From Spirulinaceae cyanobacterium SM2_1_0 (GTDB taxonomy: Bacteria; Cyanobacteriota; Cyanobacteriia; Cyanobacteriales; Spirulinaceae), in NCBI GenBank assembly GCA_012031265.1, contig JAAUTY010000003.1, positions 1 to 64,000 of the forward strand: 64,000 nucleotides of DNA, given 5' to 3'. Positions 1 to 64,000 of this stretch are shown here, one piece after another. The notes beneath the pieces are model-generated. The model was given only the letters and a program-made list of their open reading frames with translations. It was not told where the DNA came from and did no database searches. Both the position numbers and the translations under genes were made by a program. How positions within the stretch are numbered: the first letter of the stretch is position 1; every line of letters starts with the position of its first letter.

Positions 1-402
1 CGCGGCACGGGCCAGCACCCGCCGCGCCAGCGCCCGCGTCCAACCGGCGCGCAGCGGGCCGATCCCCTGCGCCCAAGCCAACGTCCGCAGACCGCGTTGC
101 TGCGCCAGCGCCATCAGACCGCCGTAGTAGATCGGGCTGCGCCAGGAGGTGGTGTCCTGCAACAAGCTGCCGCCGCCCCAGATAAAGGCATCGGTATTGT
201 TCAGAGCCTGGAGAATGCGAAACCCGGAGCGGCGATCGCAAGTTTCCACCTGAAAATTTTTGTACGTCGCGCGCGGATTGCCGGTCAGCACAATTGGCTT
301 GACCGACGCGGGCAACATTTGCAGCAGCGCCGCCAACAATGCCTCGTCACCGGCATTGCCTTGTCCGTAGTAGCCGCAGAGGAGTGCTCGCTGACAACCC
401 AT
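1..402 (-). CDS. csaB: CsaB, polysaccharide pyruvyl transferase (5' part only)
   Basis: The reverse strand from 402 reads without a stop to the window edge (134 codons), so the C-terminal part lies outside. The protein starts MGCQRALLCGYYG and shows the family pattern: a GYYGQGNAGDEALL loop near the N-terminus, then FIWGGGSLLQD, SPIYYGG and LAWAQGIGPL. This is the pyruvyl transferase fold of CsaB, which in bacteria adds pyruvate ketals to cell-wall polysaccharide so that SLH-domain proteins can bind. An SLH-type porin lies elsewhere in this window (42.8-45.4 kb), which fits that role, but the link is inference. The start is the ATG at 402; an upstream ATG is in another frame. Confidence 0.88.
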   Translation of the reverse strand, partial: MGCQRALLCGYYGQGNAGDEALLAALLQMLPASVKPIVLTGNPRATYKNFQVETCDRRSGFRILQALNNTDAFIWGGGSLLQDTTSWRSPIYYGGLMALAQQRGLRTLAWAQGIGPLRAGWTRALARRVLARAA

Positions 403-537
403 GTCGGCCTGGTCACCATCTGAAGAATGTCCCTTATCTTACGGCGGCGTGGACAACATCGCGCGCGCCAGTGGGCGATCGCCTCACCCACTCGCTAGCG
501 TAGCCATAGCATTGCTCGATATTCACCCCCGCTCGCC

Positions 538-1095
538 ATGAATCGCCTGCCGCGTCTGACGATATTGCCTACCCTTGCCGCGCTGAGTTTGGCAATTGCC
601 CCGACCCAAGCTGTCCAGTTTCCCGACGGTCGCACCGCCTTTTCCGGCGCATCGCCGCGTCTCGACAACACGACGGCGACAGTAAAAACGGTTGGCGCTC
701 GCAATGTGCGCTACTACTTCACGCTGACGCTGCCCGTGGGGGCAGAGGAACCGTTGCAACAGTTGATGATCGAGCAGCGGCGGGGCGAACAGACGGTTGA
801 GTTTGAGCTAGCGGCGACCACGGCCTTCAGGGGCGATCGCGGCGCGCGAGGACAGGAGTTGGCTTTGGCAAGGGTTGAAGGCGATCGCCGCACCGTGACG
901 GTAGAATTTGCCACACCGATCCCACCCGGGACAACCTTCACGGTCGGCTTGCGCCCCCGCCAGAACCCGCGTTGGGGCGGAACCTATCTGTTTGGGGTCA
1001 CGGTTTTCCCCGCCGGGGCGCAACCGCAGGGCTTGTTCCTCGGTTCAGGGCGCTTGCAGTTTTATGAGCGCGATCGCGACTTCTTCTTTCGCTGA
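538..1095 (+). CDS. DUF2808 domain secreted protein
   Basis: A 185-residue protein with an N-terminal hydrophobic stretch (about residues 8-25) ending near TQAVQF, which looks like a Sec signal peptide. The remainder matches the DUF2808 pattern of cyanobacterial exported proteins: an early VQFPDGR segment, a YYFTLTLP strand, then a run of beta-strand segments ending in RNPRWGGTYLFGV and FLGSGRLQFYERD. The function of the family is unknown. It ends 29 bases before the convergent diguanylate cyclase gene ends, with no clear terminator between. Start is the ATG at 538. Confidence 0.85.
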   Translation: MNRLPRLTILPTLAALSLAIAPTQAVQFPDGRTAFSGASPRLDNTTATVKTVGARNVRYYFTLTLPVGAEEPLQQLMIEQRRGEQTVEFELAATTAFRGDRGARGQELALARVEGDRRTVTVEFATPIPPGTTFTVGLRPRQNPRWGGTYLFGVTVFPAGAQPQGLFLGSGRLQFYERDRDFFFR

Positions 1096-1124
1096 ATCGG
1101 TCTCAATCCCCTTCGCTGCTGGGG

Positions 1125-3230
1125 TTAGGACGCGACCACGTAGCGATTGCGTCCCTGCTCCTTGGCAGCATAGAGCGCTTGGTCGGCCGCGTCAATGAGC
1201 GCTTGGGGCGATCGCGCTGATGCAGAGATCACGCTGGCAATGCCGATACTGACCGTCACCACGGCCGCAACCTCAGAATGCCGATGGGGAATCCGGAGGG
1301 CGGCGATTTCGGCTTGAATACGAGTCGCAATCTTGATTGCCCCCGCATCATCGCTGTAGGGGAGCAAGGCAACAAACTCCTCACCGCCATACCGAGCCAG
1401 CAAATCGGTAGCCCGCCAGATTGCACACCGGCCCGCCTGAGCAATTTTGCGTAAACATTCATCCCCGGCGGGATGTCCGTAGTAGTCGTTATAAAGCTTG
1501 AAATAATCGACATCAAACAGCAGGATTGCTAGGTAAGTTTGCTCGCGTTGTAAACGCGGCCATTCTTGTTGCAAAGTTTCATCAAACTTGCGGCGATTGG
1601 CGAGCTGGGTCAAGCCATCGGTGGTCGCCAGTTTTTCCAGTTGCTGGTTGACGATTTGTAGCTCAGCTTCGAGCCGCTTGCGATCGCTAATATTGCGCGC
1701 CACCCAGATCGCTTGGTTCGCACCAAACGGTGAAATACGGGCTTCAAACCAAGCAGGCTCGGCATCAGTTGCGGTCGGCGGCAATTGATACTCGAGATCC
1801 AACGTTGCTCCCGATTGGATAACCCGGGCAACAGTACTGCGGAAGGTCTGACCGCAATCGCGCCAGAAGCAACTGGTTGTGCGTTCTAGCCAATCATAGT
1901 GTTGTTCGGCCGCCTGGGTCGGGATGATTTTGATGTTTGCGGAGTCGCGATCGCTCGTCAATACAAAATCAGTCATAGCCGCAAACAAACCGCGCATTTC
2001 GGCTCCGTTCGACTGTAGTTTTTGTTCGAGGATCTTGCGATCACTAATATCCACATGACAACCAACCATCCGGATCGGTTCACCGGCATCGCCCCACTCA
2101 ATCACCTGTCCCGAGCAAATCACCCAGACCGTTGAACCATCTTTGTGGCGGTAGCGCACTTCGTTGTAGTAACAAATTCTACCCCGACTCTGAATATGTT
2201 GCTCAAAACAAGCAAATACTTTAGCTAAATCCTCCGGAAAAACCAGGCGCTGCCACGTGTCGGGATGATTTTCCAGTTCCCAATCTTCGTAGCCGAGCAT
2301 CCGCTTCAGGCCTGGACTGAGGTACTCCTGATTGTCGGCAATTCGCCAGTCCCAGTAGCCCGCCAGCACATTGTCCAAAATCAGTTCAAGGACTTTAAGC
2401 TCCTGCTGAATTTGTTGGGTGCGTTGGCGTTCAGTTTCAACTTGTTTGCGAGCAGTAAGATCGGTCACCGTCCCTACATAGCCAGTCGTTTGCCCCGCCG
2501 CATCACGAATCGCGACCGACTGCCCGTAGACCCAAGTAGTATGGCCATCCGCATCTTGGAGACGATATTCGAGTTGAAAAGGGCGGCTCTCCCTGGTAGA
2601 GGCATACCATTCGGCAGCAATTCGCTCACGATCCTCGGGATGCAAACCCTGTTGCCAGCCATCACCAGCCGCAGTTTCAGGAGTAAAACCCGCGAGCTGG
2701 CAGGAAAGCTCATTGACATAGAGACACTGACCCTGAGCATCCGCCCGAAAAATACCGACCGGTACCGCTGCCACAAGACCAGCATAGTATTGCTCACTTT
2801 CTGATAGCTTGCTTTCGACTTTCTTGCGCTCTTCGATCTCTTGCTTAAGTTCACGGTTGAGCACCGCTAATTTTTCTGGGCTTGGTAAAATCAGCGCTTG
2901 GGGCAGGATTGCGATGAGCTGAATAGCCGTGTAAAGTGACACGATTGCAGTCACGGCCTTCATCAAGCCCTCGAACCAGTAGTCAGGATGCCACAGTGTC
3001 CAAATCGATAGCAGATGGGTGGTGCCACAGAAAACAATGAAGGCTCCGAATAAAACGAAAATCCCATCAAAAGGAATATCCCGTCGCTTCTGGACAAAAT
3101 AGAGCAGTATCAGGGCGATGAAATAATAAGCGACGGTCGTCAGAGCATCCGAAATCAGATGCAAGTTCACAAGACTGGGCTGCCAGAGATAGCAGTGCCC
3201 GTGAGGGATAAAGGCTGATCCGCCAGGCAT
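1125..3230 (-). CDS. Ethylene-receptor-type sensor with PAS domains and GGDEF diguanylate cyclase
   Basis: About 701 residues. The first ~120 residues carry three membrane helices with the ethylene-binding signature of plant ETR1 and cyanobacterial Etr1: an Asp in helix 1, then exactly 40 residues later the Cys of FCGTTHLL, with His four further on (Cys and His bind Cu(I) in ETR1). A coiled coil (NRELKQEIEERKK) leads to two clear PAS/PAC units (about residues 150-265 and 285-405), a third weaker PAS-like unit (about 420-525), and a C-terminal GGDEF domain with GGEEF and an upstream RATD inhibitory site. It should make cyclic di-GMP in response to a membrane-sensed ligand. The ATG at 3230 is used; an in-frame TTG at 3248 would add six residues. 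Neither has a strong Shine-Dalgarno. Confidence 0.9.
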   Translation of the reverse strand: MPGGSAFIPHGHCYLWQPSLVNLHLISDALTTVAYYFIALILLYFVQKRRDIPFDGIFVLFGAFIVFCGTTHLLSIWTLWHPDYWFEGLMKAVTAIVSLYTAIQLIAILPQALILPSPEKLAVLNRELKQEIEERKKVESKLSESEQYYAGLVAAVPVGIFRADAQGQCLYVNELSCQLAGFTPETAAGDGWQQGLHPEDRERIAAEWYASTRESRPFQLEYRLQDADGHTTWVYGQSVAIRDAAGQTTGYVGTVTDLTARKQVETERQRTQQIQQELKVLELILDNVLAGYWDWRIADNQEYLSPGLKRMLGYEDWELENHPDTWQRLVFPEDLAKVFACFEQHIQSRGRICYYNEVRYRHKDGSTVWVICSGQVIEWGDAGEPIRMVGCHVDISDRKILEQKLQSNGAEMRGLFAAMTDFVLTSDRDSANIKIIPTQAAEQHYDWLERTTSCFWRDCGQTFRSTVARVIQSGATLDLEYQLPPTATDAEPAWFEARISPFGANQAIWVARNISDRKRLEAELQIVNQQLEKLATTDGLTQLANRRKFDETLQQEWPRLQREQTYLAILLFDVDYFKLYNDYYGHPAGDECLRKIAQAGRCAIWRATDLLARYGGEEFVALLPYSDDAGAIKIATRIQAEIAALRIPHRHSEVAAVVTVSIGIASVISASARSPQALIDAADQALYAAKEQGRNRYVVAS

Positions 3231-3430
3231 GAGAAGTTTTGAGTACAATGGCTTGGGCTGGAACTGTCAATGCTGCAAACACCCTAAAGCAACCGCGACG
3301 TGGAATGTTACGCTTTCGAGTTTAATTTCTCAAAATTGAGCTGCTTCTAGCATGAATTGTAGCTCGTATGACGGAGACAGGCGCTGACTCGTTGACAATC
3401 CGGGATACTCCCTATGGCTCGATAGCAAGG

Positions 3431-3468
3431 CTAAAAAAAATGCCAACCCGTCGATCGACGGGTTGGCA
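3431..3468 (-). terminator. Perfect palindrome with U-tract
   Basis: A 28-base perfect palindrome (arms TGCCAACCCGTCGA, 3441-3468, no fixed loop) is flanked at 3433-3440 by eight A on the plus strand, which is a T-tract on the minus strand. It is oriented to end minus-strand transcription and lies about 230 bases beyond the peroxiredoxin stop codon, so the peroxiredoxin transcript may carry a long tail or a small gene. Confidence 0.75.
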
Positions 3469-3698
3469 GCTCAGGGGATAGATAGACTATGGCGTCAACT
3501 TGTAGGAGTTAAGTTCAACTTGTTAACTGCAAACAGGTCTAGTGCAGCACGGTGTTAATCACGCAATCATTGTCAGTACCGGCGAACAGCCGTTGGCTAC
3601 CTGTTTAGCGCCATTCCCGATGCCAAGCTGGCAAGCTAAACAGATACACCGTTCATCCCCAACAGAGCGAATCATATCTCCATTGATGCCGTTGTCTA

Positions 3699-4271
3699 CT
3701 AGCCCACAAACGCCTTACGCGGCTCAGAAACGCCAGGAGCCTCAGCGCCTTTTAGGTATGCCAGCATCGTGTCAGCATCAGAGACCTCGAAGGGATCGGT
3801 CGGGCAGTTATCGGCGAAGTCCGGCTCGGCGAAGATCTTTTCGATCGTGCCGGCATTGACGAACATCGAGTAGCGCCAAGAGCGCATCCCGAAGCCGAGG
3901 TTGTTTTTCTCGACCAGCATCCCCATCTTGCGGGTGAATTCACCATTACCGTCCGGCAGCAAGAAGACATTCTCCGCGCCCTGTTGCTTGCCCCACTGGA
4001 ACATCACGAAAGCATCGTTCACTGAGACACAGACAATCGAGTCTACGCCCTGAGCCTTGAATTCGTTGTAGAGTTCTTCGTAGCGCGGCAGGTGATTGGA
4101 TGAGCAGGTCGGCGTGAATGCACCGGGCAGCGAAAAGACGACGACTTTTTTGCCACCAAAGATGTCCTGAGTAGTGAGATCTTGCCAACGGAAGGGGTTA
4201 GAACCGCCGACGGACTCGTCGCGCACGCGGGTCTTGAATACGACATCCGGTACTTTGGTCGGAACTGCCAT
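3699..4271 (-). CDS. Type II (Prx5-like) peroxiredoxin
   Basis: A 190-residue atypical peroxiredoxin. The peroxidatic cysteine motif is seen in [19 protein letters not shown], followed by the FVMFQW and [15 protein letters not shown] segments typical of the glutathione/glutaredoxin-dependent type II family; a conserved Arg is present in [10 protein letters not shown]. It reduces hydrogen peroxide and alkyl hydroperoxides in the cytosol. It is divergent from the perR-type gene at 4473, the arrangement known from Synechocystis slr1738/sll1621, so peroxide-responsive control is likely. The ATG at 4271 is preceded by AGGAGA eight bases upstream. Confidence 0.92.
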
Positions 4272-4346
4272 GACAATTTTCTCCTAGAGCAATGTGTAAG
4301 TTTGTGAGCAACGCCCGTTACGATGCGGTGCAGTTAACTTGGAATG

Positions 4347-4376
4347 ATTCTGACATAGGAATTTAACTATTGTCAA
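4347..4376 (-). promoter_or_regulatory. Putative promoter of the peroxiredoxin gene
   Basis: On the minus strand a perfect TTGACA (4371-4376) is followed after an 18-base spacer by CAGAAT (4347-4352), a fair match to a sigma70 -10 element. It lies about 75 bases upstream of the peroxiredoxin ATG. This is a pattern match only. Confidence 0.45.
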
Positions 4377-4432
4377 AATCAATCATCTTCAAGAATTCAT
4401 AACATACCAACGCCACTCTTAGATGAGAGCGC

Positions 4433-4447
4433 TATAATCTTAGATTC
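4433..4447 (+). promoter_or_regulatory. Putative -10 box and overlapping palindrome upstream of perR
   Basis: TATAAT at 4433-4438 sits 35 bases before the perR-type ATG and overlaps an 11-base perfect palindrome AATCTTAGATT (4437-4447). An operator at this place would allow autorepression by the Fur-family protein. The -35 region is poor and the PerR box consensus is only partly met. Confidence 0.35.
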
Positions 4448-4472
4448 AAAAGTTTTCGTCGCGCGCACCGCC

Positions 4473-4886
4473 ATGCAACCACAGGCTGAGGCTGTTGTTC
4501 AGCGCCTCAAATCCAAACAATTGCGAGTCACCCCCCAGCGGTTTGCGGTCTACGCCAATTTGTTGGCGCGTACCGATCATCCCACCGCTGAGCAAATTTT
4601 GAGTGACCTGAACCGGAGTGCGCCGACTTCCTCGCAGGCGACCGTTTACAGCGCCCTGCAAGCTCTCCGCAATGTTGGTCTGGCGCGCGAGGTTTTGTTG
4701 GAGGAAGGGGTGTCGCGATACGATGCCAATGTTGAACCGCACCACCACTTCTGCTGTCAGCGCTGCGGCGCGATCGCCGACATCGCTTGGGATACCTTCA
4801 GTCGCATTGACTTGGACAATCTGCCCGCTGGTCTACAGGGCAAAAGCTATGAAGTGACGGTGCGGGGTCTGTGCGATCGCTGCTAG
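4473..4886 (+). CDS. perR: Fur-family peroxide regulator, PerR type
   Basis: A 137-residue Fur-family repressor. The winged-helix part contains RVTPQRFAVY and SQATVYSALQAL, the DNA-recognition region; the metal part has HHHFCCQRCG and ends in CDRC, giving the two CxxC pairs of the structural zinc site. Its length and its divergent peroxiredoxin neighbour point to PerR (H2O2 sensing by Fe-catalysed histidine oxidation) rather than Fur or Zur. The start is the ATG at 4473. The assignment as PerR rests mainly on context and could be tested by promoter binding. Confidence 0.85.
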   Translation: MQPQAEAVVQRLKSKQLRVTPQRFAVYANLLARTDHPTAEQILSDLNRSAPTSSQATVYSALQALRNVGLAREVLLEEGVSRYDANVEPHHHFCCQRCGAIADIAWDTFSRIDLDNLPAGLQGKSYEVTVRGLCDRC

Positions 4887-5096
4887 GGCGAACGACGCCT
4901 ATAGCCCTAGGTGTTTCCTTGCGATCATGCTCCCCCTGAGCCATGTTTCCAACCGGCCCCGCTGGCTTGGATTCAGTGGTCAACCGATTCAGAATCAATC
5001 GGCTGTGAGGCAGCAGTTGCGCGCTGCGTTGAACACAGATGGTAAGCTGAAAGATGCACAAAAAAGCTTAGGGCATTGAAGCGAGTGGCTGACAAC

Positions 5097-6158
5097 ATGA
5101 CCAGCTCGAATCTACCGCCTCTGTTGCGCGTGGCACGCGGCGAGATTCTTGACCGTCCTCCGGTTTGGGTGATGCGGCAGGCGGGCCGCTACATGAAGGT
5201 GTATCGGGATTTGCGCGAACAGTATCCGAGTTTTCGTGAGCGCTCCGAAAATCCTGACCTCGCCATCGAAATCTCGCTGCAACCTTGGCGCGCCTTTCAG
5301 CCGGACGGTGTGATCATGTTCTCCGACATCCTGACACCGTTGCCAGGGATCGGCATTGACTTCGACATTATCGAGAGCAGAGGGCCGGTCATTGACCCTC
5401 CCATCCGCAGTCGGGCGCAAGTTGAGCAACTGCATCCTCTCGATCCCGATAGGTCGCTGCCCTTCATCCGCACGATTTTAGAAACCCTGCGCCGCGAGGT
5501 GGGCAACCGCTCGACTGTTCTCGGTTTTGTCGGTGCTCCTTGGACACTCGCTGCCTACGCAGTGGAGGGCAAAACCTCCAAGAACTATGCTGTCATCAAG
5601 GGCATGGCGTTCTCAGCACCCGAGATTCTGCACGCCTTCTTAGGTAAGCTGGCGGACGCGATCGCCATCTATGTGCGTTATCAAATAGATTGTGGCGCGC
5701 AGGTCGTGCAACTGTTTGACTCCTGGGCCGGTCAGCTCAGCCCCCAAGACTACGAAACCTTTGCGCTGCCCTATCAGCGCCGGGTGGTTGCGCAGGTGAA
5801 GGCTACTCATCCGGATACGCCATTGATCCTCTATATCAGCGGTAGCGCTGGTGTTCTGGAACATATGGCTCAGTCAGGCGTTGATATTGTTAGCGTAGAC
5901 TGGACGGTTGACATGGCGATCGCCCGTCAGCGTCTCGGGGCCCAAATGAAGGTGCAGGGCAATATCGACCCCGGCGTCCTGTTTGGTTCCCAGGCGTTCA
6001 TTCGCGATCGCCTGATCGACACCCTCCACAAGGCTGGACGCGGCGGTCACATCCTCAATCTCGGTCATGGGGTGTTGCCGGGAACGCCGGAAGAAAATGT
6101 CGAGTTCTTCTTCGCGACGGCAAAAGAGGCAGACAAGCTGTTGGCGGTCAGCGCTTGA
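5097..6158 (+). CDS. hemE: Uroporphyrinogen decarboxylase
   Basis: About 353 residues. HemE removes the four acetate carboxyls of uroporphyrinogen III to give coproporphyrinogen III, on the route to heme and chlorophyll. Hallmarks are [13 protein letters not shown] near the N-terminus, the ARCGxQWxxxFDSWAG-equivalent segment QLFDSWAG, and the C-terminal [17 protein letters not shown]. The ATG at 5097 gives the usual family length; an in-frame TTG at 5076 would add seven residues. Transcribed alone, with a 160-base spacer to the next gene. Confidence 0.96.
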
Positions 6159-6319
6159 ACCGGAGTCCGACAACGTACCGGAACCGGCCGTCGCCGTTGC
6201 GGCAAGTCGGGGAGCTACCTCAAGAGCAACGGTCAACCGCCATCTAACCCCGCCCCTTGCCGACTATATCCCTGTCTCCTCCGGTTCTGTACGCTGTCCA
6301 TTGATTTGCAGCTCTGTTC

Positions 6320-7312
6320 ATGGCTCCCAAGCGAATTTTCTTTACTGGCGCAAGCGGTTGCATCGGTCATTACATTGCCGAAACACTCATTGACGAAACC
6401 GACTGCGAACTATTTCTGCTGGTGCGCGATCGCCGCAAGCTCAAGTTCGACTGCAATGCGCGCCCTGGCATCAAGGTCATTGAAGCCGATCTGCGCGAGA
6501 TTGAGCGCTTCGCCGCTCTGCTCAAAACTATCGATGTCGCCATCCTCGCCGCCAATGCCTGGGGCGGCCCGCAAGAAGTCTTTGATGTCAACGTTGTCAA
6601 AACCATCCGCCTGCTGAATCTACTCGATCCCCAAGTGTGTGAGCAGGCGATTTATTTCTCCACCGCCAGCATCCTCGACCGCGACAACCGCTTGCTCAAA
6701 CAGGCCAGCGAAATCGGCACCGACTACATCCGTTCCAAGTACGACTGTCTCACGCAGTTGCCGCGCTTGGCGATCGCCCCCAAGCTGACCGTGCTCTTTC
6801 CAACTCTGGTATTTGGTGGCGGCCCCAACAAACCGATTTCGCACTTGTCCTCAGGCATTCCGACCGTCGTGAAATGGGCCGGGATTGCCCGCTGGCTCAA
6901 GGTGGATGCCAGCTTCCACTTCCTCCACGCTAAAGACATCGCCCAGATTGTCCGTCATCTCATCACCACACCACCGCCCCCCAATCCTGTCGCCGCCGCC
7001 ATCGACGACATCCTACTCAAGCAACTGGTGCTGGGCAATCCCGCCTTGACTGCCAATCAATTGGTGCGCGCAAGCTGTCAATATCTGGGCAAGCGGGTCT
7101 ATTGGCAAATGCCGATTTCGTCCTGGTTAGCCGATGTGATCATTAAGATCTTTGACATTCAGATGGCCCCCTGGGATCGCTTCTGTATGCAGTATCGCCA
7201 CTTCACCTACCGCGACCCGGTTTCGCCCGCCACCTATGGCTTAGTGCCCTACTGTGCAACGATTGCCGACGTACTGCGCGCCAGCGGCGTGCCCGAAAAG
7301 CGGCGGCATTAG
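6320..7312 (+). CDS. NAD-dependent epimerase/dehydratase (extended SDR)
   Basis: A 330-residue Rossmann-fold protein with the cofactor loop TGASGCIG at residues 9-16 and an active-site YIRSK (YxxxK) near residue 136, typical of extended short-chain dehydrogenases acting on nucleotide sugars or similar substrates. The substrate is not evident. Conserved cyanobacterial relatives are annotated only as NAD(P)-dependent oxidoreductases. It runs toward aroB, whose 3' end is 73 bases away on the other strand. Confidence 0.85.
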   Translation: MAPKRIFFTGASGCIGHYIAETLIDETDCELFLLVRDRRKLKFDCNARPGIKVIEADLREIERFAALLKTIDVAILAANAWGGPQEVFDVNVVKTIRLLNLLDPQVCEQAIYFSTASILDRDNRLLKQASEIGTDYIRSKYDCLTQLPRLAIAPKLTVLFPTLVFGGGPNKPISHLSSGIPTVVKWAGIARWLKVDASFHFLHAKDIAQIVRHLITTPPPPNPVAAAIDDILLKQLVLGNPALTANQLVRASCQYLGKRVYWQMPISSWLADVIIKIFDIQMAPWDRFCMQYRHFTYRDPVSPATYGLVPYCATIADVLRASGVPEKRRH

Positions 7313-7385
7313 CCTGGAGCAGGAGCGGCTATTTTCCGGTTCCTCAGCGCGACCATCGCATAGCGGCTCATTGCGTTGGCTGACT

Positions 7386-8492
7386 CTAAGCGGCTGCACC
7401 ACAAGCCACGAGCACCCGGGCAAGCGGGTCGGTGGGAACCTGAGCGGTGATTTGTACCGAGCCAATGGCGGTTGGGAGAATGAAGCGCACGCGACCCGCT
7501 TGCACCTTTTTGTCACTTTGCAGCGCGGTCAGAATGTCGGCAACCCTAAGATTGTCGGGAATTTGGGTCGGGAGCTGGGCTTTGGCAATGAGATCGAGTT
7601 GGCGCGCATTGTCCTTCGCTGTCCAGAATTCCAGTTGCTGGGCGATCGCCCCCGCCGCGACCATGCCGATCGCCACCGCCTCCCCGTGAACAAATTTTTT
7701 GTAATGGGTCAGGCTCTCCACTGCGTGCCCGACCGTATGCCCGTAATTGAGGATCGCCCGCAGACCCGCTTCCTTTTCATCCTGGCGCACAACCGCCGCT
7801 TTCGCTTGACAGGAGCGACTGAGGATCGTTTGCAACAAAGCTGGGCTGACGGCATCGTAACGATCCAATTGCGACGCTGCCGCCAGTTGGTCGAAGAGGT
7901 CAGCATCCCAAATGACACCGTACTTGATCACCTCCGCCATGCCCGCCCGGAACTCGCGCCTCGGCAGCGTCGCCAGCATCTGCGGGTCAATGATCACCGC
8001 CCGGGGTTGATAGAATGCGCCGATCAGATTCTTGCCCTGGGGATGGTTGACCCCCGTTTTGCCACCGATCGCCGCGTCCACCATCGCCAGCAGCGTCGTC
8101 GGCACCTGCACAAAATTTACCCCGCGTAGCCAGGTAGCCGCCGCAAAACCGGTCATATCGCCGACTACACCACCACCCAGCGCCAGCAACGTTGAGCGGC
8201 GTTCAAGGCGATGGGTGTGGGCGGTGTCGTAGAGTTGCTGAATCGATGCCAGGGTCTTGTGCGGCTCGCCAGCTGGAAAGATGTGGGTGGCGACCGCGAA
8301 GCCCGCCGCTTGCAGCGATGCGACGGCTACTTCCCCATAGTGCGGAAAAACGTTTTCATCAGAGACCAGCAGCAGGCGCGGGGATAGTTGTAGCGGTGTC
8401 AGATGCTGCCCCAACTGCGCGATCGCCCCGGGCGCGATCGCCACTTGGTAGGCATTTTGGGGCAGATCGACGTGAATCGTGGTGGTGAGCAT
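7386..8492 (-). CDS. aroB: 3-dehydroquinate synthase
   Basis: A 368-residue enzyme of the shikimate pathway that converts DAHP to 3-dehydroquinate with NAD and a divalent metal. Visible motifs are [21 protein letters not shown], the [21 protein letters not shown] segment and the metal-binding GHTVGHAVE with a later HGEAVAIGM. Length matches the family. The ATG at 8492 is the start. Confidence 0.96.
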
Positions 8493-8574
8493 AAATCGCT
8501 AGCGGCACGCGGCAAAAGAGGCCGCCAAGAGTACAATACCTAGACAATACCTGAAGCGAGAGGCGAGTTGAATC

Positions 8575-8667
8575 ATGGAAATTGCAGCTTATGTCGGGAT
8601 TCTGGTCGTATTTTTGGCGATCGCCGCAGTCTCATACAAAGTATTTCGCGGCATCGGGCTGATTTAG
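8575..8667 (+). CDS. PetL-like single-helix membrane mini-protein
   Basis: A 30-residue ORF, MEIAAYVGIL to RGIGLI, made of one transmembrane helix followed by a short basic tail. The layout (a Y-x-G near the start, a hydrophobic core with F and Y, a C-terminal I-x-LI) resembles PetL, the small subunit 6 of the cytochrome b6f complex. Purine-rich AGAGGCGAG lies about 8 bases before the ATG. The size and composition fit thylakoid mini-subunits generally, so PetL is the best guess rather than certain. Confidence 0.55.
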   Translation: MEIAAYVGILVVFLAIAAVSYKVFRGIGLI

Positions 8668-8736
8668 CCAGCCCGCCGACCGCAACCGGCCGAGCCGCAG
8701 CGTACAATCGGGACGACCTGCCAGTGATCAGCCGCC

Positions 8737-9375
8737 ATGCCGCAAACGGTTTGGATTGCCCGCCACGGCAATCGCCTCGATTTTGTTAATCCAGATTGGT
8801 TCAATACCGCTGCGCGTCCCTACGATCCCCCGCTCTCTGAGGATGGCATCGTTCAGGCCCAAGAGTTGGGCGATCGCCTACGCGGCGCGGGCATTCGCCA
8901 CATCTTCGCCTCGCCCTTCTTGCGCACTGTGCAGACCGCGCATGAAGTTGCAAAAATTCTCGATCGCCCGCTCTGGCTAGAAGCAGGCCTCAGCGAATGG
9001 CTGAATCCCGCCTGGATGCCTACCTATCCAGAGACCGAGGCGCGCGAAATCCTAGCCGCGCAGTACACCACCATCGATCTCAGCTATTCAGCGGCGATCC
9101 AGCCCCATTACCCTGAGAGCGAAGCCGATGTCGCGGCGCGCACAGCCAAGACGGTTCAGCACTTAGTCGGCCACTACCGCGAAGATTTGCTCCTGGTTGG
9201 GCACGGCGCGTCAGTATTGGGAACAGCCCATGGCTTGGTCGCGGGCAAACCAGAGATCCAGGCTTCCTTCTGCTGTCTAGTGCAGATCGTGGCAACCACG
9301 ACGAGCTGGCAACTGCTCCTCAACGGCGACACCTCGCACCTCAGCCAGACCGAGCAGCGAGTCCGGTTCAATTAG
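8737..9375 (+). CDS. Histidine phosphatase superfamily protein
   Basis: A 212-residue phosphoglycerate-mutase-like protein. The phosphoacceptor motif IARHGNR is at residues 7-13, SPFLRTVQTA carries the second arginine, and LLVGHGASV holds the second catalytic histidine. Many cyanobacterial relatives are annotated only as histidine phosphatase. The substrate cannot be inferred from sequence. Confidence 0.88.
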   Translation: MPQTVWIARHGNRLDFVNPDWFNTAARPYDPPLSEDGIVQAQELGDRLRGAGIRHIFASPFLRTVQTAHEVAKILDRPLWLEAGLSEWLNPAWMPTYPETEAREILAAQYTTIDLSYSAAIQPHYPESEADVAARTAKTVQHLVGHYREDLLLVGHGASVLGTAHGLVAGKPEIQASFCCLVQIVATTTSWQLLLNGDTSHLSQTEQRVRFN

Positions 9376-9546
9376 TGCCCTCTGCCAGACTCATCCAAGC
9401 AGGAGTCAGGCTGAGGTAGAGTGAGCATTGCTCACTATTCTAGAGCAGCCGCCAGCTAAATTTCATGGTCAGCGTCGTTTCCTCACGGTTGACGCCAATG
9501 GCTACTGGCTCGACAGGGGCAGCCCCAGCCCAGGCATCTAGACGGA

Positions 9547-10134
9547 TCAGGCCGCTGGGTTTTCAGCCGGCGAGAGCGGATTTTGATAGGCGGGTTGCTG
9601 GGCAGCATCGCTCGCCCAATCCCGATAATCGGCGAGAAGCTGTTCAAGTAAGCGTTGCTTGATGCGACTGAGTACCCCTTTGACCACCTGGTTGCCGGTT
9701 GCCTCCAGAATGGGGCGCGGTGCCAGCGCCAGCAGCGTCGGTAGACTAATATCCACCGCTAGGTCAGCCCGTCCTTCCAAGTACGTCTTGCCTGCCCGCT
9801 GCACCGGTGTTAGCTTGCCGCCCACATCGAGATGGAAGCGGGCATTGATGTACTCAATGCCTCGAATCTCGCAGGATTCTGATTGCAGATAGACCCGTCC
9901 GCGAGCGTCGGCCCAGACTTTCAGTTCCACAACGGGCTGGAAGTGCAGATTGAGGATTTGCAGCGGGCGCATCTTGAGGCAGTAGCGATCGCCCCCCACC
10001 TGCTCCATGAGTCGGGGATCGGCGATCGCCCGCACGAGACGCTGCGGTTGGCGCAGGTAGTGCTGAATCGGCACCGCTTGTTCAACGACTTCAAGGGCAA
10101 CAGTTTCAAAGGTGGTAAAGCGCAACTTTTGCAT
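9547..10134 (-). CDS. DUF1997 family protein
   Basis: About 195 residues, starting MQKLRFTTFE. The pattern of a short N-terminal strand, IQHYLRQPQRLVRAI, then RYCLKMRPL, GIEYINARFHLDVGG and a C-terminal helix KGVLSRIKQRLLEQLLADYRDW matches the DUF1997 family shared by cyanobacteria and plastids. Function is unknown. The ATG at 10134 is preferred to a TTG at 10170, which would add 12 residues unlike the family. Confidence 0.8.
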   Translation of the reverse strand: MQKLRFTTFETVALEVVEQAVPIQHYLRQPQRLVRAIADPRLMEQVGGDRYCLKMRPLQILNLHFQPVVELKVWADARGRVYLQSESCEIRGIEYINARFHLDVGGKLTPVQRAGKTYLEGRADLAVDISLPTLLALAPRPILEATGNQVVKGVLSRIKQRLLEQLLADYRDWASDAAQQPAYQNPLSPAENPAA

Positions 10135-10345
10135 AAATGTGGCAATCAGGACGAAAGTACGGAGCGTCAACTACTCCCTTAATACTACTTTACAAAGTTT
10201 TTACAAAAAACGACAGCCACGTAAAGATTTGACATACCTGGTTACCGACCGGCGAGCGGCTGAGCGATGAGGCTGCCTTTGGGTGGCTGACAGGGCGAAC
10301 AGCGCTTCTCCAAGCCACGACCCAATCGCGACAATGCACCCATGC

Positions 10346-10894
10346 TCAATACACCTGAAACGAATCGGCCACCGCCTGGAACATCGGCTGGATCTTTTCC
10401 CAGCGGGCTTGGGAAGTGGAGATGTTGAAGGTGAACAACTTGCCGCGACTGACCGCTACGCTCGCGAGGTTGTGGCGTGGGGCACGGTCGGGGAAGCTGA
10501 CCTCGTACTCCAGCTCGTAATAGACTTGACCGTCCTGGTCGCGTTCCGCCGCCGTGATGAACTCGGCTTCGCGATCGCTCGCCTGCCCCGATTTTGACTT
10601 CAGAAACCGGTACCCTACCTCCGTCGGCGTTCCCAGGCTTGGCAGCGTTTTCCCAGCGGGCACCTCGCTGATGATGACGCTCAGATTTTCTGTGCGCTCG
10701 ACAATATCGCGAAAAACGGCATCGACTCCGGCGCTCGCGTCGCGCACATCGACCTGTACCCAGCCGTTGGGGTAGGAAAATTGGTAGCCGTCCTTGCTGT
10801 CAATGTAACGATTCAAATTACCGACCGTGGTGGTGCAGGCGGTCAGCAGCAGGCAAGCGAGCAGCAGGCTCAATGCCAGGAGTGATTTCAACAT
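10346..10894 (-). CDS. PsbP-like lipoprotein (CyanoP)
   Basis: A 182-residue protein with a lipoprotein signal peptide (hydrophobic residues 4-17, lipobox LTAC with Cys20) and a PsbP fold: YIDSKDGYQFSYPNGW, VFRDIVERTENLSVII and a C-terminal strand-helix ending VADSFQVY. CyanoP is attached to the lumenal thylakoid face and helps early photosystem II assembly. The neighbouring psb34 gene, 137 bases upstream on the same strand, also belongs to PSII assembly, but a strong terminator separates the two. Confidence 0.9.
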   Translation of the reverse strand: MLKSLLALSLLLACLLLTACTTTVGNLNRYIDSKDGYQFSYPNGWVQVDVRDASAGVDAVFRDIVERTENLSVIISEVPAGKTLPSLGTPTEVGYRFLKSKSGQASDREAEFITAAERDQDGQVYYELEYEVSFPDRAPRHNLASVAVSRGKLFTFNISTSQARWEKIQPMFQAVADSFQVY

Positions 10895-10974
10895 AAGCGA
10901 AATGGGGAGATGTCGCGATCACCAAAAACTTGGTTGCGCCTATTATGCCGTGATCGGGTGCTGTGACCGTGCTC

Positions 10975-11007
10975 AAAAAAAACGAGGCAGCTACTGATAC
11001 TGCCTCG
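10975..11007 (-). terminator. Rho-independent terminator of psb34
   Basis: On the minus strand an 8-bp stem CGAGGCAG / CTGCCTCG (10983-11007, 9-base loop) is followed at once by eight T (10975-10982). It begins 25 bases past the psb34 stop codon and is a textbook intrinsic terminator. Confidence 0.9.
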
Positions 11008-11031
11008 CAGCAACCCGATGTCAAGCTGCCG

Positions 11032-11202
11032 CTAGGAAACGGCAAAGGCAATGTATAGGATGCCACTAACCAGCACCACGGCTAGGATACCCCCAATCAC
11101 ATAATTACGCTGTTGGGCTTTCGTCGGCGGCTCAGCACCATACACTTTCGGCTCCGCGGCGAAGTTATTCAGGCGTCCGCCCTCTTCTTCGGTATAAGGC
11201 AT
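11032..11202 (-). CDS. psb34: Photosystem II assembly protein Psb34 (ssl1498 family)
   Basis: A 56-residue protein. The soluble N-terminal half starts MPYTEEEGGRLNNFA and carries the EPKVYGAEPPT segment, which is the signature of the Psb34/ssl1498 family; the C-terminal half is one transmembrane helix (about residues 35-55). Psb34 binds CP47-containing PSII intermediates and competes with high-light-inducible proteins. It is monocistronic, ending at the terminator at 10975-11007. The ATG at 11202 starts the protein. Confidence 0.9.
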   Translation of the reverse strand: MPYTEEEGGRLNNFAAEPKVYGAEPPTKAQQRNYVIGGILAVVLVSGILYIAFAVS

Positions 11203-11356
11203 ATCTAAAAAATCCTCTGACTAAGGCTTAACCCGCTGCAACCGTCAGCATTGCTGATACAGCGCCGCAAGGGTCAATCAAGAAACTTAATATTACGTCA
11301 TGAGTGTTACCGGCGGCAATGGGGTTGAGCACGTAGACAAGGGACTAATCCTTCGC

Positions 11357-12514
11357 TCAGCCCTGGTCAGCGTCAAGCGCCAGCGACGAGGCCATGGGGG
11401 CGTCGGCAAGCACCAAGTTGTCGCGATGCACCACGGTTTCGGCCCCGACGTAGCCGAGAATTTCCGGAATCCGTTCGGAACGTTGACCCTGAATTTGCCG
11501 GATTTCGTGGCTGCTGTAGTTGACGAGACCTCGGGCGATCGCCTGACCCTGGCGATCGCACAGCAACACCGCTTCCGTCGCCGCAAACTCACCCTCCACA
11601 GCCGCAATCCCGGCCGCCAGCAGTGACTTCCCGCCCTGCTGGATCGCCTGCACCGCCCCGGCATCAAGCAGGAGCTTGCCAGTCGCTACCAGGCTATGAG
11701 CAATCCAACGTTTGCGGGCTGTTTCCGGGCGCGGCTGCGGCTCAAACTGGGTGCCCAGCGGCTCGCCCGCGAGGATGCGGAGAATATTCTGGGGTTGGTT
11801 GCCCTGAGTGATCACAACCCGGGTGCCAGCGCTGGTGGCAATGCGGGCGGCCGAGAGTTTGGTGGCCATGCCGCCGGTGCCCCAGGCGGAGCTGCTTCGA
11901 CCAGCCTTGACCTGAAGGTTTGCTAGCTCGGTGGGCGAGACATGGGCGATCGGCTGGGCGTCAGGAAACAGGTGGGGATCGGCGGAGTAGAGGCGATCAA
12001 CATCGGTGAGTAAGAAAAGCCAGTCGGCTTCGACGAGGCTGGCCACGAGCGCCGAGAGGGTATCGTTGTCACCAAATTTCAGTTGCAGCTCTTCGACGGC
12101 AACCGTGTCATTCTCGTTGACGATCGGCAGCACGCCGAGAGCGAAGAGTTCTTGGAACGTGTTGTAGGCGTTGACGTAGGAGCTGCGCTGCATCAGGTCG
12201 CGGCGTGCCAGCAAGACTTGTGCGATCGGCTGGTTGAGATGCGAGCAGAGGTCATCGTAGACACGCATCAGGCGGCCCTGACCGACTGCGGCGATCGCCT
12301 GTTTGCGGGCGAGCTGGCGGGGACGCTCGCTGAGGCGGAGGCGACCGCAGCCAACGCCGACCGCACCAGATGAGACGAGAACAACGCGATCGCCCGTCTG
12401 TTGCAAGTGAGCCAGCACTTCAACCAGGCTGGCGATCGTGGCTAAGGCGAGCTGACCACTGGCCGCCTGGGTCAGGCTGGATGTGCCAATTTTGACCACT
12501 AGGGTACGGCTCAT
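11357..12514 (-). CDS. proB: Glutamate 5-kinase
   Basis: A 385-residue enzyme that phosphorylates glutamate in the first step of proline synthesis. The amino-acid kinase domain (about 1-265) shows [30 protein letters not shown] and the GTGGMATKL loop; a PUA domain follows (about 285-370). The N-terminal ATG lies at 12514. proA is not adjacent. Confidence 0.95.
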
Positions 12515-12585
12515 TGCAGTAACGCGCTAGAGATGGGAGATCATAGCAAAAAATATTGGATTTGGTCACAATTGCTGATCACCCA

Positions 12586-12734
12586 GACATAAAGTTTCGG
12601 AGCGCCAGGTTGCAAATAAGTGGGTGCAACTCAGCGCTCCGATGTATGCAGTTATTGAATCCTAAGACCTTTATCTCAGCCGGTCTCATTTGTATCTTAT
12701 GAGTCATAATGTGCCAGATTTCTGACATAAAGTT
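12586..12734. repeat. AT-rich segment bounded by direct repeats, with a cruciform
   Basis: GACATAAAGTT occurs at 12586-12596 and again at 12724-12734 in direct orientation, enclosing an AT-rich stretch unlike its flanks. Just inside the left copy is a long stem: GGAGCGC (12599-12605) and GTTGCA (12609-12614) pair with TGCAAC (12625-12630) and GCGCTCC (12634-12640). It may be a small non-autonomous mobile element or its scar. No transposase is nearby. Confidence 0.45.
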
Positions 12735-12768
12735 ACGTCTCATAATATTTTCTTTATATTTCAAAAAC

Positions 12769-13314
12769 TCAAGCTTTATTGTCGTTTGTAATGTTTTGTT
12801 GCTGCGCCAGTTGCACCCCGAGGCGTTGACTGAGCCAAACTTCAAAGTTACGGATCGGGTAGGAGCGGGTTGCGCTCTCAGGATCCACCATCGGCTCCAC
12901 GAGGATGGTGAAGAGACCGAGGCGGTTGCCTGCGAGTACGTCTGTGAAGAGGCGATCGCCCACCATCGCCACCTGTGACACCGGCAAATCCATCTGCTCA
13001 ACCGCCTGCCGCAGTTTGCGCCGTGACGGCTTACGTGCCCCCAATACGTAGGGCAAGGACAGCGCCGCCGCAATGCTGCTGATCCGCGCTTCGCTGAGGT
13101 TGTTGCTAGCCAGCCAGATCGTCGCGACCGGGCGGATCTGCTCCACCCAGTCAACAATCTCCGGCGAGACTTGCTGCTCTCGCAAGGGAACCAGTGTCTC
13201 GTCAACATCCAGCACCAATCCTCGCAACTGATGCTGTTGCAAGATCTCCGGTGCCAATGCCGTAATCGAATCACCCAATACGAGATCGGGTTGGAGATAT
13301 TGCAACCAAAACAT
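12769..13314 (-). CDS. YqeG family HAD IIIA-type phosphatase
   Basis: About 181 residues starting MFWLQYLQPDLVLGDSI. The HAD motif I is LVLDVDETLVPL, motif II is WLASNNL, and motif III/IV is the later PYVLGARKPSRR and VAMVGDRLFTDV. Family members resemble GEP4/phosphatidylglycerophosphate phosphatases, but the substrate here is unproven. The gene follows mltG on the same strand, an order common in cyanobacteria. A longer reading from 13365 adds 17 residues outside the usual family alignment. Confidence 0.85.
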   Translation of the reverse strand: MFWLQYLQPDLVLGDSITALAPEILQQHQLRGLVLDVDETLVPLREQQVSPEIVDWVEQIRPVATIWLASNNLSEARISSIAAALSLPYVLGARKPSRRKLRQAVEQMDLPVSQVAMVGDRLFTDVLAGNRLGLFTILVEPMVDPESATRSYPIRNFEVWLSQRLGVQLAQQQNITNDNKA

Positions 13315-13457
13315 AAGGCGTGATCTCAAGCGGCGTGCAGCAAATGTCCCCATGCTTTGGAGCATTCAACCTTCCAGCTTAGGCGATCGCTGCCCCAGTA
13401 CGAGGTATGCTGCGCAAAATCGGGGTTGACCTCGCAGCGGTCAATCGCCGTTCCCCT

Positions 13458-14555
13458 TTAAGTTTCCGGAGGAGCCGCCTCAGCCTGCTGTTGGCGCTGG
13501 GCACGGATGCGAGTCACCGCTGCTTCATGTGCCTCGAAGGTCGTGTTGAACTCATGGGTGCCGTCGTAGCGGGCGACAAAATAGAGATATTCTGTCGGTG
13601 CGGGGTTGAGAGCGGCGTGCAGACTCGCCTCGCCGGGACTGGCGATCGCTGTCGGCGGCAGTCCCTCATTGACGTAAGTGTTGTAAGGATGGGGCGTCTG
13701 CACCTGCGCCAGCGTCAGCGGCTGGTCGGGCGTTTGCTTGATATTCAGCGCATACTCCACGGTCGGATCCGCCTCGAGCTTGAGGTCACGCCGCAGTCGC
13801 TCGGCAAAAACACTGGCAATAGTGGCGCGTTCAGCTTCAACGGCAGCTTCTTTTTCCACCAAGCTTGCCAGGGTAACCCACTCCAGCAGCGAGTAGGGAC
13901 TCTCGGCCTGACCCTGTTCGTAAATGGGTAACGCGACCGCTTGGAAGCGATCCAGCATCAGGGCGATCGCCTGCGCCGGGGTCATGCCTTCTGGTACTTG
14001 GTAGGTATCCGGAAAGAGAAACCCCTCCAAACTGGTCAAATTCGCTGGCAGCCAGACATAGCGGTCATTGGGAATCTGTTCACTGGCAGCGATAAAGTCC
14101 TGCTGCGAAAAATAGTTTTGCGCCTCGAAATAGGCAGCCATATCAGCAATCGAAGCGCCCTCAGGAATCGTGAAGCTCTGCTGCGTCGTGCTGCCCTGGC
14201 GGATCTGGCTGGCAATGTCGCGCAGCGGCTCTGTCGGCGACACGAGATAGGTTCCGGCTTTGAACGATCCCTCGGTGTCCTGGCGAAAATCGAGCCACAG
14301 CGCCCAAAGTTGCCAGGCGACGGGGGACTGGATCGCGCCCGAGGCGGCTAGGGTACTGCCAATTTCCCAGGTGCCGGTTCCTTCCGGAATCTCCACGAGT
14401 AGCGGCAAATCGCGCCCCTCGGCCTCAGCCGCCGTCACCACGGGCGACGCAGCCCAGTGCCACCACTGCCAACTCTGCCAGGCGGCGACGCCCATGACAG
14501 CAGGAAGCAATACAAGAATGTAAAGCCATTTGGTAGTGCGACCGATGGTTTTCAT
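13458..14555 (-). CDS. mltG: Endolytic transglycosylase MltG
   Basis: A 365-residue membrane-anchored lytic transglycosylase. One helix lies at residues 10-30, then a LysM-like region, then the catalytic domain with LEGFLFPDTYQVPEGM, LASLVEKEAAVEAERATIA (catalytic Glu in this segment) and the PYNTYVNEGLPPTAIASPG signature. It cuts nascent glycan strands and so helps to set peptidoglycan chain length. It is upstream of the YqeG-type gene on the same strand. Confidence 0.93.
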   Translation of the reverse strand: MKTIGRTTKWLYILVLLPAVMGVAAWQSWQWWHWAASPVVTAAEAEGRDLPLLVEIPEGTGTWEIGSTLAASGAIQSPVAWQLWALWLDFRQDTEGSFKAGTYLVSPTEPLRDIASQIRQGSTTQQSFTIPEGASIADMAAYFEAQNYFSQQDFIAASEQIPNDRYVWLPANLTSLEGFLFPDTYQVPEGMTPAQAIALMLDRFQAVALPIYEQGQAESPYSLLEWVTLASLVEKEAAVEAERATIASVFAERLRRDLKLEADPTVEYALNIKQTPDQPLTLAQVQTPHPYNTYVNEGLPPTAIASPGEASLHAALNPAPTEYLYFVARYDGTHEFNTTFEAHEAAVTRIRAQRQQQAEAAPPET

Positions 14556-14655
14556 AAGGCGGACGGGACAATGCAGTTGAGCGGCCGCCTTTCATTCTAA
14601 GCTTTTGGCGGTCGGTAGCGGAATGCGGTCGGCGACATCGCGAGGGCGATCGCGC

Positions 14656-15162
14656 TCAAGCCTGAGCCAGCGGACGCGCCGCCAGGATGCGCTCGACAAT
14701 CGCTGAGGTCGAAGCTGACACCTCGACCTGAATCAGCTCGACCCGCCCGCCACAAGCCTGCACGTCGGGAAACTCCGGCAGGGTCGCCGGGGTATAGTCG
14801 CCGCCCTTGGCGTAGATGTCCGGGCGCAGCACCTCGATCAGCCGCGTCGCGCGCCGTTCGGGGAAAATCACGACAGCATCCACGGCTTGCAGCGCGGCAA
14901 GCACTTCCGCCCGCTCAGCGGCCGGGATGAGCGGCCGGGGCGGATAGCCCGGGGCAGCCGGTTTGAGCTGCCGCACCGAGGCATCACTATTGAGACCGAC
15001 GACCAGAGCGCGCCCCAGTGCTCGGGCGCTCTGCAAGTAGCGGACATGACCGGCGTGCAACAGATCAAAGCAACCATTGGTCAAGACCAGCGGTCGCCAG
15101 CGTTCCGGTTGCGTGGCGATCGCCTGGTGCAGATCATCGAGAGTGTAGAGTCCTGAAACCAA
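14656..15162 (-). CDS. rfaE2: Heptose-1-phosphate adenylyltransferase-like nucleotidyltransferase
   Basis: A 168-residue cytidylyltransferase-fold protein with TNGCFDLLHAGHVRYLQ (HxGH), VVGLNSDASVR and a C-terminal STSAIVERI (the RxxSTT-like position). It matches RfaE domain II, which activates heptose-1-phosphate with ATP for lipopolysaccharide core or S-layer sugar synthesis. The start is TTG at 15162, supported by AGGAGG about 12 bases upstream. The kinase half of HldE is absent from this polypeptide, as usual in cyanobacteria. Confidence 0.85.
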   Translation of the reverse strand: MVSGLYTLDDLHQAIATQPERWRPLVLTNGCFDLLHAGHVRYLQSARALGRALVVGLNSDASVRQLKPAAPGYPPRPLIPAAERAEVLAALQAVDAVVIFPERRATRLIEVLRPDIYAKGGDYTPATLPEFPDVQACGGRVELIQVEVSASTSAIVERILAARPLAQA

Positions 15163-15179
15163 AGCAGACGGGAGCCTCC

Positions 15180-15405
15180 TAGTACCGCTACGCGGAGTTC
15201 TGAGTTCTAAATTTTGAATTCTGAGTTCTGAGCACCCAGTCCGACTGTTTTACCCCAAAAACGAAATCCACGGTAGGGGAGGGTTTCAAACCCTCTCGAT
15301 GTGGCGATTTTCGGGGTTCACAATCCGGATTTCGCATAAGTCCTGGCAATACGCGAATCCTGTGGATTTTGGATGGGCCTCTCGTTTCCGCCGTCTTGAA
15401 CCAGT
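15180..15405. repeat. Dispersed non-coding repeat R1, copy 1
   Basis: Block A (15180-15236: TAGTACCGCTACGCGGA followed by tandem TGAGTTCT-like units) and block B (15356-15405, with GGATTTTGGATGGGCCTCTC then TTTCCGCCG) recur in the same order and orientation at 60674-60784, where the gap between the blocks is about 11 bases instead of about 120. Block B is 41/50 identical between the copies by hand count. ORFs here are not protein-like. Confidence 0.7.
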
Positions 15406-15440
15406 CCACGAAAGCGAAAGTGAGGACACCATTCAAATTG

Positions 15441-15500
15441 GCTGGAAGCCTTGAAAACACAAGCTTTCTAACTTCCAGCTTCTGACTTCCGATTCCGCGT
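15441..15500. repeat. Dispersed repeat R3, copy 1
   Basis: The 17-base string GCTGGAAGCCTTGAAAA followed by an AT-rich ACTTC-containing tail recurs at 27992-28047. It lies directly downstream of R1 and before the 3' end of the cysteine-rich secreted protein gene. Confidence 0.6.
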
Positions 15501-15512
15501 AGCAGGACTCGC

Positions 15513-16091
15513 CTACAGCTCAGCACCCGCAGCGGGCAAGTACAGTTCGCGCGGAAAATCCTCCGCTTCCAGGCAAATGGCCATGGCATCCATCGGCGTC
15601 AGCGCAATTGGCTCACTCAAGCCGATGACACAAGAGGCGTAGCGCTCCGGCAGTAGGCTGCGACGGCAGCGATCCAGGGCATCACGAGCACTGGCAGCCG
15701 TTTCATCGTTGCGATCGCCATAAAACGGCTCGATCGTCTCCCGCGTAATATCCACGGTGCAATTCGCCAGCTCTATCGGCCGCCGCACCCGGAAGCAGGC
15801 AAATAAGGCGAGGTTCGCCTCAACCAGCGTATGGGCAGCGATGTCGCTGACACAGGACGAGAGATCTTCGGGAACCAAGGCTTCAGCACAGGCGATCGCC
15901 ACTTGGTCGTCGGGCAAGCCGCTCTCGAGCAGCTCGCGAGCGCAGTCTTCAAAATCCTCCGGGTCATCGCCATCGCGATAACGGAAGAAGAGGGCCTGAC
16001 TCGGGGGGGCGATCGCCGCTGAGAGCAGCAGAGTCGCCGTTGTCAGTAGCAACACACGACGCCAGAGCAAGCGAGAAGGTCGGTTCGTCAT
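15513..16091 (-). CDS. Secreted cysteine-rich protein of unknown function
   Basis: About 192 residues. A signal peptide is clear (basic RPSRLLWRR, hydrophobic residues 13-31, cleavage after PSQA). The mature part holds about eight cysteines in spaced pairs, with recurring units of the form C-A/R-x-L-L...L-P...C and the segments DLSSCVSD, LANCTVD, YASCVIGL. I do not recognise a named family, though similar proteins occur in cyanobacteria. ATG at 16091 is used because it follows a GGTGAA Shine-Dalgarno. Confidence 0.75.
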   Translation of the reverse strand: MTNRPSRLLWRRVLLLTTATLLLSAAIAPPSQALFFRYRDGDDPEDFEDCARELLESGLPDDQVAIACAEALVPEDLSSCVSDIAAHTLVEANLALFACFRVRRPIELANCTVDITRETIEPFYGDRNDETAASARDALDRCRRSLLPERYASCVIGLSEPIALTPMDAMAICLEAEDFPRELYLPAAGAEL

Positions 16092-16187
16092 CAAGATTCA
16101 CCAGTAGGCGGCCACAGAGCTTATACCAAGTTCGCGGCCTGTTTTCAAGCCGCCAGCCCGCTACCAGTTGCAGCGGGCTGGCTCATG

Positions 16188-17360
16188 TCAATACTGCGGC
16201 ACGGAGGGATCAATCTCCTGGCTCCAAGCCAGAATGCCACCCTTAACATTCGTGCCCTCAAGCCCATGCTCCTTGAGAATGCCCAGCGCCGTCGCTGAAC
16301 GAACACCGCTACGGCAGTGGGCGATCAGCCGGTGACCATTCGCCAGCGACTTGACCGTCTCCACGCCCGGCCCTTTCTCGATCTCCGGCAGGGGCACGAG
16401 CACCGCGCCGTCGATCTTCGCAATTTCATACTCATTCGGGTTGCGGACATCGAGCAGCACATAGTCATCGGCACCGCTGTCGAGCAGTTGCTTCAGCTCT
16501 TGCACCGTCATTTCAGGAACTGACATCTTTTGCTTTTCCTCCGCCGCACGCGCCTGGGGAATACCGCAGAACTGCTCGTAGTCGATCAGTTTTTCAATCA
16601 CCGGCCGCACCGGATTGGGGCGCAGCTTCAGCTCGCGGAATTTCATATCGAGAGAATTATAGAGCAGCAGGCGACCGCTGAGGGTCGTACCGGCTCCTAG
16701 CGCGATTTTGATGGCTTCCGTCGCCTGGATGCAGCCAATCAAACCCGGCAAAACGCCCAGGACGCCGCCTTCAGCGCAGGAGGGAACCATGCCCGGTGGC
16801 GGCGGTTCGGGATAGAGATCGCGGTAGTTGGGGCCGCCTTCATAGTTGAAGACCGTTGCCTGACCCTCGAAGCGGAAGATCGACCCGTAGACATTGGGCT
16901 TGTCGAGGAGCACGCAGGCGTCATTGGTCAGGTAGCGGGTTGGGAAGTTGTCCGTACCATCAACAACGATGTCGTAAGGCTTGAGGATTTCGAGGGCATT
17001 TTCTGAAGTCAGGCGCGTTTCGTAGAGGTCAACTTGACAGTGGGGATTGATCTCCAGAATCCGCTGCTTGGCTGAGGCAATCTTGGGTTTGCCAACCCAG
17101 GACGTGCCGTGGATGACCTGGCGTTGCAGGTTGGAGCTATCGACAATATCGAAGTCTACGATACCGAGGCGGCCAATACCCGCCGCCGCTAAGTAAAGCA
17201 ACAATGGCGAGCCAAGACCGCCGGTGCCGATGCAGAGGATGCTAGCCGCTTTGAGGCGCTTCTGTCCCTCCAGCCCGACTTCGGGCAGGATCAGGTGGCG
17301 CGCATAGCGACCGTATTCCTCTTGGCTGAGTTGGATGTCCGCCAAATTGGGATTGAGCAT
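16188..17360 (-). CDS. moeB: MoeB/ThiF-type adenylyltransferase fused to a rhodanese domain
   Basis: A 390-residue two-domain protein. Residues 1-270 are an E1-like adenylyltransferase: ATP loop GTGGLGSPLLLYLAAAG, FDIVDSSNLQRQ, VDGTDNFPTRYL. Residues 285-390 are a rhodanese domain with the active loop HCRSGVRSA. Such proteins adenylate and sulfurate the C-terminal Gly-Gly of small sulfur carriers (MoaD, ThiS or CysO type). Zinc-binding CxxC pairs of MoeB are not all obvious. The JAMM peptidase gene 118 bases upstream on the same strand suggests a shared sulfur-carrier pathway. Confidence 0.92.
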   Translation of the reverse strand: MLNPNLADIQLSQEEYGRYARHLILPEVGLEGQKRLKAASILCIGTGGLGSPLLLYLAAAGIGRLGIVDFDIVDSSNLQRQVIHGTSWVGKPKIASAKQRILEINPHCQVDLYETRLTSENALEILKPYDIVVDGTDNFPTRYLTNDACVLLDKPNVYGSIFRFEGQATVFNYEGGPNYRDLYPEPPPPGMVPSCAEGGVLGVLPGLIGCIQATEAIKIALGAGTTLSGRLLLYNSLDMKFRELKLRPNPVRPVIEKLIDYEQFCGIPQARAAEEKQKMSVPEMTVQELKQLLDSGADDYVLLDVRNPNEYEIAKIDGAVLVPLPEIEKGPGVETVKSLANGHRLIAHCRSGVRSATALGILKEHGLEGTNVKGGILAWSQEIDPSVPQY

Positions 17361-17478
17361 AGCGATTTCGCTGACAGGGCAAATCTCAGAACAGTAGGGT
17401 GAATGCAGTCGTCGGTCGCGAAGGCGTCAGACTGAAGCAAGTATTCTAGCGCTCTGGGTGAGAATTTCCGGGATCTGC

Positions 17479-17949
17479 TCAGGAATCTGTAACGATTGGT
17501 TCAGGCTGAAACTGCTGCTGGTCGTCGAGCCGCCAATTGCGGATTTCCCCGGCGATGCCGCTGGGAACAGCAATAATCAAGTAGCTGTACTGCGGCCAGG
17601 CGATCGCCCGGTCAAATTCTGACGGACGCGCCGGGTGGTCGGGGTGGGAGTGATAGACCCCGATGATGCTCAATTGCCGCTCCCGCGCTGTCTTCTGCGC
17701 CCGCAACAACTCCAACGGTGCAATGCTGAAATTGCTCCCTTGACTTGCCGCCCTCGGTTCGCTATCGGTGGCAACTGCCAGCTCCGCCGCTGCTGCCGCA
17801 TCCCAGACGTTCGCCATCGGCCAAACTTCATGCAAGATCGCACCGGTAGCGGCCACCGTGCCAACTAACAACCCACAGCACTCACGCGGATAGTCACGCA
17901 CTGCATGAGCACGGATACTCGCCAGATGGTTCGATTGCACGTACAGCAT
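17479..17949 (-). CDS. JAMM (Mov34/MPN/PAD-1) metallopeptidase
   Basis: A 156-residue M67-family zinc peptidase. The catalytic glutamate is in YPRECCGLLVG, and the JAMM motif is GVYHSHPDHPARPSEFD. Bacterial members such as Mec+ remove a residue from a ubiquitin-like sulfur carrier after sulfur transfer. It stands upstream of and in line with the MoeB-rhodanese gene, supporting that role here. No carrier gene is seen in the window. Confidence 0.9.
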   Translation of the reverse strand: MLYVQSNHLASIRAHAVRDYPRECCGLLVGTVAATGAILHEVWPMANVWDAAAAAELAVATDSEPRAASQGSNFSIAPLELLRAQKTARERQLSIIGVYHSHPDHPARPSEFDRAIAWPQYSYLIIAVPSGIAGEIRNWRLDDQQQFQPEPIVTDS

Positions 17950-18434
17950 TGTGAGTCATCGTAGATTGCTAGAAGCAGAAGCGGTGGCTCTGTCAATCAG
18001 AGCCAGACAAATGCCTGACTCAGCCATCAGTGCCCGTCAAGGCTTAGGCATCGCTTGGGCACCTCGAAAAATCCACACTTGATGGTAAAGTGCCAGAAAT
18101 TTTCAGGAGTTTCAGTCCTCAGAAATTGGCGATCTGGCGATTAATCGTGCTGCCCCACAACGGTTGGGATTTGCGATTGGTATAGCATCTAAGTAGAGGA
18201 CGGCATCAATGGCGATGCGATCCAATCGGTCATTAGATCCCCAATCCTGTGCTTGGAATCCCAGCCTCGCTCCCCTCATCCCCAGTCCTGTTCCCAAGCC
18301 GGGAGCAGGGAGCCAGAAGCCCGCTCCTAGCTTGGGAGCGGGTTGGGTGAGGGTCTGCGATTTCTGGGGTGTAGAGACCGGATTGAGTCTGGGTTCACCC
18401 CTACCGACAATAATCGTGATTGACGCCGTGTTGT
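17950..18434. other. Non-coding spacer with repeat R2
   Basis: No credible gene. The stretch contains repeat R2 (18237-18381), including a hairpin CCCGCTCC / GGAGCGGG, and otherwise featureless sequence upstream of a decayed gene and the histidine kinase. Confidence 0.6.
18237..18381 (+). repeat. Dispersed repeat R2, copy 1
   Basis: Begins ATCCCCAATCCTGT, contains CCCTCATCCCCAG, CCCAAGC and GGGTTGGGTGAGGG and ends near GAGACCGGAT. The reverse complement of 38641-38749 shows the same ordered blocks. The pattern resembles small non-coding repeats often scattered in cyanobacterial spacers. Confidence 0.65.
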
Positions 18435-18659
18435 ACTAGAGTCCCGCTCACCAGCTCGCCGCTGCGCACCAACAAATAATTCAGCGCTGGTCAGACCCGC
18501 CCCGGCTACTCGGTGCTCAACCCAGCCTAGGGCAGGGTGCAGGCTGAAAATCTCTGAGGGCAAGCCTTGCAGCATATGATTGAGGAGGGCGGGTCGGCTG
18601 AGCAAGCGGTGGATACGGCGATCGCCCGCGTGACCGCAATCTCGGCCAACTGGTTTTGA
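18435..18659 (+). pseudogene. Decayed 3' end of a solute-binding-like protein gene
   Basis: One plus-strand frame reads protein-like through three in-frame stops: RVPLTSSPLRTNK, stop, FSAGQTRPGYSVLNPA, stop, GRVQAENL, stop, then GQALQHMIEEGG and EQAVDTAIARVTAIS to a final TGA at 18657-18659. The M-I-E-E-G-x-S-A-E-Q-A-V-D tail is like the C-terminus of ABC-transporter solute-binding proteins. The rest of the gene is not found upstream, where repeat R2 lies. The identity is a guess from a short tail. Confidence 0.4.
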
Positions 18660-18784
18660 GCCTCACGCACCAATGGTGAACTGCTCCTGATTGCGCCCCG
18701 CGCTTCAAGAAGATTGGAGCGGGAATCGGTCTCGTATGACTGCCGCCATCGCTGCGGGCGCTCCCTGAAACACAGGCTACTGAG

Positions 18785-20863
18785 ATGCAGATCTGGCGCA
18801 AAAACCTGCTTGTTCAACTGGTGAGTTCGTTTCTCATCTTGGCACTGGCGATCGTTGCGCTCGTCGGCTACACGGCCTTCGCCCAAGCCAGAACTGCCCT
18901 GAAACAAGCGGCCTTTGAGCAGCTCAGCGTCACCGTTGATCTCAAAGCCGAAGAACTCAACCGCTGGTTGCGCGACCAACATCAACTGTTGCAAACCGTG
19001 GCGAGCTTGCCGATGGTTGAACAAGCGGAGCGCATTCTCCTTGACCGCGAGGCCGACGCCGCCGCTCAACAGCGCGCCTACCGCGAGCTGGTTGCCACGG
19101 TCAGCAGCCTCGTCGCGGGTCAGCCCGGTTGGCAAGAGCTGTTTCTGCTCTCACCCAGCCGCCGCATTCTCGTTTCGAGTCAGGCTGAGCAGCGCGATCG
19201 CTATCAATCACTGGCGCAAGCCAGTGTTCTCGCATCTGATGGCGATCGCTCTGTCGCCAATGTTTATCGGGCTCCGGAAACCGGCAAGCCCCGCATCACC
19301 CTGGCAACGGCGATCGATGCTAGCGCCACGCCCGCTTTCTGGGCTGTACATCTGGACTTAGCCCGTATTGACGCGATCATCCGCCCACCCAATGCCGAGA
19401 CTGCTAGCGAGATTTACCTGGTGAGCAATCTCGGTAACCCACTGGCCCCCCGTTATGCCTTCGTTCGCGCGGCGCAATTTGATGACGCCGAGTTCGCCGA
19501 TGGGATCACGAGTGCTGGGATCGTCGCCGCCATGCAGGGGGAGGACGGGCGATCGCTCTACGACAACTATCGCGGCGTGCCGGTCGTTGGCGTCTACCAG
19601 TTTCTGCCGCAGCAGGATATGGCGCTCCTGGCAGAAGCGCCCCAAGCGATCGCCTTTGCACCCGCACGACACTTAGCCTTAGTGATTTTGGCGGTCGGGG
19701 GCGGTTTGTCGGTGCTGCTGGCGATCGCCACGGTCGGTCTGGGTCGCCAGATCGTGCAACCGGTTTTGGCGATCGCTGGAGCCGCCCGGATGACCAGCGA
19801 TCGCCTCCAACAGCGCGCCGTGGATGACCTGCCGCGCGTGCCGGTACTCGCCCGCAATGAACTGGGAACCTTGGCTCACGCCTTCAATCAACTGGTCGCC
19901 GAGCTACAACTGACCTATGCCAAGCTCGCCGAGTCCAACCGCACCCTCGAAATCAAGGTCACCGAACGCACCCAAGAACTCGCGCAGAACAATGAACGCC
20001 TCGCGCTCGCCCTCCACAATCTCCAGCGTACCCAAGCGCAGCTCATCCAAACTGAAAAGATGGCTAGCCTCGGTCAACTCGTCGCTGGCGTCGCCCACGA
20101 AATCAACAATCCCGTCGGTTTCATCATCGGCAACCTCGAACCCGTGCGTGATTACAGCCGCGAACTCCTCGCCTTTGCCACTGCCTACAAACGCGAACCC
20201 TCCCCCACTTCCTCCGAACTGCAACAAGCGCTCAACACCTTGGATCTGGAGTTTTTGCGCGACGATTTGCCCAAGGCGTTGGATTCAATTGCCGTGGGCG
20301 CGCAGCGGATCGAGAGCATTGTCAATTCGCTGCGCGTCTTCTCGCGTCTGGATGAAGCCGAGTGCAAGCCGGTCGATCTCCATGCCGGTCTTGATAGTAC
20401 GCTGCTGATCGTCCAGCATCGCCTGCGGAAGATTGCCGGTCACGGCGCGATCGCCGTCGCGAAGCAATACGCCGAAAATTTACCGCTGGTTGAATGCTAC
20501 GCCAGTCAGCTCAATCAGGTCTGGCTGAGCTTGTTGACCAACGCCATCGATGCGCTGGAGGGAGCCGTGGCAACTCAGCAGATCACGACGCCCCGTCTCA
20601 CCATCCGCACCCAAACCACTGTTCCGGGCTGGCTGAGTGTCAGCATCGCCGACAACGGCACGGGCATGACGGCGGCAGTACGCGATCGCGTCTTCGATCC
20701 CTTCTTCACCACCAAGCCAGTCGGCAAAGGCACAGGTCTCGGCTTGTCCATGAGCTACGCCATTGTCGTCGATCGCCACCAAGGTCGCTTGACCTGCCGC
20801 TCCCAACCCGGAGCAGGTAGTGAATTCATCGTCGAAATCCCCATCCGCCTCTCTCAGGAATAG
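18785..20863 (+). CDS. Membrane sensor histidine kinase (Cache-like sensor, HAMP, HisKA, HATPase)
   Basis: A 692-residue kinase. Helix 1 is at residues 9-32 and helix 2 at about 297-320, enclosing a periplasmic sensor of about 265 residues of dCache type. A HAMP segment (about 320-375) and a coiled coil lead to the phospho-accepting His438 in [14 protein letters not shown]. The ATPase domain shows N box [11 protein letters not shown]1 DNGTGM, F box DPFFTTKP and G2 GKGTGLGLS. The class resembles cyanobacterial kinases with HisKA of the NPVGFI type. No response regulator is adjacent, so it is an orphan. Confidence 0.93.
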
Positions 20864-20957
20864 GCCACCCGGTTCCAAACTTTGCGAATTCGCCCGCTGC
20901 TAGCGTGTAGATAGCCCCAACTGAGACAATTCATCATCCACAAGGGAGTGAGTCTTC

Positions 20958-21101
20958 ATGAGCCAACGAACCCAAGCTGAAGCGATTATTCGCTCCCATG
21001 TGCTGTGGGCGATGGGGGGCGGACTGATTCCGATTCCGCTCGTCGATTTTGCCGCCGTGGCGGTGGCGACGTTTGTTCGGCTGGTAGCAGCGGGTGCGTG
21101 A
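20958..21101 (+). CDS. Short DUF697-like membrane peptide, possibly truncated
   Basis: A 47-residue ORF with GGGAGTGAG about 5 bases before the ATG. Residues 8-33 (EAIIRSHVLWAMGGGLIPIP then LVDFAA) match the opening of the DUF697/YcjF membrane domain, where the family has a further hundred or so residues. Here the frame ends after VRLVAAGA, 14 bases before the convergent hcp stop. It is either a genuine short protein or a gene whose 3' end was lost; no continuation is seen in other frames. Confidence 0.55.
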   Translation: MSQRTQAEAIIRSHVLWAMGGGLIPIPLVDFAAVAVATFVRLVAAGA

Positions 21102-21115
21102 TCGCGCGCCCTCAG

Positions 21116-22765
21116 CTAGCACAAGCAAGCCGCCAGATCCCGCTCGGGTGTCGTGATCGCCTGAAGTTGATAGTGAGTAGACAACAGTTTGAACACATTG
21201 GGAGAGATAAAGGCGGGCAGAGTGGGGCCGAGCCGAATATTTTTAATGCCCAGATGCAAGAGCGTTAACAGAACCGCGACCGCTTTCTGTTCGTACCAAG
21301 AGAGAATCATCGACAGCGGTAACTCGTTAATATCGACGGCGAAGGCATTAGCTAGGGCGATCGCAATTTGAATTGCCGAGTAGGCATCATTGCACTGACC
21401 CAAATCCATGAGGCGTGGTAAACCCGCCACCTTTCCCAAGTCCTGATCGAAGAAACGGAACTTGCCACAAGCCAAGGTCAAAACCACACAATCTGCGGGG
21501 ACTTTTTCCACAAACTCGGTGTAGTAGCTGCGCCCCGGTTTCGCACCATCGCAGCCACCAACGAGGAAAAAGTGCCGGATCTGGCCCTGCTTCACCGCGT
21601 TCACCACGGTCTCCGCTACGCCCAGCACGGCATTGTGAGCGAAACCGACAGTCACGGAACGCGGCGGGGCTTCCTCAGTGAATCCGGGTAATGCCAGGGC
21701 TTTGGCGATCGCCGGAGCATAGTCAGGAATGCCCGTGTCTGAGGCCGGTAAGAAGCTGAGCTGCGGATACCCGACGGGGCCGACCGTGAAGAGCTTGTCG
21801 CTGTAAGTGTCGTGAGGCGGCATCAGACAGTTCGTCGTGACGATGATTGCGCCCGGAAACCGCAGAAAATCCTTGGTCTGGTTCTGCCAAGCGGTGCCGT
21901 AATGACCGTACAGATGCGGATACGTGGCTTTGAGTAGGGGATAACCGTGAGCGGGCAACAATTCGCCGTGGGTGTAGACGGTGATTTCGGTTCCGGCGGT
22001 CTGCTTGAGGATCGCTTCCAACTGGCGAATATCATGCCCAGAAACCAGGATCGCTTTGCCGGGGCGAGGATTGAGAGGAACGCTGGTCGGCACTGGATGA
22101 CCGTAGGCTTGCGTGTGGCCTGTGTCGAGCAATTCCATCGACCGGAGGTTGATTTCGCCCACCTTCAGCGCTAGGTCAACCCAGTCGGCGAGTGTCAAAG
22201 ATTCGTCATTCAAAGCATTCAAGGCTTCATGAACAAATTGGTAAACTTGCTCGTCTTCTTGACCCAACTCATAGGCATGGAAGGTATAAGACGCAGCCCC
22301 TTTGATGCCGTAGAGAACAGTCAACTTCAGCGAGAAAATATCAACAGCATCTTCTCCCACTTGGCTGAGGAATTTCAGGGCGACTTCTTCGCCTTGCTCG
22401 GCTAAGCTTGCATCGAAGCTGGGGGTGAAACTGGCGATCGCCGGCCATTCAGTCTCTGATCTCAAGGCTTCGACCTGAGCGCGCAAGTCCGTCCGAAGAG
22501 CGATCGCCTGGCGCGTGTATGCTTCACAGTGGCTGACGCTGAAGTTCACATTCGTCATCGTGGCAAACAAGGCTTCGCAAGTGAAAACATCCACTTCGTG
22601 AGTGTCAATCTGGTTGGCTTTGGCAGTTAGGGCGATCGCTGACAAGCCGCGCAGACAGTGAACTAGCAAATCTTGCACAGCATTCACTTGCGGGCTTTTG
22701 CCACAAGCACCAAACTGATGGCAGCCATCGCCGCTGGCGGTCTGTTCACATTGTTCGCAAAACAT
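21116..22765 (-). CDS. hcp: Hybrid cluster protein (hydroxylamine reductase)
   Basis: A 549-residue Hcp. The N-terminal cluster cysteines are in MFCEQCEQTASGDGCHQFGACGK, and the hybrid-cluster ligands lie in the NLRSMELLDTGH, NCLMPP, GGCDGAKPGRSYY and VLTLACGKFRFF segments. Hcp reduces nitric oxide to nitrous oxide (and hydroxylamine to ammonia in vitro) and acts in nitrosative stress under low oxygen. It is divergent from a Crp/Fnr-family regulator with a palindromic site in between, so redox or NO control is likely. Confidence 0.95.
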   Translation of the reverse strand: MFCEQCEQTASGDGCHQFGACGKSPQVNAVQDLLVHCLRGLSAIALTAKANQIDTHEVDVFTCEALFATMTNVNFSVSHCEAYTRQAIALRTDLRAQVEALRSETEWPAIASFTPSFDASLAEQGEEVALKFLSQVGEDAVDIFSLKLTVLYGIKGAASYTFHAYELGQEDEQVYQFVHEALNALNDESLTLADWVDLALKVGEINLRSMELLDTGHTQAYGHPVPTSVPLNPRPGKAILVSGHDIRQLEAILKQTAGTEITVYTHGELLPAHGYPLLKATYPHLYGHYGTAWQNQTKDFLRFPGAIIVTTNCLMPPHDTYSDKLFTVGPVGYPQLSFLPASDTGIPDYAPAIAKALALPGFTEEAPPRSVTVGFAHNAVLGVAETVVNAVKQGQIRHFFLVGGCDGAKPGRSYYTEFVEKVPADCVVLTLACGKFRFFDQDLGKVAGLPRLMDLGQCNDAYSAIQIAIALANAFAVDINELPLSMILSWYEQKAVAVLLTLLHLGIKNIRLGPTLPAFISPNVFKLLSTHYQLQAITTPERDLAACLC

Positions 22766-22821
22766 GGTTGCTGACCTCGATTGGGATAGTTTCAGCTTAT
22801 GAACCCTGCCCCGTAATCACC

Positions 22822-22835
22822 TTGACCTAAGTCAA
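22822..22835. promoter_or_regulatory. FNR/DNR-type operator
   Basis: TTGACCTAAGTCAA is a perfect inverted repeat TTGAC-N4-GTCAA, one base per half-site from the FNR/DNR consensus TTGAT-N4-ATCAA. It lies 57 bases upstream of the hcp ATG and 67 bases upstream of the regulator ATG at 22903, so it could control both. Recognition by the neighbouring regulator is inference. Confidence 0.7.
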
Positions 22836-22902
22836 GTTCCCGAACGGTACCACAAGTCTTTATGATTTCTTTCGTTTTCCGCCTGCTACGATCAGCGAGC
22901 CA

Positions 22903-23616
22903 ATGACGTTTGCAGGCGCTATGTCGAACCCGCGCACCGCTCCCTTTTCAGAACTCATCGAATTTCTAGGTCGCACCCAAACCTTTACCGACTTGGCCCC
23001 GGAACAACTGGCGATGCTGGCGCAGATTGCTCGCTCGCAGTCTTATCAAAATCGTGAAATATTGTTTCATCAAGGCGATGAAGCAACCGGCTTTTTTATC
23101 GTGCGCTCTGGCCGCGTCAAGCTTTTTAAGCTCTCCAGTGCAGGCCGAGAACAAATTCTGCATATTTTCAGTACGGGAGATGGCTTTGCGGAAGTTCCTG
23201 CCTTTGACGGTCAGTGCTTTCCCGCCCATGCGATGGCGCTGGAAGCGACGGAAGTGCTGTGCTTCCCGCGTCAACATTTTTTGGCGCTACTGGAACGCCA
23301 ACCGACCTTGGCTATTGACCTGCTCAAAACTTTTGCCCGCCATCTGCGTCGCCTTGCCCTCTTGGTGGATAATCTCTCGCTGCGAGAGGTTCCCGGCCGC
23401 TTAGCCGCCTACCTTTTGCAGCAGAGCCGGGAAATGGATGACGTCGCTCGTATCGAACTCGACATCAGCAAAGTTCAGCTCGCAGCGCTGTTGGGAACTG
23501 TTCCGGAAACGCTCTCTCGTGCGCTCCAGAAACTGAGCCACGATGGGGTAATTGCGGTGGAAGGGAATGTGATTGTTTTATGCGATCGCGACACCCTAGA
23601 ACAACTCTCAACCTGA
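22903..23616 (+). CDS. Crp/Fnr family transcription regulator (Dnr-like)
   Basis: A 237-residue regulator: cyclic-nucleotide-like sensor domain (about residues 30-140, with LFHQGDEATGFFIVRSGRVKL), a dimer helix, and an HTH_Crp domain (about 165-230) whose recognition region is LAALLGTVPETLSRALQKL. The E-x-x-S-R spacing is that of the FNR/DNR class, which fits the TTGAC palindrome upstream. No N-terminal cysteine cluster of true Fnr is seen, so a heme/NO-sensing Dnr-like type is more likely. An alternative ATG lies at 22921. Confidence 0.88.
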   Translation: MTFAGAMSNPRTAPFSELIEFLGRTQTFTDLAPEQLAMLAQIARSQSYQNREILFHQGDEATGFFIVRSGRVKLFKLSSAGREQILHIFSTGDGFAEVPAFDGQCFPAHAMALEATEVLCFPRQHFLALLERQPTLAIDLLKTFARHLRRLALLVDNLSLREVPGRLAAYLLQQSREMDDVARIELDISKVQLAALLGTVPETLSRALQKLSHDGVIAVEGNVIVLCDRDTLEQLST

Positions 23617-23776
23617 ATTCTCGTAGCTGATCAGGTGGCGATGAGGGGATTAACACCCGGCGATCGCCCCGCTTCATTCTCCATCCTGCGACGGACATTG
23701 ATTTATCGCGTCCCACGCCAAATGTAAGATTGACGTAACACCTGATGCAGAAAGACGCGCAGAGGACACGAACGAC

Positions 23777-25978
23777 ATGACAGTTGCGACGGGCACGCCA
23801 GCCTTTTGTCAAGGAATCCAGCATTTCAGCGAAACCACGCCAGAATTTGAGCAGTATGGCAAAACCCCGGCGATCGCCGCCGGTCAGACCAGAATTGCCG
23901 CCACCAGCGACCCAGCCGCCGTCTACCAAACCTTGCTCGCGGCCGACGCCCTCCGCTATCTGACGCTGCAAATCACCGCCAGCAAACAGTCCGGACACCC
24001 CGGCGGCTTCGCCAGCATCGCCGACGGCATCGCCTCCCTCGTGATGCTGGGTTACAAAAACATCATTACCGAGGTCGGTCACCACGCCCCGGGCTTCTAC
24101 AGCAATGTCTTCCTCGACCGCTCACTGGAGGCGATGGGGATCGAAACCGTGCAGCACCTGCGCGATCGCTTCCGCGAGACCCACGGCCTCCTCGGTCACC
24201 TGTCGGGCCAAATCCCCGGCCTGCTCAATCCCGCCGGCCCCCTCGGCCAAGGGCAGCACTTCGCGATGGCGGGTGCGAAGCTGAACCCGGGCGTCCTCTT
24301 CCCGGTCACGATCGGCGACGGTGGCATCGGTGAACCCTATGTGATGAGCAGCTTCGGGCATTTCCACACCGCCTACCCCCAAGTCACCAACTTCCTGCCG
24401 ATCCTGGTCTGGAACGGTTTTTCGCAAGAACACCACAGCATGGTCGCCACCCAAACCAACGACCAAATGCTCGAATACTGGGGTGGCAATGGCTTCGAGG
24501 AAATCTTCCTCGTCGATGCCAAGGACCACGACGACGCCAAACAACCCGGTGACTATGTGGATAGCACCGCCTTCTCCTTCTCGCAGCGACTCGTCTTCAT
24601 GCAGGCACTGCTCGACGCCACCGAGCGCGCCGCCCAAGCGGCCCTCGGCGGCAAGCTGACGGTGCTGATCGTCAAGCAGCTCAAGGGCGCAGGCGTCCAC
24701 AAGCGCGGCGCGAAATCGCACAACCTCTATGCGGGCGATACGGTCGAGAAGGACTACATCGTCAATGCCCTGAAGGCGCGGGCGCTATCGCCCGAAGCTT
24801 GGGAGCTGGTGCGTACCAACTACACCCGTGCGGCGGGTGGCCCAGGGGCAAAAGTTGCCGTCACCGAAAGCGTGCGCCCCGTGCCGCCGCTTACCGATTT
24901 GCCCCTGAATGAATTTCCGGTCGGCGCGGACAACAAGCAGGTCGCGACGACGGCGATGGGTCATCTGATCGCCGCTGTGGGTCAACAGGATCCGGATTTC
25001 ATCTTGAGCAATGCCGATGGGAATGCGGCTTCGGGGATCAATAACGTCAACCAAGCACTGAAGATTGTTCACCCGATCACTGACCCCGACTACTTCCAGC
25101 AACCCCAGGGTCAGGTCTATGAGCCGCTGAGTGAAGATGCCTGCTCCGGGTTGGCGGTGGCGCAAGCGCTGTTCGGGGCGCGATCGCTCTGGTGCTCCTA
25201 CGAATCATTTGCGATCAACGGGCTGCCGATCTGGCAAACAGTGACCCAGGCCATGGCGGAGCTACGCCGTCCCACTCCCGCAACCGTCACCCTCTTCACC
25301 GCCGGGGCGCTAGAACAGGGCCGCAACGGCTGGACACACCAGCGCCCGGAGATCGAAAACTACTTTGCCGCTATGATGCGCAATGGCAATATTTTCCCGC
25401 TCTTTCCCTGCGATGCCAACAGCATTCAGGCTTGCTACGAGTGGGCGCTGAACCAGCAGAACAAGGGCATCACGATCACGGCCAGCAAGTCGCCGCTGCC
25501 GATCCGCACGACTCTGGCGCAGACGCGGCAGGCGCTGCAAAACGGCGCGATTGTGTTGCAGGAAACAGCGGGGTCGAAGACGGTGGTCTTTGCTGTCATC
25601 GGTGACATGACGCTGATCCCGCTTCTAGAAGCAGTAGAACAGTTGCAGGCGCAGGGGATTGGGTCAAAAGTGGTCTCGGTGATCAATCCTCGCCGTCTCT
25701 ACCGCCCGACCGATACAGCCTGGGAGACCTGCTCCGAAAGCGATGGCGGTTTCTTGTCCGATGCGGACTTTGCAGCTCTATTCAACGGGGATGCGCTGCT
25801 GGGAGTGACCGGCGGCTCAAGCGCGATGCTGGAGCCAGTGATGCTCCGCAGCACCAGCCCGCGCGACATGATGGCCTGGAAGCGGGGCGAAACCGCCAGC
25901 AGCGCTACACAAGTGATGGCGATCAATGGTCTGACGGCCGAGGGCTTTGTGAAGCGATCGCTAGAATTGCTCAGCTAG
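23777..25978 (+). CDS. Phosphoketolase/transketolase-like TPP enzyme (divergent class)
   Basis: A 733-residue thiamine-diphosphate enzyme. The TPP-binding segment GDGGIGEPYVMSS starts near residue 180 and continues to an Asn-containing ILVWNGFSQEHHSM; ADGNAASGINN, CSYESFAINGLPIW and a C-terminal NPRRLYRP segment follow. It is shorter than the main XFP enzymes (about 790 residues) and lacks their GPGHGGPA-like loop, resembling instead the second Synechocystis gene (sll0529 type). If a phosphoketolase, it splits xylulose-5- or fructose-6-phosphate into acetyl phosphate and an aldose phosphate. It follows the Crp/Fnr-type gene on the same strand. Confidence 0.8.
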   Translation: MTVATGTPAFCQGIQHFSETTPEFEQYGKTPAIAAGQTRIAATSDPAAVYQTLLAADALRYLTLQITASKQSGHPGGFASIADGIASLVMLGYKNIITEVGHHAPGFYSNVFLDRSLEAMGIETVQHLRDRFRETHGLLGHLSGQIPGLLNPAGPLGQGQHFAMAGAKLNPGVLFPVTIGDGGIGEPYVMSSFGHFHTAYPQVTNFLPILVWNGFSQEHHSMVATQTNDQMLEYWGGNGFEEIFLVDAKDHDDAKQPGDYVDSTAFSFSQRLVFMQALLDATERAAQAALGGKLTVLIVKQLKGAGVHKRGAKSHNLYAGDTVEKDYIVNALKARALSPEAWELVRTNYTRAAGGPGAKVAVTESVRPVPPLTDLPLNEFPVGADNKQVATTAMGHLIAAVGQQDPDFILSNADGNAASGINNVNQALKIVHPITDPDYFQQPQGQVYEPLSEDACSGLAVAQALFGARSLWCSYESFAINGLPIWQTVTQAMAELRRPTPATVTLFTAGALEQGRNGWTHQRPEIENYFAAMMRNGNIFPLFPCDANSIQACYEWALNQQNKGITITASKSPLPIRTTLAQTRQALQNGAIVLQETAGSKTVVFAVIGDMTLIPLLEAVEQLQAQGIGSKVVSVINPRRLYRPTDTAWETCSESDGGFLSDADFAALFNGDALLGVTGGSSAMLEPVMLRSTSPRDMMAWKRGETASSATQVMAINGLTAEGFVKRSLELLS

Positions 25979-26012
25979 TCGCCTGTTTCGACCCGACGCC
26001 GCACTGAGTGCA

Positions 26013-26047
26013 CCAAAACCCGGTTTCGTGAAGAAACCGGGTTTTGG
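26013..26047 (+). terminator. Strong hairpin after the phosphoketolase-like gene
   Basis: A perfect 15-bp stem CCAAAACCCGGTTTC / GAAACCGGGTTTTGG with a 5-base GTGAA loop starts 35 bases past the stop codon. The stem itself supplies A- and T-tracts on both strands, so it may end transcription from both sides; the minus-strand DUF262 gene also ends 65 bases beyond it. Confidence 0.75.
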
Positions 26048-26111
26048 CATATATTAGCTCAACAGATCTGAGATACTGCTCAACCCCACATCACAAGTCT
26101 CAGTCAATTCA

Positions 26112-27812
26112 TCAAGAAAAATCAGATCTCCAGATATGCACCGCTCGACGTGCTAACTGCATCTGCCGTGACGCTAGCGTATCCGGAGTCCATTCTTCAG
26201 CCAAAAGATCTTGGGTGAGCGTGTAGGCACTCTGTTGATATTTGGCTCGCTTAGTGGCATAAGACTCGTTACCAACTTGACGGTTGAGCTTAGGCTCCAG
26301 AGGCGTCAAGTTACCAATTCTATAGACCATGCTCTCTACTTGCAAATCACTGAAGGCTCGCTGCCATTCAGTACTAGGAGACTCTGGCAAAATATGCTCA
26401 ATCGAGAAACTATCCTCGTTGACATCAAGCCTCGATGCATCGGCCTCAAACCGACACAGAATGTATCTGACCAGCTTCTTTTTCTGCCCCCGAGTCGGCA
26501 TTGAGAATAAGGAGAAATCCTGAAGGAATTTTTCATCGGGAACGTAGACAGAGCGCAAGGCAGCAAATACTTGTCGAGGACTGGTAATCTTGCCATCATG
26601 AATCGCCACGGCAACTTTGTTGTAGATTGTCTCCAGCTCATTCGGGTTCAGACTACTGACCACGGTATATCGAAATGAGGTTACACACAACAGCTTTAGG
26701 AGTCGCGTAAAGTCATCATGGGAAAACTTCTCATAGGCTGTGAAAAGAGTCGGATATGCCTGCTTGACGCGAAATAACTCAAGCTCGCGGATATACGGTC
26801 GGTTCTCTGGAGTATCGCGCCAAAAGTCGTCATTCGGATTACTCAGCGCGATGAAGAGACTACTATATTTCTCAAGCTGGTCGAGTAGAGCAAATGCTTG
26901 CCCGCCACTCCTCACAGATTTACGAACGATCTTAAACAGCCGCTCACGCCTGACGCGCACTTGCTGAATACTCAGGTAATAACGGAGAAATTCAGGAAAT
27001 TTCTCCATTTGCACAGTACTGATCAGCCGCCGCCACTGCCGCTGTGCCTCATGCAAATCATCCGGCCCTTGAAAGAGTGAAAACAAGTAGTTCTTGAGCA
27101 AGTCAGTTGAACTGAGTTCGATGCCACGGGCATTCAAGGTCTCAAAGACTGTATAGGCATTCAGTTCATCTTCGACATTGATCTGGATAAATAATAGTCT
27201 CTGGGCAATAATACTGGTTAAAAAATCAGCTAGCTTCTCACCGCTGCTCGCAACCTCTTCAAGCTCTTCTAGTTGATCTGAAAAATACTGGAAAGCCTGC
27301 CACAATAATTGATTGGATTTAGAGAGGGCGCGGACATTGAGGGGATGCCTGAGATTGATCAAGTTGCTTTGATAGAATTCGTTATTGTTCTCATTGAGCA
27401 GTAACTTACTGGAATAACGCAGTGAGCGGGGATCGCGATCGCTCAAGTAAGTACGCTTCAAAATTTCTTGTCGCTCTTGATTGGCTTCAGCCGCCGCCTT
27501 GTTTTCTACCAGCTTTTGAATTTGGTTGATGACGGCGATCGCCATGATACTTAGCGTTGCCAGCCGCTGCTGTCCATCAATAATCGTGAATTCTTTATCG
27601 GAAGCACGAGAATTCTGGAGAACAATTGCGCCCATGTAATGGCTCGTTTCAGGACTTTCGTGGAGTGATAAGATGTCCTGCCACAAATCTTCCCAGTTTT
27701 CCGCCTGCCAAGAATAATCGCGCTGAAAAGCAGGGACTCGGTAAGTCCTACCGTTACCGATTAAATCTCCAAAGCTAGTCGTGCGAGTGTCGAGGAGGTT
27801 AATGCGGGCCAT
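26112..27812 (-). CDS. DUF262/DUF1524 protein (GmrSD-like)
   Basis: A 566-residue protein. N-terminal DUF262 (ParB/sulfiredoxin-like) shows YRVPAFQRDYSW and the IDGQQRLATL motif that in GmrS-type domains binds and hydrolyses nucleotide. The C-terminal DUF1524 HNH-type nuclease region has FSIEHILPESPSTEW, then IGNLTPLEPKLNRQVGN and a KRAKYQQSAYTL tail. Proteins of this build act as nucleotide-driven nucleases in anti-phage defence (GmrSD, SspE, BrxU). It is alone, with no methylase or other defence gene beside it. Composition is more AT-rich than its neighbours, suggesting transfer. Confidence 0.85.
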   Translation of the reverse strand: MARINLLDTRTTSFGDLIGNGRTYRVPAFQRDYSWQAENWEDLWQDILSLHESPETSHYMGAIVLQNSRASDKEFTIIDGQQRLATLSIMAIAVINQIQKLVENKAAAEANQERQEILKRTYLSDRDPRSLRYSSKLLLNENNNEFYQSNLINLRHPLNVRALSKSNQLLWQAFQYFSDQLEELEEVASSGEKLADFLTSIIAQRLLFIQINVEDELNAYTVFETLNARGIELSSTDLLKNYLFSLFQGPDDLHEAQRQWRRLISTVQMEKFPEFLRYYLSIQQVRVRRERLFKIVRKSVRSGGQAFALLDQLEKYSSLFIALSNPNDDFWRDTPENRPYIRELELFRVKQAYPTLFTAYEKFSHDDFTRLLKLLCVTSFRYTVVSSLNPNELETIYNKVAVAIHDGKITSPRQVFAALRSVYVPDEKFLQDFSLFSMPTRGQKKKLVRYILCRFEADASRLDVNEDSFSIEHILPESPSTEWQRAFSDLQVESMVYRIGNLTPLEPKLNRQVGNESYATKRAKYQQSAYTLTQDLLAEEWTPDTLASRQMQLARRAVHIWRSDFS

Positions 27813-27904
27813 CAGTTGCAGCGAATTAGATTGCTCTGAACCTCTAAGGTATCAAACGCCAGTTTGTTTGGAGTCATTGTCGATCTAGATATAGTCACAG
27901 CGAT

Positions 27905-27938
27905 CGCCCAACTGCCCATTGTTATGGGCAGTTGGGCG
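27905..27938. repeat. Perfect 15-bp palindrome
   Basis: Arms CGCCCAACTGCCCAT and ATGGGCAGTTGGGCG enclose a TGTT loop. It partly overlaps a HIP1 octamer on the left. No T-tract follows, so it is more like a REP-type palindrome than a terminator, between divergent DUF262 and the thiC 3' end. Confidence 0.6.
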
Positions 27939-27991
27939 AGGCAAATAGAGGTTCGTCCAAGCAGGCAGCAGTCAGCGCACAATGTCAAGTC

Positions 27992-28047
27992 GCTGGAAGC
28001 CTTGAAAATCGAGATTTCTGACTTCTAACTGCTGCCTTTTGACTTCC
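27992..28047. repeat. Dispersed repeat R3, copy 2
   Basis: Shares the exact 17-base GCTGGAAGCCTTGAAAA and a similar TTTCTGACTTC tail with 15441-15500. It lies just downstream of the thiC stop codon. Confidence 0.6.
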
Positions 28048-28055
28048 TCGTGGTA

Positions 28056-29453
<1,398 letters not shown>

Positions 29454-29461
29454 TCAAAAAA

Positions 29462-29545
29462 ACAGCTTCCCTCCGCTGGTGCTAACCAGTCTCAGGTTCT
29501 AAGGGTATTTCTCAGCCCAATGCTGACATCGGGCACCCCTAGCTT
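29462..29545 (-). promoter_or_regulatory. TPP riboswitch (THI element) of thiC
   Basis: On the minus strand the leader contains the conserved strings in order: GGGGTGCC, GCTGAGA, ATACCC, GAACCTGA, then the TGGTTAGCACCAGCG stem and GGGAAGC. These match the thiamine pyrophosphate aptamer. Seven T follow the aptamer, then the Shine-Dalgarno GAGGAC and the ATG, so control may be at translation or by early termination. Confidence 0.95.
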
Positions 29546-29806
29546 GGTATAGATGGTAACGCTATTTAGGCGAAGACACTTGTAAAGAGTTGCAAAGTCT
29601 GATGAAGTATTGCGAATGATCTGATTCTTGCAAAAATGGTGACTTATCGGCGCTAAAAAAAGAGCAGGCTAATGCTCGCTTTCGCCTAATCAAGCTTGCA
29701 ATTTTGCAGCCTAAATCGTAAGGATAAATGTGGCAGCGGCCATTTTTGGCTTCCGGTAAACTTCTCAAGCATTTTCTAATACTTCTAATGCTATTGACTT
29801 ATAGCG
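29546..29806. other. Spacer upstream of thiC leader
   Basis: AT-rich spacer of about 260 bases presumed to hold the thiC promoter. No gene, terminator or repeat was recognised here. Confidence 0.5.
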
Positions 29807-30093
29807 ATGGCTTACACTTGGCTCGCTTTACAAGGCTTAGCACTTCGGTCTCAGCCTGATTTGGCACTCTACCTGTCTCGCCGTCTGGTCACTTCCAGCT
29901 TTACTATTCTCATTGCCAGTTCGCTCTCTATGCCCAGATCTGGCGGCTGGGCACGCCAGATTGCCGTGCTTTGAATGCCCAATTGCAGGCGCTCAATTTT
30001 CATCAGCGTCGCTTTTCCCTGACGAAAAACACCCCCTATTGCGTTCTCTGGGTGTTGATTGTTGTCGAACTCACCGGGTTGGCAGCCGGATAA
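29807..30093 (+). pseudogene. Possible frameshifted small gene overlapping the end of cruG
   Basis: An ATG at 29807 opens MAYTWLALQGLALRSQPDLA and LYLSRR; then the protein-like reading moves to another frame at about 29880-29890 as GHFQLYYSHCQFALYAQIW and continues RLGTPDCRALNAQLQ, FHQRRFSLTKNTPYCVLW to a TAA at 30091-30093. Together it would be about 95 residues. I do not recognise a family. The last 58 bases overlap the convergent cruG 3' end. Confidence 0.35.
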
Positions 30094-31271
30094 ATGCGTC
30101 CCCGCCACTGACGCGGGCGCTGAAACGAAGACAGCCAAATGCGTGCCACTGCCAAGGGATCGGCAAGCGGCGATAGCCAGAATAGCCAAGATCCGGCGGG
30201 AAGCTGGCTACGGTCGTAGGAGGGTGCGATCGCCAGCAACAGCGCCCAACGAATCGCCACCAGACCCCAGCAGAGACTGGTCAGGGCGAGGAGAGTGCGG
30301 CTGGAGTAACCCGCGAGATTCGCCGCCAGGCTGACCAAGCCCAAGGGCAACGGCAGGGCCTGTACGCTAGTCAGCAGCCAGAGATCCCCCCAGATTTGAC
30401 CGCGCGGGGAGGCGTCTTTGAGGTCGAGTGATCGCCCCCACTCCTGCCAGGTCTCGCGCGCGCCCTCGTACATTCGCACTTTCAGTAGGCGCTTGCCATC
30501 CAGGAAGCCGACGCGATAGCCCTGAGCCGCTGCGTAGCGAGCCAGCGTGACATCGTCACAGAAGGAGCGACGCGCTGCTGTGTAACCATCGAGAGCCACT
30601 AAAACTGCCCGACGGCAGAGAAAGCATTGTCCATTTGCCATTACGCGCTCTGGCAGCGGTGCATCGCAGCCGCTGGCCTCAAAGCGGTAGAGCAGCGTCA
30701 TCAGCAGCGCCGGTTGCAACCACCATTCTCCCGGCGACTTGAGGATGAACTGGGGCGAGAGCGAGAGGAGATCGTAGTTTTCGCGGCGGGCGATCGCCAC
30801 GATTCCCGCCAACAAGCCCGGCTGCGGCTGTGTATCGGCATCCAAACCGAGAACCCACTCGCTCTGCGGTGAGCTGTGCTGGAAGCCGGTATGCAGCGCC
30901 CAAGGCCGACCCACCCAGCCGGTTGGTAAGGGGAGATCGGTCAAGAGTCGAAAGCGCGGATCTTGACGCTGAGCGGCTTTGACGCGATCGCGCGTACCGT
31001 CCTGGGAATTGCTATCGACGACCAGCACCTCACGCAGCGCATAGCCCTGGCGACTCAAGCCCGCGAGACAGGGTGCGATGCGCTCGACTTCGTTGAGCGT
31101 GGGCACGATGACGCTGACCGTGCCCAAGTCCGCTGGCTGCGAGGTCGCGGGCGGCACTGGCGGTTGGCGACGCGCGCCACGCAATAGACGGGACAGCAAC
31201 ACGAGCGCAGCTGGCGTGAGCAGCAAAAGCAGCGCGCTCGCGAGCGCGCTGGCGAAGGAGACAGCAGACAT
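30036..31271 (-). CDS. cruG: CruG, carotenoid 2-O-glycosyltransferase (GT2)
   Basis: A 411-residue membrane glycosyltransferase starting MSAVSFASALASALLLLL. One N-terminal helix precedes a GT2 domain with SVIVPTLNEVERIAPCL, VLVVDSNSQDGT and the DxD-type LGLDADTQPQPG; two or three C-terminal helices follow. Its pairing with cruF identifies it as CruG, which adds the sugar at the 2' hydroxyl of myxol-type carotenoids. The ATG at 31271 lies 11 bases past the cruF stop, so the two genes are one operon. A longer frame from 31412 overlaps cruF and is not used. Confidence 0.85.
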   Translation of the reverse strand: MSAVSFASALASALLLLLTPAALVLLSRLLRGARRQPPVPPATSQPADLGTVSVIVPTLNEVERIAPCLAGLSRQGYALREVLVVDSNSQDGTRDRVKAAQRQDPRFRLLTDLPLPTGWVGRPWALHTGFQHSSPQSEWVLGLDADTQPQPGLLAGIVAIARRENYDLLSLSPQFILKSPGEWWLQPALLMTLLYRFEASGCDAPLPERVMANGQCFLCRRAVLVALDGYTAARRSFCDDVTLARYAAAQGYRVGFLDGKRLLKVRMYEGARETWQEWGRSLDLKDASPRGQIWGDLWLLTSVQALPLPLGLVSLAANLAGYSSRTLLALTSLCWGLVAIRWALLLAIAPSYDRSQLPAGSWLFWLSPLADPLAVARIWLSSFQRPRQWRGRIYPAANPVSSTTINTQRTQ

Positions 31272-31281
31272 GGGCAATTCG

Positions 31282-32208
31282 TTATTTAGCAGACGCGACC
31301 GACACGGGTACGGTATCGGTCGGGAGCGGTGTGCGGACGGCTTCCTGAAGGTGGTCTTCGAGCAGGGCAGCTTGTGGGCAGGCGATGGCGTAGAGGGCGA
31401 TCGCCGGGACAACTCCCACAGCTATGCCGAGGGCGACCGGCACCCAGAAGCCCGCCGCCAAACTCATGACGGTAGCGAAGGTGAGGTTGCTCAAGTAGAT
31501 CGCCAGCGGGAAACGCAGTTGCTCACGGGACAAGTTCAGCGCCCGCCGGGGCCAGAGCAGGGTTGCCACGGTCATGAAGACGATCCCCGTGCCGAGCCAA
31601 CCGACAAAATTCTGGTAAGGCATCCCAAAAAATGCGCCCGGCTGCTCCCAAATCCAGAAGGGCATGAGCGTCTGGCTCATCGCCGGATCGAGCACAAAGT
31701 CCCAAGAGGTGAGGAGGACAGAACCGAGGGCGATCGCCAGACTCAGTTGCAGCCAACGCGGCCAACCGAAACGCTCCAGGCCAACGCGCGCCAGGATATA
31801 AGCAGAGAAGCCGAGGTAGAACCAGGAGAGGGGAATCGTGAAAGGAACCAAGCCCGCGATCTTGTAGCCGAGCCCGGCGAGATAGCGATAGTGCCCAAAC
31901 GGAAAGCCAGTGCTCGTCCCCAGTAGCTCACTGCCGAGCGAAAGCAAGACGGCGGGCAGCATGAAGCTCAGCCAGAGACGCCAGCCAACCTGGCGGCAGG
32001 CATAGACGGCCACCGCCGCTGTTCCCAAGACCATATAAACGACGCCGCCGCCAGCCATTGACCACTGGAAAATATACTGACCGAACTCAGAAAGCTGCAC
32101 AATCAGCTCCGCATGGGGAAGCACAATTAGTAATCCGGCTAGGCCAAATACCATGGAAATGGCGTGACCGACGAGCAGCGATCGCTCGACCGTAGCGAAG
32201 TGTTTCAT
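31282..32208 (-). CDS. cruF: CruF, carotenoid 1',2'-hydratase
   Basis: About 308 residues with roughly seven transmembrane helices. The family pattern is present: ELLGTSTGFPFGHYRY, the PLSWFYLGFSAY helix, LTSWDFVLDPAMS and a GVPYQNFVGW-like GMPYQNFVGWL. CruF adds water across the psi end of gamma-carotene, the step before CruG glycosylation in myxoxanthophyll synthesis. The ATG at 32208 has AGAGGA about ten bases upstream; a longer reading to 32271 lacks such a signal. Confidence 0.9.
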   Translation of the reverse strand: MKHFATVERSLLVGHAISMVFGLAGLLIVLPHAELIVQLSEFGQYIFQWSMAGGGVVYMVLGTAAVAVYACRQVGWRLWLSFMLPAVLLSLGSELLGTSTGFPFGHYRYLAGLGYKIAGLVPFTIPLSWFYLGFSAYILARVGLERFGWPRWLQLSLAIALGSVLLTSWDFVLDPAMSQTLMPFWIWEQPGAFFGMPYQNFVGWLGTGIVFMTVATLLWPRRALNLSREQLRFPLAIYLSNLTFATVMSLAAGFWVPVALGIAVGVVPAIALYAIACPQAALLEDHLQEAVRTPLPTDTVPVSVASAK

Positions 32209-32546
32209 CAAAACAACGTCCTCTTTGAAAATCTGAGTTGCACTGCCAAAGACAGGGGCGACACGCGGCAAGGGGGCTGCTGCCGACCGCAGTCAACCAT
32301 TGGGTGCCGTCAACCTTAACCTCGGGATCCAAATCTCATTCTTAAAGAAACAGTTTACATCTCTACACAAATTGTTTGTACCCCACCTTCCGAGTTCGCT
32401 ACGGGTCAGTTCGATGCCAGCAAAACGCAGAACCGTCGCCTGAAGCCCCGTCGGGAATCCGCTAGAATAGCGTCAAGAGCCTGGACTGGCGGTGCTGAGT
32501 CTGCTGCCGCGCTCTGAAGTCAGTTGCTTGCTGCGCCCCGCGATCT
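32209..32546. other. Divergent spacer between cruF and the GNAT gene
   Basis: About 340 bases between two divergent genes; it should hold both promoters. No clear promoter match, palindrome or small ORF was recognised. Confidence 0.5.
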
Positions 32547-33719
32547 ATGAACCATGCCGCCCGTCTCGAAATTCGCTGCTTGCAACTGCGGGATGTCGAT
32601 GCGATTGAAGCGTTAGCCGCGCGATCGCCCGCTGCTGATGACAGCCACGAGGCTGAAAACCTGGCACAGAAATTGGAACAATTCCAACGCTGGTACGGCT
32701 TACTGAAAGTGCTGCGCCTGTTGCCCCAACCCCGCCATCATCTGGATTTTTACGTCGCCGAGCAAGCCGGTGATCTACGCGGCGCGATCCAAGTATCTCC
32801 CTTCAACACCGCTCGCAGTACTTGGCGCGTCGATCGAGTGCTGACCGACAGCCGCGAGGCCGGTCGCGAGGTCGTACTGGGAATGCTGGATGTCGGCTCG
32901 CAGCTTTTGCGCCACTGCTTCGAGTCGATTTGGGAGGCACGCACTTGGATTTTAGAAGTCGATATCCACGACAAGAGCACCCTCGCCCTCTACCGTCAGA
33001 ATGGCTTTCAGCCCCTGGCGCAATTGACCTACTGGGCGATCGCGCCGGAAAAACTTGCCGAACTCGCCCAACACGAACCGCGCCTGCCCAATTTGTTACC
33101 AGTCGGTAACGCTGACGCGCAGCTTTTGTACCAGTTGGATACCGTCTCGATGCCGCCGTTGCTCCGCCAAGTCTTCGACCGCCATACCGACGACTTTCGG
33201 ACACCGCCGCTGCAAAGTGCCTGGGAGCAAGCGCAACGCCTGCTGCGTCGCCCCAATGTGATGAGTGCCTATGTGTTTGAGCCACAACGCAAGGCGGCGA
33301 TCGGTTACTTCAAGCTCCACCTTGCCGAGAGTACTGACGGGCCACCGCATCAGGCAGAGTTGACCGTGCATCCGGCCTACACCTGGCTCTATCCAGAACT
33401 GCTGGCGCAGATGGCACGCTTGACCCAAGCCACAGGCGATCGCCCCCTGCAAGTGCTCTCCGCCGACTATCAACCGGAGCGCGAAGAGTATTGTGAACAG
33501 ATCGGTGCGACGCGTGAGCGCCACACGCTGCTGATGTCACGCTCCGTATGGCACAAATTGCGCGAGGCGCGACCGCTAGAAGGTTTACAGCTCTCCGATG
33601 TCCTGCAAGGCTTGCAGCCAGCGCGAACCCCTGTCCCCACCCGCCTATCACTCTGGCAGCGCCCAGGCCGCCACGCCCGCGAGCCGGAGCGACGCCGCTC
33701 CGAACAGTCCCCGGAGTAG
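32547..33719 (+). CDS. GNAT family N-acetyltransferase-like protein
   Basis: A 390-residue cyanobacterial protein. Residues 60-190 show a GNAT-type fold with VDRVLTDSREAGREVVLGMLD and ILEVDIHDKSTLALYRQNGFQPLAQ, the usual acetyl-CoA-binding and C-terminal helix region; the second half (about 200-350) looks like another degenerate GNAT unit. The tail is rich in Arg and Pro. Substrate unknown. It ends six bases before ruvX and is probably co-transcribed with it. Confidence 0.8.
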   Translation: MNHAARLEIRCLQLRDVDAIEALAARSPAADDSHEAENLAQKLEQFQRWYGLLKVLRLLPQPRHHLDFYVAEQAGDLRGAIQVSPFNTARSTWRVDRVLTDSREAGREVVLGMLDVGSQLLRHCFESIWEARTWILEVDIHDKSTLALYRQNGFQPLAQLTYWAIAPEKLAELAQHEPRLPNLLPVGNADAQLLYQLDTVSMPPLLRQVFDRHTDDFRTPPLQSAWEQAQRLLRRPNVMSAYVFEPQRKAAIGYFKLHLAESTDGPPHQAELTVHPAYTWLYPELLAQMARLTQATGDRPLQVLSADYQPEREEYCEQIGATRERHTLLMSRSVWHKLREARPLEGLQLSDVLQGLQPARTPVPTRLSLWQRPGRHAREPERRRSEQSPE

Positions 33720-33725
33720 TGACGC

Positions 33726-34175
33726 ATGGCAACCGTCGCCGCGCTCGGATTGGATGTTGGCTTGAAACGCATCGGTGTTGCTGGCTGCGACGGACTCGGC
33801 TTGATCGCCACCGGCCTGACGACGATTGAGCGTCGCTCGTTCAAGGCAGATGTCTTGCAGTTGCGGTACTGGATCGAGGCGCGCCAGGCGCAACGGCTAG
33901 TTGTCGGTTTGCCCTATACCCTCAGCGGCGAGCTGGGTTTCCAGGCGAAACAGGTGCAGAAGTTCGCCCGTCGCCTCAGCGAGGCGCTGCAACTGCCCGT
34001 AGAGTATGTGGACGAGCGCCTCACCTCACACGCGGCGAAGGAAAATCTCCGCGCCCGCCGTCAGTCGTTCCGCCACAACAAGGGGGCGATTGATCGGGAA
34101 GCGGCTACGATCATTTTGCAGCAGTGGCTGGATCAACGGGAGCGATCGCCTGCGCGAAAGCCGCAAGAACTGTAG
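33726..34175 (+). CDS. ruvX: RuvX/YqgF Holliday junction resolvase
   Basis: A 149-residue RNase H-fold nuclease. The metal-binding aspartates are in ALGLDVGLKRIGVA and in the C-terminal KGAIDREAATIIL; a central VVGLPYTLSGELGFQAKQVQKF and VEYVDERLTS complete the family pattern. Known roles are resolving recombination junctions and processing pre-16S rRNA 5' ends. It follows the GNAT gene closely. Confidence 0.92.
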   Translation: MATVAALGLDVGLKRIGVAGCDGLGLIATGLTTIERRSFKADVLQLRYWIEARQAQRLVVGLPYTLSGELGFQAKQVQKFARRLSEALQLPVEYVDERLTSHAAKENLRARRQSFRHNKGAIDREAATIILQQWLDQRERSPARKPQEL

Positions 34176-34322
34176 AGAAAACTCGGATGCCTTGCTGGCT
34201 CGGATGCTAAATACTGAAGCAGTCGGCGCTGTTCACGCCATCGTGGTTAAATTTTTCTACGACCGCATAATAATCGCCGCACTGAAATATAGACTCAGTA
34301 AGTCTACGGGTTGACAAGCATC

Positions 34323-35219
34323 ATGTTTTCAGTATTCATTCTCACGCACAACGAAGAGACTGAGATTGCCGCCTGCATTGAGTCAGCACGACTGTCTGAT
34401 GATGTGATTGTCGTGGACTCCTTTAGCGGCGATCGCACTTTGGCGATCGCCCAGCAATACTCAGTTCGCATCTACCAACACCCCTTCAGCAGCCACGGTC
34501 AGCAACGCACCTGGATGCTACAGAATATCCCCACCCAGCACGAGTGGGTCTACATCTTGGAAGCCGACGAGCGCCTGACCCCAGAACTCTTTGCCGAAGC
34601 CTGTGCGGCGATTCAAAACACCAATAAAGTCGGTTATTATGCCGCCGAGCACGTCCTCTTCATGGGGCACTGGATTCGCCACAGCACCCAGTACCCCCGC
34701 TACCAAATGCGCTTACTGCGGCCCGACCAGGTTTGGTTTACCGATTACGGTCATGCCGAACGCGAAGTCTGCGAGGGGCCAACCGGCTTCTTACAAAATC
34801 CCTACCCCCATTACACTTGCGGCAAGGGCTTCAGCCGCTGGTTGGATAAGCACAACCGCTACTCTAGCGACGAAGCGCAAGAGACGCTCCAGCAACTTGA
34901 ATGCGGCCGCGTCCATTGGCAGCAGCTCTGGTTGGGAAAGACCGAAGTTGAGCGGCGACGCGCCCTCAAAGATTTGTCTTTGCGTTTGCCCTTGCGCCCA
35001 CTCCTCCGATTCATCTATATGTACCTGGGCTTAGGGGGGTGGCGAGACGGCCGCGCTGGGTTGAACTGGTGTTTGCTCCAGGCATTCTACGAATTCATCA
35101 TTTTGCTGAAAGTCTGGGAGTTGCGCCAACAGCCGGTAGCAATGCCGTCAAACAATTTAGCTGCCCTACCTGAACTAGAGGCTGCCGAACAATCTCCCGA
35201 CGATACGCTGGCGGCTTAG
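34323..35219 (+). CDS. Glycosyltransferase family 2
   Basis: About 298 residues. The N-terminal GT2 core shows FSVFILTHNEETEIAACIES, VIVVDSFSGDRT and YILEADERLTPEL (Asp-x-x-Asp type). The layout resembles LPS-core glucosyltransferases of the WaaE/LgtF class, with a hydrophobic C-terminal segment (about 245-270) that may touch the membrane. Substrate unknown. The ATG at 34323 is used rather than the upstream TTG at 34311. Confidence 0.85.
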   Translation: MFSVFILTHNEETEIAACIESARLSDDVIVVDSFSGDRTLAIAQQYSVRIYQHPFSSHGQQRTWMLQNIPTQHEWVYILEADERLTPELFAEACAAIQNTNKVGYYAAEHVLFMGHWIRHSTQYPRYQMRLLRPDQVWFTDYGHAEREVCEGPTGFLQNPYPHYTCGKGFSRWLDKHNRYSSDEAQETLQQLECGRVHWQQLWLGKTEVERRRALKDLSLRLPLRPLLRFIYMYLGLGGWRDGRAGLNWCLLQAFYEFIILLKVWELRQQPVAMPSNNLAALPELEAAEQSPDDTLAA

Positions 35220-35841
35220 AATACACCCTGCCACCCGCCCCCATTTTTGGGGAGCATCCAAGACGGGCACTCACTTGGGGTTGCTGTGTTTCGCTAGGCT
35301 CAACCCAATCTACAACCCAACCCACGCTCGAGATATGTCGGTGAGTCAGGTTCGTATCTGGTTCCTAGCGTTCAGTAGCCGCCCACACCAAGCATTCTCA
35401 GAACCTATGTACACATGTAGCCCACAAGCGGCGCAGGGACTTCAGACCCAGTCTTAGCGTCGCTCAGCCCATCGGTAGCTCCGACCAGGACGTTTTGGCG
35501 GTCGGCGCAGTTAGCTGAGGCTGTCGAGCTGCTGTCGATGTTTTGCGATGCTTAATCCAAGTAGCGTCAACAGTTCCTGCAATGAAGCGGCTCTCGTGTT
35601 CGATGAGATCGGCAAAAAGGCTGTCAGCGGCTGACATCAAGAAGGCAATGACCTTTTTCATGATTTGGAACTCGATTGAGTGATGATAAGTGAGCAGTTT
35701 AGCGAGCAGCAATGCGAAACTCGTGCAAGATTCTATTAGCAATGGTTGGTGATATGCAAATTATGCATCACTTTTTTTTATAATTGTGGCTCGCTCAATA
35801 CCAGTGCCGTGCATCAGAACGGGGCACGTTCCAAATCTCGG
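35220..35841. other. Non-coding spacer with a possible small ORF
   Basis: About 620 bases. At 35275-35325 is TTGCTGTGTTTCGCTAGGCT followed by CAACCCAATCTACAACCC, a pattern typical of short cyanobacterial interspersed repeats, but no second copy was seen here. At 35464-35661 the minus strand has a 65-codon ORF (MKKVIAFLMSAADSLF start) without convincing Shine-Dalgarno or family. 35755-35790 is AT-rich with ATGCAAATTATGCAT. Confidence 0.45.
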
Positions 35842-37296
35842 TCAACTGCTTGACCGCAGGCAGTTGTCACAGTGACCGCAACGGAAACCAGCCGCCTCGC
35901 GACGAAAGCCAAAGGCGTCTAGGAGGACTTGCCAGCGGCATTGGCGGGTCGTCCAGTAACGTTGGGTGGCTTGGTCGCGCTGGGTCTGAGCGGTGCAAAG
36001 TGATCGCAATGCTGCCGCCGCATTGCCCTCATCCAATCGTCGGTAGTGAAAGGGGTCGCGCCACTCGAGTAGACCGGCGCTGTGGAGCAGGGATAGAGTG
36101 ATCGCCCCCTGTGGAAATTGCTGGGCGATCGCCATCACCTCCCCTGCACGCGGCAATGCTTTGACTAGCCGCGCCGCTTGCTCATAATGCTGCTGCCGTT
36201 GTTGCTGAAAAAATCGTTGTCGTTGGCGGTCTTCGGGATTGAGCCAGCCGCTGCGCTCGCTTACCAGCGTCAAGGCCTGGGCGGGTTGCCCATCGCGGCC
36301 GGCGCGACCAATTTCCTGGACATATTCAGTCAGCAGGAGCGGCGCTTGGAAGTGGGCAATCCAGCGACAAGTACTTTTGTTTATCCCCATGCCGAAGGCA
36401 CTGGTGGCGACGACAAACGACAACTCGCCGCTCAGCCAAGCCTGTTCGAGGTGGCGGCGCTCGTCCGGCCGCAAACCGGCATGGTAAGACGCGGTTGAGT
36501 GGTCTTGTGTATTCAACCAGGCGGCTAGCAGCTCGCAATCCCGGCGCGATCGCGTATACACCAACCCAGCCGCGCCGCCCTGTGCCTGGATGAACTGCCG
36601 CAAGCGCTGCCGCCGACCGCGTGGTGTCCAGACAGTTTGCACGCTGAGCTGCAAATTTGGACGGTAGGGACTGCGGGTAAACCGTTGCGGTCGCCGCAGA
36701 CCGAGCACTTGAGTAATCGTTGCCTGCGCTGCCGGTGCGGCGGTAGCCGTGAAGGCGGCGATCGCCATCGTTCGGTCTCCCGCTAGCGCCGCACGCACGG
36801 CCCCCAGCCGCCGATAGGCCGGTCGAAAGGTCTCGCCCCACTGCACCAAGCAATGGGCTTCGTCCAGCATCAGGCCGCTGACGGGTGCGCGTTGCAGTCG
36901 TTGCCAAACCGGCGGACTGAGCAAGGTTTCCGGCGACAAGTAAAGGAGGCGGAGGTGGTGATGTTCGAGCGCCCGCCAGGTCTGCTGACGTTGGGCTAGC
37001 GGCACCTCGCTATGCAACAGCGCGGCGGGCAGGCGATGTTGCTGCAATTCCGCGACCTGGTTTTCCATCAACGCCACCAGCGGCGAGACGACGAGGTACA
37101 ACCCCGATTGCAAGAGTGCCGGGAGCTGGAAGCAGACCGACTTGCCGCCGCCCGTGGGCAAGACGACTAGGGCATCGCGACCGGCCAGCAGACAGCGAAC
37201 GATTTCGCCCTGGGGGGGGCGGAAGTCGTCGTAGCCCCAGATGCTGCGGAAGCGATCGCGCACTTGTTGCCAGTCGGCGGCGGGTGAGGTTGACAT
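35842..37296 (-). CDS. RecQ-type ATP-dependent DNA helicase
   Basis: About 484 residues. SF2 helicase motifs run in order: motif 0 FRPPQGEIVRCLLAGRD, Walker A LPTGGGKSVCFQLPAL, DEAHCLVQWGETFRP (motif II plus the aromatic-rich loop), FTATAAPAAQ, VATSAFGMGINK and QEIGRAGRDG. The C-terminal zinc-binding segment FRCGHCDNC ends the protein. It lacks an HRDC domain, like the shorter cyanobacterial RecQ. It unwinds DNA in repair. ATG at 37296 is used; a GTG at 37314 is possible. Confidence 0.93.
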   Translation of the reverse strand: MSTSPAADWQQVRDRFRSIWGYDDFRPPQGEIVRCLLAGRDALVVLPTGGGKSVCFQLPALLQSGLYLVVSPLVALMENQVAELQQHRLPAALLHSEVPLAQRQQTWRALEHHHLRLLYLSPETLLSPPVWQRLQRAPVSGLMLDEAHCLVQWGETFRPAYRRLGAVRAALAGDRTMAIAAFTATAAPAAQATITQVLGLRRPQRFTRSPYRPNLQLSVQTVWTPRGRRQRLRQFIQAQGGAAGLVYTRSRRDCELLAAWLNTQDHSTASYHAGLRPDERRHLEQAWLSGELSFVVATSAFGMGINKSTCRWIAHFQAPLLLTEYVQEIGRAGRDGQPAQALTLVSERSGWLNPEDRQRQRFFQQQRQQHYEQAARLVKALPRAGEVMAIAQQFPQGAITLSLLHSAGLLEWRDPFHYRRLDEGNAAAALRSLCTAQTQRDQATQRYWTTRQCRWQVLLDAFGFRREAAGFRCGHCDNCLRSSS

Positions 37297-37395
37297 CCTA
37301 GAAAACCATAGCACTCTGCTTAGTGTAGAGCCTCTTGCCAGAGTTCACCGGCCGGGTCGTGAGATAATCAGCGCGTCGCAATCGGGCCGACGAGA

Positions 37396-38154
37396 TTGAA
37401 TGCCTCCCTGTTTACCGTCGATCGCTTGACTGCCCGCGTTTACCCGGATCCTGAGACTCTGGCAGAGGCGGCGGCGCAGCGAGCGGCCGCGATTCTGCGC
37501 CAGGCGATCGCCCAACAGGGTCAGGCGACGGCCATTTTCGCCACGGGCAGCTCGCAGCTGCGTTTTCTCGCGGCGCTCACGGCGACGGCTGATCTCGACT
37601 GGCCGCGCATCACCGGCTTCCACCTCGACGAATATTTGGGGATTGCGGCCGACCAGCCAGCCAGCTTTCGCCGCTACCTGCGCGATCACCTCGTCAAGCG
37701 GGTCAATTTTCACGCCTTCCATGCCCTCGAGGGCGATGCCCGTCAGCCGCTGACGGAGTGCGATCGCTACACGGCTTTGCTAAAAGCGCAGCCTATTGAC
37801 CTCTGCTGTCTCGGCGTGGGGGAAAACGGTCACCTCGCCTTCAATGAACCGCAACTCGCTGATCCGGCCGATCCTTACTGGGTCAAGTTGGTCAAGCTTG
37901 ATGCTCGCAATCGTCAGCAGCAGGTGGATCAGGGCTTTTTTCCCACCCTGGCTGCGGTGCCGGACTATGCCTTGACGCTCACCCTACCGGCGATCGCCGC
38001 TGCCCGCCACAAGCTCTGTCTGGTCATGGGGGCACGCAAGGCGGCGACTGTCCAAACCATGTTGCGCGGGCCGATCGGCTCCGACTGCCCCGCCTCGCTG
38101 CTGCGCCAACAAACGGGCGTCGAACTTTACCTCGATCGTGAGGCCTTTGGCTGA
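37396..38154 (+). CDS. nagB: Glucosamine-6-phosphate deaminase
   Basis: A 252-residue NagB-type sugar isomerase. The phosphate loop is IFATGSSQLRFL, followed by GFHLDEYLGI and CCLGVGENGHLAFNEP, with catalytic Asp and His in these segments. It converts glucosamine-6-phosphate to fructose-6-phosphate and ammonia. The start appears to be TTG at 37396, since no ATG or GTG in frame precedes the conserved domain. Confidence 0.88.
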   Translation: MNASLFTVDRLTARVYPDPETLAEAAAQRAAAILRQAIAQQGQATAIFATGSSQLRFLAALTATADLDWPRITGFHLDEYLGIAADQPASFRRYLRDHLVKRVNFHAFHALEGDARQPLTECDRYTALLKAQPIDLCCLGVGENGHLAFNEPQLADPADPYWVKLVKLDARNRQQQVDQGFFPTLAAVPDYALTLTLPAIAAARHKLCLVMGARKAATVQTMLRGPIGSDCPASLLRQQTGVELYLDREAFG

Positions 38155-38244
38155 GGCGCGATCGCACACATCGGCACGACCCTTTGCGGTCTTCGGGTTG
38201 TGCTAGCGTAAGAATTGCTACTACTTTTCGACTGCTGCCCTGCT

Positions 38245-38607
38245 ATGCCTGACTGTCCGCGCTGCCAACAATTGGTAACGGCTGATGCGGTCAAGTGTCC
38301 GCACTGTAGCCTTGTCCTGCGAGCCTACGGCCATCCAGGAATGCCGCTGCACCAAGCGGGTGAAGGGTTTCTCTGTGCGACTTGCACCTACGATGCGGAC
38401 GATACTTGCACCTATCCGCAGCGCCCCCATGCCAAAACCTGTATGCTCTACCACAATGCCGCGCAGCCACTGGTGGAGGAGTTTGACGCCAAACCGTTGC
38501 AACCCAAAGGCTGGGCCGGTTTCAGAGCTTGGTGTCGCCGCCATCGCGGCTGGTTGCTGCTGGGCGGGATTTTGGTGCTGAGCTTGGGCGTGGCGTTAGT
38601 ACGCTAA
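38245..38607 (+). CDS. Zinc-ribbon protein with C-terminal membrane helix
   Basis: About 120 residues starting MPDCPRCQQLV. Two CxxC pairs form an N-terminal zinc ribbon (CPRC and CPHC), a second cysteine set follows (CATC, CTY), and residues 103-118 form a transmembrane helix. Conserved in cyanobacteria without known function. ATG at 38245 places the first CxxC at the N-terminus. Confidence 0.75.
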   Translation: MPDCPRCQQLVTADAVKCPHCSLVLRAYGHPGMPLHQAGEGFLCATCTYDADDTCTYPQRPHAKTCMLYHNAAQPLVEEFDAKPLQPKGWAGFRAWCRRHRGWLLLGGILVLSLGVALVR

Positions 38608-38640
38608 AGCATTTGACTGCTGCCATTTGATCGTACATCC

Positions 38641-38749
38641 GGTATCTATACCCCCCAAACCCCAGCCCTCACTCAACCCTCTGCCAGCTTGGGAGCAGGG
38701 CTGGGGATGAGGGATACAATTCTTGGGTTCTGAGAACAGGATTGGGGAT
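38641..38749 (-). repeat. Dispersed repeat R2, copy 2 (inverted)
   Basis: Its reverse complement carries the same ordered blocks as 18237-18381: ATCCCCAATCCTGT, CCCTCATCCCCAG, CCCAAGC, GTTGAGTGAGGG and ATACCGGAT. It lies in the 267-base spacer before a small minus-strand gene. Confidence 0.65.
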
Positions 38750-38874
38750 GACTGCCGCGTAGCGTTGCGAATAGCCTGACAATGGCGAAAGTTCGGGCGT
38801 TGTAGTAGGAACGCAGGGTTGCCAAACTGAGATGCGCCCGCTGCGGCGAGGTGAAGACTCGACAGGTCGTGCCT

Positions 38875-39063
38875 CTATGAGGAGGGGCGATCGCCTCTCG
38901 TCACCACAGCTTCGACTACCGCTTTTTGTCGCTCCGGCTCCACGCGCGTCACGGCCCAGCGCAAGGGTTCGCCCTGCTTAGCCAGCTCTGTCTCAATCGC
39001 TTCTTGAAGCTGGGTCGGCGTTTCCTGGAGGTCGATTTCAGCCGTGATGAAATGGGTCGTCAT
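38875..39063 (-). CDS. Small conserved cyanobacterial protein, function unknown
   Basis: A 62-residue protein starting MTTHFITAEIDLQETP. The alternation of strand-helix-strand (FITAEIDL, LQEAIETELAKQG, LRWAVTRVE, KAVVEAVVTRG) suggests a small alpha-beta fold, and the length and style match conserved short cyanobacterial proteins. It begins 55 bases downstream of the ABC ATPase stop and may share its transcript. Confidence 0.65.
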   Translation of the reverse strand: MTTHFITAEIDLQETPTQLQEAIETELAKQGEPLRWAVTRVEPERQKAVVEAVVTRGDRPSS

Positions 39064-39118
39064 GATCAGTCAGAGAGTTACTTCAGTCAAGTGATAATGC
39101 TCAGCTCAGTGTAATGCC

Positions 39119-39904
39119 TCAGTGCGTCCCGATCACCTGCTCCAGCATCTCGTCGGGGGTCAGATGCTCGTGCAGAACCAGGCCATCCGCGAGCCAGGTG
39201 ATCCGTTGGGTGTGCCGTGCCACTTCTGGTTCGTGGGTCACGACCACGATGGTCATGCCGCTGGCATTGAGCGCGCCGAAGAGATCCAGCACCTCGGCTG
39301 TGGTGTGTGAATCCAGTGCACCTGTAGGTTCGTCGGCGAGTAGTAGAACCGGTTCATTCACTAAAGCACGGGCGATTGCTACCCGCTGCTGTTGACCGCC
39401 AGAGAGCTGATTGGGTTGGTTGTAGAGGCGATCGCTGAGGCCGACGCGACCGAGGGCGGCCGCAGCGCGATCGCGCCGCTCAGCCTTAGGAACGTTGGCA
39501 TAGACCATCGGCAACATGACATTTTCCAGCGCATTGGCCTGCGAGAGCAGGTGATACTGCTGGAAAACGAAGCCGAGCTTGCGGTTGCGGATTTCAGCCA
39601 ACTCCGGCTCGCTGCGGGCCGTGACATCGGTACCGTCTAGCTCGTAGCGACCAGCAGTCGGGCGATCGAGGCAACCGATGACATTCATCAGCGTCGATTT
39701 TCCTGAACCCGATGGCCCCATAATCGCGCAATACTCGCCCGGCTCCACCCGTAGCGATATGTCATTGAGTGCCTTGACCAAGGTATTGTCGTGGCCGTAG
39801 TGCTTGGCAATGCCGCGCATCTGAATGATGGCTGCGCCCGCTGTGGGCGGTAGCATGGCTAAGGTCGAAGCTTTCGGGACGAGGGATGATGAGTGGGTGG
39901 ACAT
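39119..39904 (-). CDS. ABC transporter ATP-binding protein, MacB/LolD type
   Basis: About 261 residues. Walker A is MGPSGSGKST, the Q loop FVFQQYHLL, signature LSGGQQQRVAIA, Walker B LLLADEPTGALD and the H loop VVVTHEPEVA. The ALNDISLRVEPGEYCAIMG opening and the LDRPTAGRYELDGTDV region are typical of the MacB/LolD/DevA class, which works with FtsX-like permeases in export of lipoproteins, peptides or glycolipids. No permease gene is adjacent. ATG at 39904 is used; a TTG at 39910 would add two residues. Confidence 0.92.
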   Translation of the reverse strand: MSTHSSSLVPKASTLAMLPPTAGAAIIQMRGIAKHYGHDNTLVKALNDISLRVEPGEYCAIMGPSGSGKSTLMNVIGCLDRPTAGRYELDGTDVTARSEPELAEIRNRKLGFVFQQYHLLSQANALENVMLPMVYANVPKAERRDRAAAALGRVGLSDRLYNQPNQLSGGQQQRVAIARALVNEPVLLLADEPTGALDSHTTAEVLDLFGALNASGMTIVVVTHEPEVARHTQRITWLADGLVLHEHLTPDEMLEQVIGTH

Positions 39905-40037
39905 AACCAAGCTGAAAAGGGCGGTCGGATCTGGATTCAGGTCGGTTGCCTGGGTCGAGCACCTTCACTATTGTGACGATTTTTGGCGCAGGCGGCGAGC
40001 TAGCCGCAGTCGGTGCCTGGCCTAACAACGGCGGGAA

Positions 40038-40586
40038 TCATGGCAAATTCTCGGTCTGCTGGGCGTAGACCAAGAAATCCGTGACACCGGGATCGCGGCC
40101 AAGTTGCATCAGCAGCGTGGTCACTTGACCGCGATGGTGGGTTTGGTGGTTGAAGAGATGGGCGATCGCCAACCACAGCGGATGTTCGCGCACCACGCCA
40201 GCCGAGTTGCTATAGCGCATCGAGCGAGATAAGCTGGCCGCCGTCAGTTCTACCGTCCAGGCTTGCAGGGCGGCATCAGTGGCTTGTCGCTCGGTGGTCA
40301 GTTCGGCGTAGTTGGCATAGAGAATTGCATCGAGGCTGGCAACGGTGTCGAGTAACCGCGCCTCAACCAGGGCGGCAAAGGGGCCGACCAAGCGCTGGCA
40401 GCGCCCCAGCCAAATCCGGTCAGCCAGCAGAATGTGGTTGAGTGTACCGTGCAGTGAGCCAAAGAAAGCACCGCGATCCTGTTGGCGTTCCGCCTCGCTG
40501 AGGGTCGCGATCAGGGCATACAGCCGCTGGTTGAAGCACTGATTGTACTGCGCGAAACGGCGGAACTGCTCGAGATGCGTGTCCAT
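40038..40586 (-). CDS. DinB family protein
   Basis: About 182 residues. A four-helix-bundle DinB protein with the three family histidines in LHGTLNHILLADRIWL and AHLFNHQTHHRGQV. Members are metal-dependent and include thiol-dependent enzymes, but most have no assigned substrate. It is followed closely by the LytR-type gene upstream on the same strand (start 40586, stop of the neighbour at 40596). Confidence 0.9.
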   Translation of the reverse strand: MDTHLEQFRRFAQYNQCFNQRLYALIATLSEAERQQDRGAFFGSLHGTLNHILLADRIWLGRCQRLVGPFAALVEARLLDTVASLDAILYANYAELTTERQATDAALQAWTVELTAASLSRSMRYSNSAGVVREHPLWLAIAHLFNHQTHHRGQVTTLLMQLGRDPGVTDFLVYAQQTENLP

Positions 40587-40595
40587 CAGCAATGA

Positions 40596-41951
40596 TTAGG
40601 GCTGTCCGGCAAGCTGCCGCCAGTCGCGGCCGACGAGCACTGTCAGGTCAGAATCAAGCGAACCAGTGCTTTCAACCCGCACTTCCCCAAAACCGAGGGC
40701 TTCCTGGAGCGCGCTGGCGCTGGCGGTGTCGCCGCGCTGCGCAATGATGCGAGTGGTCTCTAACGGTTCACTCCAAAGAGGCCCCAACCCGATATTGACA
40801 TAGCCTTGCTGGCGCAGATGCTGGCGCAGTTGCGTCGCCGCCTCGGGTATTTCGGTACTGTTCTGCACGACGATGCTGAGCGCCGCCGGATTGCGGCTCT
40901 CCGGCAAGTCGGCCGCGCCGAGATTGAAATGTTGGGAGAGCATTGTCTCGATGCGGCGATCGCTCGGCAGCCAGTAGCTCACGCCCTCAGTGCCATTAAA
41001 ATCGCCGGGCAGCAGCAGCATCTGCACCTGCTCGCGCTCCGTGCCAGCTGCAAAGCCGGCTAGCGCCGCCATTTCTTCCACTGTCAGATTGGTGTCCAAG
41101 TTCTCACGGATCACCTGCAAAATCTGCGGAATGCGCCCCAGCGTCTGCGGTTTCAGGGTCTGCTCCACGATGGCTCGCATCAGCGTCTGCTGACGCTGGA
41201 TGCGGCCGATGTCCCCGTACTGGTCGTAGCGGAAGCGCAGAAACTGCATCGACTTCTCGCCGTCGAGCCGCTGTTGCCCTGCCTTGAGGTCGATGTAGAG
41301 GTGCTGGCTGTAGTCGGTGTACTTCATGTCCTTGGGAACATGGACTTCGACGCCGCCCAGCGCATCAATGAGTTTCTCCACCGCCTGCACATTGACGCGC
41401 ACATAGCGGTCAATCGGCATGCCATTCAGTAAGTCGCTGACGGCGCGCGCGGAGAGTGCCGGGCCGCCGTGATAGTTGGCGGCGTTAATTTTGATCTCGC
41501 CGTAGCCTTCGACGACGGTGCGGGTGTCGCGGGGAATTGAGAGGACGGTCAGGGCTTCGGTGGCGGGGTCAAAGCGGAGCAACAACATCGTGTCACTCAG
41601 CCCTTCAAAAGAATTGACGAGGGCGTGGTAGCCCAGGTTGGGATCAGCCGCGCCTTCGATATCCGAGGTCAGCACCTTTGTCCCCAGCACCAAGATATTG
41701 ACTGGGCGGGTGAGCTGCGGAAAGCGCATATTCTGCCAGCTAATCGCCCCGTCTTGGTTGAAGATGGCATCCTCTTCGGCGGAAAGGAAGACCTGTCGCA
41801 ATGGTGTTGCTGACAGCGAGACCGCTAGGATTGCACCGGCCATCGCTGACACCATGCCAACACCTGTCAGACCCAGCCAAATCCAGAGCCAGCGCCCTCG
41901 GTGTTGGCGGCGGCGATCGCCGGGAGCACGCTTGGCAGCCGGACGATTCAT
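40596..41951 (-). CDS. LytR-CpsA-Psr family protein
   Basis: About 451 residues with a basic cytoplasmic N-terminus, one membrane helix (about residues 22-45), an LCP domain (about 80-280: NILVLGTK, SDTMLLLRFDP, LSIPRDTRTVVEGYGEIKIN, DIGRIQRQQ) and a C-terminal LytR_C domain (about 350-445). LCP enzymes attach glycopolymers to peptidoglycan or to other acceptors. ATG at 41951 is used; a GTG upstream would extend the basic tail. It is co-directional with and 9 bases from the DinB gene. Confidence 0.85.
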   Translation of the reverse strand: MNRPAAKRAPGDRRRQHRGRWLWIWLGLTGVGMVSAMAGAILAVSLSATPLRQVFLSAEEDAIFNQDGAISWQNMRFPQLTRPVNILVLGTKVLTSDIEGAADPNLGYHALVNSFEGLSDTMLLLRFDPATEALTVLSIPRDTRTVVEGYGEIKINAANYHGGPALSARAVSDLLNGMPIDRYVRVNVQAVEKLIDALGGVEVHVPKDMKYTDYSQHLYIDLKAGQQRLDGEKSMQFLRFRYDQYGDIGRIQRQQTLMRAIVEQTLKPQTLGRIPQILQVIRENLDTNLTVEEMAALAGFAAGTEREQVQMLLLPGDFNGTEGVSYWLPSDRRIETMLSQHFNLGAADLPESRNPAALSIVVQNSTEIPEAATQLRQHLRQQGYVNIGLGPLWSEPLETTRIIAQRGDTASASALQEALGFGEVRVESTGSLDSDLTVLVGRDWRQLAGQP

Positions 41952-42267
41952 GGCCTTGGGGCTGGAATAACGCTTCGGAGCAGACGCAGATTTTTTCACA
42001 CGCAGAAGGGTTAATGCTGGGCGGATGCGAGATGATTGTAATGGATCCGCCACGCTGACAGCGGCTGAGGCATTGCCAAATACCCTAATTTTTACACCAA
42101 TTGGCAACTGCAATCAGGTCAAAGCAGAGAGAATTCGCAAGTTGAGTCGTCTGGCAACTCGACAATCACCCCAAGGGCAGCAAAAGGATGACCGCCAGTG
42201 GACTCGAGCGAGCGATCACTCCGGGCTGATTCTCGCACCTGAGACTGCGGATCCGTCCCATTTGACT

Positions 42268-42630
42268 TCAGCGCCGTCGCGAACGTTTCCGCAAGACGCG
42301 CTCCGCCAGTCTACCCACACCGGGAAGTCGCGCTGGTTGTCGTTGCCAGACTCGCGCCATCAGCACCAGACAGGTGAGAAAGTAGCCAGAAGTGACGAAG
42401 GTATCGAGCAACAACAGGCGAAAATGCCAGATCCCAGACGTTTGAGCCGCGCCAGTGCCGAGCAAGCCGTAGGCAAGCAGCCAGACGAGGGCGGTCGTAA
42501 TTGCCAACCGGCTCACCCGCCGCTGCTCGGCACTGCCCTGCCCCCGCGCCAATGTCCAGGCGGCGGGAACAACCCCAGCCACGGGCATGAGGCAGAGATA
42601 CAGTTGCAAGCGTTCGAGGGGGGCGGGCAT
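42268..42630 (-). CDS. Small cyanobacterial membrane protein
   Basis: A 120-residue protein with about three transmembrane helices (residues 12-28, 43-60, 73-93) and an Arg-rich C-terminus. The LQLYLCLMPVAGVVPAAWTL opening and the VSRLAITTALVWLLAYGLLG segment resemble a conserved cyanobacterial family of unknown role. The ATG at 42630 starts it. An opposing longer ORF overlaps but is Gln- and Arg-rich and not protein-like. Confidence 0.65.
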   Translation of the reverse strand: MPAPLERLQLYLCLMPVAGVVPAAWTLARGQGSAEQRRVSRLAITTALVWLLAYGLLGTGAAQTSGIWHFRLLLLDTFVTSGYFLTCLVLMARVWQRQPARLPGVGRLAERVLRKRSRRR

Positions 42631-42753
42631 GAAAGGCAGCTTTGGCAGAATTCAGCGTGAACAGTTCAACGCGTTGGGGCGGGCGGTTGTCCGCATCGAT
42701 GCCGCCCGGCTGTAGGTGGCTCGAACTGTTGATTCTTCTCGATTCTACTCGGT

Positions 42754-45396
42754 CTAGAAGCTGAGACTGGCCCGAACCAAACCGATGACGACATCACCGA
42801 CGATGGGATTGTTATCGGGTGAGGTTAACCAGATGAAGCCAGGTGTCACGGTGATGGTCTCGGTCAGGCGATGGCGATAGAACGCTTCGATATGCAGACC
42901 CGGAAAGCCATCGGAGCCGAGTAGACCCGACACCACAAAGGGTTCAACGCCGACAACCAATCCCCCCAAATTGCCCTCCTGCCAGAGATCTGGAAAGGCA
43001 AAACCGAGAGCGGTATTCAAAATCCGAATCTCGCCCCGATCCAAGGTGCCAAATCCCGGCAAGGTTAGATTTTCCAGTGTTCGGGTATGGGTGTAACCGA
43101 CCCAGCCATTGACGGCAAAACGGGGCGACACTTCCCACAGCAGTTCCAGCCCGTAGGAATTGCTGATGACAGGGATTGAGTTGGGTAACTGTGCCAGAGT
43201 GTCATCAATTGAGTCTGATGTGATTAGGCTGTTGAGCAAATCATTGGCGGTCAGGGAGCCGAAGGGCTGATTGATGCTCCCCAGCCGATTGACTAGGTCA
43301 CCCAAGGTCAGCGTCCCCAGCACCGTGCGTACTGTATCCAGTGATTCTGGCGTTTCGATTTCTGAGGCTTCAAGGACGTTCAACAAGCGAATTGAACCCA
43401 GCGAGCCATCAAAGCCAGTGGAGTTAACAGCCTCTGCACCCGTTTGATTGGCGACGGCATCGGGTAGTGTCACCCCTGGAACTTGCGAGCCGACCGTCGG
43501 GGTCAGAAACGGATTCGCCAACTGCGACGCTCCTGGCACGCTAGTGAGTTGCAACTGGAATAGGTTGGTGAGCGTAAATGCGGAAGGCGGGCCCGGGAAA
43601 CCAGCCGCACTCAACGCTTGTGAAACCGTTTGATTAGCCGCTTCGGCGGGCAGATCGGCATTGGGAAACAGTGATCCTAGGGTTTGTCCGGCAAATTCAT
43701 CCGGATTGGCGACAATGCCAGCTCGCGCCAGCGCTTCACCCAGCGGCGTGTTGAATACTTCAGCTGGAGTCAGATTGGACAACTCTGCCAACAGCGCTGG
43801 GTCGAGACCGAGACCATTGAGCAAGGTTTGTAAATCAGGTAAGTCCAGACTGCTCAAGAGTTGGGCGATCGCCGCTGTCAACCCTTCGGCATTAATGAAA
43901 CGCCCGAAGTTCGCCAATGTGGTGCGGGGATTTGCCCGGTTGCTGCCAACACCAGGGTCAAAGTTGTAGGAATGTACATAGCTCACCGCTACACGAAAGT
44001 TGTCAGCGGGTTGCCACTGAACCTGGCTCACGAGACCGTAGGCATCGTTGAAGAGCGAACTATCTGTGCTTGGGCGGACAGTGGAGCGACCACCCGCCAG
44101 ATAGCCGAGGGTGACTCCGAGCCGATCGTTAACTTGGAACTGTACTCCCGCACCCGCACCTGCGCCGTAGCGATAGATGGGATTGTATTGAGCAAAACGG
44201 GAGAGTGCGCCCTCGGCTTCATCGTTGAAATAGGGATTCAGCGGCTCCGCGATGTCGGTGAGACGACCGCTAGCGGAGACAATGAAGCGCAGGCGATCAC
44301 CAACTGGGAAGCGATATTCCAAACCATCTAGTTCAAGGTTGACATCTGCCGCCGTGAACGGGTCGGGTGAATTGGTCAACTCTGTGATTGGCGAGTTGGT
44401 GGCCGTGGACAGAGCGGTTGCATTCAGAACTTGGAGTTGGGCACGTAGGCGATCACGCCCTGTGAAACTGACATCGGTGCGCAAGCGCAGTCGGGTTCCT
44501 ACCGCAACGCCCGCATCCAAGTCACGCCCGGTAAAAAATGGCTCGATCCCATTCTCAATCGCCCGAAAGTCAATAATCGGCGCTTCACCCAGACCAGTCC
44601 AAAGGGTCGTAATCACTTCACCGCTCAACTTGGCTGTGGTCGAGAATTGACCATCTTCTAGGAACTGGGCGCGCTCTGCGAGCGCTTCGACTTGGGTAGC
44701 CAATATCGCTAATTCAATCTCGAATTCTCGCAGCAGTCGACTAATGACTTCGAGGTCACCCCGATCCGCGAACTGGGCCGCATTCTCGCTAATGAGGGCT
44801 TCGAGTTGTTGATAGCAAGCATCCAAGGCAGCTGCAAACTCGTAGCGACTGAGCGGGCGATCGCCGCGAAACGTGCCATCAGCATAACCAGACAAGCAGT
44901 TGTAACGGGCCTTGAGATCTTGGAGCGCACCAAAGGCCCAATCTCCTGGCTCCACGTCTGCAAAACGACTGACACCAGGAACCGGCGCTTGGACAAACTG
45001 CTCCAAATCCTCCAGGGTTGCTAGCTCTTCTAGCTCACGGCTTTCGGTGGCAAAGTCATTGAGAGCGGGGGGGGCCTTTGAGGCGGGAGCAGCCAAAGTT
45101 GGGGTCGGTGCTATCCGGGTGATTCCGCTCTGGCTATGTAACAGCTCCGCTAACTCATCAGCCGTCGCCACAGCCTGGCCTGAGACGAGAGCATGGGTCT
45201 CTGGTTCAGCGGGCTTGGCGATCACCGACACGAGCGGCTCAGCCAGAGGTGCGGGTAAGGTCGCCGCTTCAGGAGCGGGCAGCACTCGGAGCGATCGCTC
45301 GGCCGAATCACCTAAATCTGGGCTGCCAACGGCCGGAACCGCCGCTGCCAGCCCGATCGCTGTCCCCGCCATAGCCGCAAGCAGCAATTTATTCAC
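42754..45396 (-). CDS. Iron-uptake porin (SLH + OprB) with an enlarged loop
   Basis: An 880-residue outer-membrane porin. Residues 1-24 form a signal peptide; 144-200 an SLH domain (FADVEPGDWAFGALQDL, YADGTFRGDRPLSRYEFA); 200-245 a coiled coil; the rest is an OprB-type barrel ending LVRASLSF. Cyanobacterial members have about 550-600 residues and pass inorganic iron and other solutes. The extra length is an insertion of about 245 residues (about 500-745, 43165-43899) between a YVHSYNFDPGVG strand and the NSYGLELLWEVSPRF strand. It holds Leu-rich and repeated units. The SLH domain would bind pyruvylated polymer, compare csaB at 1-402. Confidence 0.88.
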   Translation of the reverse strand: MNKLLLAAMAGTAIGLAAAVPAVGSPDLGDSAERSLRVLPAPEAATLPAPLAEPLVSVIAKPAEPETHALVSGQAVATADELAELLHSQSGITRIAPTPTLAAPASKAPPALNDFATESRELEELATLEDLEQFVQAPVPGVSRFADVEPGDWAFGALQDLKARYNCLSGYADGTFRGDRPLSRYEFAAALDACYQQLEALISENAAQFADRGDLEVISRLLREFEIELAILATQVEALAERAQFLEDGQFSTTAKLSGEVITTLWTGLGEAPIIDFRAIENGIEPFFTGRDLDAGVAVGTRLRLRTDVSFTGRDRLRAQLQVLNATALSTATNSPITELTNSPDPFTAADVNLELDGLEYRFPVGDRLRFIVSASGRLTDIAEPLNPYFNDEAEGALSRFAQYNPIYRYGAGAGAGVQFQVNDRLGVTLGYLAGGRSTVRPSTDSSLFNDAYGLVSQVQWQPADNFRVAVSYVHSYNFDPGVGSNRANPRTTLANFGRFINAEGLTAAIAQLLSSLDLPDLQTLLNGLGLDPALLAELSNLTPAEVFNTPLGEALARAGIVANPDEFAGQTLGSLFPNADLPAEAANQTVSQALSAAGFPGPPSAFTLTNLFQLQLTSVPGASQLANPFLTPTVGSQVPGVTLPDAVANQTGAEAVNSTGFDGSLGSIRLLNVLEASEIETPESLDTVRTVLGTLTLGDLVNRLGSINQPFGSLTANDLLNSLITSDSIDDTLAQLPNSIPVISNSYGLELLWEVSPRFAVNGWVGYTHTRTLENLTLPGFGTLDRGEIRILNTALGFAFPDLWQEGNLGGLVVGVEPFVVSGLLGSDGFPGLHIEAFYRHRLTETITVTPGFIWLTSPDNNPIVGDVVIGLVRASLSF

Positions 45397-45520
45397 GTCA
45401 AAACTCCCACACCTGCTAAGTTACATTAGAACGGCTAGCCAATTCACGATTGATGATCAGCTTTGTTCAAGGATTCAGATCAATGTAAATCTGATATATG
45501 GAGTGGTGCTGCACTGATCA

Positions 45521-45567
45521 ATAAAGGCGATCACATTCCCCTCCGCTCTTGAGGGAATGCGATCACC
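45521..45567 (-). terminator. Terminator of the serine protease gene
   Basis: On the minus strand GGTGATCGCATTCCC (45553-45567) pairs with GGGAATGTGATCGCC (45526-45540) with two G:U pairs, followed by TTTATT. It begins 27 bases past the protease stop codon and lies before the porin start. Confidence 0.7.
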
Positions 45568-45593
45568 AAAGCCCAAAATGTGGTCAACTTTTC

Positions 45594-46730
45594 CTACCGC
45601 TTGCGGGCCGGACTCCGTCGTGACTTTGCCAGGAACAAACCAATCACACCAAGCCCTAGCAAAGCAGTTGGCTCAGGAATCGCTAGCTCCTCCGCATAAA
45701 AACCGTCGTCTTCAATGATATTGACCGTATAGTTGGGGTCAAAGTAGTCGAACTCCGGCGAAATTCCCATCAGATCGGAGGGCAATAAAGGACTCCCAGC
45801 CGGTCCAGCCGCTGGCGGTGGCACACTCGGAGCACTCGCTGTCACGGAAGGACGATGGAACAACCGTGATAGGGCATTCAACCCACCCCAAATCCAATTT
45901 TTCTTAGTAGAAACGCGCGTTGAGGCAGAGTAATCACCATAGTCAGAGTCGAGACGGTCGTCTACTGATGAAATGAACGAATGAACGCCAGCAACACGAC
46001 CCTCAATGAATAAACCTCCACCACTATCACCCCGACCCAACTGGTATTCTAAGCCGAGGGGTCGGCTAAGTGAATCCCACCAGTCTGCGGTGCGAGGATC
46101 GTCAAAATCTGATACCAACAAATTATTGTTGTAGCCCAGCCGGCTGCCTAAACCAATGATGTTTTGACCGGCCCGCTTCGTGCCACCACTACCAGAAACA
46201 GCCCCCGTTATTCCTGTGCCGGTTTCGCCATAACCCACGTAGTTACCGACACGGAGATCTTCACCACTACCGTAGTACAAAGAAGCAGGGCGGACATTGC
46301 GGACAGGCGCACTGAGAGCCAAGAGTGCGATGTCATGCCCCACTTCTAAATTGCGTCCACTGGAGAACCAACCGTTGTGGGCTGTCAATGCCGTTACTGA
46401 GTGAGCCGTATTACCAATCCAAAACGTCCCCTGATTCATGTAGCTGCCACTTTCAACACAGTGAGCGGCAGTCATCACATATCTGGAGTTGATCAAAGTT
46501 CCTGAACAGCTCCAACCCCGGCTCGAATTCCGAGCGCTCAGATACCCGACGCTCGGAAAATAATTGGCCCAATCACGATAGTAAAAATCAGAGCGATCAT
46601 GACGAATTGTCCCAGCCTGAACCGGAAGCGCGCTGAGCAACGAAGCTCCGACAACAATAATTGACATGGCGCACTTATCAGAACAAATCCAACCCCTTAA
46701 CTTCGATTTCGATGATGTCAACATGACCAT
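45594..46730 (-). CDS. Trypsin-like serine protease with PEP-CTERM anchor
   Basis: About 378 residues. A signal peptide (hydrophobic segment ending LPVQA) precedes a chymotrypsin-fold domain with catalytic His in TAAHCVES, Asp in GHDIALLALS and Ser in GRGDSGGGLF. After a Pro/Ala-rich linker, the C-terminus has IPEPTALLGLGVIGLFL followed by basic residues, a PEP-CTERM sorting signal read by exosortase. No exosortase gene lies in the window. The ATG at 46730 follows GAGGG; an upstream TTG at 46760 adds ten residues before the signal peptide. Confidence 0.88.
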   Translation of the reverse strand: MVMLTSSKSKLRGWICSDKCAMSIIVVGASLLSALPVQAGTIRHDRSDFYYRDWANYFPSVGYLSARNSSRGWSCSGTLINSRYVMTAAHCVESGSYMNQGTFWIGNTAHSVTALTAHNGWFSSGRNLEVGHDIALLALSAPVRNVRPASLYYGSGEDLRVGNYVGYGETGTGITGAVSGSGGTKRAGQNIIGLGSRLGYNNNLLVSDFDDPRTADWWDSLSRPLGLEYQLGRGDSGGGLFIEGRVAGVHSFISSVDDRLDSDYGDYSASTRVSTKKNWIWGGLNALSRLFHRPSVTASAPSVPPPAAGPAGSPLLPSDLMGISPEFDYFDPNYTVNIIEDDGFYAEELAIPEPTALLGLGVIGLFLAKSRRSPARKR

Positions 46731-47063
46731 ATTTCCCTCTACTTCAGAATCCAGATCCAAAATATTGAAGCTAACCTTACTATTAGATTAGTACTTCCAA
46801 ACAGCAGAGCTTGACCCAGAACCCTGAGACGAATTCCCGAAACTAATCAGGTAGATCGCCAATACCCTGAACGCAAAAAAGGCTACTCGTGACAGCAAAC
46901 ATTGGCTTTTACAACCAATTTGCTGGTGTTGAGTAACCTCGTGGGCATCCCACCCATCGTCGGCTAATTAAATTGTTTCAGAAAAGACTCTCTATGGGTT
47001 GCATAGTACTAAAGAAATCTTTTTTTGGCAAGCAATTTTCTAAAAAATTGCCATCTCGTAAAT
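46731..47063. other. AT-rich spacer upstream of the protease
   Basis: About 330 bases, markedly AT-rich, holding a weak 8-bp hairpin GCAATTTT / AAAATTGC with a CTAA loop near 47040-47060. No gene. The protease promoter should lie here. Confidence 0.5.
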
Positions 47064-47282
47064 CTACTGACAATCACCGAAGCCCCAATCCTTGACATCC
47101 TCTTCACGTAAGACATAAGCATAGTAAGTTCCAGCTTTCAGAACAACCCGGATTCGGTTTTGATTGGTGCGTTCGCTCTCGATTTCGAGCTTGCCATAGC
47201 CTGTTTCCTGCCAGGTTTGCAGCAGGAGTGTCCGTAGCTGCTGGAATAAGCGGTCAACTTCGCCGGTTGCTTGATGAGACAT
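47064..47282 (-). CDS. Small conserved hypothetical protein
   Basis: About 72 residues starting MSHQATGEVDRLFQQ. A helix (VDRLFQQLRTLLLQTWQETG) is followed by two strands (KLEIESERT, RIRVVLKAGTYYAYVL), resembling a family of short cyanobacterial proteins of unknown function. It diverges from the NB-ARC gene some 300 bases away. ATG at 47282 is used, a TTG at 47288 would add two residues. Confidence 0.6.
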   Translation of the reverse strand: MSHQATGEVDRLFQQLRTLLLQTWQETGYGKLEIESERTNQNRIRVVLKAGTYYAYVLREEDVKDWGFGDCQ

Positions 47283-47589
47283 GCCCAATCCCCTCTTTTA
47301 TCATTACTGTGACCTCGGCTATGATGCTCTAATTCTTTACTTACTTGCAACCGAGCATTTTTATGCAAGCTGGTTTCAGTGAATTCACTGAAGCTGAATT
47401 TGCCTCTGATCTTCCTCCCAGGGTCTGGATCTCAATTATTGCTGCAAATCCAGTAAAAACTTGTATGGTTTTGTTAGGTCAATCGCCGCTTGCCCATAGC
47501 AGGGAGAGTAACGAGATGATGGTGGGTGCTGATGTCAAGTTCCAGATGATTGTCCTTCGCGATCGCTGTACAATGTCCCTCTATTCAGC
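47283..47589. other. Spacer between the small hypothetical gene and the NB-ARC gene
   Basis: About 300 bases. A plus-strand ORF of 82 codons (47345-47593, TTG start) ends in an ATGA overlap with the NB-ARC start, a layout compatible with translational coupling, but the peptide has no recognisable family and no Shine-Dalgarno. Confidence 0.4.
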
Positions 47590-49023
47590 ATGAGCACGAT
47601 GGATGCCGCCACAGCTCTCGACCATTGTGTTGCTCAGACGGGTGAACCCTTCACCTGGATACAGCGCAAAATCTTCCTCGCTGCCTGGGATGGTCAGACC
47701 TATGCCCAGATGGTCACCGCTTGGGCGGAGCAGGGCGATCGCGTCTACGAAGAAAGCTACATCCGTGACGAAGGGCGCAAACTTTGTAAGTGTCTGGCTG
47801 AGCAACTCGGCGTAGCTGTCAGAAAAAGTCACTTTCGGGAAGCGGTTAGCGTGGGCCTGCGCAGCCGAGACAATCACAACTACGATCCGCTATTGCTCGG
47901 TGCGGACTCGATACGGCCGCCTACGAATCAACTCAGCGCTGGTGTGTGTTGGGTTGGACGGACTGAGTTGGTGACAGAGTTGCGCGATCGCCTCCAGGAT
48001 TCCTGCCGCCTCTTGACCCTCGTGGGTCTGACCGGCATCGGCAAAACCGCGCTGGCTGGCAGACTCAGCCAAGAGCTGGATTTTTCAGAGCAGTGCGTTG
48101 TGATTTTGGACAGCGACGCGGCGAATTTTGGTCTGGTGGCGCGAGTTTTATTGGGAGAGTCCGCCGCGTTAGCCGAGACGCAGACAAGCAAGTTGGTCAA
48201 CTCAGTGGTAGCGAGGCTTCAGATGCAGCCTTGTCTTCTGATCCTGGATATGGTGGAGGCGTTGCTCGTCCCTGACCGTGATGGACAGCTCCAGTACCGC
48301 GAAGCCAGTTTTCAGCAGTTTTTTGAGCAAGTGTTGCGGGCCACTGAGATGCCCAGTCGCCTGATCCTGACCTCTCAAGATAAGTTGCCTTCAGTTGCTC
48401 AGGGGCGTTACAACGAGTACTTCTACGAGCAGCGCCTCGCTGGCTTGACGATTGCTGAAGCTCTGGAACTGTTCGCGCAGTGGGAGGTCATCGCGCGGGG
48501 AAACCAGGATCGCCATATCCTCCAACGCTTCATCGCTGCCTACGAAGGCCATCCCCTAGCGCTCCGCGTTATCGCCGGTGAGATCGTCAGTGATTACGAC
48601 CGTGACATTCAGGCCTATTGGCACGAGTTCGGGCACGAAATCGAAGCGGTCGAACAAATGCGACAAGCCACAGCAGAATGGCCGTCCGATAACCAACCCC
48701 GCCTCGATCGCTACAGCATTCCTCTACGAGATCTAGTCAAAAAGCGCGTCGAGCAAACCTTCCAACGGCTCTATCGTGCTCATCCGCTCGCCTGCTTGCT
48801 CCTGTGCATGGGGGCGGCAGCCCGCCGCGCACTCGAACGCGAGGGTTGGCTATTCCTCATCAGTGAATATCCGTCGGAAGATCAGCAGGCAGCCTTTCAA
48901 GCACTCCAGCGGCGTTTTTTGCTGGAATCAGAACAATCAAAGCACCGTCGGCGTTATCGTTTGCACAGTCTCATCCGCAGCGTCGCCTCAGAACACTTAC
49001 TCCAGCTTGAGGAGACCTTCTAG
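47590..49023 (+). CDS. NB-ARC STAND ATPase with vMAP-type N-terminal HTH domain
   Basis: A 477-residue STAND protein. Residues 5-90 match the N-terminal helical domain common in cyanobacterial NB-ARC signal proteins (TGEPFTWIQRKIFLAAWDGQTY, later RKLCKCLAEQLGVAVRKSHFREA). The NB-ARC core has Walker A GLTGIGKTALAG (about 143-154), Walker B PCLLILDMVEALL and a GxP-type EGHPLALRVIAGE, then a winged-helix segment to the end. There is no attached sensor; TPR repeats are on the next protein, six bases downstream. ATG at 47590 or 47599. Confidence 0.85.
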   Translation: MSTMDAATALDHCVAQTGEPFTWIQRKIFLAAWDGQTYAQMVTAWAEQGDRVYEESYIRDEGRKLCKCLAEQLGVAVRKSHFREAVSVGLRSRDNHNYDPLLLGADSIRPPTNQLSAGVCWVGRTELVTELRDRLQDSCRLLTLVGLTGIGKTALAGRLSQELDFSEQCVVILDSDAANFGLVARVLLGESAALAETQTSKLVNSVVARLQMQPCLLILDMVEALLVPDRDGQLQYREASFQQFFEQVLRATEMPSRLILTSQDKLPSVAQGRYNEYFYEQRLAGLTIAEALELFAQWEVIARGNQDRHILQRFIAAYEGHPLALRVIAGEIVSDYDRDIQAYWHEFGHEIEAVEQMRQATAEWPSDNQPRLDRYSIPLRDLVKKRVEQTFQRLYRAHPLACLLLCMGAAARRALEREGWLFLISEYPSEDQQAAFQALQRRFLLESEQSKHRRRYRLHSLIRSVASEHLLQLEETF

Positions 49024-49028
49024 TCCCG

Positions 49029-50582
49029 ATGCCTAACCCCCGTCCAACTCTCGACTTCGCCACCCTCCGCCAAACCGAACTTCCGAACATTTGCCGTGAT
49101 GCCGAGGGGCACCTTGCCCTAGCCGATGCGGTCGTGACTCCCAGCGCCCGGACAGACTCCTCCGCACTGACAGCACCAGCCCGCTGTCTGAGCATCCAAG
49201 AAAAAGCCCACCTTCGACTCGCGGTCTACTATTTACAGCAGTATCAACCCGAGCCAGACGACAATGGCATGGAACAATGGCGAGGCCGGCTAGAAGCCAT
49301 TTACCATGGCTGTGAGCTGAAAGCTTGGGACTTAGCCGCACAACTCTTTTTCGGGTCGCTACCAGGCGAGTACGAGGCACCGACCAATTTAGCCGAGCAA
49401 TTGGGCGACTGGGGCTACTACCACGAACAACGAGAGTTCAGCCAGCAGCTCCTGGGCAAGCTAGACGCCAAAGCAGATGGGCAATGTCTGTATAACATTG
49501 GTCGTGCCCTGGAATGTATGGGTGAGTACGAAGCTGCATGGCAATATTTTCAACCGCTGTTGATTCAGGCCACTGAACGCCAAGATCGCCCTCAGCAGGC
49601 ACTGGCTTACAGCGGCTTAGCGACGGCTTCGGGTCATTTGGGTCGAACTGAACAAGCTATTATCTACGGTCAGCAACAGATTGCTCTGAGTCATCAACTA
49701 GGGAACTACTACCAGGAGATTACCGGTCTCGTATCACTTCAAGTGAGTTATCAATATCTCAAACAATATCAGCGAGCGGCTAAGTGTCTATCCGAGGCGC
49801 TAGACATTGCTGAGGCGTATAGCTACCGTCGCTTAACGGCCGCCGTAATCACTGAATGCTTACGATTGGCAGTTTCCAGGGCTGACATTCGACAGCTTGA
49901 CACTTGGCTACGTCGCGTGGAAACTGCTTCAGAGATCGTATTACTCCAGGGGGGGCGTCGCTGTAAGTACTTCGAAGCTTTGATGGTGGCATATACAGTT
50001 CGCGGTGACTATACAAAGGCTCTAGCCACCGCTGAACAGGGATTGGAGTATGCCCGTAGTATCCATGCCCGCGGCTTTGAAGTGGGTCTGATGAACAACC
50101 TTGCTGTACTTTATTGCTATAAACTCGGGGACTATGCGGCCGCCTATCAGGCTTTCTATACAGCGGCAAAACTGGCAAAGTCGCTTAGTCTGTCTAATTT
50201 TGCTGTCATTACTTTGTCCGGCCTAGCTTATTGCTACGGTAAACTTAGTCAGCCTTCTTTAGCTCTGACGACTGCTCAAGAAGCTCTAGGGATTGCTAGC
50301 ACCACTACAATGACTGATGCACTTGGGATAGCCACAGGTGCGCTGGGTAGCGCCTACTGGCATCAAGGTAAATATTTGCGTGGTTTGTGGTTGGCTGCAC
50401 GAGCACTCTGGATTCTTCAGCCCTGGTGCAGCACCAACGGTCGCCTGGCTTTTGCCGCACTGTGTGACTTGGTCGGTAACAAGCTACAAGTGATCAGCAA
50501 GTCGTGGCTAAATTTGCTTCAGCCGCAGTGCCGGGAGCGCCAGCCAGCAGAGTGCCGTCAGTCCGGCTCCAAGGATCGCTAA
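49029..50582 (+). CDS. TPR repeat protein coupled to the NB-ARC gene
   Basis: A 517-residue protein starting five bases after the NB-ARC stop. After a leader of about 90 residues, repeated helix pairs of TPR type run to about residue 460, for example CLYNIGRALECMGEYEAAWQY, AYSGLATASGHLGRTEQAI, NLAVLYCYKLGDYAAAYQAF and TLSGLAYCYGKLSQPSLAL. In one-piece STAND proteins such repeats are the ligand sensor. The last 75 bases overlap the convergent transporter gene on the other strand. Confidence 0.85.
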   Translation: MPNPRPTLDFATLRQTELPNICRDAEGHLALADAVVTPSARTDSSALTAPARCLSIQEKAHLRLAVYYLQQYQPEPDDNGMEQWRGRLEAIYHGCELKAWDLAAQLFFGSLPGEYEAPTNLAEQLGDWGYYHEQREFSQQLLGKLDAKADGQCLYNIGRALECMGEYEAAWQYFQPLLIQATERQDRPQQALAYSGLATASGHLGRTEQAIIYGQQQIALSHQLGNYYQEITGLVSLQVSYQYLKQYQRAAKCLSEALDIAEAYSYRRLTAAVITECLRLAVSRADIRQLDTWLRRVETASEIVLLQGGRRCKYFEALMVAYTVRGDYTKALATAEQGLEYARSIHARGFEVGLMNNLAVLYCYKLGDYAAAYQAFYTAAKLAKSLSLSNFAVITLSGLAYCYGKLSQPSLALTTAQEALGIASTTTMTDALGIATGALGSAYWHQGKYLRGLWLAARALWILQPWCSTNGRLAFAALCDLVGNKLQVISKSWLNLLQPQCRERQPAECRQSGSKDR

Positions 50583-51751
50583 CTGTGGGAAGGGCAGACC
50601 GAGATCATACAGCCAGCCACCCCCCACAAAACCCAACAACATCGCCAGATTCGCGAGCGAGATTAGAAGCGCGTAGGTGGTGCCTTCTGCTTTCAAGGGA
50701 CAGACCTGCACACTCAGCTCCAGCACACCCAGGCGCGCGATGATGTCGGTGAAACCGACAAAAAGTAAATTAGCATGGCACTGCGTGCATCCGTCATCGC
50801 CGCCAAGCTCAGCGTCGCCAAGGCACTGCAAGCTACGATCACATTCAACAACCAGCCTCGCCGCAAGTGTCGTGCCCAGCCACCAAAGAGGAGCGCCCCG
50901 CCACCCATCCCCACAAACTGTACGGCAGCCAACGCACCGATAAAATCGGTTTCAAATCCCAAGGTATCTCGCTGATAGAAGATGGCTGGTGGTGTTGGGC
51001 AGATCTCCAGTAATACCAGAAAAATGGCTACGCCGAGAAAGCGTCGAGTCTGGGCGGCTCGCCAGAGTGCGCCGAGGCTAGCTCGCAGATTTCGTGCTGG
51101 CTGATGATCGCGTTCTTCTCGCAGCCAGAGTGGGACAGCCACCAGGCCGAGTAGTGGCGCGATCGCACTCAGTCCGATCGCTAAACTTAACTGCCCATCC
51201 TGTGCGAGTATCCCGCCCAGATAATAAGCACTCGCGCCGCCAAGGCCAGCCGCTGTCCACTGAGTCGCTTGGAGCAGCGCTGTATTTCCAGCGGCTTTGC
51301 CCCGGACGACCATCCATTTGTCAGCCAGCACATCCGAGAAGGCGATGCTGATGGAGACGAGTAGGGCGATCGCCAATAAGCCCGTAAAAGAGCTGATCCC
51401 CGTCAGTCCAGCTCCTAGTAGCAGCACTGCCGCTAGGGCATAGCACAGCAGCAGGTAACTTTTGACACGGTAGCCCCAGAGTGAGACGCCATCAGTGAGC
51501 AGGCCGAAAAGCGGCTTGGCATACCAGGGGAGAAAGGCGATCGCCTGAAAGCTCGCAACTTGCGCTGCGTCCAGGCCGAGGATTTCCTTCAAGTGCAGCA
51601 CAATCGGGAGTGCGGCTAGACCAGGATTACTTGTATAGGCCTGTACCAGATAACAGACCGCGAGCAGGCTTAAAAGCGCGCGACTTTGGCGTGACACGGA
51701 GTAGCGTCGCTGAAGCGAGTAATGAGATGGCCTTAGCTTGCCACATTTCAA
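50508..51751 (-). pseudogene. MFS/BT1-like transporter split by a frameshift
   Basis: Two overlapping minus-strand frames form one 12-helix major facilitator. The first (51751 to 50714) starts with ALLSLLAVCYLVQAYTSNPG and PWYAKPLFGLLTDGVSLWGYR, typical of BT1/folate-biopterin-type carriers, and derails after LIYFL. The other (50831 to 50508) continues GFTDIIARLGVLELSVQ and ends WLALPALRLKQI. The junction is near 50755-50768 at TTTTTGTCGG; adding one base restores the frame. The start is uncertain (TTG at 51751 or GTG at 51697). Confidence 0.7.
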
Positions 51752-52140
51752 GCTCCTGCTTGTCCCAAAGATTTACACCCACGCCCTAAACCTGACAAGC
51801 AGCGGCGGTTGGGTCTACGTTGTTGTATAAGTCAGCCAGGGCATCTGGGTAGAATTTTCCCCTGCCGATATTCATGGCACTCTTGCGCTTGGGTTTCGTA
51901 AGCGAGATATTCCGCGACGGTGGAAGTCGGCTGGCTGAGGGTGGAAGTTATTGCGATGGGGGAAGGGCGATCGCCAACACCCTGCTGACTTCCACACAGC
52001 AGTACTCATCCCGCTGTGTGGAAGCCAGAAGCCAGAAACCCTGATTTAATTGGCAAGGTTTCTGGTAAATTGGAACCTCGCGCTCGCTGCTACCTTCATG
52101 TGCTAATATCACTACTTGCTTGACTCAATTGCAATTGCAA
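51752..52140. other. Spacer with a 12-bp palindrome
   Basis: About 390 bases without a credible gene. CTTCCACACAGC (51989-52000) is inverted as GCTGTGTGGAAG (52013-52024), and short GGTGGAAGT units occur nearby at 51918 and 51950. There is no T-tract. Confidence 0.5.
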
Positions 52141-52341
52141 TCAATGTATCGGCATCGTTGCTCGCGGCAGCTCAACCTCTACAGGCTGGGGGCAATGCAG
52201 CGGGTGCTGATGTTGGTGAGCAGTCATCATCACGCTGACTAAATCAGGCATTTCTTGATGGCAGTTGGCACAGTACCAGTAGAACCGCCGTTTACAGGCA
52301 CAGCGCACCATTCTTTGCGAGCAGCAAGGACAAGTAATCAT
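52141..52341 (-). CDS. Small zinc-ribbon protein
   Basis: A 66-residue protein with CPCC near the start, CAC, and a YWYCANCHQEMPDL segment, a treble-clef-like zinc ribbon. The last part pattern, Y-W-x-C-x-x-C-x-Q-E-x-P, recurs in short cyanobacterial proteins of unknown role. ATG at 52341. Confidence 0.65.
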   Translation of the reverse strand: MITCPCCSQRMVRCACKRRFYWYCANCHQEMPDLVSVMMTAHQHQHPLHCPQPVEVELPRATMPIH

Positions 52342-52802
52342 CGTTTTTTATAAAAAAGGGGACTGAAATACCAGGCACCTTAATAGTTGGCTTCTTGACT
52401 TTGCTTTGCGGGCTGAAAATCCCACAATCTCATAGGGGATCGCCGATGAAGCCGGAGTTTTTTTGGGGTGCTCTCTTTTAAAACCAATGCCGATCGCTGA
52501 GCGATCTATCTCCAATTTAGGGGGAAAGACTGGAAATGGGTCGGAAAGTTGAAAAAACGGATCGAGTTGGAGCCAAAAGTCGCAACGCAAAACGGCAAAA
52601 CCTAGCTAGGCTCTGCCGCTGAACGATTGTTACTATTTGCAAACTTAGCTGAAGTTCTCCAAAGTTTGTTCAACCGTTGTTTAACATTTTTTATCAACCC
52701 TAGGCCATAAACAAAACCCCAGTTTTGATTGGAAAACCCAGGCACTCAGAGATCGTCAAGCAATCTCGCGATCACCGGCAAGCTGACCGGATCGAGAGGG
52801 AA
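52342..52802. other. AT-rich spacer, no gene seen
   Basis: About 460 bases. Short ORFs here are not protein-like. From 52620 on it is AT-rich, with possible promoter sequence for neighbours but no clear hairpin or repeat. Confidence 0.5.
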
Positions 52803-53003
52803 TCAATAAGCTAGCGTCGCAAGGGTTTCGCGCAAATAAGACCGGACTTGTTCATCTAGGCTCGCCGCATTGGCGGCACGGTTCAATTGATGTTCGCGCT
52901 GCCAGCGCTGGAAGCCGGAGCTATGAGCGATCGCCCGCCTGAGATTAGGCCAGATGGGGCTTTCGGTGGCCCGCTCGGAAGATGAGGCTGTGGTACTGTT
53001 CAT
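52803..53003 (-). CDS. Small conserved cyanobacterial protein ending RETLATLAY
   Basis: A 66-residue helical protein. NLRRAIAHSSGFQRWQREHQ and VRSYLRETLATLAY match a pattern in short cyanobacterial proteins of unknown function. ATG at 53003. Confidence 0.7.
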   Translation of the reverse strand: MNSTTASSSERATESPIWPNLRRAIAHSSGFQRWQREHQLNRAANAASLDEQVRSYLRETLATLAY

Positions 53004-53114
53004 CGCAAATGTCCTCTTTCAATCACCGCATCAATCGTTCTATCTCCAGCTTAGCGAAGCGACTCAGCCTGTGCTGCTGCAAATTACACCAAAAAAAAGT
53101 CCATTTAGAACTTT

Positions 53115-53882
53115 TTAGGCATCTGGCGACGATGCATCGTGATCGGGGGGAGTCGTTTTGTCAACTGCTGTAGTTGGCTCGGCTACGGTCACGGGAGCAA
53201 CGGCAGCGGTCGGGTCATCGGCTGCTGGGGTCTCAACCGCAGTTGCGGTCGGCGCATCGCCTGCTGTCGTTGCCGCAACTGGGGGTAGGGTGTAAGCCGG
53301 TAGGAGACGCGCCACACGCCAGCCCAGGACACTAAAGTCGTTGGTAATGCGATCACTCGCATAGGGCACTGTCGCTGCAAACTGTTGCTGGCTGTGGAGT
53401 AACACACCGAGGACACTGAGGGGTACTTGGAGGAAGAGATTACAGGCGAGGAAAACGGGAATCGCGATCACCAAGCCGACAAGGTGATTTTGCGAGGACA
53501 GCAGTGTTGTCCCTGCCACCAAGGGAGTCCAGCGATAGAGCTGGTGGAGTAGCCAAAAAGCGAGAGCGGCAGCGGCGATCGCCAGTAGACGCTGGCGCGG
53601 CGCTTTGAACAACTGCAAGATCCGTCGCTGGTCATCATTGAGTCGGTCAGGACGTAGGGTCACCAGCAACAGACTGAAAATATCAAAGGGTCGCGTCCAT
53701 TGCATCCAGAGAATCGGGCCGATACCGAGCACCGTCAATACAGCCAACTCCAACCCCACTGGTAGCAGCGGCTGGCCCGCCGCAAGGCTCAGCCACAGCA
53801 CCTGTAGGAGCAGAGGCAGAGCCGCGAGGCCAGCAAGGTGAATCCAAAGAAAAGGTTCGAGCTTAAAGGCAGTCACGAGCAC
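53115..53882 (-). CDS. Low-complexity-tail membrane protein
   Basis: A 255-residue protein. About five transmembrane helices occupy residues 1-175; the C-terminus (about 195-255) is a low-complexity tail of Ala, Thr, Pro and Val. Genes of this type follow infB in many cyanobacteria, as here (gap 34 bases). Role unknown. It begins with GTG at 53882. Confidence 0.8.
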   Translation of the reverse strand: MLVTAFKLEPFLWIHLAGLAALPLLLQVLWLSLAAGQPLLPVGLELAVLTVLGIGPILWMQWTRPFDIFSLLLVTLRPDRLNDDQRRILQLFKAPRQRLLAIAAAALAFWLLHQLYRWTPLVAGTTLLSSQNHLVGLVIAIPVFLACNLFLQVPLSVLGVLLHSQQQFAATVPYASDRITNDFSVLGWRVARLLPAYTLPPVAATTAGDAPTATAVETPAADDPTAAVAPVTVAEPTTAVDKTTPPDHDASSPDA

Positions 53883-53916
53883 TGTAAGGATTCAGGTGAG
53901 TAAAGGGACAGGATGG

Positions 53917-56869
53917 CTAGGTCACCGCGAGAGTGCGGCGCTTAGACACCATTTGATACGCCTCAATAGTATCGCCTTCCTTCCAGTCGTTGAACTTGGC
54001 CGTCCCGATCCCGCATTCATAGCCCGCCGCGACTTCGCGGACGTTTTCCTTCATGCGCTTGAGGGAATCTAAGACGCCATCATAGACGACCTCATCGCGG
54101 CGTTTGACGCGAATCCGGCGGTTACGAACCACCTTACCCGACTGGACATAACAGCCGGCAACACTGCCTCGACCCACCGGGAAGACTGCGCGCACCTCCA
54201 CAACGCCCAAAGCCTCTTCAACTTCCTCAGGTTCGAGCAAGCCTTCCATCGCGCCTTGGATGTCGTCAAGCAGATTGTAGATGATGTCGTATTGGCGAAC
54301 ATCCACTCCTTCTTGTTCAGCCGCTGGTGCAGCACCAGTCGCCAAGTTGGTGTTGAAACCGATGACCACGGCACTACTCGCCGCCGCCAGTGAAATGTCC
54401 GTTTCAGTCACTTCACCCGCCGTCGCGAGCAGCACGCGGATCTGCACCTCATTTTGAGGAAGTTGGTTGAGTGCGCCGAGGATCGCTTCAACTGAGCCTT
54501 GGACATCGGCTTTCAAGATGAGGTTGAGTTCCTTCAGTTCACCTTCCTGTGCCTGTGCCGAAAGACTGCTGAGCGACACCCGCCGCGAAGACAGTGCTTG
54601 TTGCAGACGGGTTTCACGGCGGCGGCCGGTACGTTCGTCAGCAATAGCGCGCGCCTCTTTTTCACTGCGGTAGACATCGAATTCGTCACCGGCTAGAGGC
54701 ACTTCACTCATGCCAAGGACTTCGACCGCAAAGGAGGGAGAAGCCGCCTCAACGCGATCACCACGATCATCGATCATGGCGCGAATCTTGCCAAAAGACG
54801 AGCCAGCCACCAAGCAATCGCCGACACGCAGTGTACCGTTTTGCACCAGCAGTGTTGCCACCGGGCCGCGCGCCTTGTCAAGATTCGCCTCAATCACGGT
54901 TCCTTTCGCAGGACGATTAGGATTCGCGTAGAGATCCTCAACTTCCGAGACCAACAGCAGCATCTCCAGTAGGGTATCCAAGTTATCACCCTTGATCGCG
55001 CTGACTGGCACCATGATCGTTTCGCCACCCCACTCTTCCGGGACAAGACCTTGCTCCGTCAGCTCTTGCTTGATGCGATCCGGTTCCGCTTCCGGCTTAT
55101 CCACCTTGTTGATCGCAACGACGAGAGGCACACCGGCAGCGCGGGCGTGACTGATCGCCTCCTTAGTTTGTGGTTGAACGCCATCGTCAGCCGCAACCAC
55201 GAGCACCGCAATGTCGGTGACACGCGTACCGCGTGCCCGCATCGCTGTAAATGCCTCGTGACCAGGGGTATCCAAGAAGACGACTTGTTGCACCTGGTCA
55301 TCGTGCTCGACATCGACGTGATAAGCGCCAATATGCTGCGTAATACCGCCAGCCTCGCCCTGTGCCACCTTGGTTTTGCGGATCGAGTCCAGCAGCGTCG
55401 TCTTACCGTGATCGACGTGACCCATAATGGTGACCACCGGCGGACGGCGTTCCAGGCTTTCTAGGTCAGCAGCATCCAGCATCTCCGTGACCTTCGTCGC
55501 GGCGGATTGTCGATCAGGAATTTCGACCTTGATCTCCAACTCCTCCGCTACGCCGGCCGCTATCCAGATCAAGGGTCTGGGTGATGTTGACCGCAACGCC
55601 TTTGAAGAAGAGCTGCTTAATAATGTCCGTTTCGGGGACTTGGATGAGATCGGACAGATCGCGTACGGTCAGATTATCACTCAGCGTAATCTGTTCGGGT
55701 CGCTCAGGCACTTGCTTGCGTGAGTCGCGGCGATTGCGATCGCGCTGGTCAGACTTGCTACCGCCTGTAGAGGGCTTAGATGGCGACTTCCGGGGGCGAT
55801 GGGTAGCAACCGCAGTCTGAGCCGGTTGAGCATTCGGCTTGGGCGGTCGGGCGATGGAAAGGCTCACCGCTGCGGGCGTGACCGAACCATCTCCCTCCGA
55901 TGCCAGCAATTCGTCATCATCTTCCTCAAAGAAAGCGGATTGGGAACGACGTTTCTTGCCTGCCACCTTACCCGTTTTACCCGCTTTCGCTCCTTTACCC
56001 TTGTTGGCACCAGAGCTATCATCTTCTTCGTCTACCCATTCTTCACGCTGAGTGGGTCGTTCAAGCAAGCGGCGCGGTTTCTGTGGCCGCTCCAATAGCT
56101 CCACAGAATCATCATTGTCAATGCTGGGAGATGCGACGAGGTCATCAGAGTCAGTATCCTCATCGCGGCTTGCTGCTGGGCGAGCCATGCCCGGTTTCTG
56201 CGGGCGATGCGGCTTTTGTTGCAGCACCGGCCCGGCCTCTTCTTTTGAAGCGGGACGAGTTGGCTTGATCGACGGACGACCAAGATCCGGTCTGTCCCCC
56301 TTAGGCGTGCTCGGCGTACCCCTTTCTTCAAAGCGGTTGACCGGTTCACGCTCAGCCGAGCGCGGTCGCGGAGGCGTCAGCAGCTCAATTTTGTCATCGC
56401 GGTCATCACGGTCATCACGGTCATCGTGGTCGTAGCGATCACGCGATTCCGGGACACGTTCTTCTGGCTTACTGACCGGCTCACCCGCACGACTAGGCGG
56501 GCCTTTTAGAAGTGTCGGTGGCTCAGGTTTACCAGGGCGATTGGGCGCTGGCGATGCCAGCGTCTCGCTCTCCAGATCAGCATCAGCATCAGTATGGCGC
56601 GACGGATTGTGGCGTAGAATCTCACGGATTTGCGGCTTACGGGGACCCTTGCGGGTTGAATCGGGGCGACCTTTGCTGCGCTTGTGAATGCTGCTACTGG
56701 GTTGGCGCTGCTTAGCAGCCTCACGAATACGCTCCGCCTGTGTCGCCGGAATCGTACTGCTGTGACTCTTGACCGCAATCTCTAGTTGCTCACAGATACT
56801 GATGATGTCTCGATTTTCGAGGTTGAGTTCTTTGGATAGCTCATAAATTCTGATTTTGCCGTTGTTCAT
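53917..56869 (-). CDS. infB: Translation initiation factor IF-2, frame interrupted
   Basis: The gene is read in two frames. 56869-55514 encodes the N-terminal part: an IF2_N domain ([20 protein letters not shown]), a long acidic-basic linker with repeated [12 protein letters not shown], and the second IF2_N motif ([20 protein letters not shown]). 55596-53917 encodes the GTPase and C-terminal domains: [26 protein letters not shown] and [12 protein letters not shown]. The junction is at about 55548-55562 in a GGCCGGC string; the expected [16 protein letters not shown] needs one base fewer (or two more). Since infB is essential, the shift is either an error or masked by an internal start. Confidence 0.88.
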
Positions 56870-57020
56870 CCACTAAGCCCCTTACGACTGACTTGCTTGA
56901 GTTACTGTATTGTGAAGCGCTAAACGCGCTGCGAGCGTTGAGATTCTGAATGTTGTTGTATCGTGCCAAGATACCAACCGCCGGAATACTTTGGTGGGAT
57001 CATCGCCTGCGCCAGTTGGG

Positions 57021-57371
57021 TCAACTCCTTCCGTCCGCAGCTTGAGAGCGAGTCACAGGCGGCTCAGGCGGGCTGAGTGCCAGACGTTCCCACAACTGCT
57101 GATAGAGTGCCGGAGGTACCGCTGTTTTCAGCGATCGCCCGAGGCGATCTCGGCGTTGCGCCGCCTGCAAGCAGCTAGCCTGCGGACATAAATACGCTGA
57201 GCGACCCATACCCCGATCTAATTGTACCGCCAGCGACGGGTAGACTCGGACAATCCGCCAGAAGGTTGCCTTCGGTGCCAGGTGGCGACAGACAACACAA
57301 CGACGTAGATTGACATGAGTCGGCGACGCGCCTCGGCCGCCCGCAATCGACCCAATTAAGCAATTCTCCAT
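57021..57371 (-). CDS. ylxR: YlxR (DUF448) family RNA-binding protein
   Basis: A 116-residue protein with LRRCVVCRHLAP, RIVRV, LDRGMGRSAYLCP and CLQAAQRRDRLGRSLKTAVP, the YlxR pattern. It lies between nusA (stop 24 bases upstream of its start) and infB, as in most bacteria; the family is thought to act in transcription-translation control. The N-terminus before RRCVV is unusually long, so a later start is possible. Confidence 0.88.
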   Translation of the reverse strand: MENCLIGSIAGGRGASPTHVNLRRCVVCRHLAPKATFWRIVRVYPSLAVQLDRGMGRSAYLCPQASCLQAAQRRDRLGRSLKTAVPPALYQQLWERLALSPPEPPVTRSQAADGRS

Positions 57372-57395
57372 AAAACCATGGTAATCATCATGGCG

Positions 57396-58615
57396 CTACT
57401 CCGCCTCATCACGATCACTTGATTCAGAAAACTCCTCGCCCGCTGCGTCGTCGCTCGCTGCTGCTGCCTGAGCCGCCATCGCATCGTACTTCGCCGTGTC
57501 TTTAATGTCGATTTTCCAACCTGTCAACCGTGCCGCCAGTCGCACATTTTGACCTTCCTTGCCAATGGCGAGGCTTAATTGGTTTTCTGGCACCAACACC
57601 AGGGCTTGCCGCTCCTCGGCATCCACGAGTAAAACACGATCAACCTGCGCCGGACTGAGGGCATTGGCGACATAGGTCGCCGGATCCGGCGACCAACGAA
57701 TCGCATCAATTTTCTCGCCCCGCAATTCGTTGACCACAGCCTGGATGCGCGAGCCACGCGCCCCAATGCAAGCTCCCACCGGATCGACATCGCGCTCGAG
57801 GTATCGACTGCAATCTTCGTGCGGGGGCCGACATGACGCGAGGGAGGGTTGGCCTCGCGCGCCACCGCCACGATGCGAACCACCTCATCTTCAATCTCGG
57901 GCACCTCATTGGCAAACAGATAGACGACTAAGCCAGCCGCCGCCCGCGAAACGACCAGTTGCGGGCCTCGATGCACGCCATCCCGTACTTTTTTGAGGAA
58001 AACCTTGAACGTAGCATTGGCGCGGTAGTTGTCATTTGGCAACTGCTCACGCTTCGGCAACTCAGCATCTACTTCTGACTGCCCAAACCCACTACTCACG
58101 GCGACGACGACCGACTGCCGCTCAAAACGCAGTACCCGCGCTTGTAATACGGTTCCCTCGAGGTCTTGGAACTCCTCCTGGATGATTCGGCGCTGCTGGT
58201 CGCGCAACTTCTGAAACAGCACCTGCTTGGTCTGGATCGCCGCCATGCGCCCGAAGTCGCGCTGGTCGGGGGTCACATCCAATACCACAGAATCACCGAT
58301 CTGTGCCTCTGAGGTTACCTCTTGCACTTCCTTAATGCTGATGTGATGGTCGAGGTTCTCGATCTCTTCCACAATCGTTTTGGTCGAGAGAACGCGGAAA
58401 CCCTCCTCGTCGGTATCGAGTTCGACCTCGAAGTTATCAAAATAGTCATCGCTAAACTGTTGACGGCTGTCGAGGTTTTGCGAACGGCGATAGCGCTCAT
58501 AGCCCTTGAGGAGTGCCTCTCGCAAGGCTTCCCGCACGGCTGACTCGGGCAGGCGGTGCTGCTCACTGATATTGAGAATCATTTCTCTCAAGCCGGGTAA
58601 GCTGACAATTGACAT
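57396..58615 (-). CDS. nusA: Transcription factor NusA, frame interrupted
   Basis: Two frames form one NusA. The first runs from ATG 58615 (AAGGAG eight bases upstream) through the N-terminal domain, an S1 domain (about residues 130-200) and the first KH-side segment [14 protein letters not shown]. The second, 57779-57396, resumes with [34 protein letters not shown] and an acidic tail. The expected [16 protein letters not shown] is obtained by adding one base near 57797-57803 (ACC TCGAG). It modulates pausing and termination. It is followed by ylxR and infB and preceded by rimP. Confidence 0.9.
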
Positions 58616-58753
58616 GGCAGACTCTCCTTAAGTTCCTTCAAAAATTTTGTGTGGATGCGAGAATAGGTGTGAGTGTGACCATCCACCCACTCTCCAGCTT
58701 CGCCACTTAGCAGATCGTTAAGCAGGCGCTCAGCCAAACTTGCCCTGGGTGGA

Positions 58754-59215
58754 TTAGTCCGCTTCAGTGAGTTGGATGCTCGCCACGAGCTGGCGCGGAA
58801 TGGCAATGGAGCGGCCTTTCTGGTTGATGTAGACATGCTCAGCATCGCGTCCAGACAGACAGCCCTGCCACTCTTTTTTGCCCTGGTGGGGAGCGTAGGT
58901 TTTGACTGTGACTACAAAACCCTGAAAAACTTCAAACTCTCGCTCTGTTGAAAGTTGCCGAGAAGTCCCTGGGCTAGAGACTTCCAGCACATAAGCATCG
59001 GGGATCAGGTCGCTAGCATCGAGGTGCGCTTCTAGGGCACGACTCATACGCTCGCAATCATCCAAGCTCGTGTCTGCTGTCGGATTGCGAATGTCCACCC
59101 GCAGGACGGGGGGTTGCTTGCCGGTCTGAAACATAGCGCCGACCAGTTCGAGATCGAGTTGTGCCGCTACAGGGGCAGCAAGATCGAGGATATGTGGAAC
59201 CAACGGATGCGTCAT
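58754..59215 (-). CDS. rimP: Ribosome maturation factor RimP
   Basis: A 153-residue protein with VLRVDIRNP, DDCERMSRALEAHLD, and YVLEVSSPGTSRQLSTEREFEVFQG, the RimP pattern, then an SH3-like C-terminal part. RimP acts in 30S assembly. First gene of the rimP-nusA-ylxR-infB operon; 138 bases separate it from nusA. ATG at 59215. Confidence 0.93.
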   Translation of the reverse strand: MTHPLVPHILDLAAPVAAQLDLELVGAMFQTGKQPPVLRVDIRNPTADTSLDDCERMSRALEAHLDASDLIPDAYVLEVSSPGTSRQLSTEREFEVFQGFVVTVKTYAPHQGKKEWQGCLSGRDAEHVYINQKGRSIAIPRQLVASIQLTEAD

Positions 59216-59468
59216 GCAACAGCAAATCTAGCCAACAAAAAAAGCGGGCTGTACCCACTTCCCAAGTACTGATCGAAGCGCGGGCGTCATGCTCATCAGG
59301 AGCACGACACACAGGATTTATCATAACAACTTCTAGCCACTTCAACTCTGATTCTGCTAGACCGGTGGGCGATCGCCCGTCAGGTTAGCCCCAGGACTGA
59401 TTGTGAAGTGGGGAAGCCTATCCCTATAATGAGCTTCGTGCCAAGAATGTTGGAAAAACTTTGAACTC

Positions 59469-59942
59469 ATGCCATTGCTGACTACTGGGAAATCCTTTAT
59501 TCGCACCCTCGAGCAATCCGGAGCCTTGGCTGCTTATGCTCCGTTGGAGGGCGGTTACGAGGGCCGCTACCAGCGCCGCCTGCGGGCGGCCGGTTACCTA
59601 ACGCAAACATTGACAGCGCGCGGCCTAGGGAATCCTGCCGCCTACCTGATGGGCATTCATGGCGTCCGCCCCGCTCACCTGGGCAAAAAGACGATTGGTC
59701 AAGATGCGGCGGTCGGCTTGCGCTACTTTGTCCCGCCCATGGCGGCTTATGATCTGGCTTCGTTGCCGCCGGAGTTCAAAGGCTTGGTGCTGTGGATGAT
59801 CGAGGGCTATGTGCTTTCGCGCCAGGAACTCGCTTACCTGATTGATCTGCCGCAACAGGAGCCACGCCTGAAGGTCGTGATTGAACTTGGCGGTGAGCGC
59901 TATTTTCGTTGGCAACCCCTGAGTGAATGCTTGGCGAGTTAG
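59469..59942 (+). CDS. ndhN: NAD(P)H-quinone oxidoreductase subunit N
   Basis: A 157-residue subunit of the photosynthetic NDH-1 complex. The family sequence is evident: APLEGGYEGRYQRRLRAAGY, YLMGIHGVRPAHLGKKTIG, AVGLRYFVPP and LKVVIELGGERYFRWQPL. NdhN is part of the peripheral arm specific to oxygenic phototrophs and serves cyclic electron flow and respiration. It is divergent from rimP. Confidence 0.95.
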   Translation: MPLLTTGKSFIRTLEQSGALAAYAPLEGGYEGRYQRRLRAAGYLTQTLTARGLGNPAAYLMGIHGVRPAHLGKKTIGQDAAVGLRYFVPPMAAYDLASLPPEFKGLVLWMIEGYVLSRQELAYLIDLPQQEPRLKVVIELGGERYFRWQPLSECLAS

Positions 59943-60359
59943 TGGTGCGGGGCTAGAGCGGCGCTGGCGTTGCCAGCGATACTATTGCTATTATGCCCAG
60001 CTCCTTCGCTAGCCCAGTGGTCTGCTCCATGTGATTTTGAGCGGCATTCTTCCCTTGTACTCAATTTGTAACCGGCATTTAAGACGAGGTGTAACTGGTG
60101 AGGTGTGACCGGCAAGTTTTCCTGAATCAAGTCCGAGATGCTGTGTTGAAGGTATGGGCAATTGATTGAAAATTGCGAAGTTATATTGCATCAGGCAACG
60201 CCATGCAAACTTGTCTAAACAATCATCACAATTCCCCCCGGAAATCGTCTGGTGGGTGGAGTGAGTGCGGATAATGAGAGGTGTCAACGATCCCGGTCTA
60301 AGCTTGCGATAGCGGGCTGTGAGTCCGGGCCTGCATGGTCTACAGCGAGGTAAGCCATT
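59943..60359. other. Spacer downstream of ndhN
   Basis: About 415 bases with no credible gene; the segment just before the next small ORF should contain its promoter. No terminator was recognised. Confidence 0.5.
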
Positions 60360-60503
60360 ATGAATATTCGCAAGACGTTTGCCGATCTCAGTCAGTACTT
60401 TTCAGTAGCGATCGCCCGTATTTTTGGCCCCAACGACAACTCTTATCCAGAGGTCGGCGTGCAACCATTTTCGGGCAACCGGTCACGCAAGCAAGAGCGC
60501 TAG
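60360..60503 (+). CDS. Small conserved protein with GVQPFSG motif
   Basis: A 47-residue protein: helix FADLSQYFSVAIARIFGPND, then YPEVGVQPFSG and a basic tail. The A-x-x-R-I-F-x-P-x-D...Y-P-x-x-G-V-Q-P-F pattern occurs in short cyanobacterial proteins; function unknown. GAGGTAA lies seven bases before the ATG, and a terminator follows at 60579-60611. Confidence 0.7.
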   Translation: MNIRKTFADLSQYFSVAIARIFGPNDNSYPEVGVQPFSGNRSRKQER

Positions 60504-60578
60504 AGCGGACTGCCACGGTGCCGGTTAACGGCTCTAATCGATAATCTTTTGCTCTCTAGCACAGTTGGGCAAGTATAG

Positions 60579-60611
60579 CGGTAGTTCCGGTGATCACGGA
60601 GCTACCGTTTT
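60579..60611 (+). terminator. Terminator of the small 60.4-kb gene
   Basis: CGGTAGTTCCG (60579-60589) pairs with CGGAGCTACCG (60597-60607) with one G:U, a 7-base loop, then TTTT. It ends 76 bases past the stop codon of the small gene. Confidence 0.65.
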
Positions 60612-60673
60612 CGCTGCCGTAGGGAGCTGTGTCGGGCGATTCGATGCTGGTCGCCTAACAATGACAACCGCGC

Positions 60674-60784
60674 TAGTACCGCTACGCGGAATTTTGAGTT
60701 CTGGGTTTTGAGTTTTGAGTGCCTGCAATCCGGGAAGCCTGGGGATTTTGAATAGGCATCTCATTTCCGCCGCCTTGTACTAGT
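60674..60784. repeat. Dispersed repeat R1, copy 2
   Basis: Block A (TAGTACCGCTACGCGGA at 60674, then TGAGTTCT-like tandem units) and block B (60735-60784: GGATTTTGAATAGGC, TTTCCGCCG) in the same order and orientation as 15180-15405, but with the insert between them missing. Confidence 0.7.
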
Positions 60785-61032
60785 TGGTCGAGTTGCCGCG
60801 ACAAAACCGGCTCCAGATTCTGAGTGCAGCCCGCTGGCGAGAGGCTCCCTGAGAACATGGCTGTTGTGACGTCTGGACGGGCAAGGGCGATCGCCACCAC
60901 CGCATTAGTTACAATTACCTGGAAACTCTGGTAAGCTGATCCTTAAGATTCTTATAAGATTCTGCTTCTCCGGCTGCCAGTGAGGGAGAAGCGATTTGGA
61001 AGACGACCAAAGGAACTAGGAGGATTATTTTT

Positions 61033-62112
61033 ATGGCGCTCGTACCTATGCGTCTGCTGCTGGATCACGCCGCTGAGAACGATTACGGGATTCCGGCTTA
61101 CAACGTCAATAATATGGAGCAGATCCAAGCGATCATGCAGGCGGCGGAAGAAGCCGATAGCCCGGTGATCCTGCAAGCCTCGCGCGGCGCGCGCAAGTAT
61201 GCTGGCGAGAATTTCCTACGTCACCTGATCCTTGCGGCAATCGAAACCTATCCGCACATCCCCATCGCCATGCACCAGGATCATGGCAATGCACCATCCA
61301 CCTGCTATTCAGCGATGCGTCATGGCTTCACTAGCGTCATGATGGATGGTTCTTTGGAAGCTGATGCCAAGACCCCGGCTAGCTTTGAGTACAACGTGGC
61401 GGTGACCGCCGAAGTCGTCAAGGTTGCTCACTCGATCGGCGTCAGCGTCGAAGGCGAACTGGGTTGCCTTGGCTCCCTCGAAACCGGCATGGGTGATAAG
61501 GAAGACGGTCACGGTGCTGAGGGCAAGCTCAGCCATGACCAACTGCTCACCGATCCCGACGAAGCTGTGGAATTTGTGGAGCGCACCCAAGTGGATGCTC
61601 TGGCGGTCGCCATCGGCACCAGCCATGGTGCTTACAAGTTCACTCGCAAGCCGACCGGCGAAATCCTCGCGATCAGCCGCATTGAAGAAATTCACAACCG
61701 TCTGCCCAACACCCACTTGGTTATGCACGGTTCTTCCTCGGTGCCCAGTGATCTGATCGACATCATCAACCAGTACGGTGGTGCGATTCCTGAGACATAT
61801 GGTGTGCCGGTTGAAGAGATCCAGAAGGGCATCAAGAGCGGTGTTCGCAAGGTGAATATCGATACTGACAACCGCTTGGCGATCACGGCGGCGATCCGCA
61901 AGGCAGCGGCAGAAGATCCTAAGAACTTCGACCCGCGCCACTTCCTGAAGCCGTCGATCACGATGATGAAGCAGGTCTGCCTCGACCGCTACGAGTCGTT
62001 CGGGACTGCCGGTAATGCTAGCAAGATCAAGCAGGTCACGCTGGATGAGTTCGCTAGCAAGTATGCGAGCGGCGAGCTGGCTGCGAAGACCAAGTCTGCC
62101 GTAGCCGTTTAA
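61033..62112 (+). CDS. fba: Class II fructose-bisphosphate aldolase
   Basis: A 359-residue class II, zinc-dependent aldolase of the Calvin cycle and glycolysis. Zinc ligands and motifs include [26 protein letters not shown] and VMHGSSSVP, then [18 protein letters not shown] lies eight bases before the ATG. It is followed by a terminator and has a strong Shine-Dalgarno, in line with high expression. Confidence 0.97.
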
Positions 62113-62150
62113 TCACGCGATCGCGAATATGGCTTTGGTTTGATCGAATA

Positions 62151-62181
62151 ACCGGACGGCGATACTGCTGTCCGGTTTTTG
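62151..62181 (+). terminator. Terminator of fba
   Basis: ACCGGAC (62151-62157) pairs with GTCCGGT (62170-62176), with an added inner GC pair, followed by TTTT. It begins 39 bases past the fba stop codon. Confidence 0.8.
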
Positions 62182-62227
62182 TTGTCTTGCCCCAATGACA
62201 AGCATTCAATGCCGAGGGCGGTGACCT

Positions 62228-63232
62228 TTAGTGACACGCCAAGGTCGTCGATTCTAGCGGTTCTGCGCCTGTTTCTATAGCCAGGGTGCGGAGGATATTG
62301 CAAGTACTGAAGCCGACAATGCCATCGACGGCCAAATTGCGATCGCGTTGAAATGCCTCCACTGCCCCTGCCGTCAGATGGCCAAAATCGCCATCAACCG
62401 TGCGGTCGTAGTAGCCCAAACTTGCCAAGAGTTTCTGCAAGAGTGCCACATCGTAGCCATGATCGCCGCGTTGTAGCAGCGGTCGAAAGGTCACGCGCGG
62501 CGGCAATTGTCGATAATCAATTCGGCGCTCAGGCGCAGACCCCGGCGCAGCAGGACGTGGTTGCCCACTAACGGCTGGCACCGAATGCGCCGCCGGAGGA
62601 GCACCCGCTGCCGTGGCGGGTGCTGACGTTGCCGCTCTGCGCTCGCGTGGGGCACGCGCCTGCCCAGTTGCAGCGGTATCCTCCTCGCGCTCCACTGCTT
62701 GCGCCGCTCCTGCCTCAGAGTCGGCAACTTCGGTATCAGCTGCCGTCTCGCCATTGTTCTCCGTTGCCGCTGTTGTCTCACCCGGCTCCGCTGCCTCTAT
62801 CGGAGCGGTGGTAGCTTCCTCGTCAGCATTGTCGTCAGTCGTGATCTCCGCTTTAGGAGTTGGCTCGGGTTCGCGCGTGGGGGGGGCTGAGGTTACGGAG
62901 CTGGTGTCGGGCTGACGTCCCATGGGGGGGAAAGGCGATCGCCAACTCATCACCGTCAAAGTGGCGAGGGCAATCCCCATCAGCAGAGTAATCAGGATCG
63001 TCGCGAGCGTCGAGCGCACCTCATGCACGCGACGCTTGGGCCTGAGGAGGAGAAAGCCGAGAAAGAGAAATGTGAGTCCCGTGAGTCCTAGCAAACCGAG
63101 CGTGCTCGCTGGTGAGTCAGGTGTGGTCGGTGTGTCGGTGCGTGTGGGCCGTTCTAGTAATTCCTCAACGCGGCGATCGCCCACTTGAGCCAGCCAGAAC
63201 GATGAGCGGGTCAACCGGGGCTGAGGCGGCAA
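62228..63232 (-). CDS. Membrane-anchored peptidoglycan-binding-domain protein
   Basis: About 334 residues. Two membrane helices (about residues 43-62 and 73-95) are followed by a long Ala/Thr/Glu/Pro-rich linker (about 105-235) and a C-terminal PG_binding_1 domain with LLQRGDHGYDVALLQKLLASLGYY and VDGDFGHLTAGAVEAFQRDRNLAVDGIVG. It may tether the membrane to the cell wall. The start is uncertain: TTG at 63232, or a later TTG or GTG. Confidence 0.8.
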   Translation of the reverse strand: MPPQPRLTRSSFWLAQVGDRRVEELLERPTRTDTPTTPDSPASTLGLLGLTGLTFLFLGFLLLRPKRRVHEVRSTLATILITLLMGIALATLTVMSWRSPFPPMGRQPDTSSVTSAPPTREPEPTPKAEITTDDNADEEATTAPIEAAEPGETTAATENNGETAADTEVADSEAGAAQAVEREEDTAATGQARAPRERRAATSAPATAAGAPPAAHSVPAVSGQPRPAAPGSAPERRIDYRQLPPRVTFRPLLQRGDHGYDVALLQKLLASLGYYDRTVDGDFGHLTAGAVEAFQRDRNLAVDGIVGFSTCNILRTLAIETGAEPLESTTLACH

Positions 63233-63308
63233 TGCTGAGGAGGAAAATCAGAGAGTGATGACGGCATCGGTGAGGCGGGCGACGCGGCAAAGGGGAGCAT
63301 TTCAGAGC

Positions 63309-63944
63309 CTATCCTAAATTGACATCGGGAGTACGGGCGAATTGGGTAGCGGCATCCACTTGCGTCAGAAGGTGAGCGCGATCGCCCGTATTATCCAGCA
63401 CCACATCGGCGGCCGCAATTTTGGTAGCGAGCGGCAACTGACTAGCGATGCGCGCGCGGGCTTGGGCGGCTGGCAGCTGATCGCGGGCCTGCAAACGCGC
63501 CAATTGTTGAGCCGGAGTGCAAGCCACTACCCAGATCTCCGTCACCAGATCGGTCATCTCCGCCTCAAACAGGAGCGGAATTGCCAATACTGCTGTTGGT
63601 GGCTTCAGCGCCACGAGATCGCGTTGGAAACAAGCGCGCACCACGGGAAAAATTTGGGTTTCGAGCCAGTGGCGCTCGCGGGGCTGGTTGAAAATGCGAT
63701 CGCCCAACAGACGGCGATTGAGCTGTCCATCCGTTTGCAAAAGACTCACGCCGTAGCGCTCAACAATGGTGGCGAGCACCGCCGAACCGGGCGCGACGGC
63801 CTCACGAGCATAGCGATCGGCATCAAGCACCGGCCACTGGTAGCATTGCGCCAGATAATCCGAGACCGTTGATTTGCCGGTTGCAATGCCGCCCGTTAGA
63901 CCGATGCGGCGCAGTGGCCCCAGCACAGGTTGCGAGTCACTCAT
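63309..63944 (-). CDS. coaE: Dephospho-CoA kinase
   Basis: A 211-residue P-loop kinase that phosphorylates dephospho-CoA to CoA. The P loop is IGLTGGIATGKST; LDADRYAREAV, HWLETQIFPVV and IPLLFEAEMTDLVTEIWVV follow, as in CoaE. ATG at 63944. It is 76 bases upstream of the peptidoglycan-binding gene on the same strand. Confidence 0.95.
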   Translation of the reverse strand: MSDSQPVLGPLRRIGLTGGIATGKSTVSDYLAQCYQWPVLDADRYAREAVAPGSAVLATIVERYGVSLLQTDGQLNRRLLGDRIFNQPRERHWLETQIFPVVRACFQRDLVALKPPTAVLAIPLLFEAEMTDLVTEIWVVACTPAQQLARLQARDQLPAAQARARIASQLPLATKIAAADVVLDNTGDRAHLLTQVDAATQFARTPDVNLG

Positions 63945-64000
63945 GATCCGATTGTACGAAGCCGCTGCTCAGACCGGCAGCTTACTGCTAGATTGAGAAG

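Follow-up and report, generated by a model that had tools for sequence, protein, structure and literature searches.

Introduction

Bacterial proteins with an N-terminal ethylene-binding-type domain (EBD) like that of the plant receptor ETR1 have a wide range of putative outputs, according to the available part of PMC7700396, whose Figure 2D gives bacterial EBD architectures. The bacterial ethylene receptors characterised in the portions of the literature examined are histidine kinases. The cyanobacterial Etr1 proteins (Synechocystis SynEtr1/UirS, Slr1212; Geitlerinema GeiEtr1 and GeiEtr2) have an N-terminal three-helix EBD with copper ligands and a single N-terminal Cys, followed in GeiEtr2 and SynEtr1 by PAS-type domains, and all three end in histidine kinases (PMC6682694, available part). 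AzoEtr1 from Azospirillum brasilense has an EBD-PAS front and a histidine kinase output; its ethylene binding has been measured, and ethylene signalling through it modulates biofilm formation in this bacterium. The seven ETR1 residues required for ethylene binding were identified by alanine scanning (both from the available part of PMC11819568), and P36 is counted among the essential residues (PMC6586836, excerpt).

Here we describe a protein encoded in the window, the whole 64,000-nucleotide stretch of DNA that was analysed, from Spirulinaceae cyanobacterium SM2_1_0. The source assembly (5.03 Mb, 149 contigs) is the sole member of its genus among the genomes compared. The protein shares the EBD, the copper ligands, the single N-terminal Cys and the PAS domains with the Etr1 proteins, but it ends in a GGDEF domain where SynEtr1, GeiEtr1 and GeiEtr2 end in histidine kinases, and it lacks the proline, whereas GeiEtr1 and GeiEtr2 keep all seven residues (PMC6682694). 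It is of a known kind, that of bacterial EBD proteins with varied outputs (PMC7700396), and as a variant, in which a proline-less EBD sits on a cyclase, it has no description in the parts of the literature examined.

Domain organization of the protein

The gene (1125..3248, minus strand) is an open reading frame for 707 residues when started at the TTG at 3248, or for 701 when started at the ATG at 3230, which we think is the likelier start. It encodes an ETR1_N-PAS-PAS-(PAS)-GGDEF protein, in which Pfam recognised ETR1_N, two clear PAS domains and a complete GGDEF domain; chance is excluded as the source of these matches. Neither HisKA nor HATPase gave a Pfam match at E up to 1, and a GGDEF domain takes the place of a histidine kinase-like output.

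The GGDEF domain spans residues 541-702 (1143..1628, minus strand; PF00990, E 3.9e-51) and scores 173.4 bits against a curated cut-off of 23.8. A motif scan located the RATD I-site and the GGEEF active-site motif at residues 612-625 (1374..1415, minus strand), as RATD-LLARY-GGEEF (RATDLLARYGGEEF) with RATD at 612-615 and GGEEF at 621-625, so that both the GG(D/E)EF and the RxxD patterns are present. The output is therefore as the preliminary description had read it: GGEEF with an intact RxxD site, and no histidine kinase. The same two motifs are found in WspR and other GGDEF diguanylate cyclases, whose sensor part is unrelated, and the best PDB match is a GCN4-WspR fusion, to the GGDEF part. 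Judged by its motifs the diguanylate cyclase is apparently competent, and dimerisation and catalysis would be expected of it. It is one cyclase among many of its genome, in which 37 GGDEF matches were counted, some being pieces of one protein.

Between the two ends lie a PAS domain at residues 150-273 (2430..2801, minus strand; TIGR00229 at 150-273, PAS_4 at 161-269) and another at residues 309-403 (2040..2324, minus strand; PAS_3 at 309-397, PAS_9 at 309-403), with the Pfam PAS matches to these two falling within residues 155-403. A third PAS domain is only likely. When residues 405-545 were searched alone, PAS_4 matched at about residues 452-525 (1674..1895, minus strand) with E 2.7e-4 and 21.6 bits, under the curated cut-off of 23.1.

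The ETR1-type domain and its putative copper site

The N-terminal residues 20-125 (2874..3191, minus strand) form the ethylene-binding-type domain. The domain search that had been proposed as a check on the preliminary description matched these residues to the ethylene-receptor family, as Pfam places PF25487 (ETR1_N) at residues 26-119 with E 1.1e-38 and 131.8 bits against a cut-off of 27. Hydropathy analysis revealed three N-terminal hydrophobic stretches (29-54, 56-85 and 94-123), and the GGDEF domain contains a fourth (657-679). The three stretches, and the three long helices that AlphaFold2 (43 alignment rows, pLDDT 87.4) models for residues 7-135, support a three-helix membrane domain, with a predicted membrane topology, where the preliminary description had placed a three-helix region. 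A Foldseek search of the PDB with the EBD fold found nothing at an E value of 0.001 or lower. The corresponding PDB sequence search returned a light-harvesting peptide as its sole match (E 0.39), which we take as chance.

For residue numbering a profile was built with hmmbuild from 14 EBDs, the protein's own included, and the Arabidopsis ETR1 letters, assumed to be correct, served as the ruler in the alignment. On this footing the alignment of ETR1 with the EBD is gap-free through helices 1 and 2, and D34, Y41, I44, I71, C74 and H78 stand opposite ETR1 D25, Y32, I35, I62, C65 and H69. Six of the seven ETR1 residues needed for ethylene binding are thus kept. Asp34 (3147..3149, minus strand), the Asp of helix 1, corresponds to D25, and Cys74 (3027..3029, minus strand) and His78 (3015..3017, minus strand) correspond to the copper ligands C65 and H69, with an Asp-to-Cys spacing of 40, as in ETR1. 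The Asp, Cys and His of the copper site, and the spacing, had been pointed out from the letters alone, and the alignment places the Cys/His pair in the ETR1 copper position; a pair lying elsewhere would have spoken against the reading. Copper binding by this EBD is predicted from these three residues only. The N-terminus also has the motif GHCYLW at residues 17-22.

Loss of the proline required for ethylene binding

At the seventh position the protein has Ala45 (GCC, 3116-3114; 3114..3116, minus strand) where the profile alignment places ETR1 Pro36, a change known from one assembly. The full seven-residue set is consequently not present, and by the ETR1 definition the ethylene site is incomplete. 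This does not support the intact ethylene site that the preliminary description had implied, and since one of the site-defining residues is missing, the protein was not classed as an ethylene receptor. The original alanine scan of ETR1 is said to be that of Wang 2006. In tomato, Never-ripe is presumably the same change as P36L. P36L is also among the ethylene-receptor mutations studied in squash (PMC8012379, available part).

To see how unusual Ala45 is, we surveyed 200 EBD rows from 198 of 200 loci. The first part comprised 80 named loci, the best 80 of 508 confirmed matches and biased to close EBDs; the second, 40 ETR1_N matches of the family, own genome included; and the third, 80 stretches, made up of roughly every second phylum match listed (76) and four high rows of a protein search. 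Two loci (L179, L180) are weak matches below the family's cut-off and gave no EBD row at E 0.001. No two rows are identical, and because the second row from L231 is a truncated copy of the L250 gene the rows represent 199 distinct genes. Of the 200 rows, 170 have the complete set of seven residues, and 180 have D, C and H. Among these 180 the proline is absent from ten, the protein described here included: Ala replaces it in this protein, L249 and L261, and Ser in L043, L161, L244, L251, L262, L265 and L267. Leaving our protein aside, 170 of 179 rows with D, C and H keep the proline. At the 36 columns that are at least 90% conserved among these 179 rows, Ala45 is the only departure, which argues that the rest of the EBD is still constrained; at the 29 columns conserved to at least 95% there are no departures, as in 133 of the 179.

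These results bear on whether the protein functions as an ethylene receptor that signals through cyclic di-GMP; copper held by C74 and H78 would then bind ethylene despite Ala45, and ethylene would change the cyclase activity. Speaking for this are six of the seven required residues, among them D, C and H, which are in register, and the 53.6% identity of the EBD to EBDs in Azospirillum brasilense records, AzoEtr1 of strain Sp7 being an ethylene binder (PMC11819568, in part). Proteins without the proline may still bind ethylene, and the alanine result comes from the plant receptor. Biofilm formation and phototaxis are traits often governed by cyclic di-GMP. In Synechocystis both are affected by ethylene (PMC11819568, PMC5812497, available parts). 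However, the residue replaced is one counted essential in ETR1, and the proline is kept in the Azospirillum EBD (L274), in the five other EBD-GGDEF proteins described below and in 79 of the 80 named relatives (best 80 of 508). Ethylene control of the protein is possible but without sequence support, and we consider it somewhat unlikely.

Given the Ala in place of Pro36, ethylene is a less likely input than an altered ligand, the copper state, the redox state or the PAS domains. The reading that we hold to be the more probable, from the domains and motifs, is that of a sensor diguanylate cyclase anchored in the membrane, with an ETR1-type front and a copper-type site, whose input is likelier something other than ethylene. 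The three-helix domain would probably still hold Cu(I) via Cys74 and His78 near Asp34, a conformational signal would pass from the EBD through the linker and PAS domains to the GGDEF dimer, and this dimer would make cyclic di-GMP, with feedback by the product through the RxxD site. As a natural variant at the Pro36 position the protein can serve to probe it, and it warns that D, C and H alone are insufficient to call an ethylene site.

Other ETR1-type domains in the genome and family

The source genome has three ETR1_N matches, this one included. At the seven positions the other two proteins read ACLATWQ and DFIPSLC; neither has the Cys or the His at its place, and in one the Asp is missing as well. 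With Ala45 in the present protein, no EBD of the assembly has the full seven. By comparison, one or more EBDs with the full set occur in 10 of the family's 12 other genomes, and the two that have none are 81-82% complete, one having an EBD cut by a contig end. The loss of the ligands in the two other proteins, and of the proline here, would fit an EBD that has lost its ligand and is a mere membrane anchor and dimer-maker, with the PAS domains and product feedback setting the activity in a genome whose other EBDs have decayed. Free decay would hardly leave D, C and H in place, though, and a single departure at the 36 columns at least 90% conserved; we find this explanation improbable.

A more far-reaching proposal starts from the fact that this is the genome's only ETR1-type domain with copper ligands, and that its output is a diguanylate cyclase. 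Either ethylene or a different small molecule bound to Cu(I) might then act directly on cyclic di-GMP, without a phosphorelay, the loss of Pro36 (10 of 180 rows) marking an altered ligand choice. We put this forward tentatively and regard it, as a whole, as unlikely.

We searched for full-length orthologs, running from the EBD through the GGDEF domain, with an E limit of 1e-60 and two candidates scored per genome, and found none among the matches listed for the order's 387 other genomes; an ortholog may have been overlooked, although one would be expected near the top of the list. Among the 37 ETR1_N matches of the 12 other family genomes, two of them weak matches that gave no EBD row, a GGDEF domain occurs only in L166, a bare EBD-GGDEF protein. 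The family also has a second ETR1_N-like group (L172-L178 and L180, with L175 from the source genome itself), kinase-like by motifs only, which is without the Cys and mostly without the His, and most of its members have a PCN motif after helix 1.

Related fusions and the origin of the gene

A phmmer search with the GGDEF domain of the protein found a GGDEF domain in six of the 200 EBD rows: the protein itself, L046, L101, L110, L166 and L246, the five others being confirmed by Pfam. Fusions of an EBD to GGDEF are rare without being unique (five among the 199 other rows), and the preliminary description had allowed that related PAS-GGDEF fusions may already exist in databases. All five have ETR1_N and GGDEF in one frame, as here, but they keep the seven residues and their GGDEF domains are only 35-37% identical to ours. 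Two are GGDEF-EAL fusions (L046, from an Aphanothece MAG, and L110, from Nostoc sp. WHI), L101 (uncultured Coleofasciculus) is EBD-PAS-GGDEF, and L246 (genome G123) is EBD-PAS-GAF-GGDEF and reads GGEEI. L166 (genome G386, same family) is with 301 aa the smallest fusion seen and has no RxxD at the usual place; it is probably the easiest EBD-GGDEF fusion to assay. With such fusions, what an EBD senses could be tested directly in a single protein. In the accessible parts of the literature on such fusions we found no description of an EBD-GGDEF protein, and an earlier report is possible.

The preliminary description had taken known cyanobacterial Etr1 proteins to be histidine kinases. This applies to the Etr1 proteins of Synechocystis and Geitlerinema, but not to bacterial EBD proteins at large, whose outputs vary (PMC7700396, in part): apart from the five GGDEF fusions and the histidine kinases, the survey contains chemoreceptor and class III nucleotide cyclase outputs. 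The cyclase, L165:2161-4914 (genome G388), combines ETR1_N, GAF and PAS with a class III nucleotide cyclase domain (PF00211, E 1.6e-66) and has Cys and His in place (LCGLEHL); by its sequence it is a possible EBD-cAMP/cGMP receptor. Four EBD proteins, L156 (by Pfam) and L157, L097 and L112 (by phmmer, E 3e-76 or better), end in a methyl-accepting chemotaxis signalling domain.

Where the parts of the gene came from is suggested by their separate relatives. Residues 11-430 are 50% identical to a 1333-aa frame (L270), the best among the matches listed, which Pfam resolves as EBD-PAS-HisKA-HATPase-receiver, a hybrid kinase. For the GGDEF end a relative is a 926-aa frame of genome G391 (62% identity), and the contig carrying that frame has no ETR1_N among the matches listed. 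The gene thus looks like a module swap, in which the EBD-PAS-PAS front of a hybrid-histidine-kinase type would have been joined to the GGDEF tail of EBD-less proteins. The GGDEF domain of L101 is 64% identical to that of L046 and 62% to that of L110, as compared to the 35-37% between ours and the five. On an EBD tree (96 columns) GGDEF needs 6 changes, against 5.9 on average with shuffled labels, and the starred branches force only 2. The best tree of the same 96 columns with the six EBD-GGDEF proteins held together outscores the free quick tree, and a test of one clade does not reject it (p-AU 0.798). The argument for a separate origin of this fusion is hence left to the GGDEF identities.

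A few further observations were made on the distribution of EBD genes. Beyond the cyanobacteria, the analysis of EBDs covered plasmid records; nineteen such records had an EBD match, and in the six scanned for motifs only (two Rhodovastum, one Azospirillum and three cyanobacteria) no GGDEF motif was seen in the EBD frame. Genomes G099, G129, G203 and G336 each have, among the matches listed, two EBD genes about 1.7 kb apart, one in a short frame (515-527 aa) and one in a long frame (1030-1247 aa). L076, on a contig filed as an Akkermansia muciniphila MAG, has an EBD gene 57% identical to ours; the contig is probably misbinned and cyanobacterial.

Genomic context

Upstream of the gene, on the same strand, lies a peroxiredoxin-type gene (3699-4271), and beyond it a divergent FUR-family regulator (4473-4886). 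Farther upstream are uroporphyrinogen decarboxylase, an epimerase-type gene and, encoded on the minus strand, 3-dehydroquinate synthase, and the convergent downstream neighbour encodes a DUF2808 protein. Seven neighbours were scanned, the seventh being a histidine phosphatase, and no cyclic di-GMP receiver or phosphodiesterase was among them. The two adjoining genes recall a copper or redox sensor, in which the Cys/His site would report Cu(I) or peroxide, not ethylene, and so set cyclic di-GMP. The retained ligands and the lost proline are in line with this, and oxidation of the N-terminal cysteines of ETR1 has been suggested to carry peroxide signals (PMC3546692, available part). Between the gene and the peroxiredoxin gene, however, there is an intrinsic-terminator-like hairpin with 12 pairs and a T8 tail (3441..3468, minus strand; a consensus match only), and proximity alone is weak evidence; we regard such a sensor as doubtful.

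Owing to the hairpin the gene is probably on a separate transcript, and an operon with the peroxiredoxin gene is unlikely. The scan gave five terminator-like sites, where shuffled sequence has a mean of 3.1, and three promoter-like sites, where it has 2.0, by which a promoter-like site near 3333-3305 means little. Elsewhere in the window, a TPP riboswitch (29451-29550, minus strand; 63.2 bits) lies directly upstream of ORF 29447-28056, which is presumably a thiamine gene.
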